In this document: positions 1 through 26,960 of the stretch, piece by piece
Layout: every line of letters begins with the position of its first letter
How positions within the stretch are numbered: position 1 is the stretch's first letter
From: a virus
Virus record (IMG/VR): IMGVR_UViG_3300037189_003636
Coordinates: 1 to 26,960 of that record
Reading direction: 5' to 3' (one strand)
Length of the DNA stretch: 26,960 nt
Notes under the pieces: generated by a model
What the model was told of the DNA's origin: nothing
What the model saw: only the letters and a program-made list of their open reading frames with translations
Databases searched by the model: none
Made by a program: the position numbers and the translations under genes

Positions 1-35
1 CCTTTGCCCATCTGGGCGATATGACCATTAGCCAT
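1..35 (-). CDS. Start of an unidentified gene, cut by the window edge
   Basis: Only the first 11 codons are present, reading MANGHIAQMGK. The ATG at 35..33 follows a good ribosome-binding site (AAGGAAATCAACA before the ATG) and overlaps the stop of the RecT gene upstream, as do the other genes of this leftward operon. A single-stranded-DNA-binding protein or another recombination partner often follows recT in phages, but eleven residues cannot show which. Confidence 0.5.
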   Translation of the reverse strand, partial: MANGHIAQMGK

Positions 36-852
36 TGTTGATTTCCTTTCTAATTGCTTGGAGTTTTGATAAGAACTTCGCTGTTGTATTGCCATCAAAT
101 GTTTTTGTATATGCTTCATTGACTTCTCTAAATGCTTTTATCTTGGCAAACTTCTCCTCTGCCGTGTACTTAGCTGATTCATGGATCTTGGCATGAATCT
201 CTGCGTAACCATCAATCCAGTCAGATTGGCATATATAACGAGCATACGGCTCATCTTGACCTGGCACAAACATAGGCAGTGCCATATCAGGAATATCGTC
301 AGGAATAGCGCTTAAATCAACTACATTAGGAATTACAGATCCCATCTCTTTTACTTCTCTAGGCTTGGCGGTCTGGCTTTCAAAGTTTTCAACCTCATCG
401 GGTGAGTAGAACCCCGTAACAGATCCAGGGAAAACTGATCTAATCCCCTCTGAAATACAACGGCTTCTAAGCATCGCTCTGGGGAACTTTTGCCATCCGC
501 TCCCAGGCTTAACAAGACCGATTTTGGTAGCTTGTCCGATAGTCCATGTAACCGCAAGGTTACCCCCGTTGGGATGTGAAAAAACTCCTGTAACTGATTC
601 ATCTGTGTATTCCTTCCATTCGACTTTGCCACCTGCATTTTGGAAACGTGCCAACATCGCATCTGCTTTTAATGCTGGTCTGCCCTGAATAATGTGAAAA
701 TCTCTTGCAGCCGTAGCGGGATGTAATCCTTCTGCTTGTGCCACTGCCATTAGTGCAAGAACACTGTTCTTATCCTTCATACCAAATAAACCAGACTTGG
801 CTATGGCATCTGCCATTTGCTCCATCTCTGAATACGCTACTAAATTACTCAT
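28..852 (-). CDS. recT: RecT-type single-strand annealing protein
   Basis: The 274-residue product matches the pattern of phage RecT-family annealing proteins. An N-terminal helical part includes AQAEGLHPATAARDFHIIQG (about residues 38-57). It is followed by LKADAMLARF and a central block with WQKFPRAMLRSRCISEGIRS, both typical of the family. Such proteins coat single-stranded DNA and anneal it to complementary strands, working with a 5'-3' exonuclease; a YqaJ-type exonuclease lies upstream in the same operon. The start at 852 is chosen because GGAG precedes it at good spacing and its ATG overlaps the stop of the 28-residue gene as ATGA. An in-frame ATG further upstream (912) lacks such a site. 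The leader box CCTAACTATT lies 14 nt before the ATG. Confidence 0.85.
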   Translation of the reverse strand: MSNLVAYSEMEQMADAIAKSGLFGMKDKNSVLALMAVAQAEGLHPATAARDFHIIQGRPALKADAMLARFQNAGGKVEWKEYTDESVTGVFSHPNGGNLAVTWTIGQATKIGLVKPGSGWQKFPRAMLRSRCISEGIRSVFPGSVTGFYSPDEVENFESQTAKPREVKEMGSVIPNVVDLSAIPDDIPDMALPMFVPGQDEPYARYICQSDWIDGYAEIHAKIHESAKYTAEEKFAKIKAFREVNEAYTKTFDGNTTAKFLSKLQAIRKEINNG

Positions 853-935
853 GTTAATTTCTCCATAATAGTTAGGATCGTGTCTATGACAGAACTGGCT
901 GTCATCACCCATATTGCTAAATCAAGGTTATTCAT
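849..935 (-). CDS. 28-residue hydrophobic peptide upstream of recT
   Basis: This short frame encodes a peptide beginning MNNLDLAIWVM and ending MEKLT. The ribosome-binding site AGGGGA precedes the ATG, the frame overlaps the end of the winged-helix-like gene by 8 bp, and its stop overlaps the recT start as ATGA. Residues 4-24 are mostly hydrophobic and could form one short membrane helix. The overlaps at both ends favour a real gene or a translational coupling leader for recT. The recT leader box lies inside this frame. No function is recognised. Confidence 0.5.
   Translation of the reverse strand: MNNLDLAIWVMTASSVIDTILTIMEKLT
867..876 (-). promoter_or_regulatory. Leader box before recT
   Basis: On the coding strand this reads CCTAACTATT and ends 14 nt before the recT ATG, immediately upstream of GGAG. 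It matches the boxes before the zinc-protein, 82-residue and ardC genes. Confidence 0.5.
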
Positions 936-1347
936 AATGTCCCCTCGCTTCTGCTGCATATTGTGGGCGCTCTTTGTAAAACTTCTCATGAATATTTGCA
1001 AAATAAATATAGTCACCATCAAAACGCATGGTTTCACCTCTAAAAGTCCATACATTGTGGGCAATCGTGCAATCAGAATCATCAATAAATTGCCTACCTA
1101 AATCGGTGATCTGCCACAACCCATTACTTCTTTTACTGACATCATCAATACACTGCTCTACTAAACCCCAATAACGTAACTTTTGAAAATTAGTCCATTG
1201 ATTACGGGTAAGCTCAAGATCAGTTAATGAAATGGGTTTATTGACAAGGTATATCTGCCATAAGCTGTTAGCCATACCAGCATTAAAATTGTGTTTGTAT
1301 TCCACAACCTTAGCGCCACAATGTTCGCAATAAGCATCTCTGTTCAT
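928..1347 (-). CDS. Winged-helix-like protein with an N-terminal CxxC
   Basis: This 139-residue protein starts MNRDAYCEHCG, so C7 and C10 could be half of a zinc site, though no second cysteine pair is seen. The middle reads NFQKLRYWGLVEQ, and about 15 residues later GLWQITDLGRQF. That pattern resembles the last helix and wing of winged-helix DNA-binding domains found in small phage proteins. The start at 1347 is supported by GGAGG and by an ATGA overlap with the YqaJ gene. It may be a regulator or an accessory to the recombination genes around it; that role is inferred only from fold pattern and position. Confidence 0.7.
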   Translation of the reverse strand: MNRDAYCEHCGAKVVEYKHNFNAGMANSLWQIYLVNKPISLTDLELTRNQWTNFQKLRYWGLVEQCIDDVSKRSNGLWQITDLGRQFIDDSDCTIAHNVWTFRGETMRFDGDYIYFANIHEKFYKERPQYAAEARGHYE

Positions 1348-2243
1348 TTGATTAAGAACCTCCGTGATCCTGGGGTATCCATTACAAACTGATCGTATAT
1401 ATCAGGCATAGCTTGCTGAAATAGGCTTGAGTTAAAACGCTTAGAACTCTTGGCTGACTTCCAGCTTACAAGCGTAGTGCCATCAAACCCTCTGATCTCC
1501 TGATACTCTCCCATCAAGTTACGCACCTGTACTTCAATTTGCTCCTCTGCTTGCTCCATGTGCTTAATTTGATTCTTGATGTCTTTGAGTTGTGCTATCG
1601 CCCTCTCAACCTGCTGCGTGGCAGTAATAAACCCATCTTTTGATTCGGGGTAGATGATCTTGGTTTGCTCAATGGTTTCTGCTGGCGGGAGCGTATTAGC
1701 CTGACAATACCCCCAAACGGATGCCATTTTCTTAATAAGATCGTCTTTTTCTTGGTCTGTAATGTGGAATTGGAAAGTATGAAACTCTTGACCGCCAAAT
1801 AACACAGCCAAAACGACATCATTAACATTGTGACAAGCTGCCTCGTGGACAAGTTGGGCATAATCAGCATCAGGAATCCGATTAGATTCGGGGTCAAACT
1901 TAGAACGAACTGCTGCGTTGTAGTTTTTAGCCTCAACAAGCATATTACCGTCAGCACTAATGAAATCGAAATGGGAACGAAACCAATCATGCTTAGGATG
2001 TGTAAGGACATAATCTGCTTCCTTCAACTCTTTCTTTAGTTTTTGTTGGGCTAATTTGCCGACAATAGGCTGCATGACGTGACCCATTTGTACCGCCTCA
2101 ATGCCTGATAGGTCTGGGATCTCTTTCTTGCCTTGCTTCTCAAGAATGACATCTACCATCTTGCCATTGGCTACCTTACGGCTATCACCTGACCAAATAG
2201 CGGAACGCCTTACTTCGGGTGCAAAATCGTTTTGATCGTTCAT
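1344..2243 (-). CDS. YqaJ-type viral recombinase exonuclease
   Basis: The 299-residue protein has the layout of YqaJ/lambda-Exo-like PD-(D/E)xK nucleases. An N-terminal RRSAIWSGDSRKVANGKM is followed by GHVMQPIVGKLAQ (about 54-66). The catalytic core has D93 in HFDFISADG and E104-x-K106 in MLVEAKNYN. The C-terminal third is a predicted coiled coil (about 205-250). These enzymes resect double-strand ends to supply 3' single strands for a RecT-type annealer, here encoded two genes downstream. The position usually held by a glutamate in the G-x3-E motif appears as Q58. GGGAG precedes the ATG, and the gene starts 2 bp after the zinc-protein gene. Confidence 0.85.
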   Translation of the reverse strand: MNDQNDFAPEVRRSAIWSGDSRKVANGKMVDVILEKQGKKEIPDLSGIEAVQMGHVMQPIVGKLAQQKLKKELKEADYVLTHPKHDWFRSHFDFISADGNMLVEAKNYNAAVRSKFDPESNRIPDADYAQLVHEAACHNVNDVVLAVLFGGQEFHTFQFHITDQEKDDLIKKMASVWGYCQANTLPPAETIEQTKIIYPESKDGFITATQQVERAIAQLKDIKNQIKHMEQAEEQIEVQVRNLMGEYQEIRGFDGTTLVSWKSAKSSKRFNSSLFQQAMPDIYDQFVMDTPGSRRFLIK

Positions 2244-2245
2244 TA

Positions 2246-2479
2246 CTATCTCCCAAAAGGTATTTTGGATAAATCATCAAGATCATCGTATGAATACAAC
2301 GGTAATCTCATGGGGTTAAAGAATTGAGCAGCCATACCACAGCCATTAGAGAGCTGGTACTCTCTTTCAATTCTTGCGTAGTAATACTTGGGTTCTCCCG
2401 TAACGGGATCAGCGTGAGAGGTGCGTAGGCAATAGCCTGTGCTTTCCTGGTAATGCGTACAATCCTTGCATAAGTGCAT
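2246..2479 (-). CDS. Small four-cysteine zinc-binding protein
   Basis: The 77-residue product has C4-x2-C7, C17 and C47, a spacing that looks like a compact zinc knuckle seen in many small phage proteins next to recombination or replication genes. No enzymatic motif is seen. The ribosome-binding site is AAGGAAA, and the leader box CCTAACTATT lies 16 nt before the ATG. The gene ends 2 bp before the YqaJ gene, so the two are probably co-translated. The function is unknown. Confidence 0.75.
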   Translation of the reverse strand: MHLCKDCTHYQESTGYCLRTSHADPVTGEPKYYYARIEREYQLSNGCGMAAQFFNPMRLPLYSYDDLDDLSKIPFGR

Positions 2480-2495
2480 GATTATTTCCTTATTA

Positions 2496-2505
2496 AATAG
2501 TTAGG
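2496..2505 (-). promoter_or_regulatory. Leader box before the zinc-protein gene
   Basis: CCTAACTATT on the coding strand, ending 16 nt before the ATG at 2479 and followed by the AAGGA ribosome-binding site. Confidence 0.5.
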
Positions 2506-2556
2506 GTTTCAGTTACTACAGATAGAACATTACTACATTACAACGATTAGTGCAAT

Positions 2557-2733
2557 TTATTTGTTAAGTGTTGTTTTTTCCTCCACTGGTAAAGATGGAT
2601 CATGTATTACTACTGTGCCATTGGCATCAATGTAATACAGATCTCCCAGCTCCTTAGCCTTGATTAGGTTACGGGTCTGTACCCTAGCGTTCATCTGCAT
2701 CCATTTCTGCGCATCATCATCTGCTTTACTCAT
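2557..2733 (-). CDS. 58-residue hypothetical protein
   Basis: This frame begins MSKADDDAQKWMQMNARVQ and contains YYIDANGTVVIHDPSLP. It is preceded by a strong ribosome-binding site (AAAAGGAGCAACAA before the ATG). It is acidic at the start, likely helical, then has a short beta-like segment. It lacks the leader box found before neighbouring genes, and 77 bp separate its stop from the start of the next gene. No family is recognised. Confidence 0.65.
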   Translation of the reverse strand: MSKADDDAQKWMQMNARVQTRNLIKAKELGDLYYIDANGTVVIHDPSLPVEEKTTLNK

Positions 2734-3063
2734 TTGTTGCTCCTTTTAAAAAACTGTGGTTTAATCCGATTAAGTTTGTTTTAGTCGTGGTTTTGTTGTC
2801 AGTTGGTAAGGGGGCTTAACAACGGATTTGACATCGCTACCAAAATCACGATTAAAGCAAATTACACGGGGGCATTACCCACCCCTCCCGCATGGTGTAG
2901 CGCCAAAGGGAATAAACATAGTGGCTAGTATCTGGGGGACTCTCACAGGACCGCACCCCTTTAGTTAAGCACTTAGATAAACGATAGCTACCCTTTTTAA
3001 AGGTATCCCCCGTAAGGCGGGTTAGGTGCTTAGCTCTTGGGGTTTGATGGGGTCTTGGGGTAA
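2734..3063. other. 330-bp stretch without a convincing gene; G-rich and structured
   Basis: The stretch between the 58- and 50-residue genes is much richer in G/C runs than its surroundings. The plus strand holds a TTGACA at 2828-2833 without a good -10 box, a possible three-way junction (2966-3032) and four G-runs at 3039-3071. One leftward frame (3067 to 2852, 71 codons) overlaps the upstream stop as ATGA, but its composition is unlike any neighbour. A structured RNA or a replication or regulatory site is possible; nothing here is conclusive. Confidence 0.4.
2966..3032 (+). ncRNA. Possible three-way-junction RNA structure
   Basis: The plus strand can form an outer 7-bp stem, TAAGCAC (2966-2972) with GTGCTTA (3026-3032). 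It would enclose TACCC...GGTA around 2989-3005 (one bulge) and CCCG/CGGG at 3009-3012 and 3018-3021. It does not resemble a tRNA: no T-loop GTTC motif or acceptor end is seen. The stems are short and could arise by chance. Confidence 0.2.
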
Positions 3064-3071
3064 TCATAGGG
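3039..3071 (+). repeat. Four G-runs, possible G-quadruplex
   Basis: G-runs lie at 3039-3042, 3049-3052, 3057-3060 and 3069-3071, separated by 6, 4 and 8 nt on the plus strand. In an AT-rich genome this clustering is unusual. The last loop exceeds the usual seven-base limit by one. Confidence 0.35.
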
Positions 3072-3216
3072 CTAACAGCAACGTAACCAGCAGCAAACCA
3101 CCGATAACGCTAAAACAATCAATTAACTGGTTTTTAGTTATCACGCCTTGCACGCACACGTGAGAAAAATCGCTCTTTACAAATCGTTGACGTTCTTTTG
3201 TATAAATATCATTCAT
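3064..3216 (-). CDS. 50-residue protein with a C-terminal membrane helix
   Basis: The product starts MNDIYTKERQRFVKSDFSH and ends with the hydrophobic run CFSVIGGLLLVTLLLAL (about residues 34-50), a clear single membrane segment with the charged part before it. GGGAG precedes the ATG at 3216. The arrangement suggests a small tail-anchored inner-membrane peptide made early in infection. The upstream leader TTTTACTATT resembles, but does not match, the leader box of the neighbouring genes. No family is recognised. Confidence 0.55.
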   Translation of the reverse strand: MNDIYTKERQRFVKSDFSHVCVQGVITKNQLIDCFSVIGGLLLVTLLLAL

Positions 3217-3310
3217 TTTGAAATACTCCCGAAATAGTAAAATAAAAAAATAATAAGATGTTAAAAAACACCTATAAAACCGATTAAAACAAGCTCTAAG
3301 ACGTTTTTAA

Positions 3311-3342
3311 GGGTTAGGCAATACCTATACAGCACCTAACCC
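3311..3342. repeat. 8-bp inverted repeat GGGTTAGG/CCTAACCC
   Basis: GGGTTAGG (3311-3318) and CCTAACCC (3335-3342) are perfect complements with a 16-nt loop. The right arm extends to AGCACCTAACCC (3331-3342), the exact reverse complement of GGGTTAGGTGCT at 3019-3030. No T-run follows on either strand, so it is not a typical terminator. Confidence 0.45.
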
Positions 3343-3352
3343 CTAAAAGCGC

Positions 3353-3466
3353 TTAAAACAATGATCCTGACTTGCTTACTGATAACCAGGCATTAAACGA
3401 TAAAACGGTTAACCCTTGCTTAACGCATAAGTAACAGTAAGCGCTGTATTTATCCCTGGCGCTCAT
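3353..3466 (-). CDS. 37-residue hypothetical protein
   Basis: This short frame encodes MSARDKYSAYCYLCVKQG followed by LTVLSFNAWLSVSKSGSLF. Its ATG overlaps the stop of the 82-residue gene as ATGA, and GGAGGG lies just upstream, giving a good ribosome-binding site. The CxxC and the aromatic pattern look protein-like rather than random. The function is unknown; it could be a small host-targeting protein of the early region. Confidence 0.55.
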   Translation of the reverse strand: MSARDKYSAYCYLCVKQGLTVLSFNAWLSVSKSGSLF

Positions 3467-3711
3467 ACTTTGCCCTCCCGTATATCCTTGTTAGTTTGCT
3501 TAATCCAGTTGTCATTGTCACTTGCTAGTTTTTCTTTTTTATCTTGCTGTTTTAAACGCTTGTAATACTTTTTAAGCAATTCTCTATTTTTGGCAATATC
3601 TTCTGTTAAAAGATCCAGCCAGGTAGGATCTTCTATAAAACAATCAGCGCTCTCAGTGATTTTTGCCAATAAATCAATAATGTACGCTTGCTCTATTTCG
3701 CTTAATTGCAT
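3463..3711 (-). CDS. 82-residue helical hypothetical protein
   Basis: The product is charged and predicted mostly helical: an acidic first half (MQLSEIEQAYIIDLLAKI) and a lysine-rich second half (RELLKKYYKRLKQQDKKEK). The ribosome-binding site GGAG directly follows the leader box CCTAACTATT, which ends 12 nt before the ATG. It sits between ardC and the small membrane-protein gene. No domain is recognised. Confidence 0.65.
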   Translation of the reverse strand: MQLSEIEQAYIIDLLAKITESADCFIEDPTWLDLLTEDIAKNRELLKKYYKRLKQQDKKEKLASDNDNWIKQTNKDIREGKV

Positions 3712-3723
3712 GATTTATGCTCC

Positions 3724-3733
3724 AATAGTTAGG
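3724..3733 (-). promoter_or_regulatory. Leader box before the 82-residue gene
   Basis: CCTAACTATT on the coding strand, ending 12 nt before the ATG at 3711 and abutting GGAG. A 6-bp dyad, GATCAT with ATGATC, lies just upstream (about 3739-3756). Confidence 0.5.
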
Positions 3734-3796
3734 TAAACGATCATCAAATAATGATCCAGCAAGGCACTACCTAAGCAATGCCCTGCTAGTCAATAC

Positions 3797-4672
3797 TTAA
3801 GCGGCTTTTTGGTTACTGATAGCGTCCAATTCATTTATATAAGTAGCGGCTTTTTGAGCAAGTGCGGAGGCGTTAAAAATTGCCTTGTTGTCATTCTTAA
3901 GGCAGGTTAACCAATTGCCGATGTAATCAGCGTGTTGCAATTCTCCCTGGATACCATAATCAGCGCATAAAAATGCCGCTCCCATTTCCGCTACTAATTC
4001 CTCAAAGGCATAAGCGGTATCAGCAAAGCGCTTGCCTTTAGTACGATCTAAGCGATGAGGCGCTCCGCTCCAGTGTGTCAGCTCATGCAATACAGTAGCG
4101 TAATAGTGTGACTCACTTAAAAACGTAGAGCGTTCAGGAATAGTGATACTGTCAGAGCTGGGACGGTAAAAAGCACGTCCACCACCGTGACTGATTTGCG
4201 CTCCAGTTTTAGCAATGCGATCATCTAGAGCTGGTACTGGATTAAATTCAGTAATCACGGGAGCTGGTTTATCGAATTCCACGCCCTCTACCTGGTCAGC
4301 GTTAAAAACGTAGTACGCCTTGAGCATTGCATAAGTAGATGATTCAGGGTTAGGATCATTAGGCTTAATCTCGCTCTTAGTCACTTGAGAGTAGAAAACG
4401 ATTTGCGTACCCTTTTCACCTTTTTTAACATTACCACCTAGATCCTGCCATTGCTTAAATGACGCCCAAACTGGTGAGCTGTATCCGCTCATGCCTAGAA
4501 TTAAACGGTTAACGCCCTGGTATTCCTTTTTAGATATTGCGTTGATGTCAGCGCTGTTATTTCCTGCTACGCTCCAAGGTTTGATCCAGGGAGCGATACC
4601 CTGCTCTAGTTTAGCGATGATGTTATTAGTAACGCTGTCATAAACGCTGATACGGTTTGCTGATGTAGTCAT
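3797..4672 (-). CDS. ardC: ArdC-like antirestriction protein
   Basis: This 291-residue protein has both parts of the ArdC family. The N-terminal ssDNA-binding domain includes LEQGIAPWIKPW (22-33), YQGVNRLIL (51-59), SFKQWQDLGG and KGEKGTQIVFY. The C-terminal zinc-metallopeptidase-like domain has H196-E-L-T-H200 and the downstream EELVAEMGAAFL (224-235) supplying a third ligand. ArdC proteins, known from conjugative plasmids and phages, protect entering DNA from restriction. The start follows AAAGGATCTAATC, and the leader box (CCTAACTACT) lies 15 nt before the ATG. As the first gene of the leftward operon next to a dyad-rich control region it is probably expressed very early. Confidence 0.88.
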   Translation of the reverse strand: MTTSANRISVYDSVTNNIIAKLEQGIAPWIKPWSVAGNNSADINAISKKEYQGVNRLILGMSGYSSPVWASFKQWQDLGGNVKKGEKGTQIVFYSQVTKSEIKPNDPNPESSTYAMLKAYYVFNADQVEGVEFDKPAPVITEFNPVPALDDRIAKTGAQISHGGGRAFYRPSSDSITIPERSTFLSESHYYATVLHELTHWSGAPHRLDRTKGKRFADTAYAFEELVAEMGAAFLCADYGIQGELQHADYIGNWLTCLKNDNKAIFNASALAQKAATYINELDAISNQKAA

Positions 4673-4687
4673 GATTAGATCCTTTTA

Positions 4688-4697
4688 AGTAGTTAGG
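4688..4697 (-). promoter_or_regulatory. Leader box before ardC
   Basis: CCTAACTACT on the coding strand, one base different from the other three boxes, ending 15 nt before the ardC ATG. Confidence 0.5.
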
Positions 4698-4701
4698 TTT
4701 A

Positions 4702-4718
4702 ATAGTCATATAGACTAT
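4702..4718. promoter_or_regulatory. 17-bp dyad, possible operator at the ardC promoter
   Basis: ATAGTC-ATATA-GACTAT is a perfect 6-bp-arm dyad. On the minus strand a TACAAT (4730..4725) lies just upstream, so a transcript start for the ardC operon would fall inside the dyad. The -35 region is weak. Confidence 0.4.
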
Positions 4719-4775
4719 GTAATGATTGTAACGCTACTAATCAAAGTAAAGTAAACAAGTTTTTAAAAATAATTG

Positions 4776-4803
4776 TTGTGTTGTTTTTTCGCATAGCTAT
4801 AAT
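4776..4803 (+). promoter_or_regulatory. Possible rightward promoter with perfect -10
   Basis: TTGTGT (4776-4781), a 16-bp spacer and TATAAT (4798-4803). A transcript would start near 4810, inside the next dyad, and run through non-coding DNA toward the 3' end of the convergent glycosyltransferase gene. Confidence 0.35.
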
Positions 4804-4818
4804 ATGTCTATAGACTAT
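4802..4818. promoter_or_regulatory. Second dyad, shares TATAGACTAT with the first
   Basis: The core GTCTATAGAC (4806-4815) is a perfect palindrome. TATAGACTAT at 4809-4818 repeats 4709-4718 exactly 100 bp away. It overlaps the expected start of the rightward promoter. Confidence 0.4.
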
Positions 4819-4856
4819 CTTCTATTGTCTATATAGATCTATTAGCTATCTTCTAT
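4815..4856. repeat. Direct repeat CTATCTTCTAT, two copies
   Basis: Identical 11-mers at 4815-4825 and 4846-4856, 31 bp apart (about three helical turns), flank the palindrome TCTATATAGA at 4828-4837. Confidence 0.45.
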
Positions 4857-4897
4857 ATTTTGTATAGGTGCTTAGTAGATAGTCTTCTAGATAAAGC

Positions 4898-4972
4898 ATA
4901 GGGGTATCTGAATAGGGGATAGACTAGCTCCTCCCTCCGCTTTACAGAATTCAATAGGGGCTATCATAGGGG
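4898..4972 (+). repeat. Four ATAGGGG words in two pairs
   Basis: Copies lie at 4898-4904, 4912-4918, 4954-4960 and 4966-4972. The last two form a near tandem 12-bp repeat, ATAGGGGCTATC and ATAGGGGCTACA. A fifth copy lies in the leader of the capsid gene. Confidence 0.4.
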
Positions 4973-4979
4973 CTACAGC

Positions 4980-4996
4980 ATAGAGCATAGCTCTAT
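4980..4996. promoter_or_regulatory. Third 17-bp dyad
   Basis: ATAGAGC-ATA-GCTCTAT is a perfect 7-bp-arm dyad with the same length and the same outer ATAG...CTAT as the site at 4702-4718, but a different interior. Confidence 0.35.
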
Positions 4997-5124
4997 AACC
5001 TATTGATCTATAAGGGAATTGGGTTTGGACAGCTTAGATTAAATCAGTAACAACAATCAGCCCTTTGAGATGGACATGGACTTGCTAAGGGAGGAGACCC
5101 ATTCGTAGCTCCCCCCAAAAAAAA

Positions 5125-5841
5125 TTACAGTTTATTGAGCGTGATTGTATTGTCAGTTAAATTGACTGTTTGATGAGCGCAGTAGAACTTACGGCTTAAG
5201 ATATTGTTTTGATTGAAGATATTGAACGTAGTCCACATTGGACCAGTAGCCACACCCTCTATGTGCTGGCAATACTTTGATATAGCGCCTATGCCAGTCA
5301 CATCTAAACCCCAGTCTAAGGTGCAAGAAACCATCCCTGTAGGGGCGGTGGTGACTACTTTTAGCCCCTGATTTGACAATTCCCGTACCCGTTTCTCAAA
5401 AAACTGAGGGGTAAAGTCTGGTAATTGCCCTGATGACGGGGGTGAGTTAATGACTAGGACATCAAAATCCATCTCATACGGTTCATTTAAAGCGTGGTAA
5501 TCGAACAGTAAGTCCTCTTTGCAAGCTATAGGGGAGGAAACTTCAAGGATGTTAGACAGGTGATCGAACCATTCTAAGTAGAAAGCTACCCAATCATGTT
5601 GCAATGGATGGTTGTAAAAGTAATTATCCCTACCAATCCAAGCATTATGAGCGCCACTCGGAATACTTAATTCTTGCAATCTGATAGGCGTGTCCTCTAC
5701 AAGAGGGGCAAGTTGGTCAAGGTAAGCGGGATTGACGTGGTGGGTAAACTCTAAGTCAAAGTTTTCTTTGCAAACCTTGCGTAAGTAGTTAAGATGAACT
5801 AGGTTATCCCCTAGACGATATTCATTGTATGTGTGTATCAT
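5125..5841 (-). CDS. GT-B-like (heptosyltransferase-like) glycosyltransferase
   Basis: This 238-residue protein has YRLGDNLVHLNYLRKV at residues 8-23, the N-terminal loop pattern of GT-B enzymes of the ADP-heptose:LPS transferase type. VLVINSPPSSGQ (about 129-140) looks like the start of the nucleotide-sugar-binding half. HIEGVATGPMWTTFN near residue 200 corresponds to the conserved GxxTGPxH-type loop, with W in place of the usual H. The protein is shorter than full GT9 enzymes (around 320-350). It would transfer a sugar to host LPS, DNA or a virion protein; the acceptor cannot be told. It is transcribed leftward, away from the main operon, and its start has only a weak ribosome-binding site. 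Confidence 0.6.
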   Translation of the reverse strand: MIHTYNEYRLGDNLVHLNYLRKVCKENFDLEFTHHVNPAYLDQLAPLVEDTPIRLQELSIPSGAHNAWIGRDNYFYNHPLQHDWVAFYLEWFDHLSNILEVSSPIACKEDLLFDYHALNEPYEMDFDVLVINSPPSSGQLPDFTPQFFEKRVRELSNQGLKVVTTAPTGMVSCTLDWGLDVTGIGAISKYCQHIEGVATGPMWTTFNIFNQNNILSRKFYCAHQTVNLTDNTITLNKL

Positions 5842-5852
5842 GGTGGTATGAT
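5825..5852 (+). promoter_or_regulatory. Promoter of the rightward operon, extended -10
   Basis: TTGTAT (5825-5830), a 16-bp spacer and TATGAT (5847-5852) preceded by TGG, an extended -10 form. It overlaps the first codons of the leftward glycosyltransferase gene, and the two divergent start codons are only 38 bp apart. Confidence 0.45.
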
Positions 5853-5879
5853 GAGTTAAGTTATAAGGAGAATATCACA

Positions 5880-6095
5880 ATGAGTATTGAGGTGGAAAAA
5901 AATATACCAATACCCCCTGAGAAAAAGCGCAACGTGTACCCATATAAGGTACTAGAGGTCGGAGAATCATTCTTTGTGCCAACGGGGAAAATCCAGATTG
6001 TCTGCAATGCAAACTACCGCACAGGCAAACAGTTAAGTAAAAAATTTATAGCCAGAAAAGAAAAAGAAGGAGTGCGAGTATGGAGAACGGAATAA
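5880..6095 (+). CDS. Small conserved phage protein ending in RVWR
   Basis: The 71-residue product begins MSIEVEKNIPIPPEKK and ends EGVRVWRTE, with LEVGESFFVPTG in the middle. This belongs to a small protein type widespread in phages (VGDSF...KF..R....GVRVWR), of unknown function. The start at 5880 is preferred over an in-frame ATG at 5829 because AAGGAGAATATCACA directly precedes it and the longer frame would run through the promoter. It is the first gene of the rightward operon and overlaps the next gene by 16 bp. Confidence 0.8.
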   Translation: MSIEVEKNIPIPPEKKRNVYPYKVLEVGESFFVPTGKIQIVCNANYRTGKQLSKKFIARKEKEGVRVWRTE

Positions 6096-6313
6096 AAGAC
6101 GCTCAATCAGTACAACAGTACATTGAGAAGGCAGGTGATCTAGCCAAGAAGCAATATATGCAACGGGTATGGGAAATGACTAAAGATCAAATCTTTCATG
6201 AATTGATGCGTGTTCATGCTAAGTCCGCAGAACTCATGATGCAAGCAGAAGCCGAACTTACGTATCTTCGATCATTGTTAGATGGTCCTGAGGATGGGGA
6301 TGCAAGACACTGA
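6080..6313 (+). CDS. 77-residue helical hypothetical protein
   Basis: The product is predicted all-helical and charged (DLAKKQYMQRVWEMTKDQ, then AKSAELMMQAEAELTYLRSLL). AAGGAGTGCGAGT precedes the ATG. It overlaps both neighbours, pointing to translational coupling. No domain is recognised; the coiled-coil look is compatible with a small DNA-packaging or regulatory partner, but nothing shows this. Confidence 0.7.
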   Translation: MENGIKDAQSVQQYIEKAGDLAKKQYMQRVWEMTKDQIFHELMRVHAKSAELMMQAEAELTYLRSLLDGPEDGDARH

Positions 6314-6539
6314 TCGGTTAAGAGAAGAAAGACTCTTATATAAGACTGAAATGATGAGGGCGTTATCTTGCAGAACCAAGAAACAAAAAATAGCCCTTGC
6401 AAGCGAGTGGAAAGAGAAGTACAGCCCAATGACCTATGACGGTCTTATAAGCCTTGCTAAGAACCATACAGCCCGTCTGAAGGTGGCTTATTGGGATTTA
6501 CCTAACTTTGAAGAAAAACGGATGGAGAAGCACAATTGA
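6300..6539 (+). CDS. 79-residue basic helical hypothetical protein
   Basis: Of three clustered ATGs (6282, 6294, 6300) the third is chosen because GAGG at 6290-6293 is correctly spaced from it. The product starts MQDTDRLREERLLYKTEMM, is rich in Lys, Arg and Glu, and includes YSPMTYDGLISLAKNHTARL. It overlaps the gene upstream by 14 bp, and its TGA overlaps the TTG start of the glycosyltransferase gene. The function is unknown. Confidence 0.65.
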   Translation: MQDTDRLREERLLYKTEMMRALSCRTKKQKIALASEWKEKYSPMTYDGLISLAKNHTARLKVAYWDLPNFEEKRMEKHN

Positions 6540-7246
6540 AAACCGCAGCCGTAGTGACCGTAACAACTGGCAAGCGCATGGAAGAATTAGAACAATGCGT
6601 TAAATCTATACAAGAACAGACTTATCCTTGCACTCATTACATTTTGTGTGACGAGGATTGGCATCGGTATCAAATCATTGATGCCCGTTTTTCTAACGCT
6701 AAAGTTTGTTTTTGGAATGGCAAGATTGGTGGGGATGGGTATGCGGGTCAGCGTTGGTTAGCTGCTGCGCCTCAATTGATTACCGAGGAAGTGACATTCT
6801 TTTGCAACGATGACGATTGGTATGATCCTGACCATGTAGCTTCCATTATGGGCAAAATTGAACAAGGGTATGATTGGGCGTATAGCCTTAGGTCAATCTA
6901 TGACAAGGAGGGGCAGTTTTTGTTTGATGACAACTGCGAAGCCTTGGGGGAGCTACATGATTCATGGAATATCCCAGGTCATCATTTTGTTGATTGGTGT
7001 ATGTGGGGTATGAAAACCTCATTCTTAAAACAATTGGCAATTATTCTCAATCAACCTAATCCTCAGGTAGATCGCCAGTTTTATGACGCTGCCAAGCAAA
7101 TTGTTCCCAATTTCACTTCAACTCACAAGCACACGTTTAACTTTAGGCTTGGCGGGGAATGTGGCGTACAAAAAGAATTCTTTGAAATGGGCAACCACTC
7201 CCTACTACAACGGTTTAATGGCAAATTGCCTTGGATCATTACATGA
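6536..7246 (+). CDS. GT-A family glycosyltransferase, TTG start
   Basis: The 236-residue protein opens with the beta strand and loop AAVVTVTTGKRMEELEQCV (4-22), then SIQEQTYPC, typical of GT2-like nucleotide-sugar-binding folds. The metal-binding DXD motif is in FFCNDDDWYDPDH (D92-D94). HHFVDWCMWGMKTSFL and QVDRQFYDAA supply a plausible acceptor side. The TTG at 6536 is taken as start: GGAG lies 8 nt before it, it overlaps the previous stop as TTGA, and the next ATG would remove the first beta strand. It is inserted directly before the terminase gene. The acceptor (host glycan, capsid protein or DNA) is unknown. Confidence 0.8.
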   Translation: MKTAAVVTVTTGKRMEELEQCVKSIQEQTYPCTHYILCDEDWHRYQIIDARFSNAKVCFWNGKIGGDGYAGQRWLAAAPQLITEEVTFFCNDDDWYDPDHVASIMGKIEQGYDWAYSLRSIYDKEGQFLFDDNCEALGELHDSWNIPGHHFVDWCMWGMKTSFLKQLAIILNQPNPQVDRQFYDAAKQIVPNFTSTHKHTFNFRLGGECGVQKEFFEMGNHSLLQRFNGKLPWIIT

Positions 7247-9006
7247 GCCAGTTTAACCTTCAGCATTTTTACAATTTTTGTAAACAGCTCAAGATTGAAA
7301 CCAAGGAACAAGGTTTACGAAAGATGGATCATCTTTTGGGTACACAAACCTATGTTATGGATGAAATCAACAAGGGGCTTGCAGAAGGAGTCCATTTTTT
7401 TGTTATTTTAAAAGGTAGGCAACTTGGAATCACAACTATTTCACTCGCACTCGATCTCTATTGGCACTTTATGCACCCAGGGCTTCAGGGAACACTTACA
7501 ACAGATACGGAAGAAAATCGGGATATGTTCCGATCAACCCTTGCCATGTATATGGATGGTTTGCCCAAAGAGTATAAAATCCCACTCCTTGCTCACAACC
7601 GAAATCAGCTTTCCCTCAAGAATCGCAGCCGTTTGTTTTATCAAGTCGCTGGGCTTAGAGCAAAAGGAAGTCTGGGTCGTGGCAAGGCTATTACATACCT
7701 ACATGGAACGGAAACGAGTTCTTGGGGTGACGAAGAAGGATTGGCTTCTCTCTTAGCATCCTTGGCTGAAACTAACCCTGATCGACTGTACACGTTTGAA
7801 AGCACAGCACGGGGCTTTAATATGTTTCACGATATGTACGTGACAGCAAAAAAAGCCCGTACTCAACGTGCCATTTTTTGTGGATGGTGGCGCAACGAAC
7901 TATATATGCTTGATCCTAAAGACAAGACCTATGAGGTGTATTGGGATGGCAAGCTAACAGGCGAAGAAAAAGAATGGGTCAAAGATATTAAAAAGCTGTA
8001 CAACTTTGAGATCAATTCTAGACAGATAGCTTGGTGGCGTTGGAAGTTATACGAGGGTATCAAAGACGATAGCCTAATGTATCAAGAGTTTCCACCCACT
8101 GAAGACTACGCTTTTGTAATGACGGGTACGTCATTCTTTTCTAATGCACGGTGTACCGATGCCGTTAAAAAATTAAAAAAAACAACTTATGATTCTTACC
8201 GCTATGTCTTTGGTGCTAATTTTCAAGATACTCAAGTTATTAAATCAACAGAGCGCTTGGCAACTCTTAAAGTCTGGGAAGAACCAGTTGATACAGCTTA
8301 CTATGTTATTGGTGCTGATCCAGCTTACGGCTCTAGTGATTGGGCTGACCGATTTTGTATTCAAGTATTTAGATGTTATTCAGACGGGTTAGAACAAGTT
8401 GCTGCTTTTGCCACTTCAGAATTAAACACCTACCAGTTTGCTTGGATTATTGCCCACCTTGCTGGCGCATATAAAAACTCTACCTTGAACCTTGAAATCA
8501 ATGGTCCAGGTCAAGCAGTCATCAATGAATTGCGTAACCTCAAACGTCAAGCTGCCAGTATGGGTACGGCTTTAGGCAAAGACTTGTTAGATGTGTACGG
8601 CAATATGCAAAATTATATTTGGCGTAGAAACGATACCCTTGGTGGGGTATCTAACTCGATTGGTTGGATGACCACCGCTGCCACCAAAGAAAGGATGCTC
8701 ACTTACATGAAAGACTTTTTTGAGCGTGGCATGATGGACATTTGGGACATGGACACCATTGAGGAAATGAAAACAATGGTGCGAGATGGTGGATCAATTG
8801 AGGCTTCAGGTCGCAACAAAGACGATAGGGTCATTGCTACTGCTTTAGCTTGCGCTGCTTTTGCTGAACAAGTGCAACCTAGATTGATTACCGCCAAGCT
8901 CACACGCCCAATGTCACGGATGCAAGATGACTTTACACCAGAGCAGCTAACCGTTGGTAGGAATGTAAGTGATTACTTAAAACGCATTGGGGTGTACGGT
9001 AAATGA
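7243..9006 (+). CDS. terL: Terminase large subunit
   Basis: This 587-residue ATPase-nuclease packages DNA into the prohead. The Walker A-type loop is KGRQLGIT (57-64), with the Walker B region around TYLHGTETSSWGDEE (about 151-165). The RNase H-like nuclease has D359 in IGADPAYGSSDW, E418 in LEINGPG and D527/D528 in NKDDRVIATALA. The ATG at 7243 overlaps the glycosyltransferase stop as ATGA and has no strong ribosome-binding site, so coupling is likely; a TTG at 7231 would add four residues. No obvious small terminase precedes it. The small genes at 5880-6539 or the gene directly after it are candidates. Confidence 0.92.
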   Translation: MSQFNLQHFYNFCKQLKIETKEQGLRKMDHLLGTQTYVMDEINKGLAEGVHFFVILKGRQLGITTISLALDLYWHFMHPGLQGTLTTDTEENRDMFRSTLAMYMDGLPKEYKIPLLAHNRNQLSLKNRSRLFYQVAGLRAKGSLGRGKAITYLHGTETSSWGDEEGLASLLASLAETNPDRLYTFESTARGFNMFHDMYVTAKKARTQRAIFCGWWRNELYMLDPKDKTYEVYWDGKLTGEEKEWVKDIKKLYNFEINSRQIAWWRWKLYEGIKDDSLMYQEFPPTEDYAFVMTGTSFFSNARCTDAVKKLKKTTYDSYRYVFGANFQDTQVIKSTERLATLKVWEEPVDTAYYVIGADPAYGSSDWADRFCIQVFRCYSDGLEQVAAFATSELNTYQFAWIIAHLAGAYKNSTLNLEINGPGQAVINELRNLKRQAASMGTALGKDLLDVYGNMQNYIWRRNDTLGGVSNSIGWMTTAATKERMLTYMKDFFERGMMDIWDMDTIEEMKTMVRDGGSIEASGRNKDDRVIATALACAAFAEQVQPRLITAKLTRPMSRMQDDFTPEQLTVGRNVSDYLKRIGVYGK

Positions 9007-9398
9007 AGTCTGTCATACCAAAAATGGAACTCAAACGCATTATGAAACGCTTTATGCAAGACAAAGATCGAGGAATATCTATTCCTTTGTTTGCTGATTT
9101 AGCTGGCGTATCCATAGCCCATATACGAGATGTTTTTTTAGATGAATCACAACCTTTAACCGAATATATGCAAAGACGGGTTAGCAAAGCCTACATAGAA
9201 TGGAAAAATGGCGAAATAGCGGTTATGCAAAATAGAGATAACACTCGGTTTGTGCAATATCGCAAAGAAGCCAAACCTGACATGGCTAAGACTACGGGAT
9301 TACACTTAGTTAATGGAGAGATTAAGATTAAAGTGGGTATTACCAATAGGTCTGATTATTCTGTTTTATCACTTGACGAACAATTGAAGGGGAGATAA
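9003..9398 (+). CDS. 131-residue protein with a possible HTH
   Basis: Residues about 28-50 (IPLFADLAGVSIAHIRDVFLDE) have the spacing of a helix-turn-helix, followed by TEYMQRRVSKAYIEWKNGEI and a beta-rich tail. The ATG overlaps the terminase stop as ATGA. The DNA-binding look and the place next to terL make it one candidate for a small-terminase role or a packaging regulator, but the family is not recognised. Confidence 0.75.
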   Translation: MKSVIPKMELKRIMKRFMQDKDRGISIPLFADLAGVSIAHIRDVFLDESQPLTEYMQRRVSKAYIEWKNGEIAVMQNRDNTRFVQYRKEAKPDMAKTTGLHLVNGEIKIKVGITNRSDYSVLSLDEQLKGR

Positions 9399-9400
9399 CA

Positions 9401-9952
9401 ATGGCAGTTGTAAATGATTTTCACTGTGCAAAACACGGATACTTTGAATCACGGGAGGCTAAATGCCCCATGAAAGGATGTCATGAAGAAGTTATGGTCG
9501 TATTTTTGCAAGCTCCTAACCTTATCAGCAACAAAACAAGGTTCACAGACAAATCAACCAAGCAACTTGCAATCGAGTTTGATATGTCAGACATTAAAAC
9601 AACCCGTGAAGGCGAAAACCAAGCAGGTTACCTTACCCGCAAAAACAAGTTCAAAGAAAAAGATTACGCAGAAGCAGAAAAGTACGCAACCCGTAAAAGA
9701 GGCAACAAAGACAAAATCAAACCCGTTCCCACTCAAGAAGCGCCAAAAGAAAGTCGCCCAGGCGATGCAGCGATCTGGGGTGGCGGACAAAACGGCATGA
9801 ATATGCAATCTATTCTTGCTGGTCAATTTGCTAAACCTGTAAGAGATGAGCAAGTAGGCTTGACACCAAATCAAGCAGGGATTATAAAAGGACCTACAAC
9901 CCTTGCTGGCGGTACAATGAGAGATCCAGACAACTTAAAAATTAAAAAATGA
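9401..9952 (+). CDS. 183-residue protein with an N-terminal zinc-ribbon-like motif
   Basis: The start reads VNDFHCAKHGYFESREAKCP, then MKGCHEEV, so C9, H12, C22 and C27 could bind zinc. The remainder is lysine-rich and probably disordered, with an IWGGGQNGMNMQSILAGQFAKP segment near residue 125. GGGGAGATAACA precedes the ATG. It lies between the terminase and portal genes, where such zinc-ribbon proteins occur in related podoviruses. The function is unknown; a packaging accessory or head protein is plausible. Confidence 0.75.
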   Translation: MAVVNDFHCAKHGYFESREAKCPMKGCHEEVMVVFLQAPNLISNKTRFTDKSTKQLAIEFDMSDIKTTREGENQAGYLTRKNKFKEKDYAEAEKYATRKRGNKDKIKPVPTQEAPKESRPGDAAIWGGGQNGMNMQSILAGQFAKPVRDEQVGLTPNQAGIIKGPTTLAGGTMRDPDNLKIKK

Positions 9953-11574
9953 AAATTCCGTCATCCCCTGAAGCTAGAGAAGATTTTTATTTGGACATCA
10001 TTAACAAGTGTATGGTGTCAAAAGAAAGCAGACGGGGTGACTACACAACACTAAGAGCTTATTATTTATTTGGCGCTGGACCAGAACAACCACCAGCGTA
10101 CTTCAATAAAATCCATCCGCATTTAGATCAGTTAACTTCATTTTTATATTCAGCAGAAACAACACGATTTTCAATTGGTTTAGGAGCGTCAGTACATTCT
10201 GCTGAACACCACAAAGCACCAGTCTTAACTCAAGCCCTTAATGATGAGTGGCTAAACTCTAATGCAGACCAAGTATTTTCAACTGCGTTGACATGGGCGC
10301 TTGTGTACAACACCACATTTATTAAGTTGGTGTACAACAAAGGTATTCATCCTTACATGATTGAGCCGTCATCTATTGGCGTATTGCGTGAGGACACCCC
10401 TTATACAGACAGGCAAGAAGCCATTACACAAACTTATTACATTACTAAGTCGGAGCTATATGCCCGTCTGTATTCCCATCCAAAGCGTGAATCCATAGTA
10501 AATCGTATTACTACAGGTACAAAAGTATCTGATTCGGAAATTCCTGATGCGGTAAATCGTATTGTAATGAGTCAAACCAATCCTACAATTTACGGTAACG
10601 TAAATCTTGATCTGTACGGCATCAATCGCTATAAAGCTCAAGTGGCTGAAGATACAGTTGAGATGACAGAGTTGTGGGTATGGAATGATGACACCGAAGA
10701 TTATCAAGTAGTCACAATGGCTGCGCCTGACATTATTATTTATGACAGACAAGGGGCATCATTATTTTTAAAAGGCGAATGTCCTTTTGTACAGATTGCT
10801 CCTAATCCATTACCAGATTATTATTGGGGTGCTTCTGAAGCACAGCAATTGATTTTGTTACAAGAGTTGCGTAACACACGCATGACGGAGATTTTGGACT
10901 TGTTATCTAAACAAGTTGCTCCACCAACAGCATTTAGTGGATTTAGCGGTATTACTGATGAGAAATACTTTGCTATGCAACGTGCTGGTTCATTGATTGC
11001 GTCTGATATGCCTGGCGGTAAAGTAGATCGTTTATCTCCTGAGATGCCACCTGATTTATTTGAGGTGTTGCATGAGATTGACCAAATGTTTGCTGAAGTA
11101 TCAGGTATTAGCAATGTATTAAGCGGTAAAGGTGAATCAGGTGTTCGTTCACAAGGTCATGCAAGTCAATTGGCACGTCTTGGTAGCTCAAGAGCAAAAA
11201 AACGGGCTTTGATTGTTGAAGATAGTCTTGAGAAAGTAGCAACCCTATATCTTAAACTCTTGCAAGCCTATGATGACACTCATTTCAAAGATGAAGATGG
11301 AAAAGCGTTTATTGCTGAACAATTTACTAAAGATTATGTGGTGAAAGTAGATGCTCACTCTAACAGCCCAATCTTTACAGAAGATTTGAAGCAATTAGCG
11401 TTTAATTTGTTTAAAGCCAAAGCAATTGATGCTGAATCATTACTTGACTTAACAGAACCACCAATGAAACAATTACTTAAAGATAAATTAAAACGCAGAG
11501 AGAAGTTGGAAGCCTCACAGCCTAAACAACAAGCTCCTGCTCCCAAAGGCAAAAAAGAACCAGAGGTAGGATAA
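9949..11574 (+). CDS. Portal protein
   Basis: The 541-residue protein sits between terminase and scaffold/capsid genes and has podovirus-portal features. These are an N-terminal helical wing (YTTLRAYYLFGAGPEQPPAYFNKIHPHLDQL), a long central beta part, and the C-terminal stem-like segment LQELRNTRMTEILDLLSKQVAPP. GVRSQGHASQLARLGSSRAKKR follows near residues 398-420. The last 25 residues are Pro/Lys-rich. It forms the dodecameric ring through which DNA enters and leaves the head. The ATG overlaps the upstream stop as ATGA without a clear ribosome-binding site, so translation is probably coupled. Confidence 0.88.
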   Translation: MKIPSSPEAREDFYLDIINKCMVSKESRRGDYTTLRAYYLFGAGPEQPPAYFNKIHPHLDQLTSFLYSAETTRFSIGLGASVHSAEHHKAPVLTQALNDEWLNSNADQVFSTALTWALVYNTTFIKLVYNKGIHPYMIEPSSIGVLREDTPYTDRQEAITQTYYITKSELYARLYSHPKRESIVNRITTGTKVSDSEIPDAVNRIVMSQTNPTIYGNVNLDLYGINRYKAQVAEDTVEMTELWVWNDDTEDYQVVTMAAPDIIIYDRQGASLFLKGECPFVQIAPNPLPDYYWGASEAQQLILLQELRNTRMTEILDLLSKQVAPPTAFSGFSGITDEKYFAMQRAGSLIASDMPGGKVDRLSPEMPPDLFEVLHEIDQMFAEVSGISNVLSGKGESGVRSQGHASQLARLGSSRAKKRALIVEDSLEKVATLYLKLLQAYDDTHFKDEDGKAFIAEQFTKDYVVKVDAHSNSPIFTEDLKQLAFNLFKAKAIDAESLLDLTEPPMKQLLKDKLKRREKLEASQPKQQAPAPKGKKEPEVG

Positions 11575-11738
11575 TGGCAAGAGGAAACGTAGCACCTAAA
11601 GCAGATCAACCAAGGGTAACTACTGAATCTCTAAAAAGAGATGCACAGCCAACAAATTTGCAGTATCGTGTACAAGGCGTTAAAAGTTTTGATAGATCTT
11701 CTAAAACAAGAGATCTAGGTCGTTCAGTTAGGGGATAG
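11574..11738 (+). CDS. 54-residue basic protein after the portal gene
   Basis: The frame begins MARGNVAPKADQPRVTTESL and ends KTRDLGRSVRG. It overlaps the portal stop as TAATG, the junction style used throughout this operon. The product is basic and likely unstructured. It may be a minor head protein; no family is recognised. Confidence 0.65.
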   Translation: MARGNVAPKADQPRVTTESLKRDAQPTNLQYRVQGVKSFDRSSKTRDLGRSVRG

Positions 11739-11756
11739 CTTAATTGGAGATTTCAA

Positions 11757-11798
11757 ATGCGTAAAAGTCATAAAAAATCACGTAAATCACGTAGATAA
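11757..11798 (+). CDS. 13-residue Arg/Lys peptide 1
   Basis: The frame encodes MRKSHKKSRKSRR, with nine of 13 residues Arg or Lys. A strong ribosome-binding site, TTGGAG, lies 7 nt before the ATG. The leader is duplicated almost exactly before the second peptide about 120 bp downstream, and both are followed by non-coding DNA. The repeated leader plus a repeated composition argues against chance. By analogy to the small basic DNA-packaging proteins of microviruses it could neutralise packaged DNA, but no homology can be claimed at this length. Confidence 0.55.
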   Translation: MRKSHKKSRKSRR

Positions 11799-11878
11799 TA
11801 GTTTCCTTCACGGGAGAAAAAGGGTGTGGCTGCCTTCCCTAGGAAATAGGTGGTCCTATGCTAATTAGGAGATTCCAA

Positions 11879-11920
11879 ATGGCACGTAAAGGACGCAAAG
11901 GTCGTAAAGGTCGCAAGTAA
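11879..11920 (+). CDS. 13-residue Arg/Lys peptide 2
   Basis: The frame encodes MARKGRKGRKGRK, a tandem R-K-G repeat built from 9-bp units. AGGAG lies 7 nt before the ATG. The leader TAATTAGGAGATTCCAAATG differs from that of peptide 1 by one insertion and one substitution. An in-frame ATG at 11858 would give a 20-residue version starting MLIRRFQ, with a weaker ribosome-binding site. It lies between the portal and scaffold-type genes, and three hairpins follow it directly. Confidence 0.55.
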   Translation: MARKGRKGRKGRK

Positions 11921-11968
11921 TCCGAAAGGATACTAGCGATTGACCGCTAAACCTCCCTTGGGGGGAGG
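11920..11968 (+). other. Three successive hairpins after peptide 2
   Basis: ATCC-GAAA-GGAT (11920-11931, a GNRA tetraloop), TAGCG-ATTGAC-CGCTA (11934-11949) and CCTCCC-loop-GGGAGG (11952-11968). No U-run follows the last, so this looks like mRNA 3'-end protection or processing rather than a standard intrinsic terminator. Confidence 0.45.
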
Positions 11969-11991
11969 GAATCAAAAATAATACCCCCCAC

Positions 11992-12019
11992 TTGACAATT
12001 GTTATATTAAGATTACGAT
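11992..12019 (+). promoter_or_regulatory. Promoter of the scaffold-capsid genes
   Basis: A perfect TTGACA (11992-11997), a 16-bp spacer and TACGAT (12014-12019) lie 25 bp before the ATG at 12045, in the 124-bp gap after the hairpins. It would give extra transcription of the capsid genes independent of the start at 5850. Confidence 0.55.
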
Positions 12020-12044
12020 TAGCGTTAATTTCATAGGAAAATAT

Positions 12045-12581
12045 ATGGGCGTACCGTCAGACAAGTTAATGGAAATGATTAAATCCCAAAAGGATGGTGC
12101 AACTCCTGGTGGGCTTCCACAAGCGCCAGAAGGACCTGGCAATATTTCTGACAATTCTGCCCCTCCAATGGGATCACCTATGTCAACCCCAGAACCCAAG
12201 ATGGGTAATCGGGAAGCCTCAATGATTAACATTTCGATGGCTATGGATTTACTAGAACAAGCATTACCTGCGTTAGGAAGCGAATCAGGTGAAGGTCAAA
12301 AACTCCTTTCCGCTATTCGAACCATGACAGGCATCATTGGTCCTAAGAAGTCTAAAGTAAATGAACTTCAACCAACCGAAATTATGCAAATGCTTCAAAC
12401 ATTACCTCAAGCTGGTGGCGCAACTGCTGAAGGTAAAGCAATGCAACAAGCGCCACAAATCCCAGGTATGTCACCTGGCGGTGGTATGCCTCCTCCTACA
12501 CCTCCTGGTGCTGGCGCTGGTATGCCTCCTCCTTCTGGCGGTTTGCCAGGTGGTATGCCTTCCGCAACTCCAAAAATGTAA
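12045..12581 (+). CDS. Pro/Gly/Met-rich protein of the head module
   Basis: The 178-residue product has a disordered N-terminus and one ordered helical block (about 61-117, MINISMAMDLLEQALPALG to MQMLQTLPQ). Its C-terminus is made of G-G-M-P-P-P-x-P repeats. AGGAAAATAT precedes the ATG. Proteins with a helical core and Pro/Gly-rich tails are common between portal and scaffold in podoviruses, but no function is assigned. It may help prohead assembly. Confidence 0.7.
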   Translation: MGVPSDKLMEMIKSQKDGATPGGLPQAPEGPGNISDNSAPPMGSPMSTPEPKMGNREASMINISMAMDLLEQALPALGSESGEGQKLLSAIRTMTGIIGPKKSKVNELQPTEIMQMLQTLPQAGGATAEGKAMQQAPQIPGMSPGGGMPPPTPPGAGAGMPPPSGGLPGGMPSATPKM

Positions 12582-12590
12582 GGAATTACT

Positions 12591-12776
12591 ATGGAACTCT
12601 TTAAACCACGTGGATCAGCACAACCACGCAGACCTACCGATAACAACCAAAAGAACGGTCAAGTTATCAATACACCTCGTTTCTCACAGTTCGGTGGCTT
12701 AACATCTGCTTCTAAAGCAGGTTTTAAAAACATGATGACTATGAGCCATCCTGGTGACACCAAAAAAGTTATCTAA
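12591..12776 (+). CDS. 61-residue hypothetical protein
   Basis: The product begins MELFKPRGSAQPRRPTDNN and ends MSHPGDTKKVI; it is basic and probably unstructured, with FSQFGGLTSASKAGFKNMMTM in the centre. TAAGGAATTACT precedes the ATG, ten bases after the previous stop. It is probably a minor head protein; no family is recognised. Confidence 0.65.
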   Translation: MELFKPRGSAQPRRPTDNNQKNGQVINTPRFSQFGGLTSASKAGFKNMMTMSHPGDTKKVI

Positions 12777-12794
12777 AGAAAAAGGGGATAAATC

Positions 12795-13316
12795 ATGTCT
12801 TTAGAAGATCTTTCATTAGAACAACGTGATGAGTTGGCATTGTTAGCCAAGCAGTTATCTGACAATCCAAACACACGTAAAGAATTTTTACGAATGACCA
12901 AAAAGGTACGACCAGAGCTTTCAGTGCCAGAACTTGACATTGAGGAATACACTAATTCCAAAGTTAATGATGCCGAAAAAAGAGTAATGGCTTTGGAATC
13001 TAAATTACGTGAGCGTGATGCAGTTGAAGAACTAAACAAGCGCAGAGCAAGATTAGGTCGTAGCGATGACGAAGTTGCTGAGATTGAAAAGTTAATGCTT
13101 GAAAAAGGTATGACTAATCACGAAACAGCATCTGAATATTTTGATTGGATGAAGCAAGCAGCAACGCCTACTCCAATGGGATACAGCTCTAGTCCAATGA
13201 ATAAGTTTAACCTTGAGAAGTATTGGAAGAACCCACAAATGGGCGCTAGAGATGAAGCACAAAAAGCGCTGATGGAATTGAAGAACCAAAATTCAAGACC
13301 AATCGGTTTTAAATAA
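12795..13316 (+). CDS. Scaffold-like protein
   Basis: The 173-residue product is helical, highly charged and free of cysteine. It opens with MSLEDLSLEQRDELALLAKQ, has a coiled-coil segment around residues 50-85 (NSKVNDAEKRVMALESKLRERDAVEELNKR) and ends in a flexible basic tail. Size, helical charge pattern and the place immediately before the capsid gene fit a scaffolding protein that drives prohead assembly. AAGGGGATAAATC precedes the ATG. The assignment rests on composition and context, not on a recognised motif. Confidence 0.65.
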   Translation: MSLEDLSLEQRDELALLAKQLSDNPNTRKEFLRMTKKVRPELSVPELDIEEYTNSKVNDAEKRVMALESKLRERDAVEELNKRRARLGRSDDEVAEIEKLMLEKGMTNHETASEYFDWMKQAATPTPMGYSSSPMNKFNLEKYWKNPQMGARDEAQKALMELKNQNSRPIGFK

Positions 13317-13318
13317 GT

Positions 13319-13339
13319 AGTAAATAGGGGATATTTACT
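13319..13339 (+). promoter_or_regulatory. 8-bp hairpin in the capsid-gene leader
   Basis: AGTAAATA-GGGGA-TATTTACT is a perfect stem just upstream of the AGGAG (13342-13346) that serves the capsid gene. It could protect or mark the 5' end of the capsid mRNA, or be an RNase processing site. Confidence 0.5.
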
Positions 13340-13352
13340 TTAGGAGTTTATT

Positions 13353-14363
13353 ATGCCAATAGGCGGAGGAATAGTTCCAGCCTCAGGGTCATCGCAATAT
13401 AATGAGTTAACTTACGTAACTCGTAGAGCGTTTATCCCCAAGCTGGTCGTACAGCTTTACAACAGCACACCTTTGATGGCTGCTTTGATTGCAAACAGTC
13501 AACAGGCTTCAGGCGGTGTATCCCAAGTAACCGTGCCAGTTCAAGGCGCTCAATTTGTTAACGCACAATGGTCTGACTACTCTGGTTCTTTTAACCAGCC
13601 AGCAGTTCAACAAGGTGCATTTAACGCTGAATTTAACTTAAAGTTAATGATTGCTCCAGTACCTTTCTTAGGTATGGAAGGCGCAGTTCAGCAAGATTAC
13701 GCCATTATTCCATTGATCGAAGCTCGTATGAACGATGCGACCAACGTAATGATGGATGCAATGGCTACTGCGCTTTATAACAACTACACCAACACTCAAC
13801 AGTTTATTGGCTTGCCAGGCGCTATTGATGATGGTACAAACTTAGCGACTTACGGTAACATCAACCGTTCTACATACACTTGGTGGAAGTCCACACGTTA
13901 TGCAGCAGGTAACGTGAATCCAACCCGTCAAAACGTATTGCAATACATTTCTGGTACTGTCAAAAAAGGCGCTGAAGTTCCTACTTTTGCCGTTTGCGGT
14001 TTTGGTACTTGGACTTTGTTAGCGCAAGACTATGTAGGTCAAGAACAATACGTTATCACCCCAGGAAACGCTTTTGATGGCGATTCCAACGGTCCTCAAG
14101 CAGCTTTCCGTGCTTTGATGGTCGCTGGTGTTCCTGTTTATCCAGATCCATACTGTCCTGAAGGTATTATGTACTTCATTAACAGTAACTACTTAAACCT
14201 TTATATTCACGATCAAGGTTCTTTTGTATTTACTGGTTTTGAATCTACATTACCAAACTGGCAGATCGGTTATGTTGGCGCTGTCTTGATGATTGCCGAA
14301 TTGGTAAGCACCAAGCCTAAGTCCATGACTGTGGTGTCTGGTTATAACTCTATTTCACTATAA
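13353..14363 (+). CDS. Major capsid protein (HK97-like fold)
   Basis: The 336-residue protein is the expected size for an HK97-fold capsid subunit and follows the scaffold-like gene. The N-terminal arm (TRRAFIPKLVVQLYNSTPLMAAL) is followed by a long E-loop-like segment (VTVPVQGAQFVNAQWSDYSG). Then come a spine helix (IIPLIEARMNDATNVMMDAMATALYNN) and the A-domain near 235-330, with GVPVYPDPYCPEGIMYFIN. It assembles into the icosahedral shell. A strong ribosome-binding site and a leader hairpin suggest high expression. Confidence 0.85.
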   Translation: MPIGGGIVPASGSSQYNELTYVTRRAFIPKLVVQLYNSTPLMAALIANSQQASGGVSQVTVPVQGAQFVNAQWSDYSGSFNQPAVQQGAFNAEFNLKLMIAPVPFLGMEGAVQQDYAIIPLIEARMNDATNVMMDAMATALYNNYTNTQQFIGLPGAIDDGTNLATYGNINRSTYTWWKSTRYAAGNVNPTRQNVLQYISGTVKKGAEVPTFAVCGFGTWTLLAQDYVGQEQYVITPGNAFDGDSNGPQAAFRALMVAGVPVYPDPYCPEGIMYFINSNYLNLYIHDQGSFVFTGFESTLPNWQIGYVGAVLMIAELVSTKPKSMTVVSGYNSISL

Positions 14364-14375
14364 GGAGCTGATAAC

Positions 14376-14717
14376 ATGGCACTCGGTCTAAATAAAATCC
14401 TTATTGCTGGTACTTATGAAAATACGCCTGGTGCGTATTGGCAAGCTGCCACCAATATTTCTGTAACTACTGCGGGTAACGTAGTTCCTGCGGGTACTTA
14501 CATGATGTTTAATACATCAAACGTAGTTATCCAAGCCGTTTCTAATTACAACGCTACAAGTAACGTGGCTACATTCTCAAATGTGTATCCAGTTAACTCA
14601 GGCGGTGTAGTTATCTCTGACGGTGTAAACGTACAATTATTGGCAACCACTAACACTACAGCTCAGTTGATTACTGTAAACGGTGGTATTCCTGTAACTG
14701 GCACATTTAACACTTAA
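14376..14717 (+). CDS. Beta-rich head protein, possible decoration protein
   Basis: The 113-residue product is rich in Thr, Val, Asn and Gly (TNISVTTAGNVVPAGTYMMF), suggesting a beta-sandwich. TAAGGAGCTGATAAC precedes the ATG, 12 bp after the capsid gene. Small beta-proteins in this place often decorate the capsid or form head fibres. That role is inferred from context. Confidence 0.6.
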   Translation: MALGLNKILIAGTYENTPGAYWQAATNISVTTAGNVVPAGTYMMFNTSNVVIQAVSNYNATSNVATFSNVYPVNSGGVVISDGVNVQLLATTNTTAQLITVNGGIPVTGTFNT

Positions 14718-14727
14718 GGAGCAATAA

Positions 14728-15198
14728 ATGGCTAACTCCGATTCAGTATCACAGTTTTATCTGGATAGTTTTGGCTATGGTCGTGTTGCTTTTATTAAAG
14801 CCACTGCTTTAAATACTTCTGGAAATGGCGCTGCCACTGGTATTGCTATTCCTTTTTTAAGCGGTGGTTTAACTAATGCAAATGCTACAGTTGGTTCTGG
14901 AAGCGTTATTCTTAAGACAATTCGTGTGCAAAATCCTACAGGTAATGTAGCTTTAGCAAACGTGTCTATTACAACAAGTAATGACGGTAACATTTCAAAC
15001 GTAGTAGTAGCAAACGTAGTTTTAAGCACTGTGTCAGCAGCTGGTAGATACCAAGACCTGACCATTGCTGGTAACTACGGTGCTAACACAGCCGTATCTG
15101 GATTTACAACTCAAGCCTTATTCGTTAATGTAAACACTGTAAGCGGTAACGCAAACACTGTGGATATTGCCGTGTATGGTGATGTAGTTAGTTTTTAA
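14728..15198 (+). CDS. Second beta-rich structural protein
   Basis: The 156-residue product shares the Thr/Val/Asn/Gly bias of its neighbour and has repeating strands such as VQNPTGNVALANVSITTSN and ANVVLSTVSAAGRYQDLTI. TTAAGGAGCAATAA precedes the ATG. It is probably a capsid surface or head-vertex protein encoded with the capsid; no known family is recognised. Confidence 0.6.
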   Translation: MANSDSVSQFYLDSFGYGRVAFIKATALNTSGNGAATGIAIPFLSGGLTNANATVGSGSVILKTIRVQNPTGNVALANVSITTSNDGNISNVVVANVVLSTVSAAGRYQDLTIAGNYGANTAVSGFTTQALFVNVNTVSGNANTVDIAVYGDVVSF

Positions 15199-15533
15199 TG
15201 TCTAATATCTTTGTAACCAACCACACTGAAAAATCTCACAAAGATGGTTATGGTGGTGTATTTTATGAATTTGAGCCAAGCAAAACGGTAGAAATACCTG
15301 ATGATGTGGCTCGTCATATTTTTGGTTATGGAGAGAACAACAAAGAGCCTTACTTGGCTAGGTTAGGATGGATAGTAACTTCCAATGATTTGAGCAAGGG
15401 TTTAGAAATTCTTGCTAAATGGGAGTTTTCCACCGAACCACCAAAAAAGAACCAATCGTTATCCCCGTTGGTGGAAAGAGTACCCTTGCCCGTTAAAAAG
15501 GCAGGGGGAAAAGTCCTTCAAGCAGTAGCATGA
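15198..15533 (+). CDS. 111-residue head-associated protein
   Basis: The product starts MSNIFVTNHTEKSHKDGYGG and has VFYEFEPSKTVEIPDDVARHIFGYG (about 22-46), a pattern common in small head genes between capsid and adaptor in podovirus-like phages. The C-terminus is Pro/Lys-rich. The start overlaps the previous stop as TAATG. The function is unknown, perhaps a head-completion or connector accessory. Confidence 0.65.
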   Translation: MSNIFVTNHTEKSHKDGYGGVFYEFEPSKTVEIPDDVARHIFGYGENNKEPYLARLGWIVTSNDLSKGLEILAKWEFSTEPPKKNQSLSPLVERVPLPVKKAGGKVLQAVA

Positions 15534-15547
15534 TCTATGGAAAATAA

Positions 15548-16432
15548 ATGGCAACCTTATCGAGTTACCTTACCGAAGTCGAGAGATTGCTCCATGATGC
15601 CAACAACAATTTTTATAGTCAGACACAATTAACTGATTACATCAATTCGGCAAGAGAGCGATTAGTCAGAGATACTGGGTGCTTACGCACAATCCAGATT
15701 GCTCAAGTGCCTTATAAAGTTCCATCATCAAGTGTTGTCAATGGTGCTACGCCAGCAAACCCAACTCAATGGGTGGCAAACACTGCGGTCACAATTAACA
15801 CTTTTGTATTTAGCAATATTTATATTTATCAATATGCTACAGGCGGAACTTCAGGTTCTTCTGCGCCAGCCTATCCTGATGCAACAACTAGCAACTACAA
15901 CAATTACCCGCCAAGCACCCCGTTTGCTGATGGCACGGCTACCTTGCAATATGTTGGTAATTGTGAAAATATTTACTACTCAACCTTGCCTCAAGGATCA
16001 AATACTTTAGACATTATCAATATCAACTTGTATTGGGGGAATACCCGTGTACCGATGGATTATTTATCTTGGTCTGATTTTAATGCTCGTTTACGGTTTT
16101 GGCAAAATTATATCGGCAGACCTTTGGCATTTACCATATACGGTCAAGGTCAAATATATTTTGGACCTGTTCCCGATCAAATTTATCAATTAGAGATTGA
16201 TACTGTTGTATTGCCAACAGCTTTAAATTTAAATACAGCATCTACTACCGATGTTATCAACGATCCTTATACAGTTTGTGTTAAATTTTACGCTGCTTAT
16301 TTAGCCAAATTTTATGAGCAAAGTTTTGGCGAAGCTGAGATATTTAAGCAACAATACGATAAACAAATTGCTTCTGTTCTCAATACGGTTTACACCAGGA
16401 GAATTCCAAGCGTTTACAGTAGTCCATACTAA
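15548..16432 (+). CDS. Head-tail adaptor, SU10/P22 gp4-like
   Basis: The 294-residue product opens with the adaptor signature LTEVERLLHDANNNFYSQTQ and LTDYINSARERLVRDTGCLR (about 7-46). In SU10-type and gp4-type adaptors this forms the helical bundle that docks under the portal. An inserted beta-rich region (about 60-140, with GGTSGSSAPAYPDATTSN) looks like a surface loop domain. The helical C-terminus (VCVKFYAAYLAKFYEQSFGE) completes the fold. GGAAAATAA precedes the ATG. It extends the portal channel and binds the nozzle protein encoded next. Confidence 0.75.
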   Translation: MATLSSYLTEVERLLHDANNNFYSQTQLTDYINSARERLVRDTGCLRTIQIAQVPYKVPSSSVVNGATPANPTQWVANTAVTINTFVFSNIYIYQYATGGTSGSSAPAYPDATTSNYNNYPPSTPFADGTATLQYVGNCENIYYSTLPQGSNTLDIININLYWGNTRVPMDYLSWSDFNARLRFWQNYIGRPLAFTIYGQGQIYFGPVPDQIYQLEIDTVVLPTALNLNTASTTDVINDPYTVCVKFYAAYLAKFYEQSFGEAEIFKQQYDKQIASVLNTVYTRRIPSVYSSPY

Positions 16433-16434
16433 TT

Positions 16435-18429
16435 ATGGCTGCTGCTGAACAGAAAAAATCGTATCAGGTCGTTAAGGAATTTAAAGGACTTAACACCAAG
16501 GCTAACCGAACTGCCATTGAAGAAACTGAATTTTCATGGATTGAAAACGCTCAACCAGTTGGTTATGCCAACATCAAAATTGTTCCAACTTATAACCAAG
16601 TAAGCAATGTTTCTAACGTAGCTGTTACTTGGTCAAATACAGTAAGTCAATTGGCTTCTGTAAACATTGGTTTGTATGATTATATTGTTGCTTTTTTAAC
16701 AGACGGTTCTGCTCAATATTTCAACATTCAAACTGCTAATACAGGAAACGTAGCCGTTGCAGGTACATTTTCTAATTCTGGAATAAGTTACTCTCAATAC
16801 TATAACGACAGAATGTTGATTTTAGATCCTTCCAAAGGGTTATCTTCTTGGGATGGTAACAACGTGGTTTTCATTGGATCAGTAGGTGTAGTAGCTGTTA
16901 CCAACAAAGGATCTGGTTACACAACAGCTCCCACAGTTACTATTTCAGCACCTAATCAAACTGGTGGGGTACAAGCTAACGCTACATCATCTTTAACTAG
17001 CGGTGCAAACACTGTTGGTTTTGTCAGTTTGTCTAATGCGGGTTCAGGATATAACGCTGCTCCAACCGTTACTTTTACAGGAGGTGGTGGATCTGGCGCA
17101 ACAGCAATTGCTGCTTACACTACGTTTGCTACTGGTACGGTCACCATTAACGTCATTTCTGGAGGCGCTGGATATACTAATTCTTCTAACACTACTGTAA
17201 CTATCACGGGTGGTGGTGGATCTGGCGCAGTTGGTAATGCCGTTATTAGCGGTAACGTAGTAACTCAAGTGGTCATGGCTAACCCAGGATCAGGATATAC
17301 CAACAGCGCCAACATCGTAGTAACCATTTCAGGCGGTGGAGCGACTAATAATGCCATATTGCAAGGCATAGTTAACACCACGCAAAACGTGTCTGTAGCA
17401 ACTTTTTCAGGTCGAACATGGGTGGCAGCAGGGAGAACCATTTATTACAGCGCTGCGGGGTCTTATAGCGATTTTACAAGCGTATCAGCAGGATCAATAA
17501 CCCTTACGGATTCAACCCTTCATGGAAACATTCAGCAACTTCTTTCTGCTAATAACTTTTTGTATATTTTTGGCGATGATTCGATCAACGTATTTTCGGA
17601 TGTTAGGGTTACTACTAGTGGCACTACTATTTTTACTAACACAAACGTAAGTGCATCTGTAGGATCAAAACGCCCTAACGCTATATTTCCGTATTTTCGT
17701 TCTGTGCTGTTTATGAACGATTATGGGATGTACGCCCTTGTAGGATCTACTACTTCTAAGCTCTCAGATAGCTTAGATGGTATGTTTCCTAATATTGATT
17801 TTGCTAGTCCTATTTACGCTGGTCAGGTGTTAATTAACAACATCCTGTGTGCTGCCTTTAATTTCCGTTATTACGATGCCGTATTTACCCAAAGCTATCG
17901 TTACATTCAAGCGGTGTTTTTTGAAAAAAAATGGTTTTTAACTAGCCAAAATGACAGTCTTGCTTACATTACTTCTGTACCCGTTGGCGGTAAAGTAACC
18001 TTATATGGAACGTCTGGTCAAAACTTGTACCAGTTGTACTCTAATGCTACCGCTACTATTACTAGCCGTATCCAAACCGCATTGATGCCAATGGGTGACC
18101 CCATTAGGACTAAACAAGCGTTAAAATTTGCTATTGAAGCTACTAACAGTAATGTGGTCGCATTATCCGCTACTGTTGACAGTGAAATTGGTTCTAGCCC
18201 TGTATATTCTTTGTCTAGCGCAATTATTTGGCAAAATAATTCGTTTGTCACAATTCCTTGGACAAATAATGCTGGCGCAACGATTAGTTGGGATTCTGTA
18301 GGCTATGAATTGTATAAATCTGATGCTTCTCAGTATGGAAAATACTTAGGGTTAACAGTAACATCTAATAGTGCGGGATTTGTCTATAACGGTTTTGAAT
18401 TTGAACATGAACTGAGAGTGAGATTCTAA
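16435..18429 (+). CDS. Nozzle-like tail protein with four GSGYT repeats
   Basis: The 664-residue protein follows the adaptor gene by 2 bp, the place of the tail nozzle or stabilisation protein (P22 gp10-like). Its ends carry beta-propeller-like segments such as YNDRMLILDPSKGLSSWDG, GRTWVAAGRTIYYSAAG and NNFLYIFGDDSINVFSD. Between about residues 150 and 310 there are four repeats of about 40 residues: KGSGYTTAPTVTI, AGSGYNAAPTVTFTGGGG, GGAGYTNSSNTTVTITGGGG and PGSGYTNSANIVVTISGGG. They look like an inserted glycine-rich beta domain. The C-terminus ends FEFEHELRVRF, typical of this protein type. Confidence 0.7.
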   Translation: MAAAEQKKSYQVVKEFKGLNTKANRTAIEETEFSWIENAQPVGYANIKIVPTYNQVSNVSNVAVTWSNTVSQLASVNIGLYDYIVAFLTDGSAQYFNIQTANTGNVAVAGTFSNSGISYSQYYNDRMLILDPSKGLSSWDGNNVVFIGSVGVVAVTNKGSGYTTAPTVTISAPNQTGGVQANATSSLTSGANTVGFVSLSNAGSGYNAAPTVTFTGGGGSGATAIAAYTTFATGTVTINVISGGAGYTNSSNTTVTITGGGGSGAVGNAVISGNVVTQVVMANPGSGYTNSANIVVTISGGGATNNAILQGIVNTTQNVSVATFSGRTWVAAGRTIYYSAAGSYSDFTSVSAGSITLTDSTLHGNIQQLLSANNFLYIFGDDSINVFSDVRVTTSGTTIFTNTNVSASVGSKRPNAIFPYFRSVLFMNDYGMYALVGSTTSKLSDSLDGMFPNIDFASPIYAGQVLINNILCAAFNFRYYDAVFTQSYRYIQAVFFEKKWFLTSQNDSLAYITSVPVGGKVTLYGTSGQNLYQLYSNATATITSRIQTALMPMGDPIRTKQALKFAIEATNSNVVALSATVDSEIGSSPVYSLSSAIIWQNNSFVTIPWTNNAGATISWDSVGYELYKSDASQYGKYLGLTVTSNSAGFVYNGFEFEHELRVRF

Positions 18430-20624
18430 TGTCAGTACCCTATACCTTTGCTACGGCTACTACAGCCCTACCCCTATCCCAACTAGATTCTAACTTCGCT
18501 ACGCCCATTACTTTGGGCAATACTGCTGTTTATTTAGGCAATACTACCAGCACTATTTACAATTTAGCCCTTGGAAACGTATCTATTCTTAGCGGATCGG
18601 TTACTTTAACTAACGTAAGCACTACTAATGCTACCGTAACTAATCTTGTAAGCTCAAATGTATCCATTACTGGCGGATCAATTAGCAACGTATCTTTAAG
18701 TTTTGATGCTATTAACAATACCCCAATTGGTAATGTTACACCAAGCACTGCTGTATTTACTACTTTAACAGCTACTAGCTCTAATGTAGGAACGGTTACT
18801 GCAGGTGTTTGGAATGGCACAGCCATTGATAATGCTTATTTAGCAAACAGTTCCATCACTATTGGCGGTACAAGCATTGCATTAGGTGCATCTACCTCAA
18901 CAATAGCCAATGATTTATCTATATCAGGTCTTACTGTTGGTAAGGGTGGTGGTGCTATTGCTGGTAATACGGCTTTAGGCTCAAATGCTCTTACTGGTGC
19001 AAATACTGGAACTGGTTACAACACAGCTATTGGTGCAAATTCTTTACTAAACAATACATCTGGAGCGCAAAATTCAGCAGTTGGGTTAAATACGCTTAAC
19101 GCCAATACTACTGGTAATTTCAATTCTGCTTTAGGAACATTTTCATTAGCTGCAAATACTACTGGTTCTAACAATGTGGCTGTGGGCTATACGGCTTTAA
19201 ATGCTAACACCACAGCATCTAACAACACCGCAGTAGGCTATCAAGCTGGATATAGTAATACTACTGGTGCATCTTTAGTTGCGATTGGTTGGAGTGCATT
19301 AAGAGCAAATACTACTGGAACACAAAATACTGCCGTTGGATATTCAGCACTTATATCAAACACAACTGGAAGCTATAGTACAGCCGTTGGATACCAAGCT
19401 GGTAACGCAAACACTACTGGTGATATTGCCGCATTTGGGCAAGCTGTTTTATCTGGAAATACTACTGGCATAGCCAATGCTGGTTTTGGTGGTTATGGTG
19501 GTAGCACACAAACCCTTTCAACAAACACAACAGGTTCTTACAATTCTGCATTTGGTTATGGCGCTTTAGCAAATAACACCACCGCATCTAATAACACCGC
19601 AGTCGGTTATCAAGCTGGGTATAGTAATACAACTGGGCAATATAATGTAATATTGGGTTCTCAAGCGCTATACACTAATTCAACAGGTTCTTATAATGTT
19701 GCTATTGGTTTAAATACTTTACGATATAACACTGTTGATGGAAATACTGGAATTGGAAATCAAGCTCTACAAAATAACTCTACTGGTGCTTCTAATGCTG
19801 GATTTGGAAATTCAGCTTTAATAACCAATACAACAGGTTCTTATAATACGGGTCTTGGAACTTTAGCTCTTTTTTCAAACACCACCGCATCTAACAACAC
19901 CGCAGTAGGTTATCAGGCTGGTTACAGTAATACTACGGGGCAGTACATTACCGCAGTTGGTACTGGTGCTGGATATTACGGAGTAAACAATTCAAATAAT
20001 ACTTGGATGGGCTATCAAGCTGGTTACGTTGTTTCTGTTGGTGCATCTAACGTTGGAATTGGTTATCAAGCTAATTATGCCTCTGGTGGAACTGGCGGTT
20101 CTAATAACGTTTCTGTTGGATACCAAGCGCAATACTCTCAACTAAATGGTGCAAACAACACCGCAGTAGGTTACCAAGCTGGGTATAGTAATACTACTGG
20201 AGCTCAAATTACTGCGTTTGGATATAAAGCTGGTTATACAGCAACAGGAGATTGGAGCACTTATATTGGAGCACAATCTGGTCAAAATGTTACATCAGGT
20301 GCATTTAATACATTTATTGGTTTAAATTCAGGGCAAAATGTAACAACAGGTTCTAAAAATTCTATTCTTGGTGCTTACAACGGCAATCAAGGCGGTCTAG
20401 ACATCCGTACAGCAAGTAACTACATTGTGTTATCTGATGGTGATGGTAATCCTAGGCAGTATTTCAATGGTTCTATTGCTATCTTTAATGGCACTATTTC
20501 CCCTGTTCAAGCAGCTACCGCTTCTGCTCCAGCGTATGTCAAAGGCGCAATTTACTTTGACACTACTTTAAATAAACTTCGTGTTGGTGGTGCTACAGCA
20601 TGGGAAACAATTACTTCTGTCTAA
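18429..20624 (+). CDS. Tail fibre with YadA-like repeats
   Basis: The 731-residue protein has a beta-rich N-terminus for virion attachment (about 1-170). It continues with some 450 residues of short repeats of the type NTTGSNNTAVGYQAL/AG. These resemble the coiled beta-roll head of trimeric adhesins, in which each 14-16-residue unit makes one turn. The end contains NGNQGGLDIRTASNYIVLSDGDG and a terminal KGAIYFDTTLNKLRVGGA, both frequent in phage fibres. It probably binds the host surface. Four near-identical 47-53-bp DNA repeats inside the gene are listed separately. The start overlaps the previous stop as TAATG. Confidence 0.75.
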   Translation: MSVPYTFATATTALPLSQLDSNFATPITLGNTAVYLGNTTSTIYNLALGNVSILSGSVTLTNVSTTNATVTNLVSSNVSITGGSISNVSLSFDAINNTPIGNVTPSTAVFTTLTATSSNVGTVTAGVWNGTAIDNAYLANSSITIGGTSIALGASTSTIANDLSISGLTVGKGGGAIAGNTALGSNALTGANTGTGYNTAIGANSLLNNTSGAQNSAVGLNTLNANTTGNFNSALGTFSLAANTTGSNNVAVGYTALNANTTASNNTAVGYQAGYSNTTGASLVAIGWSALRANTTGTQNTAVGYSALISNTTGSYSTAVGYQAGNANTTGDIAAFGQAVLSGNTTGIANAGFGGYGGSTQTLSTNTTGSYNSAFGYGALANNTTASNNTAVGYQAGYSNTTGQYNVILGSQALYTNSTGSYNVAIGLNTLRYNTVDGNTGIGNQALQNNSTGASNAGFGNSALITNTTGSYNTGLGTLALFSNTTASNNTAVGYQAGYSNTTGQYITAVGTGAGYYGVNNSNNTWMGYQAGYVVSVGASNVGIGYQANYASGGTGGSNNVSVGYQAQYSQLNGANNTAVGYQAGYSNTTGAQITAFGYKAGYTATGDWSTYIGAQSGQNVTSGAFNTFIGLNSGQNVTTGSKNSILGAYNGNQGGLDIRTASNYIVLSDGDGNPRQYFNGSIAIFNGTISPVQAATASAPAYVKGAIYFDTTLNKLRVGGATAWETITSV
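19215..20200 (+). repeat. Four near-identical 47-53-bp repeats in the fibre gene
   Basis: Copies at 19215-19267, 19584-19636, 19888-19940 and a shorter one at 20154-20200 all encode NNTAVGYQAGYSNTTG. They differ at only a few, mostly silent, positions. Spacing is 369, 304 and 266 bp, all but the first not simple copies of one unit. Confidence 0.75.
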
Positions 20625-20634
20625 GGAAAATAAC

Positions 20635-20958
20635 ATGACAACTTACACAACCACAATCAATTCAATGTACACCGTACCTAATCCTACGGGATATGTAGTT
20701 AATGTTTTGTTTACTGTTAGTGGTACAGATGGACAAAACACCGCAGAAATCGATGGAAATATTAGTTTTACTCCAGAAGCTGACCAACCTAATTATGTGC
20801 CTTACGATCAACTTACAGAAACTGAAGTATTAGGATGGATTAACGAAGCTACTGATAATCAAGTTAATTACTATGCCAACATCGATGGACAGATTTCTTC
20901 AATGGTGAATCCGCCCGTTTCACCTTCTAACACACCGCTGCCTTGGGCAACAGCATAA
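20635..20958 (+). CDS. Small conserved virion-region protein, DUF7936-like
   Basis: The 107-residue product has the plan YTTTINSMYTVPNPTGYVVN, a beta core, YDQLTETEVLGWI and a C-terminal NPPVSP...LPW. This resembles a small protein found beside fibre genes in many phages. TAAGGAAAATAAC precedes the ATG; an in-frame ATG at 20581 would overlap the end of the fibre gene and lacks such a site. It may be a fibre-assembly or virion accessory. The function is not established. Confidence 0.7.
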   Translation: MTTYTTTINSMYTVPNPTGYVVNVLFTVSGTDGQNTAEIDGNISFTPEADQPNYVPYDQLTETEVLGWINEATDNQVNYYANIDGQISSMVNPPVSPSNTPLPWATA

Positions 20959-20968
20959 GGGGATTTAC

Positions 20969-21130
20969 ATGGCAATCGCATTAGACTTAGAAATCAACGA
21001 AGTTAACTTTTTGTTACAAACTTTAGGTGATCTTCCTACTAAAACTGGCGCTTGGACTGTATTGGCTAAGATTAAAACTCAAGCTGATCCACAAGTGCCA
21101 GCAGAACCGCAAGAACAACCGCAAGGCTAA
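20969..21130 (+). CDS. 53-residue conserved small phage protein
   Basis: The product begins MAIALDLEINEVNFLLQTLG, continues DLPTKTGAWTVLAKIKTQAD and ends with a Pro/Gln-rich tail. The motif (E-V-N-x-L-L-x-x-L-G-x-L-P, then I-x-x-Q) recurs in short phage proteins near fibre and lysis genes. TAAGGGGATTTAC precedes the ATG. The function is unknown. Confidence 0.7.
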   Translation: MAIALDLEINEVNFLLQTLGDLPTKTGAWTVLAKIKTQADPQVPAEPQEQPQG

Positions 21131-21132
21131 TA

Positions 21133-21354
21133 ATGGATTTTCAATTACTCTTTAATATTGCTTCTGCAATCATTGGCACTATCTCTGGATGGCTATTTAA
21201 AGTCATTTGGGATGCTATTCGTGATCTTAAAGAAGATATTAAAGAGATTGAACGTGGTTATGTCATGAAAGACGATTATCGAATTGACATTGCAGAGATT
21301 AAAGGTATGTTAGCTCGTATTTTTGACAAAATTGACATGAAAGCTGATAAATAA
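21133..21354 (+). CDS. XhlA-like membrane protein
   Basis: The 73-residue protein has one hydrophobic segment (about 6-26, LFNIASAIIGTISGWLFKVI). It is followed by an amphipathic charged helix with DLKEDIKEIERGY and a conserved-looking end, IDIAEIKGMLARIFDKID. The XhlA/holin-like family has a single membrane helix with a coiled coil, often encoded near lysis genes. No endolysin is seen beside it here. It may help permeabilise the membrane. The start lies 2 bp after the previous stop. Confidence 0.6.
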   Translation: MDFQLLFNIASAIIGTISGWLFKVIWDAIRDLKEDIKEIERGYVMKDDYRIDIAEIKGMLARIFDKIDMKADK

Positions 21355-21695
21355 TGAACATGGAAACTCTCTCCATTGTGAAGTTTGGTGACAAAGAGTC
21401 ACTGGGAGAGTTTTTGTTTGAAAACGGCACACAACATCTATTATTTTGGGAAACATTGACCGATGCTGGTCAAACCTACTCAAAATTCCCTATTACAGAT
21501 GCCAATATTGACAACCTAGATGACTGGTTATTGGCTCATCAAGTAGAGCATCAAGCCATTGCAAGCATATTAGGATTAAGTAATCCATTTAATATGCTTG
21601 ATGTAGATTTTAATAAAGAGAACGATTTTTACGATTGGCTAGGTACTCATTTCACTATTCATGAGCAAATTGCTTCATCTTTAGGATTAGTATAA
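21354..21695 (+). CDS. 113-residue protein with an internal duplication
   Basis: Residues 57-75 (DWLLAHQVEHQAIASILGL) and 94-112 (DWLGTHFTIHEQIASSLGL) are an internal repeat spaced 37 residues, with W, two His, I-A-S and L-G-L conserved. The histidine pairs could bind a metal. The ATG overlaps the previous stop as TAATG. Proteins of this type occur near fibre genes in phages; the function is not known. Confidence 0.7.
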   Translation: MNMETLSIVKFGDKESLGEFLFENGTQHLLFWETLTDAGQTYSKFPITDANIDNLDDWLLAHQVEHQAIASILGLSNPFNMLDVDFNKENDFYDWLGTHFTIHEQIASSLGLV

Positions 21696-22054
21696 TGCTC
21701 CCCACCGCCAAAAAAAATCAGGTTTTTGAAGAACAACAAGAATTGCAAATTAAACACTACTTTAGTGGTGGAACTTATGCTAAACGCATGATTTTAAAAT
21801 CTGGAGCAAGCATTAGCACTCATAAACATAACTTTAACCACATGAGTATTTTGGCTCAAGGAACAGCTAAAGTTACGATAGATGAAGCATCACAATTGTA
21901 TTTTGCACCCTCAGTTATTGAGATAAAAGCAGGTAAAGCACACAAAATTGAGGCAGTTATTGAATGTCATTGGTATTGCATCCATGCAACCAACATTACT
22001 GACCCCGATTTGATTGATGAAACGCTAGTAGTGGAGGAAGAAAATGCCATTTGA
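21695..22054 (+). CDS. Cupin-domain protein
   Basis: The 119-residue product has the cupin motif HKHNFNHMSILAQGTAKV with H43, H45 and H49, then a second motif around IEIKAGKAHKIEAV with H83. Together they give a four-His metal site instead of the usual two His, Glu, His. The fold is a small beta-barrel that can bind metal and a small carboxylic acid or sugar, or be structural. It overlaps the next gene by 11 bp. The role in the phage is unknown; a metabolic enzyme and a virion barrel are both possible. Confidence 0.75.
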   Translation: MLPTAKKNQVFEEQQELQIKHYFSGGTYAKRMILKSGASISTHKHNFNHMSILAQGTAKVTIDEASQLYFAPSVIEIKAGKAHKIEAVIECHWYCIHATNITDPDLIDETLVVEEENAI

Positions 22055-23615
22055 TTTTGGTACGTATGATTCTGGCGGAGATAGCGGAGGTTTTCCTACT
22101 GGTAGCGTACAAGTTATTGGATTACCTGCTGATTGGACACCATCTACTGGATCTGTTGACTTAGCAGCTACTGTAGAACAACCACTTGTTCAAGAATTTG
22201 CTACTCAAACACCTGCAATTCAAGCAGTTCAAGCACAACTTCCTAATTTTCAAGACATATTGCCACAGGATTTGTCAACTCAGATTCAAACAATGTCTAA
22301 CACATTGTTAACTCAACAATCACAAATACAAGCTCAAGCAAAAACAATTATTACAGATCAATCAAGTGTTAATAATGCGTATTCATCATATACGGCAGCC
22401 GTAAATAATTACAACGCTCATTACAATCAATATATGCAAGATGCAACCTTGCTTTTAAGAAGCGGTTTAGGTCAGGCTTCTGCAAATAGAAGGGCATTAG
22501 CAAACGGTCTTTTAAACGATGTTAATAGCACCAAAGCAAATTACACCACTCAAGTAGCCAAATACAAAGCTGATACAGCATCATTGCAATCTAATATTAG
22601 CAATTACAACGCTACTTACACCAATTACACAGGCGCTGTAGCGATTGCTCAAGGTGACATTAAAGCTGCTCAAGATGCAGCAGCAGCCAAAGCAAAAGCC
22701 GATGCTCAAGCAACAGCAGACAAGATTGCAGCCGATAAAGCTAAGGCTGAGGCTGATGCAGCAGCTAAAGCTAAGGCGGATGCGGACGCTCAAGCAGCAG
22801 CCGATGCCAAAGCTAAGGCGGATGCGGATGCAGCAGCAGCAGAAAAGGCTAGAGCAGAAGCACAAGCAACAGCCGATGCAAAAGCCAAAGCCGATGCCGA
22901 TGCAGCAGCTCAATTAGCAGCGGAAGCTAAAGCTAAAGCGGATGCCGATGCAAAGGCAGCAGCGGAAGCAAAATCAATTGCTGATGCAAAATTAAAAGCG
23001 GATGCCGATGCAGAGGCAGCAACAAAAGCTCAAGCTGATGCTCAAGCAGCAAATGATGCTGAAGCAAAAAGGGTGGCTGATGAAGCAGCAGCCAAAGCAG
23101 AACAAGATAGGCTGGTGGCAGAGCAATTAGCAAAAGAAGCTGCTGACAAAGCTGCACAAACACAAACTGGCGGAACAGATGCGGTTACGGTTAACCCACC
23201 AACAACAACTCCTGAGCCAACACCTGAGCCAACACCTGAGCCAACACCTACCCCAACACCAGTTCCAGAACCTACTCCGACACCAATTCCTGCTCCTGAG
23301 CCAACACCTGAGCCAACACCCGAACCGACTCCTGAACCTACGCCAGAACCTACCCCGACACCACCTCCTGACCAAACGCAAACAGGCACAACCACTTTGC
23401 CTGATTTGTTAGTGCCTTATGGACAAAAAACAAAAGCATCTCCTTTAACTAGCACTTTTGCTTCTTCAGATGCTTTATCTAGCGCTTTATTGGGAAGTGG
23501 TTTAAGCTCAAGACCTGACGTTTCAACCACGTCAGAACCGTATTTGTTGGGTACAGATGAAGCTAAAAAGAATGTTTGGAACACTGAATCACTTAAAAAT
23601 GCGTTAGGACTATAA
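22044..23615 (+). CDS. Long low-complexity virion protein: coiled coil plus PEPTP
   Basis: The 523-residue protein has a mixed N-terminus (1-85) and a helical part. About 165 residues of Ala/Lys/Asp repeats follow (about 206-372, e.g. AAAKAKADAQATADKIAADK), then PEPTP repeats (about 385-446) and a short C-terminal region. The Ala/Lys/Asp rod resembles domain II of TolA in composition and the proline stretch resembles TonB, but low complexity means this proves nothing. GGAGGAAGAAA precedes the ATG. It lies at the head of the probable internal-virion genes and may span the envelope or act as a rod in the particle. Confidence 0.6.
   Translation: MPFDFGTYDSGGDSGGFPTGSVQVIGLPADWTPSTGSVDLAATVEQPLVQEFATQTPAIQAVQAQLPNFQDILPQDLSTQIQTMSNTLLTQQSQIQAQAKTIITDQSSVNNAYSSYTAAVNNYNAHYNQYMQDATLLLRSGLGQASANRRALANGLLNDVNSTKANYTTQVAKYKADTASLQSNISNYNATYTNYTGAVAIAQGDIKAAQDAAAAKAKADAQATADKIAADKAKAEADAAAKAKADADAQAAADAKAKADADAAAAEKARAEAQATADAKAKADADAAAQLAAEAKAKADADAKAAAEAKSIADAKLKADADAEAATKAQADAQAANDAEAKRVADEAAAKAEQDRLVAEQLAKEAADKAAQTQTGGTDAVTVNPPTTTPEPTPEPTPEPTPTPTPVPEPTPTPIPAPEPTPEPTPEPTPEPTPEPTPTPPPDQTQTGTTTLPDLLVPYGQKTKASPLTSTFASSDALSSALLGSGLSSRPDVSTTSEPYLLGTDEAKKNVWNTESLKNALGL
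23211..23368 (+). repeat. 12-bp tandem repeats encoding PEPT
   Basis: CCTGAGCCAACA and near copies are repeated about a dozen times, some diverged. Such tracts expand and contract by slippage. Confidence 0.6.
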
Positions 23616-24605
23616 ATGGCAAAACTTGAACAAACACTAGGCACAGATTTAGCATCTATTGCTCAATTATTACGTTCAAAAGGACGGGGTAAAGACAGCG
23701 TTCTTGCTCATATTACCCCCAAAGAAGCTGCGCTTTTAAAGCGTAGAGGTGGTAGAGGTAGTGTTAACCCTGATACTGGATTGCCAGAATATGAAGATAC
23801 GGTTGATGCTCCAATAGATCAAGCACCTGTGGACCAAGCGCCTGTAGATCAAGCGCCAGTAGATCAAGCGCCAGTAGATCAAGCGCCAGTAAATGTGTTT
23901 GATAATTCTCAACCAGCACCTACATACGCTTTTACTCCATCAGAAGCAATATCTGGCAGTCAACGTGATATGTCAACTCCATTTCAGAATTTTAATCCAG
24001 CAGATAATGCTGCTGCTAGATCAATTTTGGGTATGGGAAATGTAGAGCCAGGAGCAGCGCCAACAGTAGATACTGGAGATAAAACACCTGTTAAACCAGA
24101 ACAAGGAGGAAAAGACCCGTTCAAAATGCCTAGCCTTGGGCAACTTGGCACATTAGGTCTTGCTGGCGCTTTAGGTGCTTATGGCGCTTCTCAAGCTCGT
24201 AGAGGAGCTGCTCAAACTCAAGCTGGCACTGCTGAACAAAAAGCTATTGCTGCCCCTTACCAACAACAAGGTCAGCAATTGATTTCTCAAGCTCAAGCAG
24301 GTCAATTGACCCCTACAAGCCAACAAGCTCTTGAAGCTGCAAAAGCTCAATTAGCTCAATCTCAATCTAATAGAGGTGGCGTAGGAGCGCAACAATCAGC
24401 TAATCAAATAGCCAATATTTATCAAACTTTGTTAGATAATCAATATAAATACGGCTTGCAAGTCATGCAAATTGGTGACAACATTAGTTTGGGCGCTATT
24501 AAATCAGGCTTGCAACTGGATCAACAGTTACAAACATCTACCAATAACTTCTACAGTCAATTGGCAAGCATTGTTGGTGGTCAACCGATAAGGGTAGGAT
24601 TCTAA
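23616..24605 (+). CDS. 329-residue internal-virion-type protein
   Basis: The N-terminus includes a helix (SIAQLLRSKGRGKDS) and a run of VDQAP units (about 67-91). After residue 165 comes a glycine-rich small hydrophobic stretch, LGQLGTLGLAGALGAYGASQ. Then follows a long Gln/Ala-rich helical region ending QTSTNNFYSQLASIVGGQ. Such an Ala/Gln-rich helical protein with a glycine zipper just before larger helical proteins fits podovirus ejection or internal core proteins. That is inferred. The start abuts the previous stop. Confidence 0.55.
   Translation: MAKLEQTLGTDLASIAQLLRSKGRGKDSVLAHITPKEAALLKRRGGRGSVNPDTGLPEYEDTVDAPIDQAPVDQAPVDQAPVDQAPVDQAPVNVFDNSQPAPTYAFTPSEAISGSQRDMSTPFQNFNPADNAAARSILGMGNVEPGAAPTVDTGDKTPVKPEQGGKDPFKMPSLGQLGTLGLAGALGAYGASQARRGAAQTQAGTAEQKAIAAPYQQQGQQLISQAQAGQLTPTSQQALEAAKAQLAQSQSNRGGVGAQQSANQIANIYQTLLDNQYKYGLQVMQIGDNISLGAIKSGLQLDQQLQTSTNNFYSQLASIVGGQPIRVGF
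23814..23888 (+). repeat. Five 15-bp units encoding (I/V)DQAP
   Basis: The last three units, GTAGATCAAGCGCCA, are identical and two others differ slightly. Confidence 0.7.
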
Positions 24606-25843
24606 TGGCTGAAACAAATAACGAACAATTAGCCAATGCCGTTGGTACGGACATTAAGCAATTTCCTTTTTTAAAAGAAGAAAAAGCAGCTAAAGAAAAA
24701 GCCGTTGAATCTAAGATAAAGGCAGAATCTGCCAAAGAAGGCGAAGTTCTTAAACAAAAAGGACAGGCTTTAGAAAAAATTGCGTCTGAAGATAAAACTA
24801 AATACGATGAAACCATGAGCTTGATGCAACCTGCTCCTGAGTTTAAGCCTACTCAAGACAACATGATGGATATTGGTGGGCTGTTTAGTTTAGTAGCTAC
24901 TATGGGAATTGCTTTAGGTGGTAGTGGAAAGCTGTCATCTTTAAACGCTTTAAACGCTATGGGCGGTATGCTCAAAGGCTATCAAGCAGGTCGTAAAGAT
25001 TTGTTTTCTAAAGAACAAGCTACTTTTGATAAAGAAACAGCTCGTATTAAAGAAATAAATGACCGCTTAATTAAAAATTTAGATCAATATCAAAAGTTAA
25101 GAGTTACTGACAAAGAAGCTGCATTGGTTAAAGCGCAAGAAATTGCCTCTACAAACCCTGGTGTTATTGCACAATTAGTTCAATCAGGTCGTGATGACGT
25201 GGCTGCTGAAATTGCCAAGCGCAATAGCGATATGCTTATAAAAATGAAAGAATTGGCTACTAAAAATGCTATGACGGGAATTATATTGCCTAAAGACAAA
25301 GAGGCAATTAAACAATATACAACTCGTTTTCAAATGATTAAAAATATTGATGATATTGAATCTTTGTTAAAAGATCCTAAATATCGTGATCTTATCAATA
25401 TATCTACTGGGTATATGCCAGATGTTTTAAATAATTTAAGAGAGAATTTTCCTGAACTTTCTCAAAAATTGGCTAGAATTCAAGCAATGGAGTTTGATGT
25501 TGGTGGTAAAGCGCTCACTGCAAGTGAACAAAAAATTCTTGGTCCAATTTACAATTGGCGTGGTTTAACTGCCAAAGCTCTTGAAGAAAGATTAAAAGGA
25601 ACAGCAGATACTCTTAACGATAACCTTGCAATTAGTGAAGAAGTTTATCCAGGGTTTAAACAATTAAGACCCCGCCTTGAATCTGTTTATAACAAAACTG
25701 GTCGTGTTGCCGATGTTCCTCAAGGTGAGGGTGAAATTGATATAGATTCTGAAAGAAGCCGTGCTAAAGCAGCAATTGCAAAAGGCGCACCATCAGATAA
25801 AATTAGCGCAATGTTTAAAGAAAAGACTGGTCAGGAGCTGTAA
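24605..25843 (+). CDS. 412-residue helical protein, possible ejection protein
   Basis: The product is helical and charged at both ends. Near residues 95-135 lies a glycine-rich hydrophobic patch (GLFSLVATMGIALGGSGKLS, then LNALNAMGGMLKGYQAG), which could insert into a membrane. Long coiled-coil stretches flank it (KEEKAAKEKAVESKIKAESA and DKETARIKEINDRLIKN). The order of three large helical genes after the fibre matches the internal core/ejection genes of podoviruses. The TAATG junction with the previous gene is typical here. No motif fixes the function. Confidence 0.55.
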   Translation: MAETNNEQLANAVGTDIKQFPFLKEEKAAKEKAVESKIKAESAKEGEVLKQKGQALEKIASEDKTKYDETMSLMQPAPEFKPTQDNMMDIGGLFSLVATMGIALGGSGKLSSLNALNAMGGMLKGYQAGRKDLFSKEQATFDKETARIKEINDRLIKNLDQYQKLRVTDKEAALVKAQEIASTNPGVIAQLVQSGRDDVAAEIAKRNSDMLIKMKELATKNAMTGIILPKDKEAIKQYTTRFQMIKNIDDIESLLKDPKYRDLINISTGYMPDVLNNLRENFPELSQKLARIQAMEFDVGGKALTASEQKILGPIYNWRGLTAKALEERLKGTADTLNDNLAISEEVYPGFKQLRPRLESVYNKTGRVADVPQGEGEIDIDSERSRAKAAIAKGAPSDKISAMFKEKTGQEL

Positions 25844-26960
25844 TGGCTGATTATGAATCTCTAATTCCTCAGAAAAGTAGTGGTGAATCAGATTCATACG
25901 CTGCGCTTATTCCTAATAAAGCTAGTTTTCCTGAAAAAGCTGAAGGTTTTATTTATGGATTAGCTACAAGTATTCCTGGCATGGTGGGTGATATTGAAAC
26001 CATGTTGCCTGGCGGATCTGAAGTAGGAGTTAAAGGTAAAGGCGCATTAAAAGGAAAAGAAAGCGTTTTTCCAACTACCGAAAATGTTAGAGAAGGTTTA
26101 ACTAAATTAGGATTGCCACCACCACCTAATCCTGCTGTTAAAAATTATATAACTGCTGGAGAAATAGCTCCTGCTGTTGCTGCTACTGGCACTGCTTTGT
26201 ATAAAGGTGGAAAAGCACTTTATGGGGCTGGAAAAAGTTTTGCTAAACAACTTAAATTAGGTAAAACATCTAAAGAATTAGCCGAATCATTACGCTCAAG
26301 TGGAGAAAAAAGAGCTGGTCAAATTGCTAAATCAACTGGCGAAGAAATGACTGCTGCTGAACAACGTGCAGCTATTGCTGGTAAAGCAGAACAAAAAGCG
26401 CAAACTGGCGGTGAATATGCTTTAAAACCGTTGCCAGGGGTAGGCGTTGAACAAGAAGCGGGTATATTTAAACCAGTAGCTCAAACATTTCAAGACATTG
26501 GCAACAGAGTTAAAGAGTCTGCCAACAAAGTAATGGAAACCCTTAAATCCAGACGTGCAACAAATGCCGAAACAAACAAACAAACTGCTTTTGGAGATGC
26601 TTTTCAAAAAGAAGCAAAAGGTATTCAACCAATACACAAAGTTGATGCTTCTGGAAATCCTGTATTAGATGCTAAGGGTAAACCCTTAGATTCTGATTCT
26701 TATAAAGCTGCTGAAAAAGAAATTAAAACAATGATTAGAAACCCCGCAACGGGTTTAACAGACGTTCCAAGTCAACAATCTAGAGATGTTTTAAGTAAAT
26801 TTTTGAGCGACATTAACCCCCGTCAAGTTGATCCTACTACTGGTATTGTTACTGGCAGACCTGCTAGTTTTGAAGGTTTAGAGTCTGTAAGACGTAGATT
26901 GTCTGACAGAGCTTTTGGCTTTCCTGAAACTGGTTTTGATGCAATCAATCAACAACAAGC
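25843..26960 (+). CDS. Large virion protein, 3' end missing
   Basis: The frame stays open to the window edge (372 codons). It opens with two copies of a short motif, YESLIPQK (4-11) and YAALIPNK (19-26), then a hydrophobic helix region FIYGLATSIPGMVGDIE and a Gly/Ala-rich patch (AGEIAPAVAATGTALYKGG). Charged helices follow. Paired Y-x-x-L-I-P motifs near the start are seen in large phage internal proteins. CAGGAG precedes the ATG, which overlaps the previous stop. It is probably the largest ejection or core protein; a lysis or peptidoglycan-cutting domain might lie beyond the edge. Confidence 0.65.
   Translation, partial: MADYESLIPQKSSGESDSYAALIPNKASFPEKAEGFIYGLATSIPGMVGDIETMLPGGSEVGVKGKGALKGKESVFPTTENVREGLTKLGLPPPPNPAVKNYITAGEIAPAVAATGTALYKGGKALYGAGKSFAKQLKLGKTSKELAESLRSSGEKRAGQIAKSTGEEMTAAEQRAAIAGKAEQKAQTGGEYALKPLPGVGVEQEAGIFKPVAQTFQDIGNRVKESANKVMETLKSRRATNAETNKQTAFGDAFQKEAKGIQPIHKVDASGNPVLDAKGKPLDSDSYKAAEKEIKTMIRNPATGLTDVPSQQSRDVLSKFLSDINPRQVDPTTGIVTGRPASFEGLESVRRRLSDRAFGFPETGFDAINQQQ

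What the first reader, a model, noticed from the sequence alone, without database searches (positions are those of the whole stretch)
11741..11920. Two 13-residue arginine/lysine peptides with duplicated leaders
MRKSHKKSRKSRR and MARKGRKGRKGRK are each preceded by nearly the same 19-20-nt leader with a strong ribosome-binding site, about 120 bp apart, between the portal and scaffold-type genes. Both peptides have far more positive charge than neighbours. Duplicated leader plus convergent composition suggests real translation. A role in neutralising packaged DNA, like the basic J/VP8 peptides of microviruses, is a guess.
Basis: partly seen in the sequence, partly recalled or inferred. Interest (0 to 1): 0.72.

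Follow-up and report, generated by a model that had tools for sequence, protein, structure and literature searches.

The report
Conserved tiny basic phage peptide genes
Two 13-residue, strongly positively charged peptide genes next to the portal gene of an uncultured freshwater tailed phage are real: hundreds of related phages keep them, a sister lineage gives them their own promoter and terminator, and in this phage two covarying RNA pseudoknots surround the second one; what the peptides do is unproven, but binding nucleic acid is most likely.

Summary
MRKSHKKSRKSRR (11757-11798) and MARKGRKGRKGRK (11879-11920) are the only such ORFs in the window (0.05 expected). All 70 portal-anchored relatives with enough sequence carry 1-3 of them in the same slot. 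An unanchored scan for the second peptide hit 117 contigs, 116 in this clade. Synonymous change is about four times more frequent than replacement (pN/pS 0.25-0.29). In a sister subclade the genes form their own transcription unit, with a TTGACA-16-TATATT-type promoter at the portal stop and an intrinsic terminator just after (12 of 12 loci). So they are very probably expressed microproteins.

It missed the RNA: an H-type pseudoknot upstream of the second peptide (compensatory changes 84 against 17 shuffled) and a second one just before the scaffold/capsid promoter. Neither matches Rfam.

Best explanation: abundant nucleic-acid-binding microproteins made with the head proteins, perhaps acting on packaged DNA; the pseudoknots tune expression, as in T4 gene 32. 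J/VP8-like function is plausible, but membership fails. Translation, virion incorporation and binding are untested; no isolate was found.

The parts
11757..11798 (+). Microprotein gene 1 (class B), MRKSHKKSRKSRR, 13 aa; family consensus ends [GS]RK[ST]RR
   Evidence: Sequence; conserved in relatives; pN/pS 0.25; R at -1, K at -4 and R at -5 in 84 of 84 distinct class B ORFs
11879..11920 (+). Microprotein gene 2 (class C), MARKGRKGRKGRK, 13 aa; family consensus ends GRKxRK
   Evidence: Sequence; unanchored pattern scan, 116 of 117 contigs in this clade; pN/pS 0.26-0.29
11740..11756 (+). Leader of gene 1: SD core GGAG, start spacing 7-8 nt
   Evidence: GGAG/AGGA present upstream of all 134 micro-ORFs examined
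11859..11878 (+). Leader of gene 2: SD AGGAG; unusually similar to leader 1 in this phage, not in relatives generally
11802..11817 (+). Hairpin P0 directly after the stop of gene 1 (GNRA-like or UUCACG loop in relatives)
   Evidence: Fold; listed in 118 distinct spacers; post-stop MFE -4.0 against -2.2 shuffled
11821..11855 (+). PK1, H-type pseudoknot upstream of gene 2: stem 1 11821-11824/11837-11840, stem 2 11828-11835/11848-11855
   Evidence: 83 distinct sequences: 92.3% of cells paired, 84 cells changed on both sides against 16.8 +/- 3.2 shuffled, 0/500; slid controls lower. RNA-only scan: 87 of 87 new hits are in this clade with a basic micro-ORF within 60 nt downstream
11918..11932 (+). 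Hairpin H1 overlapping the stop of gene 2 (UAAUCC-GAAA-GGAU)
   Evidence: Sequence; conserved with GNRA loop and variants UUC..GAA; post-stop MFE -3.7 against -1.3 shuffled
11934..11949 (+). Hairpin H2 (TAGCG..CGCTA)
   Evidence: Sequence; variable in relatives
11954..11990 (+). PK2, second H-type pseudoknot: stem 1 11954-11958/11966-11970, stem 2 11959-11965/11984-11990, A-rich loop 3
   Evidence: PK score above the 95th percentile of shuffles in 84% of 121 loci; 51 distinct stem combinations, own strands 100% paired (by construction) against 64%/69% cross-locus; loop 3 is 63% A
11992..12019 (+). Sigma-70-type promoter TTGACA-16-TACGAT for the scaffold/capsid genes, usually 1-4 nt after PK2
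   Evidence: position relative to PK2 in relatives
9949..11574 (+). Portal protein gene (SU10_portal family), upstream neighbour the peptides stay attached to
   Evidence: Pfam PF23899 40.2 bits, cut-off 30; PHROG 1216
11574..11738 (+). 54-aa basic ORF of unknown function (net +7); absent from the L201-type sister subclade
12045..12581 (+). 178-aa Pro/Gly/Met-rich head-cluster gene, downstream neighbour
   Evidence: no Pfam or PHROG match

Best explanation
SHOWN BY COMPARATIVE SEQUENCE: the interval is a cassette of one to three paralogous microprotein genes (10-15 codons, occasionally about 24, roughly half to two thirds Lys/Arg) in the head-assembly region of a clade of uncultured freshwater tailed phages. 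They are under amino-acid-level selection, have strong ribosome-binding sites and Arg codon choice close to that of the major capsid gene. In one subclade they have a private promoter and terminator (pattern-level evidence). In the window's subclade they lie directly downstream of the portal gene, and two covarying H-type pseudoknots plus hairpins bracket the second gene. INFERRED: the peptides are made in quantity at the time of head assembly and bind nucleic acid through their conserved [GS]RKx[RC][RK] tails, most likely phage DNA during or after packaging (like microvirus J or adenovirus Mu/VII). The pseudoknots are expression-control elements; PK1, a structured site upstream of the RBS, would suit autogenous repression by excess peptide, as in T4 gene 32. 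GUESSED: incorporation into the virion.
For: Only two such ORFs in the window, 0.05 expected. 70 of 70 portal-anchored loci with enough sequence have at least one, 61 have two or three. Unanchored peptide scan: 116 of 117 contigs in this clade. pN/pS 0.25-0.29 with third-position excess. SD core on all 134 ORFs. Arg CGT+CGC 76% in class B and 96% in portal-anchored class C, against 57% portal, 50% terL, 75% MCP. Sister subclade: TTGACA-16-TATATT/AATAAT type promoter (two loci with spacer 17-18) starting at the portal stop and a hairpin plus T-run 25-43 nt after the last peptide, 12 of 12 loci. Pseudoknots absent there and PK1 absent in the L213 subclade, peptides kept, so the peptides, not the RNA, are the constant part. 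The pair stays next to the portal even where other genes are inserted before the scaffold genes. Precedents: Ad DNA bound by basic VII, V, Mu (PMC4189039); phiX174 J coats RF DNA (PMC13386984); T4 gp32 operator pseudoknot upstream of the RBS (PMC535899).
Against: No experiment: translation, abundance, DNA binding and presence in virions are all untested, and no isolate of the clade was found. Tailed dsDNA phages are not known to need packaged basic peptides. The exact R/K identity of the C-terminal motif is conserved despite near-saturated synonymous sites, which is more than a pure charge role requires. Distant MCP relatives (Mx8, BUCT555, Bradyrhizobium phage, MW202803, MW202566) and, by gene spacing, SU10 have no such ORFs. 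Class C statistics partly rest on loci selected by a class C pattern. IMG/VR contigs are redundant, though distinct sequences were used in the tests. Stem 2 of PK1 has mismatching variants at pairs 3-5.
Confidence: 0.42

Rival explanations
1. Peptide-RNA regulatory pairs: the peptides are free-standing arginine-rich RNA-binding motifs (in the manner of lambda N or Tat ARM) whose main target is the cis RNA (PK1, PK2, hairpins), controlling read-through, translation or stability of the portal-to-capsid messages.
For: Covarying pseudoknots lie beside the ORFs; the PK1-only scan finds a basic micro-ORF downstream in 87 of 87 new loci; PK1 and class C are lost together in L073, L077 and L079; the motif has conserved Arg/Lys identity.
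Against: Two subclades keep the peptides without PK1, and the L201-type subclade also lacks PK2; L073-type loci keep class B without PK1. Further copies of these RNAs elsewhere in the genomes were not searched for systematically.
Confidence: 0.22
2. Host-directed effectors: abundant basic peptides bind host ribosomes, RNA polymerase or nucleoid and redirect the host during infection.
For: Private strong host-type promoter in one subclade; small phage proteins often act on host targets (PMC11323111).
Against: Position in the head cluster, always next to the portal in the loci seen.
Confidence: 0.15
3. Scaffold or portal assembly cofactors: the peptides bridge acidic head proteins (portal net -14, MCP net -6) rather than nucleic acid.
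For: Constant neighbour of the portal; head proteins acidic.
Against: Acidic head proteins are usual; nothing specific points to them.
Confidence: 0.1
4. Leader peptides: only the act of translation matters, to open or stall RNA structures that control the scaffold/capsid genes.
For: Short ORFs close to structured RNA; polybasic stretches can slow ribosomes (general knowledge).
Against: Amino-acid-level selection including non-basic positions; in the L201 subclade an intrinsic terminator separates the peptides from what follows, and the following gene differs; spacers vary in length and sequence.
Confidence: 0.08
5. Chance ORFs or purely non-coding RNA mistaken for genes.
For: ORFs this short are normally unreliable; the interval does hold structured RNA.
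Against: 0.05 expected, conservation in hundreds of loci, pN/pS about 0.25, private transcription unit.
Confidence: 0.03

Closest known systems
Microvirus DNA-binding peptides J (phiX174) and VP8 (gokushoviruses)
   Same: Very short, very basic, encoded with head genes; J coats RF DNA and is packaged (PMC13386984)
   Different: Those are 25-40 aa (own knowledge) of ssDNA viruses; here 10-15 aa in a tailed dsDNA phage with terminase, portal and major head protein genes, usually two paralogues, flanked by pseudoknots; no homology seen
Adenovirus core peptide Mu and protamine-like protein VII
   Same: Short basic peptides that bind packaged dsDNA (PMC4189039)
   Different: Mu and VII are made as precursors and cut by a viral protease (own knowledge); here the peptide is the whole ORF
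T4 gene 32 autogenous pseudoknot operator
   Same: Pseudoknot upstream of the RBS of a gene for a phage nucleic-acid-binding protein (PMC535899)
   Different: gp32 is a large ssDNA-binding protein, unrelated; repression not shown here; a second pseudoknot lies downstream
Arginine-rich RNA-binding motifs (lambda N, Tat)
   Same: Short Arg/Lys motif, RNA structures nearby
   Different: Here free-standing 10-15-mers in a head-gene cluster; RNA is a pseudoknot, not boxB or TAR; peptides persist without the pseudoknots
Predicted small phage genes (Fremin, Bhatt, Kyrpides 2022)
   Same: General class of tiny conserved phage genes found by comparative genomics
   Different: Paper not held, so whether this family is in their list could not be checked

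Membership tests
Microvirus J / VP8 | Encoded by an ssDNA microvirus | tested here: not met
   Terminase (PF17289), portal (PF23899) and major head protein (PHROG 9953) genes are present
Microvirus J / VP8 | 25-40 aa with a C-terminal part that binds the coat protein | tested here: not met
   13 aa, basic to the last residue, no hydrophobic tail; longest variants about 24 aa, still basic
Microvirus J / VP8 | Bound to the genome inside the virion | not testable with these tools
   No isolate or virion proteome found
Adenovirus Mu | Released from a precursor by proteolysis | tested here: not met
   Own ATG, SD and stop in every locus examined
T4 gene 32-type autoregulation | Pseudoknot upstream of the SD of the regulated gene | tested here: met
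   PK1 ends upstream of the SD (about 12 nt in the window); strong covariation
T4 gene 32-type autoregulation | Gene product binds its pseudoknot and represses translation | not testable with these tools
   Needs binding and reporter assays
Known Rfam RNA family | Gathering-score match | tested here: not met
   No match in the window; sub-threshold matches E 1.3 and 4.1 only
Leader peptide / attenuator | Translation coupled to the next gene through mutually exclusive structures | tested here: not met
   L201-type subclade has a terminator after the peptides and a different following gene; mutually exclusive structures were not modelled
Lambda N-like antiterminator | Short arginine-rich motif near an RNA target | tested here: inconclusive
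   Motif and RNA present, but the peptides persist where the pseudoknots are missing
tmRNA (short ORF among pseudoknots) | tRNA-like domain and tag ORF | tested here: not met
   ARAGORN finds no tRNA or tmRNA

The most novel reading that the evidence does not exclude
Tailed dsDNA phages of this clade package protamine-like 13-mers with their genome, and a dose-sensing pseudoknot on the peptides' own message sets their amount: a compact phage counterpart of viral core peptides, with its own RNA control.
Probability: 0.2. Interest if true: 0.85.

Novelty: new variant of a known kind. Interest (0 to 1): 0.68.

Why it matters
Genes of 10-15 codons are below the floor of gene finders. In the two public relatives the slot is unannotated on this strand, and ORFs on the opposite strand are called instead. 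A family this short with this much comparative support is a rare test case for how small a real phage gene can be. If the peptides bind packaged DNA they would change the view that tailed phages rely on small cations alone. The two pseudoknots look like new RNA motifs suitable for direct testing.

Tried and rejected
Duplicated leader as evidence of translation: not conserved. tRNA/tmRNA: none. Rfam: none. Stop-codon read-through or a fusion of peptide 1 to 2: spacer lengths vary without keeping frame. Upstream alternative starts (for example ATG 11858, MLIRRFQMARK...): open length upstream varies from 13 to 60 aa between loci, not conserved. Homologues outside the clade: none found in six distant head- or terminase-relatives, nor in SU10 by gene spacing. 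Solved structure or Pfam match for the 24-aa variant: none. Nested folding of the 85-nt spacer is not unusual (z -0.19), as expected if the real fold is a pseudoknot. Papers on basic packaged peptides in tailed phages: none found. Type III toxin-antitoxin pseudoknots were considered from memory; no adjacent toxin-like gene was seen, but this was not tested further.

Full report
WHAT IS THERE. The window is a 26,960-base virus record with terminase, portal and major head protein genes in tailed-phage order. Between the portal/54-aa gene and a 178-aa head-cluster gene lie two 13-codon ORFs: 11757-11798 and 11879-11920. No other ORF of 9-22 codons in the window reaches 45% Lys+Arg on either strand; a Markov control gives 0.05.

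CONSERVATION. Portal-anchored relatives from IMG/VR were read downstream of the portal stop. All 70 with enough sequence carry one to three basic micro-ORFs at that place. A scan for back-translated RKGRKxRK-stop that knew nothing of context returned 117 loci; 116 have the same neighbours and one is a chance match with no such ORF. More remote relatives, found with the portal of L195, carry diverged versions such as MRKAKRHSRKSKR + MARRKGRKGRK, MYKSVKRGRRKGCR + MRRKGRKARR and MMYNKMKRNRRPRR + MAKRRGRKGGK. Three GTDB MAG contigs also carry them. In eleven records searched whole, a loose R-K-x-R-x-stop pattern gave matches in all eleven; nearly all are at or near this cassette by position, with one clear extra match in G007.

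CODING EVIDENCE. pN/pS is 0.25-0.29 in both classes, with 55-62% of differences at third positions. Every one of 134 ORFs has an SD core. Arg codons are the favoured CGT/CGC in 76% (class B) and 96% (portal-anchored class C), like MCP (75%) and unlike portal or terminase (57%, 50%). Class C figures from pattern-selected loci are biased; the portal-anchored figure is not. Classes A (..SCK/R), B (..RK[ST]RR) and C (..GRKxRK) share a C-terminal signature and look like paralogues; L010 and L038 show leader plus ORF in tandem.

A PRIVATE TRANSCRIPTION UNIT. In the L201-type subclade, 12 of 12 loci have a promoter-like TTGACA-N16-TATATT or close variant starting at the portal stop and a hairpin with T-run 25-43 nt after the last peptide. 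The unit contains nothing but the two or three peptides and a conserved 5' leader. This argues against a leader-peptide role. Promoter and terminator calls are pattern matches, made convincing by their repetition at the same place in all twelve loci.

STRUCTURED RNA. In the window's subclade the spacer between the ORFs holds hairpin P0 and an H-type pseudoknot PK1 (11821-11855). On 83 distinct sequences 92.3% of cells pair, and 84 cells are changed on both sides against 16.8 +/- 3.2 in shuffles (0/500); slid controls are far lower. Two of the 85 distinct cores (L010, L057) were left out of that alignment because the anchor was ambiguous; by eye they form a 7-bp variant of stem 2. A scan for PK1 alone gave 87 further loci, all in this clade, all with a basic micro-ORF within 60 nt. 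After gene 2 come hairpins H1 and H2 and a second H-type pseudoknot PK2 (11954-11990), with 51 distinct stem combinations and an A-rich loop 3, ending usually 1-4 nt before the -35 of the next promoter. The stem definition of PK2 was fitted per sequence, so its 100% own-pairing is by construction; the informative numbers are the shuffle comparison (84% above the 95th percentile) and cross-locus pairing (64/69%). Neither matches Rfam.

WHAT VARIES AND WHAT DOES NOT. L201-type loci have neither pseudoknot; L213-type loci keep a PK2-like fold but have no PK1 (read by eye); L073-type loci lost PK1 together with class C. The peptides are constant throughout, so they are most simply the product, and the RNAs lineage-specific control. 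L201-type loci also have extra genes before the scaffold genes while the peptides stay next to the portal.

HOW IT MOST LIKELY WORKS. Small, probably abundant, basic peptides made with head proteins most simply bind nucleic acid; the phage genome being packaged is the nearest candidate. That step is inference. A pseudoknot upstream of the RBS is the known arrangement for autogenous repression of T4 gp32 (PMC535899), so PK1 could sense excess peptide; this too is inference. Conserved Arg/Lys identity in the tail (R-1, K-4, R-5 in 84 of 84 class B ORFs) suggests more specific contacts than charge alone, which keeps the RNA-binding rival open.

LIMITS. Absence of the peptides outside the clade was checked only in a handful of distant relatives and in the pattern scans.

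Noticed in passing
L082:4740-5038 and L083:7779-8039: The two public relatives (MW202753, MW202825) are annotated with hypothetical genes on the opposite strand across the peptide slot; these are probably annotation artefacts.
   Followed up: partly
window 11954-11997: PK2 ends 1-4 nt before the -35 box of the scaffold/capsid promoter in most relatives; why a pseudoknot without a U-run sits there is unexplained. In the sister subclade the same end is an ordinary intrinsic terminator.
   Followed up: partly
L201:5630-5760 and equivalents: Conserved 5' leader of the private unit (GGTGAAACG.GACAGCC...ATGGACAAGGA.AACCTGCC) may hold another RNA structure.
   Followed up: no
L255, L265, L266, L308, L329: Some relatives have a longer class C peptide of about 24 aa (MMYGKAKMAPKMARMGRKARKGRK).
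   Followed up: partly
window 18429-20624: 731-aa protein with many NTAVGYQAGYSNTTG-like repeats, probably a fibre.
   Followed up: no
window 22044-23615 and 23616-24605: Ala/Lys-rich and PTPEPTPEP repeats in one protein, VDQAP tandem repeats in the next.
   Followed up: no
L240-L242: GTDB MAG contigs carrying relatives are binned as two betaproteobacteria and one Legionella from boreal lakes; a weak host hint.
   Followed up: no
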